Part shown: positions 1-64,000 of the stretch, piece after piece
Position numbering within the stretch: position 1 is the first letter of the stretch
Layout of the letters: the number at the start of each line of letters is the position of its first letter
The notes under the pieces: model-generated
What the model saw: only the letters and a program-made list of their open reading frames with translations
Databases searched by the model: none
What the model was told of the DNA's origin: nothing
Assembly (NCBI GenBank): GCA_902787555.1
Contig: CADAGO010000023.1
Location: forward strand, 1-64,000
From: an uncultured Bacteroidales bacterium
GTDB lineage: Bacteria > Bacteroidota > Bacteroidia > Bacteroidales > Bacteroidaceae
DNA length: 64,000 bases
Direction: 5' to 3'
Made by a program: the position numbers and the translations under genes

Positions 1-1
1 G

Positions 2-1473
2 AAGGCTATTGCACCAGACGATTACAACTCATTCATCAAGGATTGTACTGAAATCTGTCTATCTGGTGACAATGGAACAGCTCCAGGTTCAGCAATCATC
101 AATGATGTTTATCTCGAGACCTATAACGACGAAGGTGAGAAAACATATGCTGATTTTGCAAGTCCAGCACCTACAGGCAATGCTTCATGGGACGCAGCAA
201 CAAACACATTCGGTTGGTCTGCAACATCTTGGAACCAGTTGAAAAACATTGGTTTGCCTTCTGGCGACCTTTCTATGTACAAGAAGCTGGTGATTGACTG
301 TAAGATTACTCAAGGTAATCGTTTCCGTGTACTCTTCTATCAAGGTAGTGCAAACAAGACTCTCTATTGCCAAGATGGTCTTAACTCAAGGATTGTACTG
401 AAATCTGTCTATCTGGTGACAATGGAACAGCTCCAGGTTCAGCAATCATTAATTCTGTTTATCTCGAAACCTACCCAGAGAACGAGTCTGTTGATATTCC
501 TGACTTTGTTGAAGAGCAGGATCCAGGTCGTCCTGATGGAAACTTCGTTGACCTGACTACCGACATGTATAATGCAAATACAACTTCTTACGTACAGCAA
601 AAGAGAGGTAAGGGAGACTACATCTACGGAGTAATGAACAAGAACAACTATGCAGACCTGAGCGCATATAACAAGATGACTATCATCGCAACTCCAGGCA
701 CTCCTCTCACATTGACTTTCAACCATGAAGTTGACGAGAAAGAAGCACTTACAGACTATGCAGAAGCTGATGCTGGCAAGTATGTATGGATTGACGCTGT
801 TGTTGGAGAAGACGGCAAGTACGAAGTAGATCTTTCACAGTACGATGTTCGTCACCTGAACTACATCCGTATTCCTTGGGGATATGAGAAGCAAAGCTAC
901 ATCTGGTACATCCTCCTTACCAAAGACGAGCCAATCTTCGACTTCAACGCAATGGACGTTGCACTCTCATCTAACGATAGCAATGATGGTGACATCACAA
1001 CACCTGCAGGATTGGTAAGAGGTGGTGTTTCCATGACAATTTCTGTAGCAGAAGAAGGGAAGACAGCAAACCGCTACTGGGGCACTGCAAAAGGTCCTCA
1101 ACTCCGTATGTATAGCGGCTGCATCGTAATGGATGCACCAGAAGGCAAGGCCATTACTAAGGTAGAAGTTGATAATGGCAGATGGAATGCAGACAATGCA
1201 TTCAATGGAACTGTTCCTGGATTAGGCGAATGGACAGGCAACTCAACCAATGTTGTTCTTGCTATCGCTGGCAACACCCAGATGAACAAGATTATTGTCA
1301 CTCTCGCTGACAAGAACGACGAGACAACAACCTATGAGGAACTTCCAACTGCTATCAACACTGCTAAGGCTGCTGCTGTGAAGGGCGAAGTACTCAACCT
1401 CGCAGGTCAGAAACTCGCTGCTCCAGTGAAGGGCTTCAATATCATTGATGGTAAGAAAGTATTGGTAAAGTAA
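2..1473 (+). CDS. Secreted modular surface protein, 3' part, with apparent frameshift
   Basis: The gene begins upstream of the window. It reads in one frame from base 2 to about 387 and in another from 388 to the stop at 1473; the second frame has a stop at 382-384, so one polypeptide needs a frame change near 386. The 5' part carries at least two homologous modules of about 119 codons, each starting with a near-identical segment containing LSGDNGTAPGSAII. Comparing the two copies, the second lacks 7 nt (TTCATCA) between two TCA triplets, which exactly accounts for the shift. The C-terminus has NLAGQK followed by GFNIIDGKKVLVK, resembling a type IX secretion sorting tail, so export to the cell surface is inferred. 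The modules look like beta-sandwich binding domains, but I cannot name a family. A terminator follows. Confidence 0.7.
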
Positions 1474-1492
1474 CCAATCACTCCATAAATAC

Positions 1493-1530
1493 ACAAACGG
1501 GGTCACGCAAGTGAACCCCGTTTGTTGTTT
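1493..1530 (+). terminator. Rho-independent terminator of the first gene
   Basis: A strong hairpin has ACAAACGGGG as its left arm and CCCCGTTTGT as its right arm around a short CACGCAAGTG centre, followed by a T-rich stretch. It starts 20 nt after the stop codon of the preceding gene. Confidence 0.85.
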
Positions 1531-1537
1531 TCAGAAG

Positions 1538-1611
1538 TCGGGATGATCAGACTCGAACTGACGACCACACGCCCCCCAGACGTGTACGCTAACCAACTGC
1601 GCTACATCCCG
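1538..1611 (-). tRNA. tRNA-Pro (anticodon GGG)
   Basis: Read on the minus strand, the sequence folds as a 74-nt tRNA. The 7-bp acceptor stem pairs CGGGATG with CATCCCG, with discriminator A. The D stem pairs GCGC with GCGT, and the anticodon stem CACGT/GCGTG encloses the loop CTGGGGG, giving anticodon GGG. The T arm contains TTCGAGT. The 3' CCA is not encoded. The tRNA lies directly downstream of the terminator of the convergent first gene. Confidence 0.95.
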
Positions 1612-1824
1612 TTTTTCGAAATCGAGTGCAAAGGTACGAATATTTTACTATTTAACGATTTACTATTTACTATTTTTTGGCAATTCGAGTGTTTTTTGCT
1701 CTTACGAGTGCATTTTTTGTCATTCTCTAAACACAAAACATTAAACTCTTAACTTTTTTTACTACCTTCGCAGCATATTTACAGTCACGATGAACAGAAA
1801 TACGACAATGTCGCATTGATTATT

Positions 1825-2238
1825 ATGATACAACAGATAGAAATCACATTGAAAGCGATGCCTCGCGGATTCCACTTGGTAACTGGTGAGATTATGCGCC
1901 AACTTCCACCTCTACCCCGCACGGGGCTCATCAACATATTCACCCAACACACAAGTTGCGGACTTAGCATCAACGAGAACTGCGACCCCGATGTCCGTGC
2001 AGATATGGAAACCATCTTCAACCGCCTCGTACCTGAAGGTCGTTCCGACTACCAACACACCCTCGAAGGCTTGGACGATATGCCGGCACATGCTAAGTCC
2101 GTCCTCAGCGGAGTGAGCCTCACCATTCCCATTACTAACGGCCGACTGAACCTCGGCACCTGGCAAGGTATCTATTTCTGCGAATACCGTAATTATGGTG
2201 GTTCGCGACGTCTCATCGTCACGATTATTGGAGAATAA
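1825..2238 (+). CDS. yjbQ: YjbQ family protein (secondary thiamine-phosphate synthase enzyme family)
   Basis: This is a small single-domain protein of 137 residues. It carries the YjbQ/UPF0047 signature HTSCGLSINENCDPDVRADM, and the C-terminal part contains GTWQGIYFCEYR. Some family members have weak thiamine-phosphate synthase activity, but the true substrate is not settled. The start chosen is the ATG at 1825; a TTG three codons upstream is also in frame. A promoter-like box TACCTTCG lies at 1763-1770. The next gene unit downstream is a TPP-riboswitch-controlled thiamine uptake operon, so co-location with thiamine metabolism is suggestive. The two are separated by a repeat element and have separate promoters. 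Confidence 0.88.
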   Translation: MIQQIEITLKAMPRGFHLVTGEIMRQLPPLPRTGLINIFTQHTSCGLSINENCDPDVRADMETIFNRLVPEGRSDYQHTLEGLDDMPAHAKSVLSGVSLTIPITNGRLNLGTWQGIYFCEYRNYGGSRRLIVTIIGE

Positions 2239-2329
2239 TCTTTCCGAACTATTGCTACTAGCCAAAGGACCTGTCTCGTCTTCCATAGGAGAGGGGAAGA
2301 GTCAAGGCGAGAAACGCTGAGGATATATA

Positions 2330-2447
2330 AGTCTCAGTAGGTGCTCGGTGAGTGCTCGGTGAGTGCTCGGTAGGTGCTCGGTAAGTGCTCGGTAGGTGCT
2401 CGGCACTCAGGTAGAATTTTCTTGCTGTTTTGACACAACAAAGGTAC
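2330..2447 (-). repeat. 11-bp tandem repeat element, copy 1, with internal promoter
   Basis: Six units of 11 bp (GTGCTCGG plus TGA, TAG or TAA) start at 2341, 2352, 2363, 2374, 2385 and 2396, with a degenerate unit before them. They are followed by a 24-bp segment at 2424-2447 (GCTGTTTTGACAC, then ACAAAGGTAC) that recurs next to the other two 11-bp arrays in this window (30411-30434 and, reversed, 51027-51050). On the minus strand this segment starts with a -7 box, TACCTTTG, so transcription would run from the head into the array. A reading frame crosses it but codes only for repeat translation. Confidence 0.8.
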
Positions 2448-2589
2448 GGTTTTTTCATGGGAAATAAGGGAAAATAGTGATTTTTGCGACTCGCCTGTCC
2501 GCCAAAATGGGACTAACTACCCCACCCTCATTTTGGAAACTTTTTGTTCTTTTATTTCATATAGTTTAAATTATTAGGCATGATGCATG

Positions 2590-2617
2590 TTGGATTGCGA
2601 TTTTTTTCGTACCTTTG
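2590..2617 (+). promoter_or_regulatory. Promoter of the thiamine uptake operon
   Basis: A Bacteroidetes-type -7 box TACCTTTG lies at 2610-2617, with TTGG about 20 nt upstream. It directly precedes the TPP riboswitch, so the riboswitch would begin within about 20 nt of the transcript start. Confidence 0.7.
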
Positions 2618-2630
2618 CACGCAGAAATAA

Positions 2631-2754
2631 TTAACTAAAGGGGTGCTGGCCATCATGCCGGCTGAGATCATACCCATGAACCTGATGCAGGTAATGCTGC
2701 CGTAGGGACGATTAGATATGTTTTACTCCTTTGTATTGTTTAATCTTTAGTTAA
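2631..2754 (+). promoter_or_regulatory. TPP (THI-box) riboswitch
   Basis: The conserved thiamine pyrophosphate aptamer sequences are present in order: GGGGTGC (2640-2646), GCTGAGATCATACCCATGAA with CCTGAT (2661-2685), GGTAATGCTGCCGTAGGGA (2690-2708). A 10-nt segment just before the aptamer, TTAACTAAAG (2631-2640), is perfectly complementary to CTTTAGTTAA (2745-2754), which ends 10 nt before the receptor start codon. This could be the expression platform, working by hiding or exposing the start region. The family is known to repress thiamine genes when TPP binds. Confidence 0.95.
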
Positions 2755-2764
2755 AATCAAACGT

Positions 2765-5176
2765 ATGAAGAAAATGATGATGACTGCCGCAGCAATGCTT
2801 TGCGTTTTAGGCAGTAGTGCCTCAACCGTAGAACCAGACACCATGAAGGTTGAGCAAATCAATGAGATTATCATTATGGGTGTAAAGATGAAGAAAGATG
2901 CACCTTTCGCCATTTCTAACATCGAGGGTAGCAGGCTGCAGGAATTCTCTAAGACGGGACGCGAACTCCCGATGATGTTTACCCGTACGCCTGGAGTACA
3001 GGCTTGGGGCGAGAATGGACTGGGTACAGGTACCACGTATATGCGTATCCGTGGTGCAGGTGACAGCCGCATCAACGTCACCCTCGACGGTTTGGCACTC
3101 AATTCGCCTGAGGACCAATGTGTGTTCTGGGCCAATATGAACTCCTACGGCAGTCTGCTGGGTAGCGCACAGATTCAGCGCGGAGTAGGTTCGTCGACCA
3201 ATGGTGACGGAGCCTTCGGTGGTACTATCATGTTGAAATCGAAATCACCATCGCTGACACCACAGGCTGAAGTGTCAGGCTCGTTTGGTTCGTACAACAC
3301 TTGGAACTACGGCGGTTCGTTCTCATCAGGTCTGCTGTGGAAACATCTTGTGGTGGACGGTGCATGGCACCAGACTCAGACTGACGGCTTCGTGCACGGC
3401 ACAAGCGGCACAAGCGGCAGCTACTACGGAGGACTGATGTTTATGAACTCTGAAGAGAACCTGTTGCTTCGCTACAAGCATTTCGGTAACTACGAGAAGA
3501 CAGGACAGGCTTGGAACGGCGTGACTGCTGGTAACGATGACTATAGCATGAACGCCTACGACGGCATCAAGACCTATCAGGACCTATGGGATGCAGGAAT
3601 GGGACGATTCAACAGCCTATATGAGCACTTCGAACCCGATTGGAACGGAGGATGGGACATCAGTCGCTATCAGATGAGCGATGGCACCCTGTGGAACAAG
3701 GCTACCGACAACTTCTGGCAGAACCGCCACATCCTCTCGTTGGCTTGGCAGATTGACGGAAACTGGAGCATCAATGCCTCGCTGCACTACACTCACGGAT
3801 ATGGTTACTACAATGAGTTCCGCTACAACAACAAACTGAAGAAGTTCGGATTGGCCAACTACACAGAGGCGGATGGCAAGACGGTGAAGAAGAGCGACTT
3901 CATCCGCAAGAAAGGACTGAGCCAGAATGCCTACGGAATGCTTTGGAACGTGAACTACAACGACCTCAATTGGGACGTGATTGGTGGAGTGTCGATTCAG
4001 AACTTCGAGGGCAACCACTTCGGTTTCCTCACCTATGCCAATCCGTCATTGGGTACCATCATTGCCAATCAGCCTACAACATTCGGCAGCAGATGGTCGG
4101 CAGAGAAGGGTGAACTGCAATACTACGACAGCGATGCCGAGAAGAACGACATGAGTGCATACACAAAGGCAACTTTCCACCTCAACGACTGGCTGGACAT
4201 CTTCGGAGACCTGCAGTTCCGACATGTACGCTATATGACCAATGGTATCAACGACAAGTTCTATGCGAACAATGACGGGACCTACACGAATCAGCCTCTC
4301 GACATCAACAAGAAATACGATTTCTTCAATCCAAAAGTAGGTGTTTCGTTCCATCAGAACGGCCACAATGCGTACGTCAGCTATGCCATCAGTCATCGTG
4401 AACCCGAGCGAAACAACTTCACAGACAACGGAGCCTACCCTGCTCCCAAAGCAGAACGTCTGAACGACCTGGAACTGGGCTACGGCTACACAGCCGACAA
4501 TTGGGGAGTGAGCCTTGGAGGTTACTTTATGGACTATCACAACCAATTCGTACAGACAGGTGCGACAAGCGACATAGGCGAGCGGCTCACCACAAACATC
4601 AAAGACTCGTATCGTATGGGTGTGGAACTGAGTGCCCAATACAGCCCGCTCAGCTGGCTGACTTTGGAAGGTAATGCAGCACTGAGCCGTAACCATATCA
4701 AGAACTTCGATGAGGTGATTGAGACCTACGATGCAGATTGGAACGACCTCGCCCCCACCATTGTTCATTATGATAAGTCCACCCTCGCCTTCTCGCCAGC
4801 TACAATCATGAATGGTTTTATCGACTTCCATTACAAAGGATTCCAAGCCACATGGCATACAAACTTCGTGAGCCGCCAGTATCTCGACAATACAGAGAAC
4901 CGCGACCGTTCGCTACCAAGCTACTGTACCAGCAATGTGATGCTGAGCTATATGCTTACAAGTGAAAAGTTAAAAATGAAAAGTGAAAAATGGTTCAAAG
5001 AGGCCATCTTCGGTCTGAACTTCAACAACATCTTCAGCCGTCGCTATGCAGCAAATGGTTGGGTTTACTCAGCTATCGTAGGTGATACCTATCCAGAAAA
5101 CAACCGCTATTATCAGATTGGCTACACCCCAATGGCGGGATTCTCCATGATGGGAAGTGTGACACTTAGATTTTAA
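2765..5176 (+). CDS. TonB-dependent outer-membrane receptor, probable thiamine transporter
   Basis: This 803-residue protein has a signal peptide at residues 1-19. A plug domain (about 30-160) contains NEIIIMGVKMKKDAPFA and MRIRGAGDSRINVTLDG, followed by a long beta-barrel ending in the terminal aromatic motif SVTLRF. It has no SusC-type carboxypeptidase-like N-terminal extension and no SusD gene beside it. Control by a TPP riboswitch and linkage to pnuT, 9 bp downstream, mark it as the outer-membrane step of thiamine or thiamine-phosphate uptake. This fits the Omr1-type receptors predicted in Bacteroidetes. Around residue 733 there is a Lys/Ser/Glu-rich insertion (SEKLKMKSEKW) whose DNA resembles intergenic AAGTGAAAA repeats. 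Confidence 0.9.
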   Translation: MKKMMMTAAAMLCVLGSSASTVEPDTMKVEQINEIIIMGVKMKKDAPFAISNIEGSRLQEFSKTGRELPMMFTRTPGVQAWGENGLGTGTTYMRIRGAGDSRINVTLDGLALNSPEDQCVFWANMNSYGSLLGSAQIQRGVGSSTNGDGAFGGTIMLKSKSPSLTPQAEVSGSFGSYNTWNYGGSFSSGLLWKHLVVDGAWHQTQTDGFVHGTSGTSGSYYGGLMFMNSEENLLLRYKHFGNYEKTGQAWNGVTAGNDDYSMNAYDGIKTYQDLWDAGMGRFNSLYEHFEPDWNGGWDISRYQMSDGTLWNKATDNFWQNRHILSLAWQIDGNWSINASLHYTHGYGYYNEFRYNNKLKKFGLANYTEADGKTVKKSDFIRKKGLSQNAYGMLWNVNYNDLNWDVIGGVSIQNFEGNHFGFLTYANPSLGTIIANQPTTFGSRWSAEKGELQYYDSDAEKNDMSAYTKATFHLNDWLDIFGDLQFRHVRYMTNGINDKFYANNDGTYTNQPLDINKKYDFFNPKVGVSFHQNGHNAYVSYAISHREPERNNFTDNGAYPAPKAERLNDLELGYGYTADNWGVSLGGYFMDYHNQFVQTGATSDIGERLTTNIKDSYRMGVELSAQYSPLSWLTLEGNAALSRNHIKNFDEVIETYDADWNDLAPTIVHYDKSTLAFSPATIMNGFIDFHYKGFQATWHTNFVSRQYLDNTENRDRSLPSYCTSNVMLSYMLTSEKLKMKSEKWFKEAIFGLNFNNIFSRRYAANGWVYSAIVGDTYPENNRYYQIGYTPMAGFSMMGSVTLRF

Positions 5177-5185
5177 TGGGAAATT

Positions 5186-5818
5186 ATGGAATTTATTGCT
5201 GCTCATTGGCTCGACATCCTCACCACCATCCTCGGACTGGCATATATTCTCTTTGAATACAACGCCAGCCGTTGGATGTGGCTCGTAGGATTCCTGATGC
5301 AGGCACTTGGTATCGTACTATACTTTCAAAAAGGACTTTATGCCGACTGCGGCATGGAGTTCTACTACCTCGCTATGACCGTTTATGGGTATTGGAAATG
5401 GATCAAACCAAACACGCCCACCCTATCCCACGATGAGAATGACATAGAAACTTCAACTCAAAGAGAGATGGATGGGAGCGACTCGACCCTTCTCCCTATT
5501 CGCCACTTTCCTAAGAAGCTGATACTACCTTGGATGCTAGTGATTGCTGCCGTCTGGGGCATCATCTACTGGATACTCGTCACATTCACAGACAGCAGTG
5601 TGCCACTTGCCGACAGTTTCACTACCGCGCTCAGTATAATAGGCATTTGGGCATTAGCCCATAAGTACTTGGAGCAATGGTTCATCTGGATTGCTGTCGA
5701 TGTTGTGACATGCGCCCTCTATTTCTATAAGGACATCCCTTTCAAGGCCTCGCTTTACGGGCTCTATGTCATCATCGCCATTTTCGGTTACTTCAACTGG
5801 CGAAAGAAGATGGCGTAA
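5186..5818 (+). CDS. pnuT: PnuT/PnuC-family thiamine transporter
   Basis: This 210-residue integral membrane protein has about seven hydrophobic segments and the PnuC-family features LTTILGLAYILFEYNASRW near the N-terminus and AVDVVTCALYFYKDIPF near the C-terminus. PnuC proteins carry nicotinamide riboside. Members encoded with TPP riboswitches and thiamine receptors, as here, are named PnuT and carry thiamine across the inner membrane by facilitated diffusion driven by phosphorylation. A loop at about residues 75-110 is polar and variable. The usual third gene of this operon type, thiamine pyrophosphokinase, is absent: a terminator follows at once. Confidence 0.88.
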   Translation: MEFIAAHWLDILTTILGLAYILFEYNASRWMWLVGFLMQALGIVLYFQKGLYADCGMEFYYLAMTVYGYWKWIKPNTPTLSHDENDIETSTQREMDGSDSTLLPIRHFPKKLILPWMLVIAAVWGIIYWILVTFTDSSVPLADSFTTALSIIGIWALAHKYLEQWFIWIAVDVVTCALYFYKDIPFKASLYGLYVIIAIFGYFNWRKKMA

Positions 5819-5835
5819 ACTTACACTGGAGAAAC

Positions 5836-5876
5836 AAAGAACAGGCTGGCGAAATCAATCGTCAGCCTGTTTGTTT
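5836..5876 (+). terminator. Terminator after pnuT
   Basis: AACAGGCTG (5840-5848) pairs with CAGCCTGTT (5863-5871), followed by TGTTT. It ends the thiamine operon 20 nt after the stop. Confidence 0.8.
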
Positions 5877-5918
5877 AGAAGCTCAGGAGTTCAGTTGTCA
5901 CTCCTGTAGGTAGTGAGT

Positions 5919-8900
5919 TTACTTCACCAGAATCTTCTTCCCTTCAACGATATTGATACCCTTTCGGAGCATCTGTATGCGCTGACCATTGAGGTTATAG
6001 ATAGCTGATGATGCATTCTTTGCAACCTCTACGTTTGCAATAGCTGAAGGCTCTTTCTGGCTTTCAGTACCGAAGTATGTGAGACGGAAGTTGTCAACCT
6101 TGAACCACGATTGGCTTGATGCCTTGATTTCTACAGGCTCGTTCTCTGCAATAGTGAAGATGATGGAACCATCCGTAGCATGATCGAGTTCGTTTTCAAG
6201 AACAAAGTCAGCTGTGGCGTTTGCTGCAGAAAGTGTAATCGTATTACCCGCATTTGATGCCATCAGTGCTTCAAGCTGATAAGTTCCTGCAGGCAAACCC
6301 TTAACGGTCTGAGATACCCAGAAACCGCCATTTGGCAGACTTGAATGCCATGTATTGAAGACATAAGCACCATCTGCATTTTCAATGGTATAGGTGGCGT
6401 TGCTGTTATCCTTTACACCTGTATCACCGCTTGCTGCAGTATTGTATGTCCAGCCTTCGATTGTACCAGTTTCGAAACTGTTGTTCTTGATACGAACAGT
6501 AAAGTCAACAGGATTGTCATCGCTGGCACCCTTATAATCAGGATTGTACATACGTGCAAGTGCAAGGTCCATATCGTCCATCAGTTGAGAGATTTCAGCA
6601 GGAGTCAGACTATAGGCATTGTCCTTTCTGTCAATGATGTTTTGACAGAGTATGAGGTTCTCAGCGGTCATGTATTCTGCATTTTGTTCAACTTCAAGAT
6701 CGAATGCTGATGAAGCCTCTTCAAATCGAGTCATCAAGTCGGCATTCTCCTTTGTAGCTTGCGTTGCGGCCTGCACATCTGAGGCAGCTTTGCTCATTGC
6801 ATCCACATCATCACGGTTCACCTGCTTGGCGTTAGTGCTGACAGTTGTTCCCTCTGCCTTGACTACATCGAGCAATACTCCATCATTGTTTTCCAATAAC
6901 TCATCGAGTTCAGCAATCATGCCGTCGAGTTCATTTGCGAGAACATCCTTATCAATTGCATTGTATTCAATCTGGAAGGTATACCAAACCACCCAGCAAT
7001 TGCCCTCCATCAGGTCAGAAGTAATACCAAATACGAGATCTGTACTATCTGTAAGGACAGTCTGAACGGTACGTTCAACAACTGGTGTAAGGTCGTCATA
7101 GTTGAACGCCATCATTGCTGACTGCTGATTGTTAGGAATATAGATACCTTCTGTTTCGTCAATCACTGCTGGATTAACATAGCGGTCGGCATCAGAGGTT
7201 GCCAACTGGGCTACATTGGCAATTGGAGTCTTGCTGTATCCAGCAAACAAGTATGCCTGAGGAATCTCTGCCTCACTAGTGTATCCGCTATAATTGATCG
7301 TGTTTTCAGCATAGCGATAGAATGCCTTCGTACGGATAGTATATGTACCTGCAGGCATATTCTTCAGCGTGCGGCTAACAGTAAATGGGCTCTGGTTCCA
7401 TACCTCTGCTGTACCATACTGAGTCTTGAAGTTGCTAGCTGAGCCATACTGCCACTCTTTGTCTGGCACTGCTGTGTTCGACAGAGCAGAGGTGCTGTAG
7501 GTGTATGCTAATTGAGGAATAAGAATGGAAATGTCGAAATTCTCCTCGAGTTGTTCACACTTTTCAACATACTCATCCCACTTCTTACGGGTTTCATCAA
7601 CGATAATCTCATCGACCGATGCAATTGCTTCGTTGATTTGTTCTGTGCTCCAAGTATAATCGCTAACAGCCTCAAACATCTGGTCGCTCAAGCTGTTCAA
7701 ACGGTCGTAAAGTGACGGGAAATCAGTCTCGTATTTAGTGAGCAATTCGGCAAAGTCACCTTCATAGTAAGCCAACAGACGGTCGTATGCATCAATGTTT
7801 GCAGATACAACTGGCATCAACTCGTTCAGTTGAGCAGTCATCTCCTTATTTGCTTCAGGATCACTCTCGTCAGCATCACACAATTCCTTTGCTTTGTCTA
7901 CCAACTCCTGGAACTGTTCTTTCAGTTCTGCCTGGAATTCGTTAACCAAGAGTTTGTCAGCAGAATTGACACTTGACTTCAGCGCAAAGAGCGACGGGTC
8001 GATACCTGTACCTACATAGGTAAGGAAAATACCGTCAACGAAGAAGTGAGGCATATTGCCCGAACCTGTGTTAGTAGATCTGTAACCAAGTGAGAAATAT
8101 CCAGTTGTTTCTTCATCCAATACAAATTCTATGCTTTCCTTCATCCATTTACCTACACCGAACGTCTTCTGCTGGAACAGATATTCATTTCCTGCATCGT
8201 CAATGAAACCAATCAGGTTCTTATCGATGGCCTGTGTACCACCGCTGTTATAATAAGAGATAGAAAGCGAGTAGCGTCCTGCTGGGAGCGATACAGGCTG
8301 AGTATATTGTACAGCCATCGACCAACAGGTTACGAATCCAAGCACCTTACCCTCTGAAGAACCGTCAGACATCGTAGTAGGTGGCAAGAAACCAACTCCA
8401 CCAAGGAATGCTTTTGTACCGATTCCATACACACCGCTCGCTGCACCGTTATCAGTCTTCTTACGTGTCCATCCTTCGAGAGGCAACATACTATAGTTGG
8501 TCGTTGCGATACCATTCTTTTCACAGTCATAATCGTACGTACAAATACCTCCTACTACGGTATCGTTGAGCGAGAAGTGTGGGTTCACAATGAAGAATTC
8601 CGACAAGTCTGTCAGACCTGATTCGTTCACCTTCTTTTGGGCCTCGATAGCAGCACGAATCTGCTCGAGGGTAGCATTCGGATTGTTATACACCTTCAGG
8701 GCTTCACTGGTATCTACATTGTAGATTTCGCCTACACGAATCATGCCAAGCAGTTCTTCTTTCGCCTCTGCAAGTTCCTGCTGGATGATGGTATTCTCAT
8801 CAATCGAGTAGAACTTCACCTGCTTCAAGAACAAATGGGGAGTTGCACTAGAACCGCCTGAGGCAGAGAAGCCAATAGATATCTGTCCGGCTGTTTCTTC

Positions 8901-9587
8901 GGCCAGACGAATGATGATTGTGTCGTTCATCCATTGGTCAGGTTCTCCCTGAGTAAGCGGATATGAGTTACGGCTAGAATAATACTTCGTGCCGTCGTTT
9001 GCAAGGAATCCCATAAAGTTCTGAGAGATACTTGTACCACCACTCGTGTTCTGACAGGTAACAACCATCATATATGCACCTTTTGGCAGAGTGGCTTCCT
9101 GATAATATCGAATAGAACTGCCCCATACAGCAATGATACCTAGAGCCTTTCCTGGAACACCAGCTTCTTGATAAGGAGCGATGTAAGTGGGACTTCCGCC
9201 TCCCAACTGTGGCCATACTATTTCTTCACCTGCAGCGTCGTCAACCAGTGCAAAGATACCACCTGCACGGGCATCAAGAGCGGCTACATCGCGAAGTGAG
9301 TCAGGCTGCTTAAAGTTGTCTGTCGGATTGGCTGCTATCCAACCTGTTACTGGCTGTTGGCCATACAAACCTACGCTTCCTTCAATACCAGAACCTATAC
9401 CATCGTCAATCATGTCTTTCGCATAGGTTCGGACGTCAATGGTGACTGCCTCGTCTGCCGAGAAATCGGCATTCTGCAACAATTTCGACGTAAGGTCCTC
9501 AACAATTACATAATCTGTCTGGGCAAAAGCTGCCAGAGAGAACAATCCTGCAAAGAGGAACAAAGTAATTTTTTGTCTCATACACAT
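5919..9587 (-). CDS. Large modular secreted protein with repeated binding-type domains
   Basis: This 1222-residue protein has a signal peptide (FAGLFSLAAFAQ) and ends in a sorting-type tail (IYNLNGQR, then GINIVEGKKILVK). In between are about four beta-sandwich-like modules with the pattern 'LPAGxYxLxxxxxNxGG', which look like carbohydrate-binding or galactose-binding-like folds. Helical FIVAR-like linkers separate them, for example KVYNNPNATLEQIRAAIEAQ. No catalytic domain is visible. It lies 35 bp downstream of the GH31 gene on the same strand, so the two are probably co-transcribed and this protein may bind the polysaccharide that GH31 acts on. An alternative start is the ATG at 9581 (MRQK). 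The function is inferred from architecture only. Confidence 0.75.
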   Translation of the reverse strand: MCMRQKITLFLFAGLFSLAAFAQTDYVIVEDLTSKLLQNADFSADEAVTIDVRTYAKDMIDDGIGSGIEGSVGLYGQQPVTGWIAANPTDNFKQPDSLRDVAALDARAGGIFALVDDAAGEEIVWPQLGGGSPTYIAPYQEAGVPGKALGIIAVWGSSIRYYQEATLPKGAYMMVVTCQNTSGGTSISQNFMGFLANDGTKYYSSRNSYPLTQGEPDQWMNDTIIIRLAEETAGQISIGFSASGGSSATPHLFLKQVKFYSIDENTIIQQELAEAKEELLGMIRVGEIYNVDTSEALKVYNNPNATLEQIRAAIEAQKKVNESGLTDLSEFFIVNPHFSLNDTVVGGICTYDYDCEKNGIATTNYSMLPLEGWTRKKTDNGAASGVYGIGTKAFLGGVGFLPPTTMSDGSSEGKVLGFVTCWSMAVQYTQPVSLPAGRYSLSISYYNSGGTQAIDKNLIGFIDDAGNEYLFQQKTFGVGKWMKESIEFVLDEETTGYFSLGYRSTNTGSGNMPHFFVDGIFLTYVGTGIDPSLFALKSSVNSADKLLVNEFQAELKEQFQELVDKAKELCDADESDPEANKEMTAQLNELMPVVSANIDAYDRLLAYYEGDFAELLTKYETDFPSLYDRLNSLSDQMFEAVSDYTWSTEQINEAIASVDEIIVDETRKKWDEYVEKCEQLEENFDISILIPQLAYTYSTSALSNTAVPDKEWQYGSASNFKTQYGTAEVWNQSPFTVSRTLKNMPAGTYTIRTKAFYRYAENTINYSGYTSEAEIPQAYLFAGYSKTPIANVAQLATSDADRYVNPAVIDETEGIYIPNNQQSAMMAFNYDDLTPVVERTVQTVLTDSTDLVFGITSDLMEGNCWVVWYTFQIEYNAIDKDVLANELDGMIAELDELLENNDGVLLDVVKAEGTTVSTNAKQVNRDDVDAMSKAASDVQAATQATKENADLMTRFEEASSAFDLEVEQNAEYMTAENLILCQNIIDRKDNAYSLTPAEISQLMDDMDLALARMYNPDYKGASDDNPVDFTVRIKNNSFETGTIEGWTYNTAASGDTGVKDNSNATYTIENADGAYVFNTWHSSLPNGGFWVSQTVKGLPAGTYQLEALMASNAGNTITLSAANATADFVLENELDHATDGSIIFTIAENEPVEIKASSQSWFKVDNFRLTYFGTESQKEPSAIANVEVAKNASSAIYNLNGQRIQMLRKGINIVEGKKILVK

Positions 9588-9621
9588 AAAAAAGATTAGT
9601 TGTTAAAAAATAGAGTATAAC

Positions 9622-12600
9622 TCATTGTTTCTTATATATCTTTGAGGTTTTCCCATTGCCGTTACTGACGATGTTCACCCCATTTTTCAATTGATTATTG
9701 ATAGCAGACCTTTGACTAATCGCTACTAATCGTCCACTAAGGTCGTAGACTGAATGTTCTGTATTCAGTGCTGACTGCTCGATAGCTTCGATTCCAACCG
9801 GAGTATTGAGTTGCTGTTCCGTCTTCTTCAAGTCGGACGTAAAGCCCACATAACTGATGACGGAGCGTCCCTGTGTATTGGTTGAGGTCATGCCAAATAC
9901 CGTCTCGCCTGTGAGTTGGTAACCCTTATTCTCATCAATGCTCCATGCTATCATGATGCGTCCGTCTTTCAAGGTACGCACATCTACTGGATTGACGATA
10001 TTTACCCATGTGCCATTGATGAACCACAATTGTGAGTCATTCTTGGCATTCGAAACCTCACTCGCTACTGCTACGAGGTACTTCATACCCGGCTCCATAT
10101 ATTTCTTCTCCTGATAACGCAGGGCTATGTTCTGTGCACCTTTCTTCGTAATTGTGATGGTGTTGTTCTTCGTATTACAGTTGATGTCCGAAGCCCCGAG
10201 ACGGTCAGCCACACGGTTACGATACCAGTCGCTTGCCTTCCATGTATAGAGATTCTCTGGGACGGATGCTTCGACATTCACACTTGTTTGGTGAGTATTT
10301 CCCACTCCGTCGGTATAATTCACACTGATAACTGCCTTCCCTTGTTTCTGTCCTGCATAGATAATACCGTCACGCACATCTGCCACATCTCTGTCACTGC
10401 TTTCACACACAGCATCAAGGGTGACGAACTGCGAAGTACCGTCAGCCAACTTAGCCTTTACAGCAAAAGTGCGACTCTGCCCCAGAAACATACTGATATT
10501 GGTAGGAGTAGCCTGAATGCTCTGTACTGCTGCTATGTCGCCTGCCACCAAATGTTCGTTGTCTATCTGTACTTTTACCTCTGTTCCGTTGTAGGCAACA
10601 TCCTTACTGAAACGCTCCGACTGCTGGATACCCACTCCTACATGCTTGTCAGCATCGACGAGCACGATACGGAATGTGCGGTTCTGAAGCATACCCTCAA
10701 ACTCTCCTTTACGCTGTCCGATGGTAATTGTACGAGTCTTATCGTCCCAACTGAACGGAATCTCCGAGTACTTACCTTGCTCATAGTTGTAGTTATCACG
10801 CTCGTCCTCGTAGAGGGTGAACTGTCCATCAGCTCCTGGATAAATGCGGATTTCGAGATTGTCCCAGTCACTCTGTTCACTATACTGCACTTTAGGTCCC
10901 CAAGGCAAGATGGAACCCTGACGCACATAGAGTGGCATGAGTGCCAGACTCACCTCGCGCTTTACCATCTGTCCACCCTCATACTGTTGTCCGTTCCAGA
11001 TGTCCGTCCACTTGTCTCCCTTTGGCAAATAGATGCTGCGCTGGATAGCTTGAGATTGGGTCACAGGAGCGACGAGCAGGTCACGTCCGAACATAAACTG
11101 GTCCTTCAACTCATGTGTACGGGTGTCTGCCGGATAGGCTATTCCCATTGCACGCATGAACGAAAAGCCTTCGTTATACACCCGTCTGTCTGTACTATAA
11201 ATATAAGGTAGCAATGCATAGCGCAGATTGATATAACGATTGATTACATCGAAGTAGCTTTCCCCCTCCTGACCATACTGATAAATGGCACGATCGGTTC
11301 CAGAACCATGGCTACGCATAATCGTACAGAAGGTACCAAACTGAATCCAACGACAAAACAACTCATTGTAGGTATCCTGTCCTGGTCCATGATAGCTTCC
11401 GTTGAAGAATCCGCCGATATCGCTATTCCAGCTGGGAATACCACAAGCAGAGTAGTTCAAGGCTGCTGGTATCTGGTTGGCAAGTGTCTCCCAAGATGCG
11501 GTGATATCACCACTCCACGTACCTGCACCATAACGTTGCATGCCGATGAAGCCCGAACGTGTCATTATCATCACACGCTTGGCTTCCGTCAACTCAGCCT
11601 TTTGAGCACGATGACCGTCATACACACCGCTTGCATGCATCAGTGGGAACACATTACGCATCGAGCGCCATGTATGGACAGATTCGAGCGAATGCGGGTT
11701 CAATGTAGCATTATCTTCATCATCCTTGTTCAGTACGATGAAGTCATTCGTCTTTTCCCAGTCCTCACCTCCTTGATAATGGTCGGGTTCTGACGAGTCC
11801 ACCCAATAGGCATCCACCCCTTTGCTCACCAGTCCTTCCCAAAGACATCTCCAATAATAGTCGCGTGCCGACTGCTGATATGGGCTGTAGATCGCTACCC
11901 TTGAGTTTGGTGGATAGGTAGTCGTCATGATTTCGTTGCCCATCTTCATCAGCTGGTTATGCTCCTTGAAATATTGATATTGTTTCGTATCAGGACCGAA
12001 GTTTGCCCAAAAGGAGATGAGCAGATGGCCTCCATCCTTGTGAATACCATTTATCATCTTCGGATAGTCTGTCTTGAACGTGCTGTTGAGGAACTCCATC
12101 GCATTCCACTGATTGTTACCACCCCAGTATTGCCAGTCCTGCACCACGCAGTCGATAGGCACTTTTAGCGAACGATACTTCTGAAGCACACCCAGCGTTT
12201 CCATCGCACTCTGATAGCGTTCTTTGCTCTGGAAGTAGCCGAAAGTCCACAATGGTACCATCGTAGCCTGACCCGACAACTGGCGCAACAACCGCTGCAC
12301 GTCATCCCCATAGGTTGCATCGCCTACCAATACATAATAATCGACCGCATGGGCAGCCTCTGTCTTGAATGTAGCCCCGTTGGTTGAATTGTCGCTGAAG
12401 TCACAAGGCCCGTAAAGATCCCAATACAATCCATACCCACGTGTAGAGTGGAAGAACGGAATCCATACAGACATATTGTTCTGCACCATGTGGCTGTAGC
12501 TCTTGTTGCGATGATTCAACGCGCCATCTTGCACCTGTCCGAAACCATAGATAGCCTCGCCTGTAGAAAGGCGGAACGATTGCGACACCGTGTAGGGGTC

Positions 12601-12972
12601 AATCGTATGTGTCGTCCGTTTGGTGAACGTAGGTTTCGAACGCTCCCTGATCAGTACCGTACCATCTGGACGGAAGAAGTTCAGCAAACCCGACTGGCGA
12701 TTGCAAACCACCATCACCCTCTCAGTAAGAAGGGTGTCAACATTGCTTCCGCTCAAGGTCTTGGGATTCACCGTTTGGGGAGTCATCGTTACTACCACCT
12801 TGGGGTCCGTCTTTCCCAGCGCATCTGCTTTCTGGTATTTCGTCACACGAACGATTTCCGGCGAATAGAACGATATCTCAGTCACAACACTACCCACATT
12901 CATCGTATAGTCTTGCGCATATGCCCCTATGAGCATAGAGGTCATCAGCGCAGCAAGAAAGGTTTTCTTCAT
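9622..12972 (-). CDS. GH31 glycoside hydrolase (alpha-xylosidase/alpha-glucosidase type), secreted
   Basis: This 1116-residue enzyme has a signal peptide (residues 1-19), a GH31 N-terminal beta domain and a GH31 catalytic barrel. The nucleophile is expected at Asp392 in AYWVDSSEPD and the acid/base at Asp489 in GTWSGD; the substrate-pocket sequence SDIGGFF follows. After the C-terminal GH31 beta domains comes a bacterial Ig-like (BIG2-type) domain at about 800-890, a further beta module, and a degenerate sorting tail (VYDLSGRL). GH31 covers alpha-xylosidases and alpha-glucosidases; the hemicellulase neighbours favour alpha-xylosidase, but the sequence alone does not decide. A minus-strand promoter box (TACCTTTG) lies at 13009-13016, and the gene probably leads an operon with the modular protein at 5919-9587. 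Confidence 0.9.
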   Translation of the reverse strand: MKKTFLAALMTSMLIGAYAQDYTMNVGSVVTEISFYSPEIVRVTKYQKADALGKTDPKVVVTMTPQTVNPKTLSGSNVDTLLTERVMVVCNRQSGLLNFFRPDGTVLIRERSKPTFTKRTTHTIDPYTVSQSFRLSTGEAIYGFGQVQDGALNHRNKSYSHMVQNNMSVWIPFFHSTRGYGLYWDLYGPCDFSDNSTNGATFKTEAAHAVDYYVLVGDATYGDDVQRLLRQLSGQATMVPLWTFGYFQSKERYQSAMETLGVLQKYRSLKVPIDCVVQDWQYWGGNNQWNAMEFLNSTFKTDYPKMINGIHKDGGHLLISFWANFGPDTKQYQYFKEHNQLMKMGNEIMTTTYPPNSRVAIYSPYQQSARDYYWRCLWEGLVSKGVDAYWVDSSEPDHYQGGEDWEKTNDFIVLNKDDEDNATLNPHSLESVHTWRSMRNVFPLMHASGVYDGHRAQKAELTEAKRVMIMTRSGFIGMQRYGAGTWSGDITASWETLANQIPAALNYSACGIPSWNSDIGGFFNGSYHGPGQDTYNELFCRWIQFGTFCTIMRSHGSGTDRAIYQYGQEGESYFDVINRYINLRYALLPYIYSTDRRVYNEGFSFMRAMGIAYPADTRTHELKDQFMFGRDLLVAPVTQSQAIQRSIYLPKGDKWTDIWNGQQYEGGQMVKREVSLALMPLYVRQGSILPWGPKVQYSEQSDWDNLEIRIYPGADGQFTLYEDERDNYNYEQGKYSEIPFSWDDKTRTITIGQRKGEFEGMLQNRTFRIVLVDADKHVGVGIQQSERFSKDVAYNGTEVKVQIDNEHLVAGDIAAVQSIQATPTNISMFLGQSRTFAVKAKLADGTSQFVTLDAVCESSDRDVADVRDGIIYAGQKQGKAVISVNYTDGVGNTHQTSVNVEASVPENLYTWKASDWYRNRVADRLGASDINCNTKNNTITITKKGAQNIALRYQEKKYMEPGMKYLVAVASEVSNAKNDSQLWFINGTWVNIVNPVDVRTLKDGRIMIAWSIDENKGYQLTGETVFGMTSTNTQGRSVISYVGFTSDLKKTEQQLNTPVGIEAIEQSALNTEHSVYDLSGRLVAISQRSAINNQLKNGVNIVSNGNGKTSKIYKKQ

Positions 12973-13008
12973 ATCCCCGTTTTTTTAGCTAGATTGTTAT
13001 TACGGAGA

Positions 13009-13119
13009 CAAAGGTAGCAAAAAAAAGCAAAAAAGCAATCATTATTAAAATATAAAAATAGAAAAACTGCAAAATCATGCCCTTTTCCATGCTCAATTTT
13101 ACTTTTTTCACTACCTTTG
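13009..13119. promoter_or_regulatory. Divergent promoter region between GH31 and the BNR gene
   Basis: A -7 box TACCTTTG for the leftward GH31 gene lies at 13009-13016 (minus strand), and another for the rightward BNR gene at 13112-13119. The region between is very AT-rich. No regulator site is recognisable. Confidence 0.65.
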
Positions 13120-13142
13120 CAACGAATTAATACTCGTTGTTC

Positions 13143-14843
13143 ATGAAAAGAATCCTTACCATTTGTCTCCTACTGATGAGCCTTGTGCTCCGTCTCAGTG
13201 CTCAAACCATCGTAACTGATGAAGGTGCATGGTGTTGGTTCGCCGACCCTCGTGCCCTGCATCATGGTCAGTACTCATACATTGGCTATATCGACGTGCA
13301 TGGTAACGTGAAAGCCACACAATACGATTGGAAACGCCATCTCAAAACTGATGTGCTTGTACGCAGTTTCTTCCAGCCCGACGATCACAACAATCCTACC
13401 TTTCTCGTGCTGCCCGATGGGAGGGTCATGATTTTCTATACCCGTCACACTGATGAACCACGCATCTGGTACCGTATCTCGCGCAAACCAGGCGACATCA
13501 CAGCTCTGGGCGAAGAAAAATACCTCGAGACACGCGCCAACACCACCTATCCGTCCCCTTTCATCATGAGCGACGACCCACATCACATCTATCTCTGCTG
13601 GCGAGGTATCAACTGGCACCCCACTATCGCCCGCCTTACAATGCCCGATGCTGAGGACAACTGCCATTTCGACTATGAGCCACATCAGGTGGTACAGTCA
13701 ACAGGTGCTCGCCCCTACGCCAAATATATCAGTAATGGAAAGGACAAGATATATGTAGGCTATACAACAGGGCACCCCGACAACGAAATGCCCGACTGGC
13801 TCTATATCAACATCATCGACATCAATCATGGAAATGGACCCATCCTGCGTGATATCAACGGTCAGCAACTGAAACGCCTCGATGAAGGTGTTTTCCGTGT
13901 CAGCAAGACGGAGGAATATGCCTCAGCCTACCCTGCCACCATCGTCGACCGCACCCCTAACGTCCGCAACTGGATATGGCAGATAGCACTCGACCGCAAG
14001 AAGCATCCCGTCATTGCATATCCACATATTGATGCATCGAAAGACAACCACACCTACTATTATGCACGTTGGACAGGCAAAACATGGCAACACATCCGCA
14101 TCTGTGAAGCCGGACATGCCTTCCATCAGAGTTGGACGCAGACAGAGAAATGCTACAGCGGCGGTATGGCTATCGATCCCGTGAACCCATCCACCCTCTA
14201 TGTTTCCGTCCCCATCAAGAATGGCAGCTACGACCGTGATGGTGTTTATGAAATCTATCAGTACAGTATCGACAAGTCAGGCCGTGTGACTGAAGGTACG
14301 CCCATTACAAGAAACTCACCCAAAAACAATGCTCGCCCTTACGTCATTCCAGGAGCCAAGAAAGGGAGCATCAGGCTGGCATGGATGCAGGGCGACTACC
14401 AGTACTGGATGGTGCGGCGCGGATACCCACAGGGCTTCCCCACAGCCATCCTTTGCGATTACAACGGAAAACCTTTCCTTACTTATCGTGAGATTGCCGA
14501 ACAGACCCTTATCAAGAAGTTTGAGAAACAGTTCCAGCTCGACCCCAATCACTATGACGGAGAACTGTTCCGTATCGATGGGACGACTCCTTTCACCTAT
14601 TCTATAAGCCCTGTCGATTATCGACCCGAAATACATATCGGAGATAAAACATATCGCAGTACGAACCGCCTCCTCTCGAGCGACAACTGGGCGACCCAGA
14701 GCAATGGTACGAATGGAGACGAACACCCCACCCTGCTGCCGTCTGTCACCATTACTCTCACCTACGACGGCCATACCCTCATCATCTATCGCGACGGATT
14801 TGTCGATCAAGTCATTGAGGTAAAGGGTCTTGAACTACATTGA
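13143..14843 (+). CDS. Secreted BNR_4-type beta-propeller protein
   Basis: This 566-residue protein has a signal peptide (LCLLLMSLVLRLSAQ-like region, residues 5-22). The body begins TDEGAWCWFADPRALH, which matches the BNR_4 repeat family. This family forms seven-bladed propellers and includes some polysaccharide lyases and rhamnose- or glucuronate-active enzymes. Further conserved stretches are NNPTFLVLPDGRVMIFYTRH, TYPSPF and GRPY/ARPY turns. The start taken is the ATG at 13143; an upstream in-frame TTG is less likely because the promoter -7 box ends at 13119. It stands alone, divergent from GH31, and probably acts on the same plant polysaccharide. The exact reaction is not determined. Confidence 0.8.
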   Translation: MKRILTICLLLMSLVLRLSAQTIVTDEGAWCWFADPRALHHGQYSYIGYIDVHGNVKATQYDWKRHLKTDVLVRSFFQPDDHNNPTFLVLPDGRVMIFYTRHTDEPRIWYRISRKPGDITALGEEKYLETRANTTYPSPFIMSDDPHHIYLCWRGINWHPTIARLTMPDAEDNCHFDYEPHQVVQSTGARPYAKYISNGKDKIYVGYTTGHPDNEMPDWLYINIIDINHGNGPILRDINGQQLKRLDEGVFRVSKTEEYASAYPATIVDRTPNVRNWIWQIALDRKKHPVIAYPHIDASKDNHTYYYARWTGKTWQHIRICEAGHAFHQSWTQTEKCYSGGMAIDPVNPSTLYVSVPIKNGSYDRDGVYEIYQYSIDKSGRVTEGTPITRNSPKNNARPYVIPGAKKGSIRLAWMQGDYQYWMVRRGYPQGFPTAILCDYNGKPFLTYREIAEQTLIKKFEKQFQLDPNHYDGELFRIDGTTPFTYSISPVDYRPEIHIGDKTYRSTNRLLSSDNWATQSNGTNGDEHPTLLPSVTITLTYDGHTLIIYRDGFVDQVIEVKGLELH

Positions 14844-14918
14844 GGGCAAAATGCAAGTATGAAAGGCTGAAAATGTGGAAAAAAGCGAATAGATAATTGT
14901 CAGATATCAAAAAATGTG

Positions 14919-14926
14919 TACCTTTG
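14919..14926 (+). promoter_or_regulatory. -7 box of the truncated esterase gene
   Basis: TACCTTTG lies 32 nt before the start. The following leader (AAACCAATAAT) matches that of the intact paralogue at 18199, so the promoter region was duplicated with the gene. Confidence 0.6.
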
Positions 14927-14958
14927 CAGGTGCAAACCAATAATAAATACAACTATTT

Positions 14959-15417
14959 ATGAAACTGAAACTTTTTACTACGATTCTCCTGCTCTGCACC
15001 CTGTTACAGGGTCAGGCTTACAAAAAACAGAGTATCGACATCAACGTCAACGGTCAGTCACGCAACATGATCGTTTACACCCCTAACTCGATGTCCGACA
15101 ACTACCCCTTATTCATCGTCACTCACGGCATGAACCAAGATCCTGAATACCAATATGGGGCGGACAAGATGTACGAGCTGATTGATACGGCAAAGTTCGT
15201 CATCGCCTACCTTCGTGGCATCGATAAAACATGGGACACTGGTGGCACAAAGGACAGGGACTTCGTGCTGAAGACCATCGATGAGATGGCAGCCAAGTTC
15301 AGCATCGATACCAACCGCGTGTACTGGTCGGGCTTCTCGATGGGTTCAGCGCTTATCTACCACTGCATGGCTGATATGCAGGATAAGATTGCAGCTTTTG
15401 CACCTACCAGCGGTATT
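14959..15417 (+). pseudogene. Truncated duplicate of the alpha/beta-hydrolase esterase
   Basis: The first 153 or so codons are closely similar to the intact esterase at 18199-20187: the same signal peptide, THGMNQDPEYQYG, and the nucleophile elbow SGFSMGS. After APTSGI the match stops abruptly, and the reading frame runs on into unrelated AT-rich DNA to a stop at 15622-15624. The part with the catalytic His and the C-terminal domains is missing, so a working enzyme is unlikely. The break coincides with the broken end of an antisense toxin-like gene, which points to a recombination or deletion joining two genes. Confidence 0.85.
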
Positions 15418-15488
15418 GCCTTCGGTGGCAGCGAATCGATAAATTCTAAAGCATCATCAGAATATACTACTTTAAATCTTTCGTTCAT
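15418..15488 (-). pseudogene. 5' fragment of a HigB/RelE-like toxin gene
   Basis: On the minus strand, the ATG at 15488 starts MNERFKVVYSDDALEFIDSL followed by PPKA. This matches the usual beginning of phage-derived HigB/Gp49-like RelE-superfamily toxins. The next codons are antisense to the truncated esterase, so the toxin was cut after about 24 residues. Its promoter box (TATCTTTG at 15507-15514, minus strand) and leader survive. The assignment rests on about 24 residues and is therefore moderate. Confidence 0.6.
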
Positions 15489-15655
15489 TTTTCTACTTTT
15501 GCGGTACAAAGATACGAAAACTTTCCATAACAGGAAAGAAAAGATTACTATTTTATGCAATTATAAAAAAGAGCAGAAACTTATCATTTCGGCGTATTTA
15601 AAGCAAAATATCGTTCCCACATAGAAACACATCAAAGGGCTTTTGGCATTCTACC

Positions 15656-15836
15656 CAGAATGAAGTTACCTCTAACAGGGAGAGAACTTACGTTAAAGCG
15701 GGAGAGAAGCTACGTTAATCAGGGAGAGAACCCGTATCTCTCCGTTCGTCAGCGGCCGCAGACGATATCAGCAGCGCCCGCTGCCGATATGGGCAGCGAG
15801 CGCCGACGAATTGAGCAGCGTTCGCTGCGTACCAAC
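15656..15836. repeat. 22-nt periodic array, eight units of two types
   Basis: Four units of 22 nt run from 15656 to 15743; three of them start GGGAGAGAA (15678, 15700, 15722), most contain TACGTTA-like sequence, and the first is degenerate. After a 5-nt gap, four more 22-nt units start at 15749, 15771, 15793 and 15815, each beginning (G/T)CAGCG. Units 2 and 4 of this second set contain perfect 14-nt inverted repeats (GCAGCGCCCGCTGC and GCAGCGTTCGCTGC), followed by an 8-nt linker. The last unit of the first set is itself a hairpin (GGAGAGA/TCTCTCC). The array fills the gap between the broken toxin region and the DKNYY gene. No coding function is apparent. Confidence 0.8.
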
Positions 15837-15867
15837 TTTTATATAGGGTAAGTAGTTTCCTTTTTAC

Positions 15868-17043
15868 TTACTTCATTGTTTTCTTTCCGTACTTTTGCTT
15901 TAGGTATTTCTGTAGCCGTTCTGAGGGATTACTCGAATAAATACGGTTTTTGTCAAATATAGTCCACGAACAAGTATCATTGAAGTCAATTATTTCGAAT
16001 GAGGCAGGATCGGCCCCCTCCATCAAAGAATCCCTGCAAAACACATGGTATGCATCCTTGCCATAAGCATAACTAGAACCTCCAACTCGTTCTTTTTTAC
16101 CCGTGAAATACGAATAAAGGTATACTGGACTGAAAGTTGCAGCATCAGCTTCTTCTACTATTTGATCATACCACCAAATATGATCTCCATCGGTATACCA
16201 AACACAATCGCCTTGATTATCGGCCAACACTCGGAACGTAGTTGGATCGGCTTCTGAGAATTCCTCCATGTTCCTGTTGTATATTTGTTTACCGTCAGTA
16301 AAGAAGTAATTTCCTACCCGTGTCAGCTTCCTATAGTCTCGGACTGTCGATGCCTTCCATTTATGATATACGCGATTTTTATCCTGCCCTACATAGAATT
16401 CAACCTCACGGAATGTCTGCGGATCAGCTCCTTCCACGATGTGGTCTTGGAAATACACACGATATTTATCGGCAGCATAATCCCCAGACATCCACCTCGC
16501 ACCCTTAATTGTATGAAAGCTTTCATAGTCGGCAAGTGGAACGGGTGCATAACCCATGCAATAAGCGTTGCATTTATCCTTTGCCCACCGAGTATCAAAA
16601 TCGTCAATATCACCTAATATGACAAAGGACTGCTTATCAACTACACGAACCGCACGACCATACCAATAGTAATCGGTTGTATCTTCAGCTAAGAGTTCAC
16701 TGTGTACTCTGAACGTCTTCGGATCAGCTGTGGACATAATGGTATCATTATGCCATACGTGATTGGCATCTACGCCGTATCGTTTACCAAGATACTTGAA
16801 AGTTGCACCATCAGCACCCTCAACGAGTTTGCCCTCAATGAAAACATGTTTAGCATCACGTCCATAGCTATCTCCCAAATCCTCAAATGTTTGAGGATCA
16901 GCATCAACTTTCACACTGCCAAACCCGAATCCTTCGTTCCAATATTCATATCTTACTTGCTTCCCGTCATTTTTATAACCATGGCAAGCTGTCAGCAGTA
17001 CGACGCAAATCAGCAGCGCCCACTTCCACTGTTTATTTTTCAT
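15868..17043 (-). CDS. DKNYY-repeat lipoprotein
   Basis: This protein of about 391 residues has an N-terminal lipoprotein signal (ALLICVVLLTAC, Cys as lipid anchor). The body is built from eight or nine repeats of 35-45 residues of the DKNYY type. Each repeat pairs a 'DKNRVYH/DAKHVF' strand with a '(V/M)EGADPxTF' strand. DKNYY proteins are common in Bacteroidetes, and no biochemical role is known to me. The ATG at 17043 was preferred over upstream ATGs because a promoter -7 box (TATATTTG, 17068-17075 minus strand) lies just before and the signal peptide then begins MKNKQWKW. The protein probably sits in the outer or inner membrane facing the periplasm. Confidence 0.85.
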   Translation of the reverse strand: MKNKQWKWALLICVVLLTACHGYKNDGKQVRYEYWNEGFGFGSVKVDADPQTFEDLGDSYGRDAKHVFIEGKLVEGADGATFKYLGKRYGVDANHVWHNDTIMSTADPKTFRVHSELLAEDTTDYYWYGRAVRVVDKQSFVILGDIDDFDTRWAKDKCNAYCMGYAPVPLADYESFHTIKGARWMSGDYAADKYRVYFQDHIVEGADPQTFREVEFYVGQDKNRVYHKWKASTVRDYRKLTRVGNYFFTDGKQIYNRNMEEFSEADPTTFRVLADNQGDCVWYTDGDHIWWYDQIVEEADAATFSPVYLYSYFTGKKERVGGSSYAYGKDAYHVFCRDSLMEGADPASFEIIDFNDTCSWTIFDKNRIYSSNPSERLQKYLKQKYGKKTMK

Positions 17044-17127
17044 CAGTCGTTTTATCATAAACATCTGCAAATATACAATGTTTCTTCGAAACCGCAAAAT
17101 AAAAAGTGAAAAAAGTGTGGATAATAA

Positions 17128-17190
17128 AGTTTAAAGTTGAAAGTTTATAGTTTAAAGTCAGTTGAGAGTTGAAAGTTGAAGGATGAAAGG
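17128..17190. repeat. Heptamer repeat tract (AGTTTAA/AGTTGAA)
   Basis: Degenerate 7-nt units (AGTTTAA, AGTTGAA, AGTTTAT, AGTTTAA, then AGTTGAA twice) form an imperfect tandem tract upstream of the DKNYY promoter. Reverse-complement heptamers (CTAAACT) occur at 29765 and 34997. Confidence 0.7.
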
Positions 17191-17214
17191 TGTGAGTTGA
17201 TAATGGTTATTGCT

Positions 17215-17253
17215 TATAGAAAAAGGTGCAGCATCGATAGTGCCACACCTTAT
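17215..17253 (-). terminator. Terminator of the hepT-mntA operon
   Basis: On the minus strand AAGGTG pairs with CACCTT (17223-17228 and 17246-17251), with additional pairing inside, followed by TTTTTCT. It lies 24 nt beyond the hepT stop. Confidence 0.8.
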
Positions 17254-17276
17254 AAGATTCCTATTACCTAATTATA

Positions 17277-17618
17277 TCATTCCTCATTCAATAACGAGGA
17301 AACTTCTTGGTGTAAAAGCGGCAAATGATTGATAATGATACTCCACAATATCTCAGGAGAAAGGCTATCATAACCATGAATAATATAATTACGAGCATCA
17401 ACTATTTTCCGCGAATTTGTTATCTGGATTTCCGAGTCCTCTTTTAAAATACGATTCATTGCTTCACCAATAATTTCGATATTACGTTCTACGGCTCTGC
17501 GAAGCATCATATCTGCATTAAAGACCTCAAAAAGTCTGGGACGTCCTTCGAAAAAGCCCTCTATCTCAACAACGGCATTTAGGATGTCGTACAAATGTTT
17601 TTGAATCATTTCATCCAT
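17277..17618 (-). CDS. hepT: HepT-like ribonuclease toxin
   Basis: This 113-residue all-helical protein (DUF86/HepT family) contains the defining R-x4-H-x-Y motif as RNYIIHGY (Arg76, His81, Tyr83). In this family Arg and His form the RNase site, and the Tyr is the residue modified by the partner nucleotidyltransferase. It overlaps the upstream mntA by 8 nt, giving the usual antitoxin-then-toxin order here. The length is normal and both partners appear intact, so this should be a working toxin-antitoxin pair. Confidence 0.92.
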   Translation of the reverse strand: MDEMIQKHLYDILNAVVEIEGFFEGRPRLFEVFNADMMLRRAVERNIEIIGEAMNRILKEDSEIQITNSRKIVDARNYIIHGYDSLSPEILWSIIINHLPLLHQEVSSLLNEE

Positions 17619-17913
17619 AGATAAGTTGCTTAGTACGATTAATGTTATGTTTCAAGATAGGATTTCTTATTGCATGATTCTCTAACAAATCAACCTCTCT
17701 TCCTGTTGTATCTTCCAAGGCCGATTTAAAATCAAAAAAGTTGGTAAAATAGTCCTTGATCTCTTCTTTTTTGAATTCTACAAGAAAGTCAACATCGCTT
17801 TCTCCAGAGAAACGAGAAGTTAAGACAGAGCCAAAAACATGCAATGTCTTCACTTTATATCTCTGACAAAGAGACTGTATTCGCTTCTTGTTATTTTCTA
17901 ATAATGAATTCAT
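17611..17913 (-). CDS. mntA: MntA-type nucleotidyltransferase antitoxin
   Basis: This nucleotidyltransferase of about 100 residues has an exact GS-x10-D-x-D motif (Gly28, Ser29, Asp40, Asp42). That is the hallmark of minimal nucleotidyltransferases that inactivate HepT by adding AMP to its active-site Tyr. The ATG at 17913 was chosen because a -7 box (TATCTTTG, 17920-17927 minus strand) ends only 6 nt before it, leaving almost no leader; an open frame extends upstream but lies before the promoter. It overlaps hepT by 8 nt. Confidence 0.9.
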   Translation of the reverse strand: MNSLLENNKKRIQSLCQRYKVKTLHVFGSVLTSRFSGESDVDFLVEFKKEEIKDYFTNFFDFKSALEDTTGREVDLLENHAIRNPILKHNINRTKQLIYG

Positions 17914-18158
17914 ACGCTGCAAAGATAAGGAAATTAATTCATATGCAGCAAAATTGCGGTTAAGAAAGTGCAATAAAAGCTTGTTTTTATTGCCGAACGC
18001 TAGCAATTTAGACTTTTCAAGTCAATTCATAATGCATATTTTTCGTTTATTCGATGTTTTTCTCTTCAAAAGCTCTGCTTTTTGTAGTCTATAGCAAGCA
18101 AATTAGGAGGAAAAGTGAAAAAAGGTACAGAAAGTTTGTCTGCATGCCAATTTATTTG

Positions 18159-18166
18159 TAATTTTG
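18159..18166 (+). promoter_or_regulatory. -7 box of the intact esterase gene
   Basis: TAATTTTG sits 32 nt before the ATG, the same distance as in the truncated duplicate at 14919. Confidence 0.6.
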
Positions 18167-18198
18167 CAGCCGTAAACCAATAATTAACGACTACTTTT

Positions 18199-20187
18199 AT
18201 GAAATTGAAACTTTTTACTACGATTATGTTGCTCTGCACCTTGCTGCAGGGACAAGCTTACAAGAAACAGAGTATCGACATCAATGTCAATGGTCAGAAA
18301 CGTAATATGGTGGTGTTCGTACCGAATTCTCTACCCGACAATTCTCCGCTATTCATCGTCACTCACGGTATGAACCAAGACCCTGAGTATCAGTATGGGT
18401 CCGACAAGATGTACGAGATGATCGATACAGCAAAGTTCGTCATCGCTTACCTGCGTAGCGATGGTAACACCTGGGATACAGGAGGAACGAAAGACCAGAA
18501 CTTCGTACTGAAGACCATCGACGAGATGGCTGCGATGTTCAGCATCGACACCAACCGTGTGTATTGGTCGGGCTTCTCAATGGGTTCAATGCTCATCCAC
18601 CACTGCATCGCCAACATGCAGGACAAGATTGCAGCCTTTGCTCCTACCAGCGGTATCCAGTTCAGCGAACAGCCTTGGAACAACTGTAAAAAACCTGTGG
18701 TGCTGCTCGAATGCATCGCTTACGACGATGATGTGTTTGGTTACGAACAGTATGGCATACACGACTATATCGAGAACTATGCCAAGCACGACAAGCACCC
18801 CAATTACAAAAAGACAGCCAACTACAAGCCGATCAGTAGCAGTTGGTACAATGGAGACTTGGAGCGCTGGACAGGCGGACCTAACGGCGGTGAAGTCGTT
18901 CTCTATTCCTACCACAACGGTGGACACTGGCCCATGGACCTCAACCGTCACCTTATCTGGAACTTCTGTAAGCGCTATTCGCTCGACCCCAATATCCCAA
19001 CCGCCCGCATCATCTCCCCTACGGTCAACGATACCTATACCAGCCTCGACACCATCCCTCTCAGCTTCCGCGTCAGCGATAAAGACGGAACGGTGAAACT
19101 GGCTCAGCTCTATCTCGACGGCACGATGCGCCAGGCCTATCGTGACCTCAACGTGCGAGACACCCTTCTCACCTACGAATGGATAAAACCCAAGGCAGGC
19201 AGCCACACCATCCGCATCGTCGTGACCGATAACGACAACAAGAAGAAAGAAGTGTCGCGTACCATCGAAGTACAAAACCCTGTACCTATCAACTTGACTG
19301 AGGTTTGCTACGAGAACAACTCATTCGACATCCCACTCACCGTCAACACCTTCCGCTATGCGTTCGACCTCAGAGTCGAGGCAGAGAACGTGGTGGCATA
19401 CCTGTCGGGCTCACCAGGCAGAGTAAACCTCAAGGCAGAAGAAACGGGATTGAGCAACATCATCACGCTCAAGGTCATGGAGGGAGACACCATCAAGGAA
19501 GGGACCTACACCATGTATCTTAATAAGGTGAAGGACGAGCGTGGAGTGACCGCAGCAGTCATCAAGTTCACCTATACCTTTGGTGTGAGCGAAACCTCAT
19601 CGGCAGCCATCAAGTACAAGAAGCCGTTCCGTGATGCCATGCAGGCTGCTCAGGAACTATATGATGCAACAGCCGACGAACGCTACAGCACGGCTGAGAG
19701 CCTCCGCGAGACAGTCCGCACAACCCTCGAAGCATACGCCACCTTCGCCTCAACCTCACCTACCGAGTACGAAGCCGCTACGACAACTGTCATCGAGGCT
19801 ACGACACCCCTTTCTGTTCGTAAGCAAAACCTCGACGACTACTATGCGCTCTATGCCGCAGTCGATAGTCTCATCGCGCTCTATGCCGACAATCCTGCTG
19901 TTAATACCAACACCAACTTTACCCGTCTGGTCAAGGCTCGCGATTACTACAGCACGGAATCGCGCATCAAGAACGACACCCAGATACTCAACTCTATCAA
20001 GCAGCTCACCACCTACTACGAAAAGTTCCTGAAAGCGTTGGAGAACATCGATACGGGCATCAAGGACCTTATCCCTACCCTCTCACAGCAAAACAGCGTC
20101 AGGTACGACCTCCAAGGTCACAGACTAACTGGTCAACCCATGAGAGGACTCTACATCATCGACGGAAAAAGAGTCATGGTGAGATAA
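18199..20187 (+). CDS. Secreted esterase (PHB-depolymerase/feruloyl-esterase-like) with Ig-like domain and sorting tail
   Basis: This 662-residue protein has a signal peptide (residues 1-20). An alpha/beta-hydrolase domain (about 22-262) has nucleophile Ser127 in SGFSMGS and a probable catalytic His243 in YHNGGHWPMD. A Big_7-type Ig-like domain follows at about 268-365. Then comes a further beta module, an alpha-helical region (about 480-625), and a sorting tail (RYDLQGHRL, then GLYIIDGKRVMVR). The family includes esterases that remove acetyl, feruloyl or similar groups from plant polysaccharides, which suits the xylan-directed neighbours; the natural substrate is not shown. A truncated duplicate lies 3 kb upstream, with a toxin-antitoxin pair between them. 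Confidence 0.85.
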   Translation: MKLKLFTTIMLLCTLLQGQAYKKQSIDINVNGQKRNMVVFVPNSLPDNSPLFIVTHGMNQDPEYQYGSDKMYEMIDTAKFVIAYLRSDGNTWDTGGTKDQNFVLKTIDEMAAMFSIDTNRVYWSGFSMGSMLIHHCIANMQDKIAAFAPTSGIQFSEQPWNNCKKPVVLLECIAYDDDVFGYEQYGIHDYIENYAKHDKHPNYKKTANYKPISSSWYNGDLERWTGGPNGGEVVLYSYHNGGHWPMDLNRHLIWNFCKRYSLDPNIPTARIISPTVNDTYTSLDTIPLSFRVSDKDGTVKLAQLYLDGTMRQAYRDLNVRDTLLTYEWIKPKAGSHTIRIVVTDNDNKKKEVSRTIEVQNPVPINLTEVCYENNSFDIPLTVNTFRYAFDLRVEAENVVAYLSGSPGRVNLKAEETGLSNIITLKVMEGDTIKEGTYTMYLNKVKDERGVTAAVIKFTYTFGVSETSSAAIKYKKPFRDAMQAAQELYDATADERYSTAESLRETVRTTLEAYATFASTSPTEYEAATTTVIEATTPLSVRKQNLDDYYALYAAVDSLIALYADNPAVNTNTNFTRLVKARDYYSTESRIKNDTQILNSIKQLTTYYEKFLKALENIDTGIKDLIPTLSQQNSVRYDLQGHRLTGQPMRGLYIIDGKRVMVR

Positions 20188-20188
20188 C

Positions 20189-20235
20189 AACAAATGAGGG
20201 TGTGTCAAAACAGGCACATCCTCATTTGTTTTATA
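20189..20235 (+). terminator. Terminator after the esterase gene
   Basis: AACAAATGAGG (20189-20199) pairs with CCTCATTTGTT (20220-20230), with inner TGTG/CACA pairing, followed by TTAT. The right end abuts the MITE-like element. Confidence 0.8.
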
Positions 20236-20373
20236 TTGGTGTCCACTAAAAGTTGAAAAATCGATAAAGTATGTGTCCGCAGTGCCGATTAATAGGCATT
20301 GTGGACACATATTTCAATAAGTAAACTCTCCTCCATACTTCATATTCTTCTTCTTTAGCGGACAGTCAATATA
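20232..20373. mobile_element. MITE-like element, 142 bp, with terminal inverted repeats and central hairpin
   Basis: The left end TATATTGGTGTCCACTAAA (20232-20250) is an imperfect inverted repeat of the right end TTTAGCGGACAGTCAATATA (20354-20373). In the middle, ATGTGTCCGCAGTGCC (20271-20286) pairs with GGCATTGTGGACACAT (20295-20310) with two mismatches. No gene fits inside. A left-end-like sequence, GTGTCCGCTAAAAAGTTGA, recurs at 58968-58986. I infer a non-autonomous transposon; no source insertion sequence is present in the window. Confidence 0.65.
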
Positions 20374-20479
20374 AAAGTTTATAGTTTAGAGGGAAACCCA
20401 AAGGGGTGAAGACAGCTATGAGTTAAGACTTTAGTTGTTAGAAGTACATTGTCTAAACAGTACAAGGGCGGTCAGCCAA

Positions 20480-20690
20480 TTCAAAAGGGAAAAGCAGCCG
20501 ACTCAATCGGGAAGATGAGTCGGCTGAGAAGGGAGATTGCCTATAGGCGCACTATCGTTTGCCTAAAGGCATTTTATCATTTGCCTAAAGGCGCACCATC
20601 GTTTGCCTTTAGCCAAATTACTTTCATGGAATGGTAATAGTATGCGGAATTTCACCACAAAGATACAAAAATAAATCTCTTTTTCCAAAT
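20480..20690 (-). ncRNA. Candidate small RNA, locus 1: promoter, 22-nt hairpin array, terminator
   Basis: Minus strand. A promoter has -33 TTTGG (20685-20689) and -7 TATCTTTG (20658-20665); the start is predicted near 20652. The RNA would then contain the 6-nt boxes CTAAAG, CTTTAG, CTTTAG and CTATAG at exact 22-nt spacing (plus-strand positions 20607, 20585, 20563, 20541). The boxes are separated by three 16-nt units that fold, fully or partly, as 6-bp stems with 4-nt loops. It would end at the hairpin AGCCGACTCA/TGAGTCGGCT (20496-20525) followed by GCTTTTCCCTTTT. Predicted length is about 170 nt. The same layout recurs at 59000-59200. It lies between convergent genes. I do not recognise the family; a protein reading is unlikely. 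Confidence 0.65.
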
Positions 20691-20720
20691 AATACGTATA
20701 GTTTTTTTGGGGTAGCATAA

Positions 20721-20762
20721 AAAATTAGGCTGAATCCCTAACATGGTTTTCAGCCTTTTTTG
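20721..20762 (+). terminator. Conserved hairpin with T-run upstream of the candidate small RNA promoter
   Basis: AGGCTGAA (20727-20734) pairs with TTCAGCCT (20749-20756), followed by TTTTTTG. The same hairpin with nearly the same flanks occurs at 59237-59268. It would stop rightward transcripts and insulates the small RNA promoter. Confidence 0.75.
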
Positions 20763-20854
20763 TTACCTTTGTTTCACCACAAAACGAAAGCGACATGAAC
20801 GAAGGTACGCATTTTACCGGAGAGCAATATTTGTTTTAAATCGCTATATAGTTA

Positions 20855-21400
20855 CTATTCATCGAACTGCAGCGATTGTAGGATATGGTCGCATATTTCG
20901 CCACCAAGCTGCTTTGCGTATTTCTCGCTGTAAGCAACAGTAACAGAAGCCGACAGGTTGCCCTTGTAGATGCAGCGATGGTACTCGCTGATGGTCTCTC
21001 CTGGAACGGCGTAAGAGAACTCTTTCTTTTCAAGGTCAATCACCTTGTCGACCGACTCCTCTGGAATGCTGTTGAACTCACTCTGAATACGCTCATCGGT
21101 GTACTCCTCATAGCTCTCATACACACTTGCATCCACACATCCGTAGATAGGAAAATCGTCAGCATCCTCAGGCACAACAGTAAAGAGGCCGCCATTGTCC
21201 ATCTGAGGATCATCGGTGCGGCGCATCCCTTTCACCAAGTCCACACTCGCGTTGTACTTCTCAATCTTGAAGTGCTCGTAAGCCACTTCTGCCACTTCTG
21301 CATCAGCAGCTGCTTCCGTACCGTTTGCACTCTTGTTTCCACATGATGACATAAGCAGCATGGCTGCTACAGCGGCAAGGCTGAACATTACTTTTTTCAT
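20855..21400 (-). CDS. Lipoprotein of unknown function
   Basis: This 181-residue protein has an N-terminal lipoprotein signal (AAVAAMLLMSSCGN, lipidated Cys at about residue 20). The rest is acidic with a mixed alpha/beta pattern (HFKIEKYNASVDLVKGMRR, DDFPIYGCVDASVYESYEEY, SASVTVAYSEKYAKQLGG). I do not recognise the family. It reads away from GH115, which lies 41 bp upstream on the same strand, so the two could share a transcript. Confidence 0.8.
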   Translation of the reverse strand: MKKVMFSLAAVAAMLLMSSCGNKSANGTEAAADAEVAEVAYEHFKIEKYNASVDLVKGMRRTDDPQMDNGGLFTVVPEDADDFPIYGCVDASVYESYEEYTDERIQSEFNSIPEESVDKVIDLEKKEFSYAVPGETISEYHRCIYKGNLSASVTVAYSEKYAKQLGGEICDHILQSLQFDE

Positions 21401-21441
21401 TTTCTTTTAATGTTTTAAGTTGTTAATAATTAAGAATTTAT

Positions 21442-23847
21442 TTATCGGAACGCAATGCGTTGAACGATCTGACCCGGGTCACCTACTATGAGGGTAAGGA
21501 GGTGACGACTGCCGGACGTTAGTGGAAAGGTGACATAGAAGTCCTTACGGTTTTCAAGCACTTGCAGTTTCCACTCCGGTCCCCACTCCTTGAAGATATT
21601 CTCACACACAACAGGACGGGCACCATCTACACTCACACCTATGCGATTGCTACGATCGGCACTTACGGGCCACAGAGGTACGACCGTGATTTGGATTTCC
21701 ACCTCCGACTCCCCTGTAGTGAACGGAATATCAATATGGGCAGAACTGAGTGATTGCGGGTTTTGCACGGCATCGAACGGGTTGCCCATCTGGATGACTG
21801 TCCAGTCCATACCCATCCCGCTGAATCGGCGGAATCCTGCCGGCAGTTTCACCTTATTGAGTTCAATCACGTTCGGCAGATTGGGATGAAGCTGTGCTTT
21901 CGGCAATTGGTAAGCAGTCGTTGGTGTGCTGCTCAGTTCAGGCATGAGGTGATATTTAGCCGTATAGCCTGGTGGTATTTCTGACATCATCTGATTCCAC
22001 TTCCCATCAAGCAGGGTGTTGTAGGTATGAGTCAAGGCATTGATAGCATCGAATGCCTGACGAGACTCATCGGCATCAGCCTGACTTCCTGTCTCATGAT
22101 TACGCTGAGCCATGAGGAACTTACGGTTCATCTGATAGGCTCCGTTGACAGCATAGCTGAGCATCTCGAAGAAAGCCGGTTGATAATCTGCAGGTAACTG
22201 CTGATGAATCTGCTGGCATTGCTCGGCAATCCGCTTGTAGTCAGTCAGACGCTGCTGGGCCGTTCCATCAGCAAACGAGAAGTCTGTATCGTGTAAGCGG
22301 CTGTTCTCCTGACTATCCCACTCCATTTCGTAGCCCATATACTCAGGCTTACGCTGCCATGCCAATCGATAGTAGGTATCAAGAATGTTTTGGAACGATT
22401 TTTGGTATTTCTTTCCAAATACACTTGCCAACCAATAGGCTTGGTATCGATTCACATTGTCATAACTGAAGGCAGAGAGGTTCCACGCCATATCGAAGAA
22501 CTGCTGCATCTCTATCTCCATAGGCTTGATGTCTCCCACATTCAGCAACCAATAGCGGTCAGCCCCAGAGTCGTAAGCCTTGCGCAACTCTTCGTACATC
22601 AGTGCTGGCGCCATCGTGCTGACCCACAGATGGTCGTGAGGAGCACCCAGATAGCTAAGATGATAATAGACACCCGAACCGCCACTACGCTTACGCTCTG
22701 CACCATTGCTGACACGCTTCATATAGCCGTAGTTGTCGTCCGGCCATACGAGAGTGATGTCTTCAGGCACCTCCAATCCTGCATCGTAAATGTCGAGGGT
22801 CTCTTTGTAAGGAACAAAAATCTGGGGAATGCTGGTGACAACCTTCTGTTTGTATTGTTCCAATATCTGACGCTGTGCGGCAAACACCTGTTCCAGCGTA
22901 CGTGCTCGCACTTTCGGATCGGTTGAACCCTTCATGGCTTCATCGTGCAGACCTCGCATACCAGTGGTGTAGATATTATCGTAAGCGGCGGTTTCACGCA
23001 GACGATTATGGAATTTCTGCAGAATCACCTCCTTGTTGGTCAGATAGTTCCATTCGCCGTCACGCTCCTTACTCCATTCACTCTCTGCCGCGTTGTTGAA
23101 CAACATCGGCTCACAATGGCTAGTGGTAATCATGATGCCCCACTCCGCCGCAACTTGCTGACTCTCGGGATGTGAATAGAAAGCACCAGTACATGAATGC
23201 ATGGCGGGAGCCAGCATATTACCCTTCAGGCGCAATATCAGTTCGCATACCTTATCGTAGGTTTTCGGCCCGATGTCGTTGAGTTCCTTCTCAAACGTAG
23301 TAGCTGACCAGGTTTTCAGACCCCAATCTTCATCGTTGATGAAAATGCCACGGTACTTAATAGTAGGCGGCTGACTGACAATATTCTCCGAATAATTGAG
23401 AGGACGGCCTGGTGCTATTTTGCGTACAGGAACATCAGCGAACCAATACCAAGGACTGACACCGATTTTCTCGCTGATATGTAGCACACCGTATGCCAAT
23501 CCACGAGGATCAGAACCGCATACTACTATCCTGTTCTTATCTGTACGGATGCTGTAGCATTCCCAACTGCCATTCAGTTTTTGTGCATCAATCAATGAAG
23601 AACGCCCTAACGTGCCGAGGACGATGATATTGGATGATGAGTGAAGCGCAGGGAAAGATGTACTGGTTGAAACGGCAGGACGCTGGTCTGTTACCATCCA
23701 TATATCGTTTGCCAACGTATTCGCCATCTTAGCCACTAGAGGATAATCGTCTGAATCATAGACAATCGTACATTTGGTCAAGTCGACAGCCAAGGCTGAA
23801 GACGTGAACAGTAAAAAGATTGTAAATAGAATACTTGTTAGTTTCAT
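21442..23847 (-). CDS. GH115 xylan alpha-1,2-glucuronidase, secreted
   Basis: This 801-residue protein has a signal peptide (LFTIFLLFTSSALA). It carries GH115 landmarks: RGIFINDEDWGLKTW at about 173, LRLKGNMLAPAMH at about 210, PDDNYGYMKR at about 370 and YYHLSYLGAPHDHLWV at about 395. The family removes (4-O-methyl-)glucuronic acid from xylan, including internal residues. The C-terminal region (about 650-800) adds a beta-sandwich domain, as in characterised Bacteroides members. A minus-strand promoter box (TATCTTTG) lies at 23890-23897. With GH51, GH31 and the esterases it points to arabinoglucuronoxylan as the target. Confidence 0.93.
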   Translation of the reverse strand: MKLTSILFTIFLLFTSSALAVDLTKCTIVYDSDDYPLVAKMANTLANDIWMVTDQRPAVSTSTSFPALHSSSNIIVLGTLGRSSLIDAQKLNGSWECYSIRTDKNRIVVCGSDPRGLAYGVLHISEKIGVSPWYWFADVPVRKIAPGRPLNYSENIVSQPPTIKYRGIFINDEDWGLKTWSATTFEKELNDIGPKTYDKVCELILRLKGNMLAPAMHSCTGAFYSHPESQQVAAEWGIMITTSHCEPMLFNNAAESEWSKERDGEWNYLTNKEVILQKFHNRLRETAAYDNIYTTGMRGLHDEAMKGSTDPKVRARTLEQVFAAQRQILEQYKQKVVTSIPQIFVPYKETLDIYDAGLEVPEDITLVWPDDNYGYMKRVSNGAERKRSGGSGVYYHLSYLGAPHDHLWVSTMAPALMYEELRKAYDSGADRYWLLNVGDIKPMEIEMQQFFDMAWNLSAFSYDNVNRYQAYWLASVFGKKYQKSFQNILDTYYRLAWQRKPEYMGYEMEWDSQENSRLHDTDFSFADGTAQQRLTDYKRIAEQCQQIHQQLPADYQPAFFEMLSYAVNGAYQMNRKFLMAQRNHETGSQADADESRQAFDAINALTHTYNTLLDGKWNQMMSEIPPGYTAKYHLMPELSSTPTTAYQLPKAQLHPNLPNVIELNKVKLPAGFRRFSGMGMDWTVIQMGNPFDAVQNPQSLSSAHIDIPFTTGESEVEIQITVVPLWPVSADRSNRIGVSVDGARPVVCENIFKEWGPEWKLQVLENRKDFYVTFPLTSGSRHLLTLIVGDPGQIVQRIAFR

Positions 23848-23889
23848 TATTCGAATAACAATTGTCTGCTTAATCGCATTTTATGGGTA

Positions 23890-23979
23890 CAAAGATAGGA
23901 AAAATTTGAATATTTTTCATACGTTTTCTTATTATTTTTCACTTTCGACTGTTCCTTTTTCTTTTTTTTCGTAATTTTG
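23890..23979. promoter_or_regulatory. Divergent promoters between GH115 and the large surface protein
   Basis: The -7 box for GH115 is TATCTTTG on the minus strand (23890-23897). For the rightward gene it is TAATTTTG at 23972-23979. The stretch between is AT-rich, with no other recognisable site. Confidence 0.65.
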
Positions 23980-24046
23980 CGTTTTAAAAGAACTACAACA
24001 AGATCATCTTTATATTCAATAACTTATTCATTATTGTATCACATTT

Positions 24047-27000
24047 ATGAGAAAACAAAGACTTCTTTTGATGATTGCAGTCCTTGCGACATGCATTCCT
24101 GTCATGGCTCAATGGACTAAGCCAACAATGCCTGCAAGCACGCCACTTGCGGCGGAAACTCAACTGTATCTGTACAACGTGGATGCTGAAAAGTTTTTCA
24201 CGGGTGCCAACGAATGGGGAACGAGAGCAAGCCTCAGCGCAACTGTAGGGCACTGTGTGACCCTCCAAAAAGTATCAGGTGAAGACAATGCGTACAAGAT
24301 TACGAATGCTGCCGACCCCACAGCCACGTTCTTACCTCTTTATATTAAAGGAGTAGATGGCGTCTGGGTGGACGAAAGCGGTGAAAACACAGGTGATGAT
24401 GTCTTCGTCTTCATCCCGCAGGGAAACGACATCTACAAAATAGGATTGTCGGCACAGAATGCTGTATTCAATCCTACGGAATATCCTAACACCTATCTGG
24501 GCGGTATACCTGAGATGGAAGACACGCGTCTGTATCTCACCGACCCTGAGACCTACGTGGACGGAGACGGCTACACAGCAAGCGGATTCCAGGTGAAATG
24601 GATGTTTGTCACTCCTGAGAACTATACCACCTACACGGCTAAGATGGCACAATACGAAGCAGCTGTCGCATTGGGTGAGGTGATTGCGGAAGGTCAGCTT
24701 ACCGAAGGTTTAAATGCTAATGCATTGGCTGCAGCTCAGAAGGTTTATAACAACACGAATGCAACACCTGCAGAGCTAGAAGAAGCAGCAAAGACCCTAA
24801 AGGAAGCCATCAATGCAGCCAACTTCGACAATGCTTCCGTAGAGCGTCCATTCGAGATGCTGGCAATGCTGGGCACTGTGGAACAGACCTTCACCAATGG
24901 TGACACGAAGGGATGGACATCAACCACAATCGCACAGAACAAGCAAGCCAACAACGGAAATGCTGCAGCCGATTATAACGCAACTGGCAACCACTACGAA
25001 AACTGGCATCCATCAGCATTCGGAACAGGTCGCATCTATGCCTCATTGACGGACATTCCTAACGGAGTGTACCGACTGAAAGCATTGGCTTTCGCGAATG
25101 AGACTGGCGACACTTATCTCTATGCAGGTAAGTACAAGAATTTGGTGGAGTCGGTAAATATCAACATCGAGGAGCCTATTGAAGTGATGGCCATCGTGAC
25201 AGACGGCACTCTCGAATTCGGTCTGGCTATCGAGGAGAAAGGGCCGAACTGGGTTGGACTGGACAATGTGGAACTGTTCTATTTGGGCGACAAGAAGGAG
25301 TCGTACGACTACATGGTATCTGAGATACTGAAACAGGCTGACGAACTGGACAAACTCATCAGCGAGGAGGATAGAGAAGCCTTCAGTCAGAACAAGGCAT
25401 TCTGCAACTACCAAGAGGCATGCGGGCTGCTGAATGAGGCCTCAAGCACGACGCCAGACAATATGGGTTCGTACTATGATCAAGTCATCACTCACTTTAT
25501 CGATGCCCTAGCAGTATTCGCCAACAACCTAAATGCATACGATGATTATTATCAGGTATTTATGGAAGCTGAAGACTGGATTTCGACCATGAGTACCGAT
25601 TCGGATGCAGCGAACCGTCTGGGTGACTACCTCATGGACGATGCGGCACCTACTGAGGGTGAATACAACGGAAACGGTGGTGGACAATATGTGCTGAACG
25701 AAAGGTTGCTCGAACTGGATGCCATCAAGGCTGAGAAAGAATACCTCGAAAGACTGTTGCAAGATGCGGTAGCATCAGGTATGAGCGATGGTGACGACTG
25801 CACCGAACTGCTGAAGAATCCACGCTTCGCAGAAGCAGGAGGATGGAAATCAGCGGTAGGTCCTGTATGGCCTGTAGGTAAGGAGGACTTCCGTGTGTTT
25901 GAAGCTCAGAACATGGTATGCGATGTATATCAGGAACTCACCGGTCTGCAAAACGGACTATACGAGATGAACCTCCAGGCTGTGTTCCGTCCAGGTGACA
26001 CTTATACTGAAGAATATGCCGAACTGGCGAAAGCATACGCCTATATCAATTCATACGAGAGCAAGGTGACATCAGCCGGTGTAAACTCCGCAGATGAAGC
26101 CAGCGATGCCTTTATAGAAGGAACCTATCCACTCACCGTTTACGGATTGGTAACCGACGGAACAATGCGTATCGGTATCACCAACAAAGTACGCTCTGTG
26201 GAGAGCTGTATGCTTTGGGCAGGCGGTGTAAGCCTCACTTTCCGTGCGAAGAATGCAGAAGTGCTCAACGCTGTGATTGGACAGACCCTACCTAACGCAC
26301 AGGCTTTACTGAGTGCTGAATGTGGTCAGCCCGAACGTGCTGACTTGCAAAAGGCTATTGATGATGCAGTAGAACCAAACGATGCGTATGCTGTGCTTAT
26401 TGGACTAAAGAGTGCGATGGAGAAGGTAGAACTGGGTACAGCCATCTATACAAGATTAGGGGTGGCCATCAACACCCTTTCCGATGCAATTGCAGGTAGC
26501 ACAACAGCCAGCGCAGTCACATTGGCGAATGCTCAGGAAATACTCAATGCTGCAAAAGCCTCGTTCATGGCTAAAGCGTATGACAACGAAGCAGCCGAAC
26601 AGGCTATCAACGACCTCAACGCTGCTGCTGTAGCTGTGAAGATGGGTGGCGAAAACGCATCTGAGGACAACCCTGTGGACTATACATCAGCGATTGTCAA
26701 TCCGAACTTCGACCCAGCGAAGGGCGACAAGAACGAAGGTCGTATCGACGGTTGGGTAACAACTGCAATGAACGGATATAAGGAATACACCGTTTCTTAC
26801 AACCGTGCGGCATTCGAACTGAACCAGAAGTTGTCGGGTCTGCCAAAGGGTAAATATAAAGTGACGGTTCACACCTACTATCGTGCCGGCTATTGGAACG
26901 AGGAAGAGGCATACATCGCAAACGGTACTGAGACCCACCTCACTACACTCTATGCTAAGACTACTGAACAAGAGTTCAGCAAGCCTGTCATGAACCTCAC

Positions 27001-28009
27001 CGAGGGTGCTACAGCGGAGCAACTCTCTCCATCGAATAAGTTCTACACCCTTACCAATGGTCTCTACGCTCCTGATGGCACAACGGGTACTGCTGAGTAC
27101 TTCGCTGCCGGAGCTTATCTCAACGAACTTGAATTCACGGTACCAGCAGATGGCGAAGTGACCATCGGACTCTCGAAGAAGGAAGTGTTGGCAAACGACT
27201 ACGAAGTAGTGGGCGAATGGCAACTGTGGTACATGGGTGACCCAGAACAGACTGACGAACCTTCAGACGTTTCCAACCTGATTGTCAACAACAACTTCGA
27301 CCCAACGAAGGGTGACAAGAACGAAGGTCGCATCGATGGTTGGGTAACAACAGCAATGAACGGCTACAAGGAATACACCGTTTCGTATAATCGTGCCGGA
27401 TTCGAACTCAATCAGACCCTCTCAGGTCTTCCTGAAGGAACTTACATGGTGACTGTTCACACCTACTATCGTGCGGGCTATTGGAATGAGGAAGAGGCAT
27501 ACATCGCAAACGGTACTGAGACCCACCTCACTACACTCTATGCCAAGACTGCTGCAAAGGAATACAGCAAGCCTGTCATGAACCTCACCGAGGGTGCTAC
27601 AGCAGAGCAACTCTCTCCATCGAATAAGTTCTACACCCTCTCCAACGGTCTCTATGCTCCAGATGGCACAACGGGTACTGCTGAGTACTTCGCTGCCGGA
27701 GCATACCTCAACAAACTCCCGTTCTATGTAGGCAACGATGGCACAGTGACTATCGGACTCTCGAAGAAGGAAGTACTGGCGAACGACTACGAGGTGGTAG
27801 GCGAATGGAAACTCTACTACTACGGTTCAGGCGATAAGACGGCTGAGTTTGATGATACAGGCATTGAGAACATGGAGCGTGAAGCGTGGAGTGTGAAGAA
27901 CACAGATGCAATCTTCTCCATCAGTGGTGCTCGTCTGAATGCTCCTCAACGTGGCATCAATATCATCCGCACCTCTGACGGCAGAACCATCAAGGTTATG
28001 GTTAAATAA
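24047..28009 (+). CDS. Large modular secreted protein with duplicated C-terminal domain
   Basis: This 1320-residue protein has a signal peptide (LMIAVLATCIPVMAQ). An N-terminal module (about 30-200, with KFFTGANEWGTRASLS) is followed by FIVAR-like helical linkers (NALAAAQKVYNNTNATPAE) alternating with beta-sandwich modules. Near the C-terminus, two copies of a module of about 196 residues (about 887-1080 and 1083-1270) are almost identical at DNA level. The end has a sorting-type tail (IFSISGARL, then GINIIRTSDGR). No catalytic site is visible. It shares linker and module style with the protein at 5919-9587, and both neighbour hemicellulases, so a glycan-binding surface role is inferred. Confidence 0.78.
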   Translation: MRKQRLLLMIAVLATCIPVMAQWTKPTMPASTPLAAETQLYLYNVDAEKFFTGANEWGTRASLSATVGHCVTLQKVSGEDNAYKITNAADPTATFLPLYIKGVDGVWVDESGENTGDDVFVFIPQGNDIYKIGLSAQNAVFNPTEYPNTYLGGIPEMEDTRLYLTDPETYVDGDGYTASGFQVKWMFVTPENYTTYTAKMAQYEAAVALGEVIAEGQLTEGLNANALAAAQKVYNNTNATPAELEEAAKTLKEAINAANFDNASVERPFEMLAMLGTVEQTFTNGDTKGWTSTTIAQNKQANNGNAAADYNATGNHYENWHPSAFGTGRIYASLTDIPNGVYRLKALAFANETGDTYLYAGKYKNLVESVNINIEEPIEVMAIVTDGTLEFGLAIEEKGPNWVGLDNVELFYLGDKKESYDYMVSEILKQADELDKLISEEDREAFSQNKAFCNYQEACGLLNEASSTTPDNMGSYYDQVITHFIDALAVFANNLNAYDDYYQVFMEAEDWISTMSTDSDAANRLGDYLMDDAAPTEGEYNGNGGGQYVLNERLLELDAIKAEKEYLERLLQDAVASGMSDGDDCTELLKNPRFAEAGGWKSAVGPVWPVGKEDFRVFEAQNMVCDVYQELTGLQNGLYEMNLQAVFRPGDTYTEEYAELAKAYAYINSYESKVTSAGVNSADEASDAFIEGTYPLTVYGLVTDGTMRIGITNKVRSVESCMLWAGGVSLTFRAKNAEVLNAVIGQTLPNAQALLSAECGQPERADLQKAIDDAVEPNDAYAVLIGLKSAMEKVELGTAIYTRLGVAINTLSDAIAGSTTASAVTLANAQEILNAAKASFMAKAYDNEAAEQAINDLNAAAVAVKMGGENASEDNPVDYTSAIVNPNFDPAKGDKNEGRIDGWVTTAMNGYKEYTVSYNRAAFELNQKLSGLPKGKYKVTVHTYYRAGYWNEEEAYIANGTETHLTTLYAKTTEQEFSKPVMNLTEGATAEQLSPSNKFYTLTNGLYAPDGTTGTAEYFAAGAYLNELEFTVPADGEVTIGLSKKEVLANDYEVVGEWQLWYMGDPEQTDEPSDVSNLIVNNNFDPTKGDKNEGRIDGWVTTAMNGYKEYTVSYNRAGFELNQTLSGLPEGTYMVTVHTYYRAGYWNEEEAYIANGTETHLTTLYAKTAAKEYSKPVMNLTEGATAEQLSPSNKFYTLSNGLYAPDGTTGTAEYFAAGAYLNKLPFYVGNDGTVTIGLSKKEVLANDYEVVGEWKLYYYGSGDKTAEFDDTGIENMEREAWSVKNTDAIFSISGARLNAPQRGINIIRTSDGRTIKVMVK

Positions 28010-28058
28010 TAGTTCGACGTTGCTCACTATAAAAAAGTCAGAATAATGTCAAAAACAG

Positions 28059-28090
28059 AAAATGCAGGCTCCGCGCCTGCATTTTTTTGT
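28059..28090 (+). terminator. Terminator after the large surface protein
   Basis: AAATGCAGGC (28060-28069) pairs with GCCTGCATTT (28075-28084), followed by a T-run. It separates this gene from the queuosine operon. Confidence 0.88.
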
Positions 28091-28131
28091 AAAAAAAGGC
28101 AATAGTAAATGGTCAAATGGCATTTTTTTAC

Positions 28132-28139
28132 TACCTTTG
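28132..28139 (+). promoter_or_regulatory. -7 box of the queuosine operon
   Basis: TACCTTTG is preceded by TTTTTTTAC. It gives a leader of about 125 nt that contains the preQ1-I-like aptamer and a G/C-rich repeat-like segment (CTCCCTTCC ... GGGGGGAGGG). Confidence 0.65.
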
Positions 28140-28230
28140 CACTCGCTTTTGAAAGTCCTTCCTATTAGCAACTCCCTTCCTTTGGGGGGAGGGATGGGGA
28201 GAGGCTTAATTTTTTAACTCCCCGTTTGGG

Positions 28231-28266
28231 GGCGTGTGCTTGAACACCACGCTAAAAAAACAAGAA
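28231..28266 (+). promoter_or_regulatory. Candidate preQ1-I riboswitch
   Basis: A 5-bp stem pairs GCGTG (28232-28236) with CACGC (28248-28252) and closes an 11-nt loop TGCTTGAACAC. An A-rich tail TAAAAAAA follows, then CAAG (28261-28264), which is complementary to CTTG in the loop (28239-28242). This is the H-type pseudoknot plan of preQ1-I aptamers, and the stretch ACACC-stem-AAAAAAACAAG closely resembles known members. The second pseudoknot strand lies 6 nt before the start codon of a queuosine-precursor transporter followed by queC and queF, so ligand binding would block translation. Placement and fold both support it; it was not tested by a covariance search. Confidence 0.82.
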
Positions 28267-28270
28267 ATCA

Positions 28271-29029
28271 ATGGAACAAACAACGACTTCCACCCTTCGT
28301 GGTGACGGGAAGAGGACGGTAAGCGTCTTCTTCATGCTGATGGGCATCCTCTTCTGCGTATGCCTCATCACCTCCAATCTCTTGGAGACCAAAGTATTCC
28401 GCGTCTATGGCGACATCTCGCTCACCTGCGGATTCATCATCTTCCCTATCTCTTACATCCTAAACGACTGCATCGCCGAGGTGTGGGGCTACCGCAAGGC
28501 ACGTCTCATCATCTGGACAGGCTTCCTCATGAACTTCTTCGTCGTAGTCATGGGAGCCATCGCATGCTTCCTGCCCGCACTCGAACCCGACAGCGACCAT
28601 GCATTTCGTCAGACATTCATGTTCGCCCCGCAAGTCACGATGGCAAGCTTCATCGCATTCATCGTAGGCTCGTTCCTCAATGCATGGGTGATGAGCCGCA
28701 TGAAACTGGCAAACCGCAACAAGGGGCATAAGAACTACTACTTCTCCCTCCGCGCCATCGCATCCACCATCGTAGGCGAGACAGCCGACTCCGTCATCTT
28801 CTTCCCCTTGGCATTCTACATCTTCCCCACCCTTATTGAGGGAGCGCCCAAGGTACCGTTCGAGGTCCTCATCAGCCTCATGCTCACGCAGGTAGTCGCA
28901 AAGACACTCTACGAGATCCTTGCCCTGCCACTCACCATCCGTGTGGTGAACTACGTGAAACGTCATGAGCATACCGATGTCTTCGACGACAACATCTCGT
29001 ACAATGCATTCAAGATCAAAGAACTGTAA
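28271..29029 (+). CDS. yhhQ: Queuosine precursor transporter (YhhQ/Vut_1 family)
   Basis: This 252-residue inner-membrane protein has about six transmembrane segments and the family pattern: FCVCLITSNLLETKVF, ISYILNDCIAEVWGYRKARL, FIAFIVGSFLNAWVMSRMK, and ASTIVGETADSVIFFPLAF. YhhQ-family proteins carry queuosine precursors (preQ0/preQ1 in E. coli). It is first in an operon with queC (12 bp downstream) and queF, behind a preQ1-I-like riboswitch, which fits scavenging plus synthesis of preQ1. Confidence 0.92.
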   Translation: MEQTTTSTLRGDGKRTVSVFFMLMGILFCVCLITSNLLETKVFRVYGDISLTCGFIIFPISYILNDCIAEVWGYRKARLIIWTGFLMNFFVVVMGAIACFLPALEPDSDHAFRQTFMFAPQVTMASFIAFIVGSFLNAWVMSRMKLANRNKGHKNYYFSLRAIASTIVGETADSVIFFPLAFYIFPTLIEGAPKVPFEVLISLMLTQVVAKTLYEILALPLTIRVVNYVKRHEHTDVFDDNISYNAFKIKEL

Positions 29030-29041
29030 GCCCCAACCCCT

Positions 29042-29704
29042 ATGTTATCGAAGAATAAAGCATTAGTGGTCTTCTCAGGCGGACAGGACAGCACCACATG
29101 CCTGTTTTGGGCAAAGAAGCATTTCGAGGAAGTCCATGCCATCTGTTTCCGCTACGGACAGAAACACGAGCAGGAAGTGGTCTATGCCCAACGGATAGCC
29201 GAGCGTGCCGATGTGCCGTTCACCGTGCTCGACCTCTCATTCATCAGCCAACTGGCGGTCAACTGCTCGCTCACCAACCAAGCCATCACGATGGACCGCG
29301 ACAAACCTGCCGACACCCCTCCCAACACGTTCGTTCCTGGACGCAACCTGTTCTTCCTGAGTGTGGCAGCCGTCTATTCACGCGAGCACGACATTATGAA
29401 CATCGTCACAGGCGTGTCGCAGACCGATTTCAGCGGCTATCCCGACTGCCGCGACTCCTTCGTCCGCTCGCTCAACGTGTCGCTCAACCTCGCAATGGAC
29501 GAGCAATTCGTCATCCACACCCCACTGATGTGGAAAGACAAGGCAGAGACATGGCAACTGGCAGACCAGCTCGGCATCTTCGACCTCGTACGCCACGACA
29601 CCATCACCTGCTACAACGGCATACCAGGCGACGGATGCGGTGAATGCCCCGCATGCAAACTCCGTAAACGAGGGCTGGAAACATATCTAAAGTCTAAAGT
29701 CTAA
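29042..29704 (+). CDS. queC: 7-cyano-7-deazaguanine (preQ0) synthase
   Basis: This 220-residue protein has the ATP pyrophosphatase P-loop [10 protein letters not shown] at about residues 10-19, the conserved RYGQKHEQE, and a C-terminal zinc site with [13 protein letters not shown]. QueC turns carboxy-deazaguanine into preQ0 using ATP and ammonia. The gene ends inside a heptamer repeat tract (TCTAAAGTCTAAAG), so the last codons (LKSKV) are probably repeat-derived. queF follows 93 bp later; queD and queE are not in the window. Confidence 0.95.
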
Positions 29705-29793
29705 ACAAGAAACTCCTTCCCCCTCCCCTCGAGGAGGAAGGGAGGGGGCTTTAGCTCTCAACACTAAACTCTAAACTCTAAACTCTATATTTC
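29688..29793 (+). repeat. Heptamer repeats and G/C palindrome between queC and queF
   Basis: CTAAAGT units overlap the queC end (29696-29705). They are followed by a C-rich/G-rich palindromic segment around CTCGAGGAGG (about 29712-29750). After it come three CTAAACT units (about 29764-29785), telomere-like in appearance, just before the queF leader. Confidence 0.7.
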
Positions 29794-29797
29794 AGAC

Positions 29798-30271
29798 ATG
29801 ACCCGAACCGAAGAAGGTCTGCAGTCCTTAGGCAGCAAGACCCAATACAAGACCGACTACGCACCCGAGGTGCTTGAAACATTCACCAACAAGCATCCGG
29901 AGAACGACTACTGGGTACAGTTCAACTGTCCCGAGTTCACCAGTCTCTGCCCCATCACCGGCCAGCCCGACTTTGCAGAGATACGCATCAGCTACCTGCC
30001 CGACCAGCGTATGGTGGAAAGTAAGAGCCTCAAACTCTACCTCTTCAGTTTCCGCAACCACGGAGACTTCCATGAAGACTGCGTCAACATTATCATGAAA
30101 GACCTCATCAGTCTCATGGATCCCAAGTACATCGAGGTGACAGGTATCTTCACCCCTCGTGGCGGCATCTCCATCTATCCCTATGCCAATTATGGCCGTC
30201 CCGGCACCAAGTACGAGCAGCTGGCAGAGTACCGTCTTCGGAACCACGGGATGGTGAGAAGCGAGAAGTAA
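29798..30271 (+). CDS. queF: NADPH-dependent preQ0 reductase
   Basis: This 157-residue unimodular QueF contains the active-site region [20 protein letters not shown], where the second Cys is the one that forms the thioimide. It also has [22 protein letters not shown], a substrate- and NADPH-binding signature. It reduces preQ0 to preQ1, the last step before insertion into tRNA. It is the last gene of the yhhQ-queC-queF unit, and no terminator with a clear T-run follows immediately. Confidence 0.95.
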
Positions 30272-30364
30272 GTTCCCTTCCGTTCCCTCCTCTCCTCTCT
30301 CTTATTCATCTCCCCCTCAGGGGAGTTAGAGGAGGCTTTCTTCCCCCTTTAGGGGGACAGGAGG

Positions 30365-30440
30365 GGGTTGTAGTGCTTCGGTGTGTACTCGGCACTCAGG
30401 CACTTTCCCCGCTGTTTTGACACTACAAAGGTACGAAATT
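30365..30440 (-). repeat. 11-bp repeat element, copy 3 (degenerate)
   Basis: Two degenerate units (GTGCTTCGGTG, GTACTCGGCAC) precede CACTCAGGCAC. The shared 24-bp head GCTGTTTTGACAC + TACAAAGGTAC follows at 30411-30434. As in copy 1, the minus strand of the head begins with the -7 box TACCTTTG. Confidence 0.7.
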
Positions 30441-30463
30441 TTGAGGACGTGGCAATGAAAAAA

Positions 30464-30663
30464 GGTGAAATGGTGAAATGGTGAAATGGTGAAATCATAT
30501 TTTTTTGCGTGATTGCAAAGTCGGGATTACAATGTTCTAAAGAATATATATTATATATATATATATTATATATATACTTTAGCTTTTCATAATTGAAGGC
30601 ATTTGACGAATCGGAAAAGTTCAAAATCACCATTTCACCATTTCACCATTTCACCATTTCACC
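30464..30663. repeat. Nested palindrome: 32-bp inverted 9-mer arrays around an AT-palindrome
   Basis: Three and a half copies of GGTGAAATG (30464-30495) are the perfect 32-bp reverse complement of an ATTTCACC/CATTTCACC array at 30632-30663. Between them, 30537-30582 is a second palindrome bounded by CTAAAG and CTTTAG with an uninterrupted A/T core (TATATA type). The whole could extrude as a cruciform or fold as RNA. It lies between the convergent queF and alcohol dehydrogenase genes. The rest of this 750-bp gap (30664-30970) shows only a 22-codon frame at 30705 that I cannot support as a gene. Confidence 0.8.
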
Positions 30664-30970
30664 AATTAACCCACCCCATTACCATTTCCCATTCTACATT
30701 TTACATGAAATTTTTCCCCGTCGAAGATAAAATACGCACACGAAAGTGCACCATCATTCAGCATTATCCTTGATGTCAGGTCACCTAAAAAACATGTAGA
30801 ATTGTATCTTTTTTTTCATTTTACTCTGTATTTCGTTTCATGAAGGCCGATTTGCCAAGTGGAGTTTACAACGTACGAATTTATATTTGTATTAATAATA
30901 TATACACTTTTGTAGAATTATTATAGATTGTTGACAGGAAGGGAAGGGATAAGAGCATGAATATGAAACA

Positions 30971-31001
30971 AAAATCCCCCTTCATAGCGGAGGGGGACAT
31001 T
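30971..31001 (-). terminator. Terminator of the alcohol dehydrogenase gene
   Basis: On the minus strand CCCCCT (30991-30996) pairs with AGGGGG (30976-30981), followed by ATTTTTG. It lies 17 nt past the stop. Confidence 0.85.
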
Positions 31002-31017
31002 ACCAAAAAACAAGTAT

Positions 31018-32199
31018 TTATTTCGCCATCTGATAGATTGCTTTGACATCGGCTGCCTTCAGTCGCATGAAGCGTCCTTGTGGCTTGGTGTCGTCGAGGG
31101 TGCACTTGCGGGTCATGAGGTCGATTTCTTCATCGGTGACATTACGGCCGATGAGTTCGTGGATGTTGATTGGCATACCGATCTGATGGTAGAAGCGCTC
31201 CATGGCCTCGATGCCGCGCAGGGCTGTTGCTTCGGGATCGGTGAAGTCGTTCTGCACTCCCATGACATTAACGGCGAAACGTACGAAACGGCTCACGTTC
31301 TGACGATAGACGTATCGTGCCCAACTGGGCCAGATGGCAGCGAGTCCTGCTCCATGGGTCACATCGAACAGACCACTGAGCTCGTGCTCGATGTTATGGG
31401 TAGCCCAATCGCCATTGTTACGATTGCCTGTCACATCATTATGAGCAAGACTGCCTGCCCACATGATCTGCGCCCGCTGACGATAGTCCTCGGGGTTCTT
31501 GAGCACTTCCAACACACTCTGCTGCATGGTGCGCATAAGGGCTTCTGCTATCTCGTCGGTGATGGTCATGTCGCAATCGGGATTGAAGTAGCGCTCCATC
31601 GTGTGCATCATGATGTCCGTAACTCCGGCTGCCGTCTGATAAGGTGGCAGGGTGAAGGTGCGGCAGGGGTTCATAATGGCGAACTTGGGTCGGCAGATGT
31701 TGTTGGAGTAGCCTAGCTTGATACCGCCGTCTTCGTTGGTGATAACACTGGCTTCGCTCATCTCGCTACCTGCCGCGGGGATGGTGAGCACCACACCCAC
31801 AGGCACGCACTGGGTAGCATCGGCCTTGCCGAGATAGAAATCCCATACCTCTCCGTCATAAACGACTCCATAACCTATCGCCTTCGCAGAATCAATCACA
31901 CTACCGCCTCCGATGGCAAGGATGAAGTCGAGACGTGACTCGCGACAGAGGGCTATTCCCTCGTGTACTTTCGACAGACGGGGATTGGGCACTACCCCAC
32001 CCAGCTTCTCGAAATAGATGCCGGCTGACTGTAACTGACTGCAAACCTTGTCGAGCAGACCTGAACGGATGGCACTCTGCCCGCCATAGTGTACCAGGAC
32101 ACGTGTTCCTCCGTATTTGGTGACTAACTGGGCTACCTTCTCTTCGGACTCTTGTCCGAACTCCACTTCTGTGGGCGCATAGAAATTAAAATCTTTCAT
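31018..32199 (-). CDS. Iron-containing alcohol dehydrogenase (BdhA/YqhD-like)
   Basis: This 393-residue enzyme of iron-dependent alcohol dehydrogenase type has the nucleotide-binding loop AIGGGSVIDSAKAIGYG at about 95 and TIPAAGSEMSEASVI at about 140. Metal-ligand regions are GVTDIMMHTMERYF, THNIEHELSGLFDVTHGAGLA and FYHQIGMP. YqhD/BdhA members reduce short and medium aldehydes with NAD(P)H. The gene is monocistronic with a terminator after it; its promoter box is TATCTTTG on the minus strand at 32255-32262. No neighbour suggests the natural substrate. Confidence 0.92.
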   Translation of the reverse strand: MKDFNFYAPTEVEFGQESEEKVAQLVTKYGGTRVLVHYGGQSAIRSGLLDKVCSQLQSAGIYFEKLGGVVPNPRLSKVHEGIALCRESRLDFILAIGGGSVIDSAKAIGYGVVYDGEVWDFYLGKADATQCVPVGVVLTIPAAGSEMSEASVITNEDGGIKLGYSNNICRPKFAIMNPCRTFTLPPYQTAAGVTDIMMHTMERYFNPDCDMTITDEIAEALMRTMQQSVLEVLKNPEDYRQRAQIMWAGSLAHNDVTGNRNNGDWATHNIEHELSGLFDVTHGAGLAAIWPSWARYVYRQNVSRFVRFAVNVMGVQNDFTDPEATALRGIEAMERFYHQIGMPINIHELIGRNVTDEEIDLMTRKCTLDDTKPQGRFMRLKAADVKAIYQMAK

Positions 32200-32254
32200 G
32201 GGGAGGAAAATGTAAAAATTTTAAAATGATAAAGTGTAATAATTATTTGCGGTA

Positions 32255-32323
32255 CAAAGATAGGAAAAAATAAGATTACTCACAAATAAGTATTGCACAA
32301 TTTGCAAAAAAGCCGTAACTTTG
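32255..32323. promoter_or_regulatory. Divergent promoters between alcohol dehydrogenase and feoAB
   Basis: The -7 box TATCTTTG lies on the minus strand at 32255-32262 and TAACTTTG on the plus strand at 32316-32323. I see no convincing Fur box. Confidence 0.65.
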
Positions 32324-32378
32324 CACCCGAATTGATAATTAAAACATATACATTTTACATTATACATTCTCTTAAGAG

Positions 32379-34751
32379 ATGAAACTATCGGAACTAAAGA
32401 CAGGTGAAACGGCGGTCATAGCGAAGGTGTATGGTCACGGCGGATTCAGGAAACGTATCATCGAGATGGGCTTCATCAAGGGTACGGAGGTGGAAGTGGT
32501 GCTGAACGCCCCATTGCAAGACCCCGTGAAATACAAACTGATGGACTATGAGGTGAGTCTGCGTCGTGCCGAAGCCGACCTGGTAGAGGTGGTAACTCAG
32601 GCAGAAGCAGAGGAATGGCACAAGCAGCAAACGGCTATGCCGGGCATTGTTGCAAACGACTGCGACTTCCGCCATGCAGTAGCAGAGGCAAAGGGCAAAA
32701 ACATCCTCGTGGCTTTCGTAGGCAATCCCAACTGCGGCAAGACCAGTCTGTTTAATATAGCAGGCAATGCGCACGAACATGTGGGCAACTATTCGGGAGT
32801 GACGGTCGATGCGAAACTGGGCAACACGAAGTTCGAGGGCTATACGTTCAACATCGTGGACTTGCCAGGCACTTACAGCCTATCGGCCTATACACCTGAG
32901 GAACTCTACGTCAGGAAATATATCATCGAGCAGACGCCCGATATCATCATCAATGTGGTAGATGCATCGAACCTGGAACGCAACCTGTATCTCACCGCTC
33001 AGCTTATCGACATGGACGTACCGATGATTATGGCGCTGAACATGTACGACGAACTGAAAGAGAGCGGGCACAAACTGGACATCGACCAACTGGGTACGCT
33101 GCTGGGTGTGCCTGTCGTGCCAACCGTAGGAAGGACGGGCGAGGGAGTACAACGGCTGCTGCACGAGATCATCGAGATCTATGAGGGCAAGCAGCATACG
33201 TTCCGACATATCCACATCAACCACGGAACGCTGTTGGAGGGGATGATAGAACGGGTAGAAGCACTGATACGTGTGAACCCCGAACCCCACCACAACTACT
33301 CGGGACGATTCCTCGCCATCAAACTGCTAGAGAACGACAAGCAGGTGGAGGGTATCGTGAAGACCCTACCCAATGCAAAGGACATCCTGAAGGAGCGCGA
33401 CCGCTGTCAAGCAGAAATCAGGCTGGAACTGGGCGAGGATTCCGAAGGTGCTATTACAGATGCAAAGTACGGTTTTGTGCAGGGCGCACTGAAGGAATGC
33501 CTTGTGAAGAAGACGGTATATAAACGCAGGATGACCAAACGCATCGATGCATACGTGACGAACCGCTTCCTGGGCTTCCCCATCTTCATCGCACTGATGT
33601 TCCTCACGTTCTTCTGCACATTCACGCTGGGACAGTACCCCATGGACTGGATAGACAGCGGAGTGGCATGGCTGAGCGAACTGATCAGCAGCCACATGTC
33701 TGACGGACCGCTGAAGGACCTGTTGGTGGACGGCATCCTGGCAGGTGTGGGCGGTGTTATCGTGTTCCTGCCCAATATCTTGATACTCTACGCTTTCATC
33801 TCGTGGATGGAAGACTCAGGCTATATGGCACGCGCTGCGTTCATCATGGACAAAATCATGCACAAGATGGGACTGCACGGCAAGTCGTTCATCCCGATGA
33901 TTATGGGATTCGGGTGTAACATCCCAGCCATCATGGCAACCCGCACCATCGAAGACCGCAAGTCGCGGCTCATCACCATGCTCATCGTACCGCTGATGTC
34001 GTGCTCGGCACGTCTGCCCGTCTATATCATCATCATCGGAGCCTTCTTCCCCAAGAACCAGGCACTCATCCTGTTTACCATCTACCTCATCGGCATCGTG
34101 ATGAGTGTGCTGATGGCCCACCTGTTCAGCCGCTTCGTGGTGAAGGGTGAGTCGAGTCCGTTTGTGATGGAGCTCCCTCCCTACCGTCTGCCCTCTGGCA
34201 AGTCGGTAGTGCGCCACACATGGGAGAAAGGCAAGCAATACCTGAAGAAGATGGGTACGATAATTCTGGCAGCCAGCATTGTGGTATGGGCCCTGACGTA
34301 CTTCCCCCATCATGACGAACTCACATCCGAACAGCAGATGGAACAAAGCTATATCGGACAGTTGGGTAAGGCAGTCGAACCGGTGATCCGTCCATGCGGA
34401 TTGCAATGGAAAGAGGGAGTGAGCCTCATCACAGGTGTGGGTGCAAAGGAGATTGTAGCCTCGACCATGGGTGTGCTCTATGCCACATCTGCAGAAGGAA
34501 CAGAAGCAGAACCAGAGGACTTGGAGGACAGTTCCCACCTGTCACAGATCATCGCTCACAGCGGTATGACTCCATTATCAGCCTTTGCGTTCCTGGTGTT
34601 CGTGCTGCTCTACATGCCTTGTCTGCCCGCCTGCATTGCTATCAAAAACGAATCGGGCAGATGGCGATGGGCGCTATTCACAGCATGCTATACGACAGCA
34701 TTAGCGTGGATCTGTGCAACCATGGTTTATCAAGTGGGAATGCTGCTGTAA
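32379..34751 (+). CDS. feoB: Fused FeoA-FeoB ferrous iron transporter
   Basis: This 790-residue fusion, typical of Bacteroidetes, has an SH3-like FeoA domain (1-72, IEMGFIKGTEVEVV) joined to FeoB. The FeoB G domain has G1 GNPNCGKTS at 115-123, G3 DLPGTYS at 161 and G4 NMYD at 221. The membrane part contains the two Gate regions (SCSARLPVYIIIIG and KNESGRWRWALF). It imports Fe2+ across the inner membrane. The small Cys-rich protein that follows, 23 bp downstream, is the usual partner. Confidence 0.96.
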   Translation: MKLSELKTGETAVIAKVYGHGGFRKRIIEMGFIKGTEVEVVLNAPLQDPVKYKLMDYEVSLRRAEADLVEVVTQAEAEEWHKQQTAMPGIVANDCDFRHAVAEAKGKNILVAFVGNPNCGKTSLFNIAGNAHEHVGNYSGVTVDAKLGNTKFEGYTFNIVDLPGTYSLSAYTPEELYVRKYIIEQTPDIIINVVDASNLERNLYLTAQLIDMDVPMIMALNMYDELKESGHKLDIDQLGTLLGVPVVPTVGRTGEGVQRLLHEIIEIYEGKQHTFRHIHINHGTLLEGMIERVEALIRVNPEPHHNYSGRFLAIKLLENDKQVEGIVKTLPNAKDILKERDRCQAEIRLELGEDSEGAITDAKYGFVQGALKECLVKKTVYKRRMTKRIDAYVTNRFLGFPIFIALMFLTFFCTFTLGQYPMDWIDSGVAWLSELISSHMSDGPLKDLLVDGILAGVGGVIVFLPNILILYAFISWMEDSGYMARAAFIMDKIMHKMGLHGKSFIPMIMGFGCNIPAIMATRTIEDRKSRLITMLIVPLMSCSARLPVYIIIIGAFFPKNQALILFTIYLIGIVMSVLMAHLFSRFVVKGESSPFVMELPPYRLPSGKSVVRHTWEKGKQYLKKMGTIILAASIVVWALTYFPHHDELTSEQQMEQSYIGQLGKAVEPVIRPCGLQWKEGVSLITGVGAKEIVASTMGVLYATSAEGTEAEPEDLEDSSHLSQIIAHSGMTPLSAFAFLVFVLLYMPCLPACIAIKNESGRWRWALFTACYTTALAWICATMVYQVGMLL

Positions 34752-34774
34752 ACCCAAAACCAATGTGAAGAGCA

Positions 34775-34957
34775 ATGCAAGCAGTAGTTGTATATATCCT
34801 TATTGGCTTGGCTGTCCTAGCTGTAGGACTCAGGATTTACAAGATCATCACCAACAAGCACAAATGCTGTGGAGAAGGTGATGAAGGATGTCATTGTGAG
34901 GGATGCGAGTTGGCAAAAGAATGCAGCATGAAGGGGAAAGAAAAATGCAAAAAATGA
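34775..34957 (+). CDS. FeoB-associated Cys-rich membrane protein
   Basis: This 60-residue protein has one N-terminal transmembrane helix (VVVYILIGLAVLAVGLRI) and a cytoplasmic tail with eight Cys (CCGEGDEGCHCEGC, then C-x4-C pairs). This is the arrangement of small FeoB-linked proteins that stand in for FeoC. The tail may bind iron or an Fe-S cluster; that is inference. It is the second gene of the feo operon. Confidence 0.9.
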   Translation: MQAVVVYILIGLAVLAVGLRIYKIITNKHKCCGEGDEGCHCEGCELAKECSMKGKEKCKK

Positions 34958-34992
34958 GGGAAAAGGGAAAAGGGGAAAAGGAAAAATGCAAA

Positions 34993-35026
34993 AAACTCCA
35001 AACTCTAAACTCTAAACCCTAAACTT
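34993..35026 (+). repeat. Heptamer repeat tract before the Rid-like gene
   Basis: Tandem units CCAAACT, CTAAACT, CTAAACC, CTAAACT lie immediately upstream of the -7 box TACCTTTG (35031-35038). The tract occupies the -33 region of the promoter. Confidence 0.75.
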
Positions 35027-35047
35027 TTTGTACCTTTGCAACTTAGA

Positions 35048-36142
35048 ATGAAAACATATCGAATAGACATACAGGAATCAGGGGTTACAATCGAGTACTC
35101 GGTGTTTGCCCTCGAAGGAAAACTGACAGAGATACATGCCATGCTGCACGTCAGCAATAAGGAGGCAGATTTCAGCACACAATATGCACAACTTCAAAAG
35201 GGCCAGCAGGCACTGATTGAGGCTGTAGGCGATGCAAAGGTCATGATGAAACGATACTTCGTCAGCGATGCAACAAACCAGATGCCGCTGATGGACGACG
35301 TGACTGACAACGTATCCGTGATTCAGCAGCCACCGCTCGACGGCACGAAAGTAGCCTTGTGGCTCTATCTGCATCAGGGCGAAACCCACTATCAGCAGGT
35401 GTGGACAATGAATCAGGTGGTACCTGAGGGTGGCAGCTATCATCAGTCGCGCACGCTTTTGGAGCGCTATGAGCAGCAGCTGAAGGACCAATATGATGCC
35501 AATATTGCAGAACATTGTCTGAGAACGTGGTTCTTTGTACGTGATGTGGACACCCAATACAAAGGATTGGTAGTTGCTCGCAGAGAGAACTTCGCAGAAC
35601 AAGGACTGACCTCTGATACCCACTATCTGGCTTCTACAGGCATTCATGGCATTCCTGCCGACACGAACGCCATCGTTCAGATGGACACTTATATGGTGAA
35701 GGGACTGGAAGCAGGGCAGCAATCGTACTTATATGCCCGCACTCACCTCAACCCCACCTACGAGTATGGTGTGACCTTCGAACGAGGGGTGAAGATTAAA
35801 TATGGCGACCGCACCCATCTGCTGATTTCAGGTACGGCATCCATCAACAACAAAGGTGAGGTGATGTATGTAGGCGATATTCGCAAACAAGCTCATCGCA
35901 TGTGGGAGAATGTAGAAGCATTGCTGAAAGAAGGAGGAGCAGGGTTTGACGATGTGATGCAGGTCATCGTGTATCTGCGTGACACGGCTGACTACGAGAT
36001 CGTACGCCAATTGTTCGAAGAACGATTCCCTGACACCCCTTACGTTATCACTTACGCCCCTGTGTGCCGTCCGAAATGGCTCATCGAGATGGAATGTATT
36101 GCGGTAACGAAAGAGAAAGACGAACAATTCAAAGACTACTAA
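35048..36142 (+). CDS. Rid-family (YjgF/RidA-like) protein with long N-terminal half
   Basis: This 364-residue protein has a C-terminal third (about 255-355) that is a RidA/YjgF domain: SINNKGEVMYVGDIRKQAHR, AGFDDVMQVIVYLRD, and PYVITYAPVCRPKWLIEMEC. The N-terminal 240 residues look like a diverged second domain, the arrangement seen in long Rid-like and chorismatase-like proteins. RidA proteins deaminate reactive imines; the Arg and Cys at YAPVCRP lie where the active-site Arg usually sits. The ATG at 35048 was chosen because the -7 box ends at 35038; an earlier TTG overlaps the promoter. The leader would be only a few nucleotides. Confidence 0.78.
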   Translation: MKTYRIDIQESGVTIEYSVFALEGKLTEIHAMLHVSNKEADFSTQYAQLQKGQQALIEAVGDAKVMMKRYFVSDATNQMPLMDDVTDNVSVIQQPPLDGTKVALWLYLHQGETHYQQVWTMNQVVPEGGSYHQSRTLLERYEQQLKDQYDANIAEHCLRTWFFVRDVDTQYKGLVVARRENFAEQGLTSDTHYLASTGIHGIPADTNAIVQMDTYMVKGLEAGQQSYLYARTHLNPTYEYGVTFERGVKIKYGDRTHLLISGTASINNKGEVMYVGDIRKQAHRMWENVEALLKEGGAGFDDVMQVIVYLRDTADYEIVRQLFEERFPDTPYVITYAPVCRPKWLIEMECIAVTKEKDEQFKDY

Positions 36143-36149
36143 GACAACC

Positions 36150-36740
36150 ATGGACATCAAATGTCATTTCTATAAAGTCATCTTGCCTGTCTTCATGATG
36201 GTGATGGTATTACTGACAGGCATCTCGTGTAACAGCGGAGGCTCTTCTCAGCCTTCCGAATCCAACGAAAGCGAGATGGCAGAAACGGATTTCCAAGAAG
36301 AATTGGTGGCAGTAGAGAATGACGATTCACCCACCGAAGAGGATATAGTAAGAGAAGAGCAAGAGCAAGTAGTGACGGATGCAGCACAGGTCATCAATAA
36401 CCACTTCATCGCTTTGTCGCAAAGAGACAGGCAGATGCTGAGAAATACGGTAGCAGACGTCGTGACATCGTATATCGGTATGAGTAATGTGACCCCTGCT
36501 GATATCGAGAAGTATATGAACAGCCTTCATGCAGACGGTAGTCAGGACATCAAATACGTGATTCGCCACCTCATCGTCAATAAAGAGACAGACGGCTCTA
36601 CGCCCTGCTATAAAGTGCATTTCACTGTCACACAAATCACTCATCAAGGCGATAAGACAGGCGAACATACGTTTGCCGGACTATCGGAAATTAACAATGA
36701 AGGCAAGATCACCTCACTGATTCTGTCGCAACAATCGTAA
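36150..36740 (+). CDS. Acidic lipoprotein of unknown function
   Basis: This 196-residue protein has a lipoprotein signal (MVMVLLTGISC, Cys at about residue 27), then a Ser/Glu-rich linker to about residue 75. A folded C-terminal domain (about 85-195) has a DUF4878-like feel (INNHFIALSQRDRQMLRNTV, YKVHFTVTQI), but I am not sure of the family. It begins 7 bp after the Rid-like gene and ends 4 bp before the permease, so all three probably form one operon. Confidence 0.78.
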   Translation: MDIKCHFYKVILPVFMMVMVLLTGISCNSGGSSQPSESNESEMAETDFQEELVAVENDDSPTEEDIVREEQEQVVTDAAQVINNHFIALSQRDRQMLRNTVADVVTSYIGMSNVTPADIEKYMNSLHADGSQDIKYVIRHLIVNKETDGSTPCYKVHFTVTQITHQGDKTGEHTFAGLSEINNEGKITSLILSQQS

Positions 36741-36744
36741 CGCC

Positions 36745-37986
36745 ATGCAAGAAATCTTCGATCTCATCAACGAAATGTCACCTTTCCTGCTGCTGGGCTT
36801 CCTGCTGGCAGGTTTGATGCATGCGTTCATTCCCAACCGCCTTTACACCCACTACATGGCAAGCAACTCACTCAAATCGGTCGTCTATGCAGCCTTGTTT
36901 GGTGTACCGCTCCCTTTGTGCTCGTGTGGCGTTATCCCTACTGCGATGTCGATGCGGAAAGAAGGAGCCTCAAAGGGTGCGACAGTCTCCTTCCTCATTG
37001 CCACCCCACAGACGGGTGTTGATTCCATCTTTGCCACCTATTCACTTCTCGGACTACCCTTCGCTATCATTCGTCCGATCGTAGCCTTCTGTACGGCAAT
37101 CATCGGCGGTCATGCGGTCAATCTGTTCAACAAAGAGGTTGCAACTACATTGGAACACATGCCTCAGCGCGACTATAGCGAAAAGCATCATACATTTTGG
37201 GAGCGTATTGTCGAGGCACTACGATATGGGTTTATCGAGATGATGGGCGATATCGGCAAATGGCTGGTTATCGGACTCATCATCGCAGGACTCATCACCA
37301 CGTTCGTACCCCAGTCGTTCTTCGCAGTCTTCGCAGGAAATTCAATCATGAGTATCTTGCTCGTACTCTGCATCTCCATCCCCATGTATGTGTGTGCAAC
37401 AGGCTCTATCCCTATAGCCGTAGCACTTATGATGAAGGGACTGACTCCTGGAGCTGCATTAGTGCTCCTCATGGCGGGTCCGGCAGCGAATGCAGCATCC
37501 ATTCTAGTAATAAATAAGGTGTTGGGACGCAAAACCCTGCTCGTTTACCTCATCTCCATCTCATTGGGTGCAATCGGATTCGGACTGGGTATCGACTACC
37601 TGCTTCCTGCAGAGTGGTTCACTCCTACCCTCGCTAAGGCAGCTGATTGTTGTGATAATCATGTTGAGTGGTTCAATATCGGCTGTACCATCGTACTAGG
37701 TTTGTTACTCATCTATGCTCTGATTGACCACCTCAGAGGTCACCATCATCATCATGGTGAAGAGACTTGTGAGATATCTACAGACAATGCACGCCGTTTC
37801 GCTATCAAGGGTATGAACTGCTCACACTGTGCCAAGAATGCGGAGAATGCTATCCGCAAGGTAGAAGGGATTGAAAGCGTCAGTGTAGATCTTGCTTCGG
37901 AAACAGCTACCATCGTAGGAACGGCTTCGGACGAAGAGATTATTCAAGCAGTCGAGGCTCTTGGATTTGAAGGGGTGAAAGAATGA
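36745..37986 (+). CDS. Metal permease of the SO_0444/YraQ type with C-terminal HMA domain
   Basis: This 413-residue protein has eight to ten membrane helices and two conserved repeats typical of the DUF318 permeases: PLPLCSCGVIPTAMSMRKEG and CATGSIPIAVALMMKG, each followed by a small-residue-rich helix. Residues 330-340 are a His run (GHHHHHGEE), and 350-413 form a heavy-metal-associated domain with metal-binding GMNCSHC. Relatives are annotated as Cu/Zn or arsenic efflux proteins. The substrate here is unknown, but the His run and the HMA Cys pair favour Zn or Cu. The gene follows the lipoprotein by 4 bp. Confidence 0.85.
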   Translation: MQEIFDLINEMSPFLLLGFLLAGLMHAFIPNRLYTHYMASNSLKSVVYAALFGVPLPLCSCGVIPTAMSMRKEGASKGATVSFLIATPQTGVDSIFATYSLLGLPFAIIRPIVAFCTAIIGGHAVNLFNKEVATTLEHMPQRDYSEKHHTFWERIVEALRYGFIEMMGDIGKWLVIGLIIAGLITTFVPQSFFAVFAGNSIMSILLVLCISIPMYVCATGSIPIAVALMMKGLTPGAALVLLMAGPAANAASILVINKVLGRKTLLVYLISISLGAIGFGLGIDYLLPAEWFTPTLAKAADCCDNHVEWFNIGCTIVLGLLLIYALIDHLRGHHHHHGEETCEISTDNARRFAIKGMNCSHCAKNAENAIRKVEGIESVSVDLASETATIVGTASDEEIIQAVEALGFEGVKE

Positions 37987-38040
37987 AGGGGACGGAGTTG
38001 AGGAGTTAAAGAAGTTTGAGGAGTTAAAGACGTTTAAGAG
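37986..38040 (+). repeat. GAGTTAAAGA-type repeats after the permease gene
   Basis: Two copies of GAGGAGTTAAAGA with AGTTTGAG and CGTTTAAGAG around them lie in the 78-bp gap before rsmG. They belong to the same degenerate AGTTAAA repeat type seen elsewhere in the window. Confidence 0.55.
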
Positions 38041-38064
38041 GATACCAAAGGGTCTCAAAAAAAA

Positions 38065-38700
38065 ATGAAGTTAAGAATGGAAATCATCACTAAATACTTC
38101 CCAGATATCACTCCTGAGCAAACCTCACAGTTTGCCCAGTTGTACAGTCTATACACCGACTGGAACGCCAAAATCAATGTCATCTCACGCAAGGATATTG
38201 AAAATCTCTATGAACATCATGTACTCCACTCGCTCGGCATAGCAAAGGTCATCACGTTCCGCCCTGAAACACGTGTGATGGACCTCGGATGCGGAGGTGG
38301 CTTCCCAGGCATTCCACTTGCCATCCTCTTTCCCAATGTTCATTTCCATCTGGTCGACTCTATCGGAAAGAAAGTACGTGTAGCACAAGAAGTTGCGAAT
38401 GCGATCGGGCTGAAGAACGTAGAGTTCAGTCATGCACGAGGCGAGGAAATCAAGGAGAAATACGACTTCGTTGTCAGTCGTGCTACAATGTCGTTAGTGG
38501 AACTCATAAAATGTGTTCGCAAGAATATTGATCACACGCAGCATAATGCCTTGCCAAACGGTATCATCGCCCTCAAAGGCGGAGAGTTGGATGGAGAAAT
38601 GGCATCGATGCGCAAGATCTGCACCACATGGAACCTTGCGCAATACTTCAAAGAACCTTATTTCGAAACCAAAAAAGTAGTACACGTATGTGTGAAATAA
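38065..38700 (+). CDS. rsmG: 16S rRNA (guanine527-N7)-methyltransferase
   Basis: This 211-residue SAM-dependent methyltransferase has motif I DLGCGGGFPGIPLAILFP, the preceding LYEHHVLHSLGIAKV, and motif SRATMSLVELI, all diagnostic of RsmG/GidB. It modifies G527 of 16S rRNA; loss gives low-level streptomycin resistance in other bacteria. A second in-frame ATG at 38077 (MEIITKYF) is possible. The 3' end overlaps the next gene by 13 nt. Confidence 0.95.
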   Translation: MKLRMEIITKYFPDITPEQTSQFAQLYSLYTDWNAKINVISRKDIENLYEHHVLHSLGIAKVITFRPETRVMDLGCGGGFPGIPLAILFPNVHFHLVDSIGKKVRVAQEVANAIGLKNVEFSHARGEEIKEKYDFVVSRATMSLVELIKCVRKNIDHTQHNALPNGIIALKGGELDGEMASMRKICTTWNLAQYFKEPYFETKKVVHVCVK

Positions 38701-39329
38701 AAACATTTCATGTCAATCCGCTGATGGAAAACTGCTACATTATCAGCGACGATAGCCATGAAGCCTGCATCATCGACCCTGGATGTATGTTTGAGACAGA
38801 ATGGACAGCCATCAAACGCTATATCAACGACAAAGGTCTCAAACTCGTTCATATGCTCTGCACCCATCTGCATTTCGACCATATCATGGGGTGCGGTTTC
38901 GTTCATCGTGACTACCAACTCGATATCGAAGGCAGCATGGACGATCTCGCACAATACCAGCACCTGCGTACCTATATGAACTCGTTTGGCCTCGACCCCT
39001 CCAGCATACCCGCTCCGCCACCTGTACACGATATTTCACACAAATCAGACATCCTGTTCGGCAATCATTCATTCACCGTGCTACGCACCCCAGGACACAC
39101 TCCAGGTGGACTCTGCTTTTATTGCCCCGATGAAGGCATCTTGTTCTCAGGAGACACGCTCTTCCAAGGTTCCGTAGGACGTACCGACCTACCAGGTGGT
39201 AACACAGAAGATCTCTTCAATTCTATACGTGACCAGCTCTTTACCCTGCCCGACACCACACAAGTCTTTACCGGACATGGTCCTTCAACTACGATTGAGT
39301 ACGAACGGCGCTATAATCCTTACATATAA
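38688..39329 (+). CDS. MBL-fold metal-dependent hydrolase (glyoxalase II-like)
   Basis: This 213-residue protein has the metallo-beta-lactamase signature THLHFDHIMG (His-x-His-x-Asp-His), plus TPGHTPGGLCFY, FSGDTLFQGSVGRTDLPGG and FTGHGPSTTI, which supply the remaining metal ligands. This is the YcbL/glyoxalase II-like group; the substrate is not determined. The start at 38688 lies inside the end of rsmG and gives a normal N-terminus (MCEIKTFHVNPLMENCYI); the open frame extends further up without support. Confidence 0.9.
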   Translation: MCEIKTFHVNPLMENCYIISDDSHEACIIDPGCMFETEWTAIKRYINDKGLKLVHMLCTHLHFDHIMGCGFVHRDYQLDIEGSMDDLAQYQHLRTYMNSFGLDPSSIPAPPPVHDISHKSDILFGNHSFTVLRTPGHTPGGLCFYCPDEGILFSGDTLFQGSVGRTDLPGGNTEDLFNSIRDQLFTLPDTTQVFTGHGPSTTIEYERRYNPYI

Positions 39330-39404
39330 AGACTATTTCCCCGCTTTTTCGGGCAGTTTCCTCACTTTTTTGCAATTTTGTCATGTTTTCTCAAATAAAT
39401 TATG

Positions 39405-39412
39405 TAATTTTG
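39405..39412 (+). promoter_or_regulatory. -7 box of the sigma-54-type regulator gene
   Basis: TAATTTTG is preceded at about 40 nt by another TTTTG-rich segment. It starts what is probably the transcript for the regulator and lptE. Confidence 0.6.
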
Positions 39413-39440
39413 TCAGCTAATTTGAGAAAAGACATTAGAA

Positions 39441-40667
39441 ATGAACGAATCGAATCTTCAAACGATTAAGCAGCGCTATGGTATAGTGGGCAATGCGCCA
39501 GAGCTGAATCGCGCCTTGGATGTTGCTGTACAGGTAGCTTCCACAGACCTTAGTGTGCTGATTCAGGGAGAATCGGGTGTAGGAAAAGAAGTTATCCCAC
39601 GTATCATTCACGATAAATCTGCACGCAAGCATCAGAAATACTTTGCCATCAACTGCGGTTCTATTCCTGAAGGAACTATCGACAGCGAATTGTTTGGACA
39701 CGAGAAAGGTGCTTTCACAGGTGCTGTAGGTGAGCGTGAGGGTTATTTTGGTGCAGCCGACAAAGGAACTCTGTTCCTTGACGAGGTGGGCGAACTGCCC
39801 CTCAGTACTCAGGCGCGTCTGCTGCGTGTATTGGAGACAGGCGAATATATCCGTGTTGGTTCGTCAGAGGTGAAGAAGACTGATGTGCGTATCATCGCTG
39901 CTACCAACGTAAATATCCAAAAAGCTATCAGCGAAGGGAAATTCCGTGAAGACCTTTACTATCGTCTTGCCACCATACCTATTAATATGCCGCCCCTACG
40001 CGCACGAGGGCGTGATATCGAGATGCTGTTCCGCAAGTTTGCATCATCGTTTGCTGAGCGCTATATGCTCGATCCGATCGTGCTTACTGATGATGCCAAG
40101 ATGCTGCTCCAAAGCTATAAGTGGCCAGGCAATATCCGTCAGTTGAAGAATGTGGCAGAACAAATCTGCCTTATCAGTCAGGAGCGCACTATCACAGCTG
40201 ATGCATTGATACAATTCGGCATCACAGACGACTCGAACACAGGTGGAGGACTGGTACTCGCCAATCAGGCACAAGGACAGCACAGCTATGAGAACGAACG
40301 TGAGTGGTTGGTTCATGCCTTGACAAGTCTGGGCAAGGAGGTGAAGGAACTGAAGGAGATGATCAACTCACAGGCATTCATACATCCGCAAGCCCCTACC
40401 CACATCTTGCAAGATGCAGATTATGCTGTTGCTCCAGCATACGAACCTGCACCTGTTACCCATATCAATATCCCGTCAGAAAACGTTCAGAACGTGGTAG
40501 AATATGTGGAACCGACACCCCGCTCCATGAAAGAAGTGGAGGAGATGCAAATCAAGGAAGCCTTGCAGCGCAACCATTTCAACCGCAGCAAGGCAGCCAA
40601 AGAACTTGGTATCAGTGAACGTACGCTTTACCGTAGAATCAAAGACTATGGACTGGAAAAAGAATAG
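39441..40667 (+). CDS. Sigma-54-interacting AAA+ regulator without receiver domain
   Basis: This 408-residue protein begins directly with an AAA+ domain: Walker A GESGVGKE at 43-50, the sigma-54 contact motif GAFTGA at 90-95, Walker B LFLDE at 111-115 and the arginine-finger region FREDLYYRL. A linker of about 110 residues and a C-terminal Fis-type helix-turn-helix (RSKAAKELGISERTLYRR) follow. There is no N-terminal sensor or receiver domain, so control must come from expression or a partner. It overlaps lptE by 20 nt, an order kept in Bacteroidales, which suggests a link to envelope maintenance. Confidence 0.93.
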   Translation: MNESNLQTIKQRYGIVGNAPELNRALDVAVQVASTDLSVLIQGESGVGKEVIPRIIHDKSARKHQKYFAINCGSIPEGTIDSELFGHEKGAFTGAVGEREGYFGAADKGTLFLDEVGELPLSTQARLLRVLETGEYIRVGSSEVKKTDVRIIAATNVNIQKAISEGKFREDLYYRLATIPINMPPLRARGRDIEMLFRKFASSFAERYMLDPIVLTDDAKMLLQSYKWPGNIRQLKNVAEQICLISQERTITADALIQFGITDDSNTGGGLVLANQAQGQHSYENEREWLVHALTSLGKEVKELKEMINSQAFIHPQAPTHILQDADYAVAPAYEPAPVTHINIPSENVQNVVEYVEPTPRSMKEVEEMQIKEALQRNHFNRSKAAKELGISERTLYRRIKDYGLEKE

Positions 40668-41172
40668 TATCGTACTCAGTTTGTGCCTGGCTGTCGCATG
40701 CTTCATCCTGATAGCCTGCAAAGTGGAATACTCGTTCAATGGTGCCAGCATCAACTACAACGAAGTGAAAAGCATCTCGCTGACCAAATTCCCTATCCGC
40801 TGTGCTTACGTGTGGGCACCTATGGAGGGGATGTTCTACAATAGCCTGAGTGATGCATATGCCAAGAAGACCAAGCTGAAGGTGCTGAAGAAGAACGGAG
40901 ACCTGCAACTCACAGGCGAAATCACGGAATACAGCCAAACGAACAAGTCGATATCCTCGGACGGATTCTCTGCACAGACGCAGTTGAAGATGACCGTCAA
41001 TGTGCGATTCAAGAATACAAAGAAGGCAAGCGCCGACTTTGAACAGTCGTTCTCGGCTACTACACAATACGACTCAAGGCAACAACTCAACGCTGTGCAG
41101 GAACAGTTGGTTCAGGAGATGATTAACGACATTGTAGACCAAATATACAACAAAACAGTAGCAGATTGGTAG
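40648..41172 (+). CDS. lptE: LptE-like LPS-assembly lipoprotein
   Basis: This 174-residue protein has a lipoprotein-type signal (LAVACFILIACKVEYSF). Its fold pattern is typical of Bacteroidetes LptE: VEYSFNGASI, a long central AYAKKTKLKVL, and repeated beta strands ending in a helix (EQLVQEMINDIVDQIYN). LptE plugs the LptD channel that inserts lipopolysaccharide in the outer membrane. The start at 40648 overlaps the regulator gene; an upstream in-frame ATG at 40606 would add residues before the signal peptide and is less likely. Confidence 0.85.
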   Translation: MDWKKNSIVLSLCLAVACFILIACKVEYSFNGASINYNEVKSISLTKFPIRCAYVWAPMEGMFYNSLSDAYAKKTKLKVLKKNGDLQLTGEITEYSQTNKSISSDGFSAQTQLKMTVNVRFKNTKKASADFEQSFSATTQYDSRQQLNAVQEQLVQEMINDIVDQIYNKTVADW

Positions 41173-41222
41173 AAAAATTGCACAATTTGCTCAAAACTTT
41201 TTGTCAGTTCAGAAAAAAGTAA

Positions 41223-41230
41223 TAACTTTG
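41223..41230 (+). promoter_or_regulatory. -7 box of the secG unit
   Basis: TAACTTTG has TTTTTGTC about 25 nt upstream. The leader to secG is about 60 nt. Confidence 0.65.
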
Positions 41231-41294
41231 CAAGCCATTTTGACAAATGGTTGAAAGCATAAGAGATTTTTAACAACTTAAAAATAGAAAGAAA

Positions 41295-41684
41295 ATGTAT
41301 CCATTAATTATCGTACTTGTGATTCTCGCGTCCATCTTCATGTGTGGTATCGTGTTAATCCAAGAGTCAAAGGGAGGAGGTCTGGCATCAGGATTCTCTT
41401 CTTCAAATCAAATTATGGGTGTTCGCAAGACTACCGATTTCCTTGAGAAAGCAACATGGGCTCTTGCCATCATCATGGTAGTACTGAGCGTTGTATCATC
41501 TGCATTCGTCACAAAGACAACAGTAGAAGAGCAGCCACTCACAGCACCTATCACCACCCAGACCGACGCTAACAACGTACAGTCATTCCCTGCAGCAACT
41601 CAGCAACAGGCTCCAGCACAGAACACTTCAGACAAAGATGCTCAGGCTCCAGCCGAGACACCAGCTCCAGCCCCAGCAAATTAA
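41295..41684 (+). CDS. secG: Preprotein translocase subunit SecG
   Basis: This 129-residue protein has two transmembrane helices separated by the conserved QESKGGGLASGFSSSNQIMG loop. The C-terminal tail is long and rich in Ala, Pro and Gln, as is usual in this phylum. It is part of the SecYEG channel. It follows lptE in the same order seen in related genomes and starts 110 nt after it, with its own promoter. Confidence 0.95.
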   Translation: MYPLIIVLVILASIFMCGIVLIQESKGGGLASGFSSSNQIMGVRKTTDFLEKATWALAIIMVVLSVVSSAFVTKTTVEEQPLTAPITTQTDANNVQSFPAATQQQAPAQNTSDKDAQAPAETPAPAPAN

Positions 41685-41711
41685 GTAGCAACCCTCTAAA
41701 TCTGTCATAAG

Positions 41712-42233
41712 ATGAAAAGGGTACGCTGTCCAAAATGTGACTCCTTCATTGTATTCGACGAAACAAAATACAATGAAGGTCAGTCACTTGTTTTTGTTTG
41801 TTCCGGATGCAAGAAAGAATTCCGCATCCGTATCGGCAAATCCAAGATGACCAACATTCACGAGGAGCGTAACATCGATGAAAATGCATACAACAAGGAC
41901 TACGGAAGCATCATCGTAGTAGAAAACAAGTTTGCATTCAAGCAAATCATTCCACTCGACATCGGTGACAATGAATTCGGGCGTTATCTCAAGGGAACGA
42001 ATATCAACAAGCCCATTGAGACCAGCGATCCCAGCATTGACACATTTCATTGTGTCATTCGTGTAGAACACAATCGGCAAGGCCGTCTACGCTACATTCT
42101 GCGTGATGCTCCTAGCGATACAGGAACATTCTACATGAATCAGATTCTCAAAGATTCCGATCGCATCAATCTGGAAGACGGAGCCATTATCACCATCGGA
42201 GCTACTACCCTCATTCTAAGGGCTGCACAATGA
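41712..42233 (+). CDS. Zinc-ribbon and FHA-domain protein
   Basis: This 173-residue protein has an N-terminal zinc ribbon (CPKC at residues 5-8, then CSGC at about 34-37) and a C-terminal FHA domain at about 85-170. The FHA hallmarks are FGRYLKGT, SIDTFHCVI and an N-T-FYMN loop. FHA domains bind phosphothreonine peptides; no Ser/Thr kinase gene is nearby. It begins 28 nt after secG and overlaps the next regulator gene by 4 nt (ATGA), so translation is probably coupled. The role is unknown, perhaps scaffolding or regulation. Confidence 0.88.
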   Translation: MKRVRCPKCDSFIVFDETKYNEGQSLVFVCSGCKKEFRIRIGKSKMTNIHEERNIDENAYNKDYGSIIVVENKFAFKQIIPLDIGDNEFGRYLKGTNINKPIETSDPSIDTFHCVIRVEHNRQGRLRYILRDAPSDTGTFYMNQILKDSDRINLEDGAIITIGATTLILRAAQ

Positions 42234-43162
42234 ATCCTCTCGAGAGATTCTCGAAAACGACAGTTAACTACAAACTAACAGACATGGACAACCTTATCAA
42301 TTTCCAAGACAACTATTACTGCTTCGACAATCTGCAAATGGGATTCGACCCCAAAATCAAAGCAGTCAGTCAGCAGGGAAATGATGACTTTCATATTGTC
42401 ATAGCTGTACAGCAGGGCAATATGGGGCTCATCATCAACGGACAGGAAGTCCGAATGAAATCAAATGATTTCCTGATTATCATGCCGTTCACAAAAGTGG
42501 AGGTACTCACCTCACGTTGCACTGTCTTCTGCTGCGTGATTCGCAATTATATTGCACTTGACATGTACAACAAGATCGGTTGTCCCGACAACATCGTAGA
42601 AAACTGCTATACATTCCATCACTACCATTTCCATCCTCAACAGTTGGAGATAATGCAACATGACTACTTGCGCATCAAGGACATCATGTTGCGTCAAGCC
42701 CCATCACTCCACGAGGAAATGCTCAAGGCAGGCATCGGTATCTACATGAGTCACATGTTCTCCTTCCTGGCTGTCAACAGCCGCATTGAATACAAGTCGC
42801 CCCTATTCCACCGTCAGGTCTTCGACAAGTTCCTGCGGGCACTCAGTGAGCATTATAAGGAAGAACGCAAAGTGGAATACTATGCTAAGCTGCTTGATCT
42901 GCCATCCAAACAAATCACTACTGCTACCCATAAGTATGCAGGCAAAACGGCTTCGAGAGTTATCAACGAATATGTCATCTTCAAAATCAAAGCAGTGCTC
43001 TACAACAACCAGTTGAGCGTGAAGACAGTAAGCGAGATGTTCAATTTCCCCAATCAGAGTTTCTTTGGCCGTTATTTCAAACGTGTCACAGGCTATTCGC
43101 CTGCAAAGTTTCTCAATCTGCATAGTAAGAAGTTGTCAAAACAAAATCCTGCATTGCTATGA
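42230..43162 (+). CDS. AraC-family transcriptional regulator, first of a pair
   Basis: This 310-residue protein has an N-terminal cupin-like sensing domain (about 25-150) and a C-terminal AraC helix-turn-helix (about 205-300) with LPSKQITTATHKYAG and FNFPNQSFFGRYFKRVTGYS. The ligand is unknown. Start and stop overlap the neighbouring genes by ATGA on both sides. It is a paralogue of the next gene. Confidence 0.9.
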   Translation: MNPLERFSKTTVNYKLTDMDNLINFQDNYYCFDNLQMGFDPKIKAVSQQGNDDFHIVIAVQQGNMGLIINGQEVRMKSNDFLIIMPFTKVEVLTSRCTVFCCVIRNYIALDMYNKIGCPDNIVENCYTFHHYHFHPQQLEIMQHDYLRIKDIMLRQAPSLHEEMLKAGIGIYMSHMFSFLAVNSRIEYKSPLFHRQVFDKFLRALSEHYKEERKVEYYAKLLDLPSKQITTATHKYAGKTASRVINEYVIFKIKAVLYNNQLSVKTVSEMFNFPNQSFFGRYFKRVTGYSPAKFLNLHSKKLSKQNPALL

Positions 43163-44079
43163 AGAAGAATCTAACAAACCGATATATAGACGATACAACG
43201 GCACGCATCGAAAACATCCTTCGCCGGACAGCGAGCTACAAAGATTATGTTACGCTCTATGATAACATGTACGGCAACGTTAGGCTGTCAGCACTCTACA
43301 ATTCTGAATCGACATACCTCATGCATGACTTCACCTGTCTGTGGATCATTCAGGGACAGGCTATGCTTACCATCAATGGAAAGGAGCAAATGCTTGATAG
43401 GAAAGCTTTTACAGTCATACCTCCTCAAGCCTCCTTTAGATTACAGCAAATATCATCTGAAACCCGATTTGCTTTCATCCGCTTCTCCGAAAACGCCGTT
43501 ACACAGAGTTTTAAGGACCTGGGATTGTATTTCAATCGCTACTATCAAAAAGCCTACGACTGCACCATGCTCTCAAGTGATGCATTCCGCGAACTGATGG
43601 ACATGTATAATGACTTCAGCCAGGGATTAGGACACCGTGAGCTGCAATACCTAGATATATATGCACGTAGTTATTGCAACCTCATCATGATATTCCTGTT
43701 AAATGCGTTCGACATCGATACCCAAATCAAAGGAAAAGCCGTATCGCGTCAGGAAAACATATACCGTCAGTTCATCGACCTGCTCAACCTCTATGCCAAT
43801 CGTGAACGCGAGGTGCAGTTCTATGCAGACAAGCTTGGCATATCGCCCAAGTATCTCTCCACCATCACACAGACGTATAGCGGAAAGAACGCTAGTGAAT
43901 GGATTGCACAATATGTCGTAGGACTGGCCATCGATCTCATGCGCGAGAAAAAATGCAAAATTCGTGAGATCAGCACTATCCTCAACTTCCCCACACAGAG
44001 TTTCTTCGGAAGATTCTTCAAACGTACTACAGGCATGTCGCCAAAGAAATACACCATGATTCACTTCGATAAAGATTGA
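43159..44079 (+). CDS. AraC-family transcriptional regulator, second of a pair
   Basis: This 306-residue protein has the same architecture as its neighbour. The sensing domain is about residues 35-150 and the C-terminal AraC DNA-binding domain contains LGISPKYLSTITQTYSG and LNFPTQSFFGRFFKRTTGMS. The shared 'NFPxQSFFGR(Y/F)FKR' core shows tandem duplication, but overall similarity is low, so the duplication is old. It overlaps the first regulator by ATGA and ends 5 nt before nhaA. Confidence 0.9.
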   Translation: MKKNLTNRYIDDTTARIENILRRTASYKDYVTLYDNMYGNVRLSALYNSESTYLMHDFTCLWIIQGQAMLTINGKEQMLDRKAFTVIPPQASFRLQQISSETRFAFIRFSENAVTQSFKDLGLYFNRYYQKAYDCTMLSSDAFRELMDMYNDFSQGLGHRELQYLDIYARSYCNLIMIFLLNAFDIDTQIKGKAVSRQENIYRQFIDLLNLYANREREVQFYADKLGISPKYLSTITQTYSGKNASEWIAQYVVGLAIDLMREKKCKIREISTILNFPTQSFFGRFFKRTTGMSPKKYTMIHFDKD

Positions 44080-44084
44080 ACATT

Positions 44085-45521
44085 ATGAAACTGATTCCTA
44101 CTTATACATGGGCAAAAAACGTGAGAGCCGTCCGACTCACCAACAAAAACTTCCGTGACAAACCATGGGCATCTGGAGGTATCCTCATCCTGTGCGTCAT
44201 CATCGCCATGCTGTTAGCCAACCTGCCCTTTACACATCAACTCTATCACGATGTGCTCAATACCAGTCTCGCCATGAGCATCCAAAGTCCTATTCTCCCT
44301 GATGGCACACACGCCATCGATTGGGTTTTCCCACATGGTATGACCGTTGAGAAGTTCATCAACGATATCCTCATGGTCATCTTCTTCTTCACCGTTGGAC
44401 TTGAGATAAAGCGCGAAGTCGTGTGTGGAGAACTATCCTCCACCAAGAAAGCCATGCTACCTGTCATTGCAGCAGCAGGCGGAATGTTCTTCCCCGCCCT
44501 CATCTACTTACTCTTCAATCACGGCACTGATGCCGTTAGCGGATGGGGTATCCCCACTGCTACAGATATCGCCTTTGCTGTAGGCATCATGTCCATCCTT
44601 GGCAACCGCGTACCTATCTCTCTGAAAGTTTTTCTCACAGCACTCGCTATAGCAGATGACCTCGGGGCAATCCTTGTCGTAGCTTTCTTTTATGGCGGGC
44701 ATGTCAACATAGCTCTCCTTGCTATCGCCCTCATTCTTTTAGCTGCCATCTTCATTATGAACCAGATGGGTGAGAAACGTATGATGTACTACCTCATCCC
44801 AGCCATTGCTGTATGGTTTCTGTTCTACTATGCAGGCATCCATGCTACTATGTCGGGGGTCGTCATGGCCTTCATGATACCTATGCAGGGAAAATACAAC
44901 CGCGCCTATCTCACTCGCAAGAATCGCGAATACGAGCATCGGCTTATCGAATATGAAACCATTGATGATATTGATGAAGTCAACGAAGAGTTCCCTAACG
45001 ACTATCAACGCCATTGTCTGCGTCGCATGAGCCACATCAGCGCCAACACCATGGGAATGTCCTATCGTCTCGAGCACGCACTCTCCCCATGGGTCAACTT
45101 TTTCATTATGCCTATCTTCGCACTTGCTAATGCAGGTGTAGAAATACCCGACTTCAGCTATTTCAACATCTTCCAATGGTCGCCAGAAATCGGTAGTGTA
45201 GGTATGGGTGTCTTCTTCGGACTCCTCTTAGGAAAGCCTATCGGCATCACCCTCGCCAGCTATTTAGCCATCAAGTTCAAGGTAGGTGAGATGCCTAAAC
45301 GCGCCACATGGCCAATGCTCTTCGCTGTAGCATGCCTTGGCGGTATAGGTTTCACCATGAGCATCTTCGTCGATACTCTCTCGTTTGGTGATTACCCCGA
45401 CCTTGTAGATCATCTCCGTGCAAGTGGAAAGATAGCTGTCCTACTCGGCTCCCTCTCAGCAGGAATTCTTGGCAGCCTCCTCATACAAGTGGTACATAAG
45501 CTACAGAAGGTGACAAGATGA
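44085..45521 (+). CDS. nhaA: Na+/H+ antiporter NhaA
   Basis: This 478-residue inner-membrane protein has NhaA signatures: FFTVGLEIKREVVCGELS, GWGIPTATDIAFAVGIMSIL and ALAIADDLGAILVVAFFYGG, the latter with the Asp-Asp ion-binding pair. A hydrophilic insertion of about 55 residues (about 285-340) is common in Bacteroidetes homologues. The ATG at 44085 was chosen over a TTG three codons upstream. It exports Na+ in exchange for protons. It overlaps the following MFS gene by ATGA, which suggests joint control with it, perhaps by the AraC pair. Confidence 0.95.
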   Translation: MKLIPTYTWAKNVRAVRLTNKNFRDKPWASGGILILCVIIAMLLANLPFTHQLYHDVLNTSLAMSIQSPILPDGTHAIDWVFPHGMTVEKFINDILMVIFFFTVGLEIKREVVCGELSSTKKAMLPVIAAAGGMFFPALIYLLFNHGTDAVSGWGIPTATDIAFAVGIMSILGNRVPISLKVFLTALAIADDLGAILVVAFFYGGHVNIALLAIALILLAAIFIMNQMGEKRMMYYLIPAIAVWFLFYYAGIHATMSGVVMAFMIPMQGKYNRAYLTRKNREYEHRLIEYETIDDIDEVNEEFPNDYQRHCLRRMSHISANTMGMSYRLEHALSPWVNFFIMPIFALANAGVEIPDFSYFNIFQWSPEIGSVGMGVFFGLLLGKPIGITLASYLAIKFKVGEMPKRATWPMLFAVACLGGIGFTMSIFVDTLSFGDYPDLVDHLRASGKIAVLLGSLSAGILGSLLIQVVHKLQKVTR

Positions 45522-46726
45522 GCGAAACCATCAAAGACTATAGTAAAACCAAACGTGCATGCTACCTTGGGTTTGTGACACAAGCCATCGTAGCCAATTT
45601 CGCCCCTCTACTGTTCATAGCTTTTCATCGAGAGTTTGATATTCCAATAGCTAGCCTGGCACTGATTCCTGCTGTCTTTTATGCCGTCCAGCTCATCACG
45701 GATTTCCTGTGTGCCAAGTTCAAGAATATCGACTATCGCAAGAACATCATTGTCTCAGAGATAACCTCAGCTTTGGGGCTTGCAGGCTTGGCATTTATTC
45801 CAGCGCTCTGCTCCAATCCGCTAATAGGTATTCTCATCTGCGTATGCATATATGCAGTTGGAAGCGGTCTTATCGAAGTGCTATGCAGCCCTATTATTGA
45901 GGCTTGCCCTTTCCCTAACAAGGAGGGCATGATGAGCCTACTCCATTCTTTCTACTGCTGGGGAGCTGTTGGAGTGATTATCGGATCTACTCTTTTCTTC
46001 ACACTTTTTGGGTTGGAAAACTGGCGACTTTTAGCATGCCTATGGGCATTGATACCTCTCTATAACATTATTAATTTTGCCACATGTCCCATCGAACCCA
46101 TTGTCCAGGATTCTGAAGGAATGAGCATGAAACAACTGCTTACCAATCGGATGTTCTGGCTCTTCCTGCTTTTAATGATAGCAACCGGAGCCTCAGAGAG
46201 TTCTATGGCTCAGTGGACATCTGCCTTTGCAGAAGCTTCATTGGGAGTCGACAAGTCAATCGGCGACTTGGCAGGACCCTGCGGCTTTGCTTTCTGCATG
46301 GGACTAGGGCGTCTTTGGTATGGAAAGAAAGGTCAGAAGATGGATTTGTCTGCCTATATGACAATTGCCGGAATCCTGTGCTTTGCAGCCTACCTGACAG
46401 CATCCCTGTCAACAGTTCCGATTGTTGCCTTTGTGGGTTGTATGATTTGCGGTATGGCCGTAAGCATCATGTGGCCTGGCTCTATCAGCCTTACATCTGC
46501 CCAGATTCCAGGAGGAGGTACAGCACTATTTGCGTTGCTTGCCCTAGCTGGAGACGTAGGTGGCACATTGGGTCCATCCCTTGTGGGACTTGGCACTCAA
46601 TCTAGCGAGAATGATATCCAAAGTGGCCTTCTGGCAGCATCTGCCTTTCCTATCCTTTTGGTGACAAGCCTTCTCTGTATTCGATGTAAGAAAGCAAAAA
46701 AGAAGGATTGTTCATCTAGTCGTTAA
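45518..46726 (+). CDS. MFS transporter
   Basis: This 402-residue protein has 12 predicted transmembrane helices and weak MFS loop motifs. The sequence style (FVTQAIVANFAPLLFIAF, LCSPIIEACPFPNKEGMMSLLHSFYCWGAVG, SMAQWTSAFAE) resembles sugar-type MFS members of the fucose/YbjJ group. The substrate is not known. It is the last gene of the tightly overlapping unit; a hairpin at 46748-46772 follows. Confidence 0.82.
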   Translation: MSETIKDYSKTKRACYLGFVTQAIVANFAPLLFIAFHREFDIPIASLALIPAVFYAVQLITDFLCAKFKNIDYRKNIIVSEITSALGLAGLAFIPALCSNPLIGILICVCIYAVGSGLIEVLCSPIIEACPFPNKEGMMSLLHSFYCWGAVGVIIGSTLFFTLFGLENWRLLACLWALIPLYNIINFATCPIEPIVQDSEGMSMKQLLTNRMFWLFLLLMIATGASESSMAQWTSAFAEASLGVDKSIGDLAGPCGFAFCMGLGRLWYGKKGQKMDLSAYMTIAGILCFAAYLTASLSTVPIVAFVGCMICGMAVSIMWPGSISLTSAQIPGGGTALFALLALAGDVGGTLGPSLVGLGTQSSENDIQSGLLAASAFPILLVTSLLCIRCKKAKKKDCSSSR

Positions 46727-46747
46727 ACAACAAATCACACATTTACG

Positions 46748-46772
46748 AGGAACTGCAACAAGTTCCTCTTCT
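46748..46772 (+). terminator. Hairpin after the MFS gene
   Basis: GAGGAACT pairs with AGTTCCTC around GCAACA, followed by a pyrimidine-rich TTCTCTTTC. The T-run is weak. Confidence 0.55.
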
Positions 46773-46875
46773 CTTTCAGTTTTCTCTTTTCAATAGTTTT
46801 CGCCATACTGCATTATAGGAGTCAATGCAGCAAAAATGCAATCAAGAGGGCTGTTCCACAGTTTTATCAGGAAAA

Positions 46876-46912
46876 ACAGAACACGCCAAAAGTGATTTTG
46901 ACGTGTTCTGTT
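46876..46912. terminator. Bidirectional terminator between MFS and esterase genes
   Basis: ACAGAACACG pairs with CGTGTTCTGT, with inner AAAA/TTTT pairing. It lies between convergent genes and has no long T-run on either side. Confidence 0.65.
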
Positions 46913-46933
46913 GATAGGGTTTATCTCAACTCT

Positions 46934-47824
<891 letters not shown>

Positions 47825-47923
47825 TTACTGATTAATTTGTTGATAAAAAATGATTAAGTCTGTTAGTCTTTAATTTGAGTGCAAAGATAGTACTTTTCTA
47901 TGACGCATCAAATAGGAAAAGTC

Positions 47924-49900
47924 CTATTTCCACATCTTCACCACGGTGATAGAGTATGGCGAAAGTGGCAGGCGGAAGTTTCCAGACACCTTCATGCTAC
48001 TCTTCTGTGGGATGATGTTGTTGGGGTTGTCAATAGAATTCGTATCTTCGGGACGTGCACTCTTAAGCGTGATGACTTCTGCTTTTCCCTTTGGTTTTGC
48101 ACCTTGGACTGTTATCGTCACCTGCTGTGCAGTTGCTCCTATGTTGACCACCTTGAGGTAAAGTTGTCCTGTGCGACTATCGACGGTAGTGTTGTAGTAA
48201 AGCTGGGGAACGGGTTCGCCACGCCCCATCGCTACTGTAGGAACTCCGTCGGCTAGCATCGGTACGACCTTGTCACCAAGATTCTGTGCAAACATACATT
48301 GTGCATGATAGGATGGAGAGCCAAACGATGTAAGAGCATCATAACCGATGAGGTCGCTTTCCCATTGCATTCCACCTTGATTAACATTGACGAATAGAGG
48401 GGCATAACAATGCGCAACCACTATATCGGAATTGCGTTCCATACAGGTCATCCATGCGGCATCACCCAATGCAGCATTCATGTTGGTAGTTGGTGAACCT
48501 TCGCGTGTAGCCCACTCTCCACAGAAAATCTTGGGTCCTTTGCGGTCGTAAGAGTCGTACTGCTGTGCTGCACGATACATAGCTTCAGCGTTGCGGTAAT
48601 AGTGTTCATCAATAACATCTACCTTAACGGCTGCCGGATTTTCTGCATTGCCTCGCAGCGCACGTTCATCCTGTGTGGAGATTATCTGCAACTGAGGATA
48701 CTTAGCCTTAATGGCATCGTAGAACTGCATGAAGCGGTGTGAATAGCTACCGCTACGATCGAAGAAGTCTTCATTTCCGATTTCTACGTAGGTAAGATGG
48801 AATGGCTCGGGGTGTCCGTCTCTCACTCGTCGTGCTCCCCAACGGGTGTCGGGTCCTCCAATGGTATATTCAATTTCATCGAGCGCATCCTTGATAAAGG
48901 GTTCTAGCGCATCACCTTCTACGTAGTCACCATTCAGAACATAGCCGGCAAAAACTCCAAGAATAGGCTCTGCACCACATTCTTCAGCCCAGCAAAGAAA
49001 CTCCAACAGCCCCATACCGTCGGTTGACCAATAGCCCCATGGACTACGATGACCTGGACGAGTAGCGAGCGGGCCAATCGTACGCTTCCAGTCGAAACGC
49101 TCCTTGAAGGTATTACCCTCAAGATAGTTACCACCTGGGAATCGCAGGAAGGTAGGACGCATCTCACGCAAAAGGTCCATGATATCAGTACGATACCAGT
49201 CAGATTTCACCGTATAAGTCTTCTTTGCCTTAGGGAACAATGTAGGATAAGCCAAAGCGTAATTACCAGCATTCTGGAACTGAATAAAGAACACAGCATC
49301 CTTTGTCTTCTTCACATCTGCTGCTGTCTGCAGGCTGAAAGTGTACTGCCGCCAATCGTTAGAACTGAGTGTGAGGTCCTGACTGGCAAAGACAGTGTTG
49401 CCATCAGTAGAGCGCAATCCGACTGTGATTCGGCCATTTCCCTTGAAGTAGGCATCACCTGAATAGGTGGTTGATGGACGGACAGCAATGCCCCAGAAGC
49501 CTGGATTCTCTAACGAAACAGCTTTAGTCAGTTCAATGGAGAGCGAACGTTTTTGGATGAAGCTGATGCCACCTGTGGTATTGAAGCGCAAGGTCCCAGC
49601 TGTTGAGTCGCTGAGCAACCAATAACGTGGTTTTGGGGCAGAACCACTAGGACGGGCTCCTCCACCCTGCTGTCGACGGCCTTGCTGACCACCAGTCATC
49701 TCCTGCATTGCGATGTCGCGCAGTAATTGTGAATAGAGTCCTCCTTCGTATGAGAAATTGATTTCCTCTGTCATCAATCCATAAAATGTAGGACTAACGG
49801 TACGCTGGGCCTTATCTACCTGAAGGGTCAGTTTAGGCTGTGCATTAACGGATGCTGTCATCAAAAGAGATGCAGCCAAGGCGATAAACATTGTTTTCAT
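47924..49900 (-). CDS. GH51 alpha-L-arabinofuranosidase, secreted
   Basis: This 658-residue protein has a signal peptide (1-20). The acid/base is expected at Glu377 in VEIGNED and the nucleophile at Glu462 in FCGEWAT; the conserved FLRFPGGNYLEG and PWGYWSTDGMG lie upstream. Between the first strand and the barrel, residues 95-230 form an inserted carbohydrate-binding-like beta-sandwich, preceded by a Gln/Gly/Arg-rich stretch (about 69-90). The C-terminal GH51 beta domain completes the enzyme. It removes arabinofuranosyl side chains from arabinoxylan or arabinan. The signal peptide shows it works outside the cytoplasm. Confidence 0.93.
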   Translation of the reverse strand: MKTMFIALAASLLMTASVNAQPKLTLQVDKAQRTVSPTFYGLMTEEINFSYEGGLYSQLLRDIAMQEMTGGQQGRRQQGGGARPSGSAPKPRYWLLSDSTAGTLRFNTTGGISFIQKRSLSIELTKAVSLENPGFWGIAVRPSTTYSGDAYFKGNGRITVGLRSTDGNTVFASQDLTLSSNDWRQYTFSLQTAADVKKTKDAVFFIQFQNAGNYALAYPTLFPKAKKTYTVKSDWYRTDIMDLLREMRPTFLRFPGGNYLEGNTFKERFDWKRTIGPLATRPGHRSPWGYWSTDGMGLLEFLCWAEECGAEPILGVFAGYVLNGDYVEGDALEPFIKDALDEIEYTIGGPDTRWGARRVRDGHPEPFHLTYVEIGNEDFFDRSGSYSHRFMQFYDAIKAKYPQLQIISTQDERALRGNAENPAAVKVDVIDEHYYRNAEAMYRAAQQYDSYDRKGPKIFCGEWATREGSPTTNMNAALGDAAWMTCMERNSDIVVAHCYAPLFVNVNQGGMQWESDLIGYDALTSFGSPSYHAQCMFAQNLGDKVVPMLADGVPTVAMGRGEPVPQLYYNTTVDSRTGQLYLKVVNIGATAQQVTITVQGAKPKGKAEVITLKSARPEDTNSIDNPNNIIPQKSSMKVSGNFRLPLSPYSITVVKMWK

Positions 49901-50068
49901 GATTGTAAGGGATTATGTAATTTTTGAAAAAGAAAAACTCGTTTTAACATGTGATTAATGATTCATAAAAACACACTGATTGTTTGCAAATTTAATAAAA
50001 ATAAATGAATTAACAAGAAGAATTATAAAAAAGTATCAAATTATGCTTGTATTGCTCAAAAAAAATGT

Positions 50069-50076
50069 TACTTTTG
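50069..50076 (+). promoter_or_regulatory. -7 box of the Ala-rich lipoprotein gene
   Basis: TACTTTTG is followed by GCAGCGAAG. The leader is about 45 nt. Confidence 0.6.
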
Positions 50077-50127
50077 CAGCGAAGTTTCAATGGACCTTCC
50101 ATTATTAACACTTAAAAGAATTGCATT

Positions 50128-50775
50128 ATGAAGAAAATTTTAGTGATTGTTACTGTAGCTCTTGCTACTACTTTTTGTGCTTGTACAAACAGCAGCACAT
50201 CAACAAATTCTAACGAAGACACACTGACTGCTGAAGCAGCTGATGCTATCGTCGACGAAGATTTGAGTCAACTCCTTGATGAAATTGCAGGAGATGTTGA
50301 AGCCCAAGATGCTGACGCTCTGCAGAGCTCTGTCGAAGCTTTCAAAGCACGTATTCAAGCGCTCATCAATGCTGGTAACGTTTCAGTTGCGCAAAAGTAT
50401 CTCGAGTCACTTAAAGGTTATCTTGTAACAAACAAAGAACAAGTTGAAGCCATTAGTGCCACAGTTGCAGAATCAGCAGAGACTACTGTAGAAAGTCTTG
50501 TTCAGAAAGTGGCTAATCTGCCATCAGACGTTGCAAAAACTGCCCAAGACGCAGCAGAGGATATTGCTAACGCTGCTGTCAACAAAGCAAATGAAACCGT
50601 AGACGCTGCTAAAGAAGCTGCTGATGCAGCCAAGACGGAAGCAGAAACAAAAGCTAAAGAAGCTGTGGAAGCACAGAAGCAGAAAGCAAGCGAAGCCATT
50701 GATGCACAGCAGCAAAAGGCAAACGACGCTATCAACAAGGCTGCCGATGATGTAAAGAAACAACTTGGTTTGTAA
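50128..50775 (+). CDS. Ala/Lys/Glu-rich coiled-coil exported protein
   Basis: This 215-residue protein has an N-terminal export signal with lipobox-like TTFCACTN (Cys at about 18-20) and a Ser/Thr/Asn linker. An entirely helical body of about 170 residues follows. From about residue 130 it is an 11-residue-type Ala-rich amphipathic repeat (AAEDIANAAVNKANETVDAA, KAKEAVEAQKQKASEAIDAQ). This resembles LEA- or apolipoprotein-like stress and envelope proteins; no enzymatic motif is present. It is monocistronic with a terminator after it. Confidence 0.82.
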   Translation: MKKILVIVTVALATTFCACTNSSTSTNSNEDTLTAEAADAIVDEDLSQLLDEIAGDVEAQDADALQSSVEAFKARIQALINAGNVSVAQKYLESLKGYLVTNKEQVEAISATVAESAETTVESLVQKVANLPSDVAKTAQDAAEDIANAAVNKANETVDAAKEAADAAKTEAETKAKEAVEAQKQKASEAIDAQQQKANDAINKAADDVKKQLGL

Positions 50776-50802
50776 TTAACTATTTGTCTTAACATTTCAC
50801 AA

Positions 50803-50843
50803 CTGTGGGTATACATCGCAAAATGTATATCCACATTGTTTTT
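50803..50843 (+). terminator. Terminator after the Ala-rich lipoprotein gene
   Basis: TGTGGGTATACAT (50804-50816) pairs with ATGTATATCCACA (50823-50835), followed by TTGTTTTTG. Confidence 0.85.
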
Positions 50844-51004
50844 GCAAATGTCTGCCCTACAAGAAATCGTTTTTGACAAATGACCATCGTGACCATATTT
50901 TCAGGATTGTAAACATGATGCACCTGAAATTAATAACTATACTTTACGCGATGATATATTTGTTTACACAACTATATTCAAGGCGTCATTTTTATGCTTT
51001 TCCC

Positions 51005-51125
51005 TTGATTATATGGAAAAGACTAAGTACTTTTGTAGTGTAAAAACAGCCGGAAAAGTACGCAAGTGCCGAGCACACACTGAGCACACACCGAGCACCT
51101 ACCGAGCACCTACAGAGCATACGAA
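51005..51125 (+). repeat. 11-bp repeat element, copy 2, with internal promoter
   Basis: Five units start at 51071, 51082, 51093, 51104 and 51115 (GAGCAC + CTACC, ACACT, ACACC or CTACA; the last is GAGCAT). Upstream lies the shared head in reverse orientation to copies 1 and 3 (51027-51050), beginning with -7 box TACTTTTG (51028-51035) and a TTG 23 nt before it. The reading frame starting at 51013 is repeat translation and not supported as a gene. The remainder to 51250 is C-rich/G-rich with AGAGTTA heptamers (about 51224-51248). Confidence 0.8.
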
Positions 51126-51398
51126 GCCCCCTTCAAGCCCTTCGTTTCTCCTTTGGGAAGATAATCCTACCGCCTTCGCAAGCTTGCTGCGATACTGCGG
51201 TATCCTTGAGGGAGGACTAGGAGAGTTAAGAGTTAGGGGTTAAGAGTTGTTTTTGATGGGAAGTCATTCGACAGACTAATGACAAGTCAATTCATCAGTT
51301 TTTTTGTTTTGTGCCAAAACTTCTATATCATTGCAGTGTTTTTTTACGTTATTTTACGATTTTTTTCGTTTTTTGCTTGCTGATTAAAAAAAAATGCC

Positions 51399-51406
51399 TA
51401 TTTTTG
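51399..51406 (+). promoter_or_regulatory. -7 box of the small lipoprotein gene
   Basis: TATTTTTG is followed by GCAGTGAAAG. It lies 60 nt before the start. Confidence 0.6.
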
Positions 51407-51468
51407 CAGTGAAAGCATAACTACAACAAAAACAAATATAACAACAACCTTACTTATTAAATTAAAAA

Positions 51469-51795
51469 ATGAACATGCTTATGAATGCTAAAAGACACCT
51501 CCTATCACTATGTGCCGCTTCAGGGCTGGCACTGATTTTGACAGCATGCAGTCCATCAACTCCCCAAGAAAAAGTTGTGGCTAGTTTTGAAGATGCCATC
51601 GAACGAGTGGAAAAAGCAAAAAGCCAACAAGCACTCAACGGAACCTCACAGATTCTAATCGGTGACATCAACAAATCGCTCAAAGGACTTACTCCCGTAG
51701 AGCAAAACAAGGTAATGACTTCGAAAGAAGTACTTACTATAGAAAAAGTATACAATAAGAAAGTAACAGAAAAAAGAAAGAGCCTGAGAAAATAA
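51469..51795 (+). CDS. Small lipoprotein of unknown function
   Basis: This 108-residue protein has a lipoprotein signal (ASGLALILTACSPSTPQ, Cys at about 27) followed by a helical, Lys-rich domain (VVASFEDAIERVEKAKS, LTPVEQNKVMTSKEVLTIEK). The family is not recognised. Three closely spaced ATGs (51469, 51475, 51481) make the exact start uncertain. It converges on the AmpG-like gene and shares a terminator with it. Confidence 0.75.
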   Translation: MNMLMNAKRHLLSLCAASGLALILTACSPSTPQEKVVASFEDAIERVEKAKSQQALNGTSQILIGDINKSLKGLTPVEQNKVMTSKEVLTIEKVYNKKVTEKRKSLRK

Positions 51796-51812
51796 TCAGG
51801 CTTTTTCTTCTT
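51776..51812. terminator. Shared terminator of convergent genes
   Basis: AGCCTGA pairs with TCAGGCT across AAAATAA, flanked by AAAG on the left and TTTTTCTT on the right, so it works on both strands. It contains the stop codons of both genes. Confidence 0.85.
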
Positions 51813-53109
51813 CTATCTTTACAAGGGCAGTTACTGCAAAAGTAACTAAACAGAGAGCCATAACAATAAGGAAGAATGTCTGGTAGCCCACACTTTCAGA
51901 AATAAGTCCAGACACCATTCCTGGCAACATCACACCACCAAGATATTGGCCCGCAGTACAAATAGCAAAGACTGCGGTAGTACGTTCTCCGCGTGAGAAA
52001 TGTACAAGATAGAGGGTATAAGCTGCAAATCCCAAACCATAGCCTATCTGCTCGATGCAGACACAACTACCTATCAACCAAACACTGTCGGTTGGAACAT
52101 AGCTAAGGTAGACATATACCAAATCAGGAAGGGTGATGCACAGAACCAAAGGCCACAAACATTTTTTCAAGCCCCACTTTGAAACAGCCCAACCACCTAT
52201 GATTCCTCCTGCAAGAAGTCCGATAACACCTAATGTTCCGTATACCAGTCCAAAATCAACCTTCGTCATCTCAAGCCCCCCTTCTGCGACACTGCGAGTA
52301 AGGAATAAAGGTACAATCTTTGTAAGCAATCCTTCTGGCAAGCGGAACAACAGGATAAATAACAAGGCTGTAATAATATGAGGTTTGCGTGCAAAAACTT
52401 TAAGTGTATTCCAGAACTCAACCAGTTGAGTTTTTAACACAAACCTATCATGAAGAGGTTGTTCCACCTTTGGAAGGGCGATACTATGGAATAAACCCAA
52501 AGCCAACATCAACAGCGCCATGATAACAAAAATGATGGCCCAAGCCAAACTATTTTGCGAGTTGTCATCATGAACACTACTCGTAAGACTAAGCGCTATG
52601 ACGGCCTGAAGAGTTACCATACCACCTTGACCCAACATCATGCCAATACGGTAGAAAGTATTACGTACACCCACATAGAGTTCTTGTTCACGATTATTCA
52701 GTCCGATGATATAGAATCCATCTGCAGACACATCATGGGTTGCACTCGCAAATGCAATCAACATAAAAATGGCTAACGAACATTGTAACCAATAAGCTGT
52801 TGGAATAGTAAAGGCAACAGCAGCAAGGGCGAGTCCCATCAAGAACTGCATTGAAAGTATCCACCAACGTTTGGTCTTGAAGTTATCGACGAAAGGACTC
52901 CAAAGCGGTTTGATTACCCATGGTAATCCAAGCCAACCAGTATAGACAGTAATCTGGCCATCGGTCAAACCAAAATCTTTGAACATGATGACTGATATCA
53001 GCATCACAGCAGAAAACGGAAGTGACTCACCTAAATAGAGTGTAGGTACCCACGCCCAAGGTCTAACGAAATGATTCTTTATCATATTGTTTTCTATATT
53101 TTTACTCAA
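51796..53109 (-). CDS. AmpG-like MFS permease
   Basis: This 437-residue protein has 12 predicted transmembrane helices. The N-terminal half has the AmpG-type pattern: YLGESLPFSAVMLISVIMFK, GWLGLPWVIKPLWSPFVDNF and ASATHDVSADGFYI, resembling AmpG's conserved 'ATQDIxxDAY' region. AmpG imports anhydro-muropeptides. It is the third gene of an operon with a SpoIID-type protein and a glycosyltransferase fusion, which supports uptake of cell-wall fragments; the exact substrate is inferred. Confidence 0.82.
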   Translation of the reverse strand: MSKNIENNMIKNHFVRPWAWVPTLYLGESLPFSAVMLISVIMFKDFGLTDGQITVYTGWLGLPWVIKPLWSPFVDNFKTKRWWILSMQFLMGLALAAVAFTIPTAYWLQCSLAIFMLIAFASATHDVSADGFYIIGLNNREQELYVGVRNTFYRIGMMLGQGGMVTLQAVIALSLTSSVHDDNSQNSLAWAIIFVIMALLMLALGLFHSIALPKVEQPLHDRFVLKTQLVEFWNTLKVFARKPHIITALLFILLFRLPEGLLTKIVPLFLTRSVAEGGLEMTKVDFGLVYGTLGVIGLLAGGIIGGWAVSKWGLKKCLWPLVLCITLPDLVYVYLSYVPTDSVWLIGSCVCIEQIGYGLGFAAYTLYLVHFSRGERTTAVFAICTAGQYLGGVMLPGMVSGLISESVGYQTFFLIVMALCLVTFAVTALVKIEEEKA

Positions 53110-53118
53110 AAGGTTTCT

Positions 53119-54432
53119 TTAATTATTCAATAACGAACTTGCGAGATACGAACCGGGATAGTAGTGCTGAAGTATCTGTTTGTAGCTATACCCTTGTTCT
53201 CCCATCACGGCTGCACCTATCTGACAAAGCCCGACACCATGTCCCCACCCTGCTCCATGAATGATAAATCGATCGTAGTTCTTATCAACCACAAAAGCCG
53301 ATGAAAAGAGATGCGAATGCGACAAGATGCGACGTATCTCCAATTCCTTTCCGACTACGAAACTCTTCTTTGTTCCGACAATCTGCAGACGATAGATTCG
53401 TCCGGATTTTCCACGAGCAAGCGGAATGAGATCGAGAACTTCGCCCAAATCCTCCTTAAGATTATGTGCAACGAGTTGGCTCAGCTCTTCTTGCGTGTAC
53501 TGAACCACCCACCGGAAGAAATTGTCGGTTTCCTGATCATAATTATTCAGTATCTGCGACAAGACACTTTTGCTTTGCGTATTACAAAATGCATCAGGAG
53601 CTGATAGAATCCATTTGCGAGCGTTTTCCTCGACTGTGAGATCTGGCATTTCATGTTCGTCTGTTCCATCATGCAATGCTTGCAGATAAGGTTTGTTGAC
53701 ATTCTCCCAACAGGTACCGAACTCTTCCGATACGCCGCCACAACATTTTGAGAAACGTGCGTCGCATATTTCCCCTTGGTAATAGAGCACAATACCGCGC
53801 GTTGCTTCGACGGCTTGATGTACCTGTTCGCTCGTTGCCTTTGTAATGCCTTGATAGCGTTGACAGTGATCGTCTGCACAGACGTCAAAAAGCGTATGAT
53901 CCTCACGGTCGTACCAGCGGATAAGTTCCTCGTCAGTCTTGTGATAGGAGAAGAAAGCATCGTGTGAAGCTTGTTCAATTTGTTGATGCTTCTCGATTTG
54001 AGCCATGAGCCAGCTGCGTGAGATGACGGCATGCGCTTTGAGAAATTCAAGCGAGGCAGTTGCTTTCATTTCTGAAGAGATGACACTTTCGAGATACTCT
54101 TCGACAGGCAAAATGTTAATAGCACACAGTTGACCTTCCGCAACAATAAAATGTAGTTTTCCACGAAAGGTCTGTGTCTCCTTACGCTCCCAGTGAAACT
54201 CTTTGCCAATTGTTACTTCAAAAAGGGAGAAAGACGCATCATTGGCTATCGGTTCAAAAGTAAGACATTGGTAGATATTCCCATTCCATAGAATACCACC
54301 TTCGTCATACTCCACTACTTGTAGTCCTTCCACATTCTCGCCTTTCGCGCAATAAATTCCATTGAGTGTAAGGCGAATCTTACTGGCATTTACGATGCCG
54401 ACTTTGACTTCAGGCTCGTTCATGCGCCACAC
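53119..54432 (-). CDS. SpoIID/LytB-domain protein
   Basis: This 437-residue protein has no clear signal peptide. From about residue 95 it carries a SpoIID/LytB domain: [64 protein letters not shown], and near the end [15 protein letters not shown]. SpoIID is a lytic transglycosylase acting on glycan strands lacking stem peptides. The domain's catalytic Glu is probably the one in ISSEM. It overlaps the upstream fusion gene by 13 nt and lies 9 nt before the AmpG-like gene. Confidence 0.9.
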
Positions 54433-56711
54433 TCTTTAATGATACATTCTGCTTGCTCTGAAGTGATGCGATTGAAATCCTCAGTTCTGGGGACAATTAT
54501 CAATCCTGCCATATCGAGCGCACCAGGACTAATCATCATTTGCATTTCACCTTCCGCCTCATAACAATCTGGACGATGTTTCGTACGAGGAATCACGATA
54601 GAAACAAACTCAACGTCTTCTTTCCAAGTCAGTACATTCATGCGAGGTTCAATTTCATCGGAGATGATGGGAAGTTTTTCATAAACCTGGCGGAAACGAG
54701 CTATCATTTCGTCCTTGGTTTTGGCGCGAATCTCGAAATGCCTGCTAAGGCAGTTTGTCGGGAGTTGTTCTTTCGGGCCTGCTTGAAAATGCATGTGATC
54801 GGGAGCCGATGCACCACAAAGAGGGCCATTATAGAAAATAAACATGCGGTCAAGACGCTCTGCAAAGTCGAGCATATCGCTGTAGTAGGGTAATATCTGT
54901 TGGGCAGTATGCTTTCTCAATGGGATGGTAAAATGACGGCGAAGAATCGGGAAAGGATTGATGAGCATCTGGAATCGATGATTTAAAGCAATGCCGTACT
55001 GAACAGTGGGTCGATTCATGTCGCAAAGGAAGCACTGTCGATTACGAATTGTCTCTTTGTCAATCTTTGCTCCTGTCGAAACCATCCTCGTGGGATTATG
55101 CTGAACTATCAGTGTTTTGCCTCCGATAGCAAAGTTTTTAGTTTGAACTGCAAGGTTTCGATAGCGTTCGCCAACTTCCGGCCATAGTGCTAGCTGATTT
55201 TCGAAGAATGCATCAACATCTTGTTGAGTCGCCCTTACATTCCAGAATCGGTTTAGATGTTGGCGGGCTGTAAGTTCAATGGTACGTAATTGATCTTTGT
55301 AGTAATTATTCTGGTTGACACGTTCAGGAGAAAGAGCTGCATCAGAATTACCTTCCCATCGGCGGCAAAGATAAACAACATCGAAGATGCGTCCGATGCG
55401 ATATCGTCGAGAAAAAGCAAGGCCAAGAGCATAATCTTCGCCGTAGCTGGTATTAGGGACTCCTATTTGTCGAAGCAATGGAGTATAGAAAGCACGGGGT
55501 GCACCAAGACCATTGATGCGAAGAGCATTGTTGCGTCCATTCTCGTCTGTCCATTCTTTATGATCTATGATACCAGGTGGAAGTGTACGAAGATTAAAGT
55601 CGCACATGCGGTATGAGCCGATAACCATAGCACAATGCTCTTCATAGAACTTATCTACAACCATTTGAAGGGTTGACTCTCTGGAATAGAGGTCATCTGA
55701 ATCAAGTTGGATAGCAAAGCGTCCACAGCGAGAGTCTTGAATAGCCATATTCCAGCAACCACCAATGCCCAGATCGTTACGCTCAGGAATAATGTGGACA
55801 ACGCGAGAATCGTAGTTGGCAAGCCGTGTGATAATTTCAGTCGTTCCGTCAGTCGAGTGATTATCGACTACAATAATATTGTAACTAAATCGAGTCTTTT
55901 GTGACATCGCCGACATGATGGCGTCCTCAATCGTTTTCTTTCTGTTCTTCACCGGGATAATGACTGAAGCTTCCACGGGAAACGAACTACCTCCAAATGA
56001 AATGTCTGTCACATCGTCGGGCGATACATAAGCATCGATTTGTTTCAAGTGCTCTGTACAAACTTGCTCCATTTCGATTTGTACGTCTCTGTTGCGCGGA
56101 TCGACATAGTCAAACTGTCGCTCTCCACTCTTGCGCAAATCAGTCTCGTCCTCGGTGTAGAGATATTCATTAATATAATAGATAGGTGTGGTCTGGCGGC
56201 TGACAAAGAGAGTGAGTTCGTACAATGCGGCTGCTTTCCACTGATTATTGATATACAAGTTGGCGCAGGCTTTCAAGTGCTCTGTACGGACAAATCGTAG
56301 CGAACCGAAGTCGAAATCGTTGCGTAAACTTCCTTTCTGGTATGCGATGACAGGTGCCTTGGTCAGTTCGCCTTCTTTCACTGCATAATGATCGCTATAT
56401 AACATACCAGCATCCATCGTCTCCGCTATTGTAAGCACACGATCGATAGCACCATATCCTATGGTTAAGGGCGAATATTTACTATAAATGGCAACATAAT
56501 CAGCTTTGGCTACAAGTGCCATTTGACGCAAAGTAGCAGAACTTTCGAGCGTGTCGATAAATAGCATGCTACAACCCTCGACTTGTGGCAGCGTTGCATC
56601 GCGTGCCAACAAAAACACTTGATTTACTTGCTTTGATGTCCGAAATTGCGCCACGTTTCGGCGCACAGTTTCCTCATCATTATAGGGAATGAAACAATCT
56701 ATCATTTTCAT
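54420..56711 (-). CDS. Fusion: glycosyltransferase-like, GT2 and HIT/GalT-like (DUF4922) domains
   Basis: This 763-residue protein has three parts. Residues 1-235 look like a degenerate GT-A fold. Residues about 248-470 are a GT2 domain: [42 protein letters not shown] as the DxD equivalent. Residues about 540-760 match DUF4922, with HFTIPLRKH and a HIT/GalT-type PDHMHFQAG (His-x-His-x-Gln). HIT/GalT enzymes transfer nucleotidyl groups to or from sugar phosphates. With SpoIID and AmpG-like partners, activation of a recycled cell-wall sugar is a reasonable inference but unproven. The -7 box (TAATTTTG, 56716-56723 minus strand) ends only 4 nt before the ATG, so the mRNA may be leaderless; ATG 56705 is an alternative. 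Confidence 0.8.
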
Positions 56712-56777
56712 GTCGCAAAATTACTAAAAAAAAATGAAATTGATGCATGTGAATGCGGAATAATGATTATTTTTTCT

Positions 56778-56785
56778 TAAATTTG
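56778..56785 (+). promoter_or_regulatory. -7 box of the radical SAM gene
   Basis: TAAATTTG is followed by GCACCACAATT and the start codon 17 nt later. It is divergent from the glycosyltransferase fusion promoter. Confidence 0.6.
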
Positions 56786-56802
56786 CACCACAATTATTAA
56801 TT

Positions 56803-57678
56803 ATGATTGAATTAGGCCAATGGCTCACTAGCCAGTTAGGTTGCAAAGCTCAGAAAATCAGCATCAACGCAGGATTCACTTGTCCCAATCGCGACGGACG
56901 GGTCGGAACAGGCGGCTGCACATATTGTAACAACCAAACGTTTAATCCCGAGTACTGCCAAACAGAGAAGTCGATTCGGCAGCAGTTGGAGGAAGGGAAA
57001 GCCTTTTTTGGCAGGAAGTATCCCAAGATGAAGTATCTCGCCTACTTCCAAGCATATACCAATACGTATGCCGACCTTCCGACATTACGCCAACGTTACG
57101 AGGAAGCTTTGGCGGTCGACAGCGTCGTGGGGCTGGTTATCGGAACGCGTCCCGACTGCATGCCCCCTTCACTCCTCGATTATCTCGAGGAGTTGAATCA
57201 ACGTACGTTTCTCATTATAGAATACGGAATAGAAAGCGTGTACAATCGCACGCTCCATCGCATCAATCGTGGTCACGACTTTTCATGCACACGCCAGGCC
57301 ATTATTGCCACAGCTGAACGCAGCATCCGTGTAGGTGGACACATCATTATGGGTTTGCCCGGCGAATCGAAAGAAGATATGCTGCATGAGGCCGACATTC
57401 TCTCCGCTCTCCCCCTTTCGACACTCAAACTACATCAATTGCAGCTTATTCGCGGCACACGCATGGCAGAGGAATACCGTGAGTGTCCAAAAGACTTCAT
57501 CCGCTTTACAGCCGACGAGTATACCGACCTCGTTGTCCGTTTTGTAAGCCGCTCACGCCAGGATTTGGTCTTCGAAAGGTTCGTCAGCCAGTCACCTCCA
57601 TCCCTCCTCGCCGAGCCGGGGTGGGGACTAAAGAATTATGAGTTTATGGAGTTAGTAAGAAAAAAAATGAAAGAATGA
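56803..57678 (+). CDS. Radical SAM protein, TIGR01212 (YhcC) family
   Basis: This 291-residue protein has an N-terminal cluster motif with Cys at CPNRDGRVGTGGCTYC (C-x10-C-x2-C, the YhcC form). It also has KYLAYFQAYTNTYA, GLVIGTRPDCMPP, LIEYGIESVYNRTLHRINRGH and HIIMGLPGESKEDML, all kept in this family. Its reaction is not established; it is homologous to Elp3-like radical SAM enzymes. The gene is single, in a divergent arrangement. Confidence 0.92.
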   Translation: MIELGQWLTSQLGCKAQKISINAGFTCPNRDGRVGTGGCTYCNNQTFNPEYCQTEKSIRQQLEEGKAFFGRKYPKMKYLAYFQAYTNTYADLPTLRQRYEEALAVDSVVGLVIGTRPDCMPPSLLDYLEELNQRTFLIIEYGIESVYNRTLHRINRGHDFSCTRQAIIATAERSIRVGGHIIMGLPGESKEDMLHEADILSALPLSTLKLHQLQLIRGTRMAEEYRECPKDFIRFTADEYTDLVVRFVSRSRQDLVFERFVSQSPPSLLAEPGWGLKNYEFMELVRKKMKE

Positions 57679-57768
57679 TACACAAACGTCAATTGTGTTT
57701 TATATTACTTTAGCAGCTTCCACGATAACATTTCCGTCTAAAATGATGGTCAATCCGAAAAAAATGAT

Positions 57769-57776
57769 TAACTTTG
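57769..57776 (+). promoter_or_regulatory. -7 box of metX
   Basis: TAACTTTG lies 25 nt before the metX start. The 57679-57801 gap contains no recognisable SAM riboswitch. Confidence 0.6.
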
Positions 57777-57801
57777 CAGCTCTAAAAAAAGGAATGAATG
57801 C

Positions 57802-58815
57802 ATGATTAGGAAAAACTTACACGTTGCGACCCCCTTCCGATTCGAAGCAGGCGGCGAAGTGCCGGAGATTGATATTTGCTACCACACCTCGGGCGAATAC
57901 ACGCCAGAGAAGAAGGTGGTCTGGATATGTCACGCACTTACAGCAAACAGTGACGCTGAGGAATGGTGGCCCGACCTAGTAGGTCCAGGCTGTGCCATTA
58001 ATACAGACAAGTATTTCGTCTGTTGTGTCAATATGCTTGGCTCTTGCTACGGTTCAAGCGGTCCTTCATCCATCAACCCACGCACGCGCAAGCCTTATAT
58101 GCTATCGTTTCCTCCTGTAACTGTACGTGACATCATCAATGCAACTATCCTTGTGCGCCGCCATCTCGGCATCCAAACCATCGATCTGCTCATCGGTGCC
58201 AGTATCGGAGGCTTTCAAGCTTTGGAATGGAGCATCATGGAGCCGAAAAGAATCCATAACGCCGTCTACATCGCCACATGCGCCCGTATGAATGCATGGT
58301 GCGGTGCCACTCTTGCGGCCCAACGCATGACCCTCGAAGCCGACCCTACATTTTTAGCCGAACGCTCGCTAAAAGGCGGACGTACTGGACTGAAATGCGC
58401 CCGTGCACAAGGACTCATCACCTACCGCACATATGACAGCTTCGTCCTCACACAATCAGAACGCAACGAAGACAGCATCTTTCCCGAGCGCGTAGAATCA
58501 TACGAACAATACCAAGGCGAAAAACTTGTCAAACGTTTCGATGCCTATTCCTACTACAGCGTAGTAAAATCGGCAGAAAGCCATAATGTCGGCCGATTCC
58601 GAGGCGGCATAGAAAAAGCCCTTGGCAGCATCAAGGCGCATAGCATGGTTATCAGCATCAGCACCGACCTAATCTTTCCCCCAAAGGAAATGGAGCAATG
58701 GGCACAATTCATCCCTAATGCAGAATACCATGAAATCACATCGCTCTATGGCCACGATGGGTTCCTGCTGGAATGGCAACAACTAAAAGAACTCATGACG
58801 CCCTACCTGCCATAA
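57802..58815 (+). CDS. metX: Homoserine O-acetyltransferase-type protein (MetX family)
   Basis: This 337-residue alpha/beta-hydrolase of the MetX family has the catalytic triad Ser134 in IGASIGGFQALEW, Asp289 in ISTDLIFPP, and His318 in GHDGFLLEW. It also has CVNMLGSCYGSSGP and FPPVTVRDI, the conserved entry segments. MetX transfers an acetyl (or succinyl) group to homoserine for methionine synthesis. It is slightly shorter than many homologues but complete. It stands alone, and its terminator overlaps the stop codon. Confidence 0.92.
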   Translation: MIRKNLHVATPFRFEAGGEVPEIDICYHTSGEYTPEKKVVWICHALTANSDAEEWWPDLVGPGCAINTDKYFVCCVNMLGSCYGSSGPSSINPRTRKPYMLSFPPVTVRDIINATILVRRHLGIQTIDLLIGASIGGFQALEWSIMEPKRIHNAVYIATCARMNAWCGATLAAQRMTLEADPTFLAERSLKGGRTGLKCARAQGLITYRTYDSFVLTQSERNEDSIFPERVESYEQYQGEKLVKRFDAYSYYSVVKSAESHNVGRFRGGIEKALGSIKAHSMVISISTDLIFPPKEMEQWAQFIPNAEYHEITSLYGHDGFLLEWQQLKELMTPYLP

Positions 58816-58833
58816 AGGTAAGGCGTCATTTTG
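58795..58833 (+). terminator. Terminator overlapping the metX stop codon
   Basis: ATGACGCC and TACCT at the end of metX pair with AGGTA and GGCGTCAT after the stop, followed by TTTTG. The stop codon is in the loop region. Confidence 0.85.
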
Positions 58834-58986
58834 TTATTAACCGAAATCACATGTTATCCTTAATGAGAATTTTTGCAACCCTTAATGGGAACAATTTTTT
58901 CTCTTAAGGGTAATTTCTACAGCGCCTTTTATTTGCGGCTCTCAGGATTGCTGTTTATTTATTATTAGTGTCCGCTAAAAAGTTGA
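58834..58986. repeat. Intergenic stretch with short repeats and a MITE-end-like sequence
   Basis: Two related segments contain CCTTAATG(A/G)GAA (58858, 58880), and ACCCTTAA pairs with TTAAGGGT nearby. At 58968-58986, GTGTCCGCTAAAAAGTTGA matches the left end of the MITE-like element at 20240 and directly precedes the second candidate small RNA locus. Confidence 0.55.
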
Positions 58987-58999
58987 GAATCGGCAGCTA

Positions 59000-59200
59000 A
59001 TTCAAAAAGGAAAAGCAGCCGACTCAATCGGGAGAATGAGTCGGCTGAAAAGGGGAGTTGCCTATAGTCATCCGGTCGGATGACTATAGCCATCCAGTCG
59101 GACGGCTAAAGGCGGACGACCGTCTGCCTTTAGCCGTCTACCCTCGAACTTATAATTAATTTCACCGCAAAGATACAAAAAAATTTCTCCTATTCCAAAT
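59000..59200 (-). ncRNA. Candidate small RNA, locus 2: promoter, 22-nt hairpin array, terminator
   Basis: Minus strand, same plan as 20480-20690. The -33 box TTTGG (59195-59199) and -7 box TATCTTTG (59168-59175) have identical 24-nt spacing. Boxes CTATAG, CTATAG, CTAAAG, CTTTAG (plus-strand 59062, 59084, 59106, 59128) lie exactly 22 nt apart. Three 16-nt units lie between them: TCATCCGGTCGGATGA is a perfect hairpin, CCATCCAGTCGGACGG has one mismatch, and GCGGACGACCGTCTGC has one G-T pair. The terminator hairpin is AGCCGACTCA/TGAGTCGGCT (59017-59046), then GCTTTTCCTTTTT on the RNA strand. Predicted length is about 160 nt. Stem sequences differ from locus 1 while pairing and loop type are kept. 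The family is not recognised. Confidence 0.68.
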
Positions 59201-59235
59201 AATTTGTAAAGATTTTTTTGGGGTACAATATAAAA

Positions 59236-59272
59236 TTAGGCTGAATCCCAAGCATGGTTTTCAGCCTTTTTT
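59236..59272. terminator. Conserved hairpin next to the mazG stop
   Basis: AGGCTGAA pairs with TTCAGCCT, with a T-run on the plus strand and A/T-rich sequence on the other side. It ends the minus-strand mazG transcript and mirrors the hairpin at 20721-20762. Confidence 0.75.
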
Positions 59273-60051
59273 TAGTGTTTCTTCGCTTCCTCCCAAAAGC
59301 GGTCCATCTCCTCGAGCGTCAGGTCCTTAAGGTCTCTACCCTGCTCCTTAGCCTGTTGCTCCACATAGTTGAAACGGCTGATAAACTTCTGATTCGTCAA
59401 TTCGAGTGCCGTATCGGGAGTAATGTGATAGAGTCGTGCAGCATTGATAAGCGCAAACATAATATCACCGAACTCACGTGTGGCCTTATCCCGATCCATG
59501 CTCGCCACCTCGGCTTCAAACTCCGCAATTTCCTCCTTAACTTTTGGCCATACATCCTCGCGGTTGTGCCAGTCAAATCCCACGTTACTTGCCTTCTCCT
59601 GAATACGCTCTGCCTTAATAACCGAAGGTAGTGCTGCTGGCACCCCGCTTAATACAGTCTTATTACCATCTTTTTCCTTTGTTTTCAGCTGTTCCCAGTT
59701 CTGTAACACCTGCTCAGTTCCGTCAACCTTTACTTCTCCATAAACATGCGGATGGCGGAAGATTAGTTTGTCACAGAGTTTATTGCAGACATCAGCAATA
59801 TCAAACTCGCCCTTCTCGCTGCCAATTTTTGCATAAAACACGATGTGTAACAACACGTCGCCCAACTCCTTACAAATATTAGCGTTATCTTCATTGAGCA
59901 GCGCTTCGCACAACTCATATGTCTCTTCAATTGTGTTCGGCCGCAAGCTCTGATTCGTCTGCTTCCTATCCCACGGACATTTCTCACGCAAAGTATCCAT
60001 CACGTCGAGTAAACGCCCGAAAGCCTCTAATTTCTCTTCTCTTGTATGCAT
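59272..60051 (-). CDS. mazG: Nucleoside triphosphate pyrophosphohydrolase MazG
   Basis: This 259-residue protein has two MazG domains. The first, near residues 20-100, has CPWDRKQTNQSLRPNTIEETYEL, where the Glu pair binds Mg, plus ELGDVLLHIVFYAKIG. The second, near 170-235, has VKEEIAEFEAEV and FGDIMFALINAARLY. It hydrolyses NTPs to NMP and PPi, a housecleaning role. It is the proximal end of a run of minus-strand genes; rsmE starts 40 nt upstream. Confidence 0.94.
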   Translation of the reverse strand: MHTREEKLEAFGRLLDVMDTLREKCPWDRKQTNQSLRPNTIEETYELCEALLNEDNANICKELGDVLLHIVFYAKIGSEKGEFDIADVCNKLCDKLIFRHPHVYGEVKVDGTEQVLQNWEQLKTKEKDGNKTVLSGVPAALPSVIKAERIQEKASNVGFDWHNREDVWPKVKEEIAEFEAEVASMDRDKATREFGDIMFALINAARLYHITPDTALELTNQKFISRFNYVEQQAKEQGRDLKDLTLEEMDRFWEEAKKH

Positions 60052-60091
60052 AATACTCCTTATTTATTTCTTATCACATAGCAATAGTATC

Positions 60092-60802
60092 CTATCGCTC
60101 GTCACTAGCCAATTGCATGAGATGAACAGCAACCAATGCAGCGGTTTCCGTCCTGAGCCTGCTCTTTCCTAAACTTACCGACTGAAATCCTAACGCTTCT
60201 GCTTCTCGTACCTCTTCAATGCAAAAATCGCCCTCTGGTCCAATCAGCACCACAGCATCTTCACCCATCTGCAAACAATCACGAAGCAGTGGTAACCTCT
60301 CATCATAGCAATGACAAATGTACTTACCTCCTGTAAATGATTGCCTGATGAATTCGGCAAATGGCATCATCGAATTCAACTTCGGCAACTCCGCCTTACG
60401 GCTCTGCTTCATCGCAGAAATCATAATTTTCTCAATACGTTCATTCTTCACCACCCTGCGCTCTGAGAATCTGCAATCGAGGAAGGTAAGTTCATCAAAC
60501 CCAATCTCTGTTGCCTTCTCGGCAAACCATTCTATGCGGTCCATGTTCTTTGTTGCGCCCATCGCCAAATGAAGATGCGCTTTCCATTGACGTGGCTGCG
60601 GCATTGTTTCCACAATGCGGTAGCTACATCCAGACTTCGTTGCCTCAGTAATCTCGGCACGGAAAAACGTTCCACAGCCATCCATCAGAAACAACTCGTC
60701 ACCCTCCGTCATGCGAAGCACACGAACAGCATGAGCTGCCTCATCATCAGGTAGTTTACCTGTTTGTGGTTCGGGCGTATAGAAGAACCTGACTTCTTTC
60801 AT
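60092..60802 (-). CDS. rsmE: 16S rRNA (uracil1498-N3)-methyltransferase
   Basis: This 236-residue SPOUT-class methyltransferase has an N-terminal PUA-like part (PDDEAAHAVRVLRMTEGDEL) and C-terminal knot motifs VVLIGPEGDFCIEEVREAEA and SLGKSRLRTETAALVAVHLM, which define RsmE. It methylates U1498 of 16S rRNA. The gene overlaps pncC by ATGA, so it is translationally coupled. Confidence 0.95.
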   Translation of the reverse strand: MKEVRFFYTPEPQTGKLPDDEAAHAVRVLRMTEGDELFLMDGCGTFFRAEITEATKSGCSYRIVETMPQPRQWKAHLHLAMGATKNMDRIEWFAEKATEIGFDELTFLDCRFSERRVVKNERIEKIMISAMKQSRKAELPKLNSMMPFAEFIRQSFTGGKYICHCYDERLPLLRDCLQMGEDAVVLIGPEGDFCIEEVREAEALGFQSVSLGKSRLRTETAALVAVHLMQLASDER

Positions 60803-61278
60803 AACTCAACGTCTAAGAACTTATTAAACAAATCTATGGCCTGTTGCGCCACATCATCCTGAATTGCTGTACGTTCAGAGAATTGACTTACAACACGCTT
60901 AGTGATACCCTGTTCGGCTGTACCGACAGAAATATAAACCGTGCCAACAGGATCGGTCTCCGTTCCACCAGTCGGGCCTGCATAGCCAGTGATGGCAATG
61001 GCATAATCGGCATCGCAAACCTTACAGGCACAAGTCCGCATTGCGTCAGCAGTCTCACGGCTTACCACACCATATTTCTCTATAATAGTAGCGTCCACTT
61101 TCAACACCGACTCCTTAATTTCGGTCTGATATGAAACGATACCACCGCGGAAATAGTCTGAACTGCCTGGCATACTTGTAATGAGGGCGGCGATGCGGCC
61201 TCCTGTACAGCTCTCGGCTGTACATAGCGATTTACCCGATGCGAGCAAATGCTGGTGCATTGATATCACAGAACTCAT
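60799..61278 (-). CDS. pncC: CinA C-terminal-domain protein (nicotinamide-nucleotide amidohydrolase)
   Basis: This stand-alone PncC domain of about 159 residues has LCTAESCTGGRIAALITSMP with the catalytic Ser/Thr region, FRGGIVSYQTEIKESVL, and AITGYAGPTGGTETDPVGTV. It deamidates nicotinamide mononucleotide to nicotinate mononucleotide. The start is taken at 61278 (MSSVISMHQHL), inside the end of tsaD, a 47-nt overlap; the ATG at 61263 is an alternative, and an open frame extends further up without family support. Confidence 0.9.
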   Translation of the reverse strand: MSSVISMHQHLLASGKSLCTAESCTGGRIAALITSMPGSSDYFRGGIVSYQTEIKESVLKVDATIIEKYGVVSRETADAMRTCACKVCDADYAIAITGYAGPTGGTETDPVGTVYISVGTAEQGITKRVVSQFSERTAIQDDVAQQAIDLFNKFLDVEL

Positions 61279-62260
61279 GGTCTTGGTATTTAAAATAACC
61301 GGCGATGCCAATCATCGCTGCATTGTCGGTTGTATAACTGAATTTGGGAATATAAATTGTCCAACCATAGCGCTGCGCATGGTCATGAAAAGCATTTCGC
61401 AAACCGTTGTTTGCACTCACACCACCGGCAACCGCTACATGAGTAATACCCGTTTCCTTCACCGCCATCCGTAGCTTCTTCATCAAAATGTCAACGATGG
61501 TCTTCTCCAATGAAGCCGCAAGATCCTCCTTATGATGCTCAATAAAATCTGGATCATCTTTCAACCAATCACGCAAGGAATAAAGAAATGAAGTCTTCAA
61601 TCCTGAAAAACTATAATCGAAGCCAGGAATATTGGGTTTAGCGAACTGATAAGCATTAGGATTTCCCTGACGAGCCAAACGATCGATAATCGGTCCGCCT
61701 GGATACCCCAACCCCATTACCTTCGAACACTTGTCGATAGCTTCGCCGGCAGCGTCATCGATGGTTTGGCCCATGATTTCCATATCATTGTAAGCCTTCA
61801 CCTTCACAATCTGGCTATTACCACCACTGACCAACAGACACAAGAAAGGGAATGGCGGAGTTACCTCGTTGCCCTGCTCCTTAATGAAATGTGCGAGGAC
61901 ATGTCCTTGCAGATGGTTTACCTCAACCAACGGAATACCCAATGCAAGCGCTAATCCTTTAGCAAAGTTTACGCCTACCAGTAAACTACCCATCAACCCA
62001 GGACCACGTGTGAAAGCAATAGAAGAAAGTTGCTCCTTCCCCACGCCAGCCCGCTTTAATGCAGCATTCACGACCGGTACGATGTTCTGTTCATGAGCAC
62101 GGCTCGCCAACTCAGGTACCACGCCACCATACTGTTCATGTACGGCCTGGCTGGCAGTCACGTTCGACAGCAAAATGCCATTGCGCAGCACTGCAGCCGA
62201 TGTATCATCGCACGACGACTCAATTGCTAGAATAATGATGTCCTTCTGATCTTGGTTCAT
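61232..62260 (-). CDS. tsaD: tRNA N6-adenosine threonylcarbamoyltransferase TsaD
   Basis: This 342-residue ASKHA-fold protein has ILAIESSCDDTSAAV at the start, ELASRAHEQNIVPV, the metal-binding VNHLQGHVLAHF (His-x3-His), LLVSGGNSQIV, and AVAGGVSANNGLR. It attaches the threonylcarbamoyl group to A37 of ANN-decoding tRNAs. The gene overlaps pncC at its 3' end. Confidence 0.96.
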   Translation of the reverse strand: MNQDQKDIIILAIESSCDDTSAAVLRNGILLSNVTASQAVHEQYGGVVPELASRAHEQNIVPVVNAALKRAGVGKEQLSSIAFTRGPGLMGSLLVGVNFAKGLALALGIPLVEVNHLQGHVLAHFIKEQGNEVTPPFPFLCLLVSGGNSQIVKVKAYNDMEIMGQTIDDAAGEAIDKCSKVMGLGYPGGPIIDRLARQGNPNAYQFAKPNIPGFDYSFSGLKTSFLYSLRDWLKDDPDFIEHHKEDLAASLEKTIVDILMKKLRMAVKETGITHVAVAGGVSANNGLRNAFHDHAQRYGWTIYIPKFSYTTDNAAMIGIAGYFKYQDHEFCDINAPAFARIG

Positions 62261-62309
62261 ATTCTTTTAATAATATAAGGTACTATAGCAACTGACTCTA
62301 TAGAAACCA

Positions 62310-63173
62310 TTAATATGTTATCACTTCCAGCCCCTCATCCGTCATCAGAAAAGTATGCTCCCACTGAGCCGAATCACTATAGTCCTCTGTATAGACAGTC
62401 CAACCGTCTTCCTCGTCTACCACAACTTCCCAATCTCCTGCATTAACCATTGGCTCAATAGTAAACACCATGCCTGGAACAAGCAACATACCACTACCCT
62501 TTTTGCCGTAATGCTCAATGTCGGGATCTTCGTGGAAGGCATTACCCACACCATGACCACATAGGTCACGGACGATGGTATAACCATTTTTATGAGCATA
62601 TTTCGCAATAGCGTTGCCCATATCGCCAACGAAAGTATATGGTTTGCAAACTTCGGCTCCAATATCGAGACATTCCTTTGCTACCCGAACAAGACGCTCA
62701 CGCTCTGAAGAAGTTTTACCAATGATGAACATACGGCTTGCATCAGCGAAATATCCGTTAAGGATAGTTGTCACATCCACGTTCACTATGTCACCCTCTT
62801 CCAATACTTCTTCCTCACTCGGAATACCATGACACACTACATCGTTTTTTGACACACATACGCTCTTGGGAAACCCCTCGTAGTTGAGTGGAGCAGGAAT
62901 TCCTCCATGGGCAGTCGTGAAATCGTAAACGATACGGTCGATCTCTGCTGTTGTCATTCCTTCGCGAATCTTCTCCGTCACATGATCAAGTAGCGCAGTG
63001 TTCAGTTTGCCAGCACAACGAATTCCCTCAATTTGCTCTGGTGTTTTGATAAGTTCGCGGGTAGGGCATAATTTCCCTTTATTTTGGAACCAAAGAATAC
63101 GCTTGTCCATCTCCGTCAAAGGCTGCCCCTTTAACGGATGCCAATTCCTAGGATTTTTATTGAATAAACTCAT
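62310..63173 (-). CDS. map: Methionine aminopeptidase, type I
   Basis: This 287-residue protein has the five metal ligands in their usual contexts: VNVDVTTILNGYFADASRMF (two Asp), CGHGVGNAFHEDP (His), FTIEPMVNAG (Glu), and QWEHTFLMTD (Glu). The N-terminal extension of about 40 residues (NPRNWHPLKGQPL) is common in Bacteroidetes. It removes initiator Met from new proteins. The promoter -7 box is TAACTTTG on the minus strand at 63193-63200, 19 nt before the ATG. Confidence 0.96.
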   Translation of the reverse strand: MSLFNKNPRNWHPLKGQPLTEMDKRILWFQNKGKLCPTRELIKTPEQIEGIRCAGKLNTALLDHVTEKIREGMTTAEIDRIVYDFTTAHGGIPAPLNYEGFPKSVCVSKNDVVCHGIPSEEEVLEEGDIVNVDVTTILNGYFADASRMFIIGKTSSERERLVRVAKECLDIGAEVCKPYTFVGDMGNAIAKYAHKNGYTIVRDLCGHGVGNAFHEDPDIEHYGKKGSGMLLVPGMVFTIEPMVNAGDWEVVVDEEDGWTVYTEDYSDSAQWEHTFLMTDEGLEVITY

Positions 63174-63232
63174 AATATCTATTAAACGGATGCAAAGTTA
63201 CAAAAAAGAAAGCAAACATAGGAAAGAATTAC

Positions 63233-63919
63233 TTAAAAAATGTAATTTTGCAACTTTTCCAGCTCCTCGTCAGTAAAGATAGTGGTAGCACGTAGCTGCT
63301 CCATGTCGGTAATAGGGCCATAGAGCCTTTGAAAATTGCTGATTGCTTTTGCCTTGTCGTAGCCAATGTATGGATGACGAGACATCTCTGCAAACGACAT
63401 ATCGCTAATCCGGAAATGACGAATTTGAGTAGTATCGACAGTAAACCATTTTAGCATCGATGGTTCTACGTATCGTACTTCGAGGATTTGCTCTACGGTG
63501 TAAAAACCACCAAGTCGTTCGCGACGCTGAACAATCCATCGGGCAATATTCTGACCAATACCTGGGATACGTTGGAGGAGTATGGTGTCTGCAGTGTTGA
63601 GGTCAATTGTCGTAAGTTCTGAGAACTTTGAGGAGTGAACAGGTTTAGGATTATCATAAGTCGAGTGCTCTTGATTAGAGCTATACGAACTATACGACCT
63701 ATTGGAATGATGAGACTTATAGGACCTATGGGGGCCAAAGGACTGATGAGACTCATAAGTCCTAGGAGAGTTCAAGGCTTTAATAAATGTCTGTGGTAGT
63801 AAAGGTACAGAAACTAGCGGCTGTTTCCGTTGGCCAAACAAAACGATGCCGGCAATGATGCAGCACGCAATGATGGCAAGCGCTATTACGGCTCTTCTGT
63901 CTGCCTTAGAATACCCCAT
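63233..63919 (-). CDS. ComEA-like helix-hairpin-helix protein with tripeptide-repeat linker
   Basis: This 228-residue protein has an N-terminal membrane anchor (VIALAIIACCIIAGIVLFG). A linker at about 50-85 is made of tripeptides such as YES-HQS-FGP-HRS-YKS-HHS-NRS-YSS. Two helix-hairpin-helix regions follow: TIDLNTADTILLQRIPGIG with NIARWIVQRRERLGG, then a second unit around RHPYIGYDKAKAISNFQR. HhH domains bind DNA without sequence specificity. ComEA takes part in DNA uptake, but many Bacteroidetes members are simply HhH envelope proteins. The linker DNA has a clear 9-nt period, suggesting expansion of a short repeat. Confidence 0.85.
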   Translation of the reverse strand: MGYSKADRRAVIALAIIACCIIAGIVLFGQRKQPLVSVPLLPQTFIKALNSPRTYESHQSFGPHRSYKSHHSNRSYSSYSSNQEHSTYDNPKPVHSSKFSELTTIDLNTADTILLQRIPGIGQNIARWIVQRRERLGGFYTVEQILEVRYVEPSMLKWFTVDTTQIRHFRISDMSFAEMSRHPYIGYDKAKAISNFQRLYGPITDMEQLRATTIFTDEELEKLQNYIF

Positions 63920-63931
63920 ACCCTTTTCTGT

Positions 63932-64000
63932 TTAAATATGTAATTTATCTACTGCTGTCACCACTTTGGCTGCGAGTGACATGAAGGCAACTCCTTCGGG
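63932..64000 (-). CDS. C-terminal end of a protein continuing beyond the window
   Basis: On the minus strand a frame enters from the window edge and reads 22 codons (with GVAFMSLAAKVVTAVDKLHI) to a TAA at 63932-63934. This is 12 nt upstream of the ComEA-like start, as expected for the previous gene of an operon. Too short to identify. Confidence 0.5.
   Translation of the reverse strand, partial: PEGVAFMSLAAKVVTAVDKLHI

Follow-up and report, generated by a model that had tools for sequence, protein, structure and literature searches.

The locus described here lies in the window, by which we mean the whole stretch of 64,000 nucleotides that was analysed, and consists of a short element between direct repeats, with a minus-strand palindrome array in its interior. 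Elsewhere in the window, two neighbouring esterase-like genes (14959-15624 and 18199-20187) have nearly identical N-termini, the first being cut short. The features of the element are as follows, with those of a second copy given last.

20225..20233, no strand: left copy of the target site duplication, TTTGTTTTA; 9 bp, the same letters as 20830-20838
20234..20829, plus strand: the whole element, very probably an IS4-type MITE; 596 bp long, each end at most one mismatch from the family ends, 9-bp duplication perfect
20234..20254, plus strand: left terminal inverted repeat, TATTGGTGTCCACTAAAAGTT, carrying the end pattern
20357..20375, plus strand: transposon-end copy inside the element, TTTAGCGGACAGTCAATA, aligned to the IS ends of relatives (short alignments, E 0.001-0.005)
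20472..20712, minus strand: core module of promoter motif, array and hairpin, from the alignment of copies; it also occurs outside the MITE frame
20495..20526, minus strand: hairpin that had been named a terminator; inverted repeat with perfect 11-nt arms (20495-20505 and 20516-20526), axis on the 22-nt lattice
20537..20620, minus strand: 22-nt dyad array of four 10-nt boxes (GCCTATAGGC type) and three 12-nt spacers
20658..20689, minus strand: promoter motif of Bacteroidota type, TTTG-N20-TATCTTTG, kept among the copies of the same genome
20745..20829, plus strand: remnant of a gene for an IS4 transposase, comprising its leader and 5' start with the ATG at 20794; similar to the IS copies L155-L158
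20830..20838, no strand: right copy of the target site duplication, TTTGTTTTA, matching the left copy at 9/9 positions
58963..59230, minus strand: second copy (locus 2 of the initial annotation); left end directly adjoining the core, which has a type-2 array; right end lost

The initial annotation had read the core as a single small-RNA locus, and much of its description can be followed on the sequence. On the minus strand the TTTG at 20689-20686 is followed after 20 nt by TATCTTTG at 20665-20658, so that the promoter motif is present as proposed. The four boxes do stand at steps of exactly 22 nt (on the plus strand, CTATAG at 20541, CTAAAG at 20563, CTAAAG at 20585 and CTTTAG at 20607), and TRF likewise finds a period of 22 nt at 20537-20608. 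The loops in the RNA sense (minus strand) are GATG, GATA and GATA, as given there, and the last hairpin, alone among them, extends through its box pair. Three 6-bp stems had been described; the hairpins exist with the stated loops, but each has standard pairs at 4 of its 6 positions on the minus strand in the window copy. Similarly, the proposed terminator has perfect hairpin arms, but its U-rich tail is interrupted (CTTTTCCCTTTTG), and a terminator scan of the minus strand scored only an inner form of 5 pairs. The layout is real and beyond chance, as judged by folds and copies (fold z -5.73 on the minus strand and -3.79 on the plus strand, with 0/200 shuffles as good on either). What did not stand is the single locus: the unit lies in a 596-bp element present in about two dozen copies. 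The target duplication, the transposon ends, the copy number and the place of the hairpin axis on the array lattice had all been overlooked.

A comparison with Rfam gave no family at E ≤ 1 for this locus, and for the second copy four weak matches, all under the gathering threshold. Over the whole window only tRNA and TPP families were matched, both away from the array; the TPP riboswitch, at 2630-2727, is above the Rfam gathering score. A coding reading was also tried and rejected: a plus-strand frame of 62 aa lies across the array, and by eye it is interrupted in the type-2 and other copies.

Transposon ends and IS4 relatives

On its right side the window element closes with TTTTACCGGAGAGCAATA, whose last base is at 20829. 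The end pattern has 14 matches in the genome (0 for a reversed-pattern control), 10 of these being the left ends of core copies. No transposase gene lies within the element; what is left of one is the beginning of its frame, whose coding sequence doubles as the right transposon end, and the longest ORF has 62 aa. When copies are aligned, the outer frame is about 600 bp in some of them. Among the seven two-ended elements of the window's own genome (2,691,070 bases, 82% complete), the 9-bp target duplication is perfect in three (the window element, L050 and L053), and a clear duplication is absent from the other four (L051, L054 with 6/9, L058 and L069); in the element L017 of genome G010 it matches at 7/9 bases.

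An IS of the parent type, 1441 bp long and found in genome G012, has ends matching those of the window element and encodes an IS4-family transposase (profile matches NF033592, E 3.2e-54; PF01609, 2.4e-24; PF14294, 8.5e-21). The leader and beginning of this gene are similar to the right-hand end of the window element, and L158 and L160, in other genomes, are arranged like that end. From the shared IS4 ends and the relation of the right-hand end to the transposase gene, we interpret the element as an IS4-type MITE (a short, non-autonomous transposon) assembled from IS pieces and the core, and regard this identification as very probable. The internal copy TTTAGCGGACAGTCAATA may be taken as a sign that the element is composite. 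An IS4 transposase acting in trans would presumably have spread it. A PF14294 search of the own genome (82% complete) turned up no intact transposase that could be the parent, and no clear matching target duplication was found for two full IS copies, including that of 1441 bp. No clean empty site was found either, since in G010 what lies next to the flanking gene is unrelated.

It is worth adding that L155, L158 and L160 have, where the IS4 transposase gene begins (..F T G Q..), coding letters that resemble the transposon end in inverted form. Short elements of three genera stop at this F-T-G-Q start, which would provide a built-in route for making MITEs.

The 11/22-nt lattice

The axes of the hairpin, the boxes and the spacers all fall on one 11-nt lattice. 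The so-called terminator is two further units of this lattice, its axis at 20510.5 being exactly 44 nt from that of the first hairpin at 20554.5. A consensus dyad test on the window array alone was not significant (P = 0.164); over a larger set, 15/53 arrays of period 21-23 were dyad-symmetric at P ≤ 0.05, as against 0/14 of the other periods from 18 to 26. In 464 kb of the own genome there are 55 noncoding arrays 40 nt or longer, of which 21 have a period of 22 and nine a period of 11, with unrelated units.

The spacing recurs, with unrelated palindromes, between genes in related bacteria of gut and rumen. In G024, a family member from another genus, 40 of 47 neighbouring palindromes (four palindrome families counted together) are exactly 22 nt apart and none are at 21 or 23. 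The 8-nt spacers within arrays of its palindrome AAACAATATTGTTT average 0.40 identity. Over 161,885 nt of intergenic sequence from 13 genomes of the family, the dyad spacings seen most often are 11, 33, 44 and 22, followed by 10. Dyad pairs at 11 or 22 occur in four of these sampled genomes (G000, G004, G024 and G025) and not in the other nine, and direct repeats at lag 22 occur in eight of the 13. Eight genomes from other families in the order (50,079 nt) gave no dyad pairs at 11, 22 or 33, and five direct 22-nt repeat events, second to lag 10 with seven. When 84,980 species were scanned for three GCCYWWRGGC boxes at steps of 22 nt, 21 stretches were returned, with Bacteroides acidifaciens (strain DSM 15896 has one such array, L213) and Prevotella sp. 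UBA3757 among the matches: 16 are in seven Bacteroidia genomes, one is in a further bacterium and four are in other phyla. In 12 of the 17 non-outgroup arrays GCCTATAGGC occurs three times.

Other periodic arrays were seen in passing. Within the window there are two intergenic arrays of 22-nt period with unrelated units (15673-15731 and 15750-15820; TAACAGGGAGAGAACTTACGT and CAGCGACCGCAGACGATATGAG), and direct repeats of 11 nt, all of the CCGAGCACNNA family, at 2328-2403 on one strand and at 51069-51119 on the other, a unit that recurs in the sampled stretches L073 and L087. A 22-23-nt palindrome array of CCCTTAAGGG type lies beside the second copy, at about 58850-58925, and also near other copies, at L042 and L058. 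In G006, of the same genus, perfect palindrome arrays (GCCTTAAGGC-GCACTCGAGTGC-GCCCTAAGGC-GAACTGCAGTGC-GCCCTAGGGC) are dispersed at L186, L191 and L193.

We found no published description of 22-nt palindrome arrays in Bacteroidaceae, some papers being judged by their titles alone. Bacterial genomes are reported to have an 11-bp period that is linked to the helical pitch of DNA under negative supercoiling (PMC4132750); on that basis the arrays could serve as binding or insulating sites whose action depends on supercoiling. That part of this Bacteroidaceae-like family has a general system, in which unrelated palindromes are set on an exact 11/22-bp intergenic lattice, hold their step while the spacers drift, and are read or made by a hypothetical factor, is a speculation that we put forward with some doubt. 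If it is true, the MITE turned one helically phased palindrome array into a mobile, promoter-bearing module. A lattice with an exact 22-bp palindrome step and free spacers is unexplained by ordinary tandem duplication, and would imply a DNA-binding or copying mechanism with a two-turn step.

Copies, conservation and possible role

Used as a BLASTN query, the array had 35 matches in the own genome, many of them nearly full length; the larger unit had 12 long matches there and one in G010 (61 genomes). A covariance model, the approach proposed in the initial annotation, was built from 21 sequences and found at least 24 strong and distinct places in the 2.69-Mb own genome, with the second copy among them; 20 of these 24 are training rows. 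The count is a floor, 150 of 684 first-look candidates having been scored in that genome, and of its 49 model rows 24 repeat these places on the opposite strand. The remaining row (C6:165-263), weakly matched and at the end of a contig, stands outside the 24 strong copies. Among the 16 other genomes of the genus, the model found a full copy in G010 only, and this copy has its left flank in common with the own copy L052, indicating a shared site. Weak matches in G003, G004, G006 and G010 were rejected as copies when the rows were read: L034, L189, L190 and L192 are plain CAGCCGA...TCGGCTG hairpins behind genes, and L186, L187, L191 and L193 are different palindrome arrays. In viral collections, a protein scan gave no relatives and a pattern scan 0 matches. 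A recognisable left transposon end is present in 10 of the 24 core copies and the others are embedded among different repeats, so the core may spread in more than one way, perhaps being also moved or copied by another route.

The 22-nt spacing emphasised in the initial annotation is kept in homologues, in 66/74 neighbouring pairs of boxes over 24 copies. Conservation and promoter counts refer to 23 own copies, the C18:35505 copy and L017 being left out. The minus-strand -7 box is kept in 22 of the 23, and TTTG lies exactly 20 nt from it in 19. Mean majority identity is highest on the U-tract side TCAAAAGGGAAAA (0.977), in the -7 box stretch (0.957) and in the hairpin (0.912), and lower in the array (0.809), the leader (0.741) and the right flank (0.622).

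This unevenness, with promoter box and hairpin best kept, argues against a functionless passenger minisatellite, whose array was built by slippage and copied by transposition, and whose conservation would simply reflect recent spread. One copy in G010, with no full copy in the other 15 genomes of the genus, is what a recent passenger would give, and the BrickBuilt authors propose a repeat-trapping MITE (PMC4596501). However, plain slippage and drift predict something other than the exact 22-nt step kept in G024 at 0.40 spacer identity, and on this evidence we consider a mere passenger unlikely.

The same conservation figures also speak for a mobile small-RNA gene, each copy of which would produce a trans-acting RNA of about 165 nt from the minus-strand promoter to the hairpin, the MITE having merely spread it: the -7 box and its 20-nt spacing to TTTG are retained, and the hairpin and U-tract side are far better kept than the leader and right flank. 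Paired changes point the same way, with changes on both sides at 14/34 pairs against 9.7 +/- 1.6 in shuffles, 2/500 of which were as high (L046, L047 and L048, with an insertion or deleted array, excluded); these double changes for the most part distinguish one subtype of array from another, there being two, and thus represent few events. On the other hand, the wobble cells of the four helices, read on the plus strand over few columns, show no clear strand preference (G-T 71 against A-C 34; 17/16, 19/3, 4/12 and 31/3), the U tail is broken, tail and hairpin are part of the repeat lattice, and the layout is that of promoter-less palindrome arrays elsewhere. We consider such a mobile small-RNA gene improbable. 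Of the dedicated non-coding transcript first proposed, the promoter motif survives, being kept among copies, but the unit is cargo of a multi-copy MITE and its hairpin sits on the array lattice. As the motif is kept, an RNA of about 165 nt from the putative minus-strand promoter is possible.

The placement of the copies suggests a different role. Neighbours could be assigned for 20 of the 23 own copies, three having none in the fetched stretch; 10 of the 20 are between convergent genes, compared with 25 of 124 gaps in a sample (p 0.0066), while eight are between codirectional and two between divergent genes. Period-22 arrays are at convergent sites in 10/18 cases in G000 and 7/11 in G024, and GCCTATAGGC arrays in named genomes in 3/15, with no enrichment. 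We tentatively suggest that the array may act at gene ends like a BIME, through hairpins that work in both directions or through binding sites kept in phase along one side of the DNA. It might thereby muffle read-through or buffer supercoiling, and the kept promoter may add an RNA terminating in a hairpin of the array itself. The best explanation of the whole is an IS4-type MITE that carries as cargo a BIME-like array on a 22-nt lattice, and we favour it as probable, if by no means certain. In place of a new small RNA there is thus a mobile element by which a promoter motif and a hairpin array are scattered between genes.

Comparison with known systems

Enterobacterial BIME/REP elements are tandem palindromic units between genes. 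The present arrays are likened to them by layout, being intergenic tandem palindromic units, several of which favour convergent gene pairs, and they differ in the exact 22-nt step and in that no Y1 transposase was matched in the own genome. A REP/REPIN-type element moved by a RAYT (Y1 tyrosine transposase) would account for high-copy short palindromes between genes in a BIME-like arrangement, but is highly implausible in view of the 9-bp duplications, the IS4-type ends and the 0 matches to Y1_Tnp in the own genome (82% complete). REP elements are reviewed in PMC3733652.

Two families from P. gingivalis bear comparison. MITEPgRS/MITE464 is also a MITE with internal tandem repeats, and, as far as it is described in PMC4596501, has 41-nt repeats and IS5-type ends, unlike the window element. 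The closest known system is BrickBuilt, a MITE of Porphyromonas gingivalis with a 23-nt minisatellite (Klein et al. 2015). According to that paper (PMC4596501), it has about 20 intergenic copies with predicted stem-loops and no Rfam match, an imperfect 23-nt tandem repeat corresponding to two helical turns, and promoter activity at its ends. Like it, the window element is an intergenic Bacteroidales MITE with a two-turn tandem repeat, here in about two dozen copies. The ends differ, BrickBuilt having 12-nt IS5-type ends GAGACCTTTGCA and the present element IS4-type ends TATTG(G/C)TGTCCG(C/G)TAAAA (TATTGGTGTCC...) with 9-bp duplications. The repeat is 22 nt rather than 23 nt, is palindromic with a fixed four-box core, and probably differs in sequence. 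The number of units is nearly constant here, in contrast to 1 to 22.8 in BrickBuilt (PMC4596501). The window feature thus resembles a known kind of MITE, and it is the lattice that is the interesting part.
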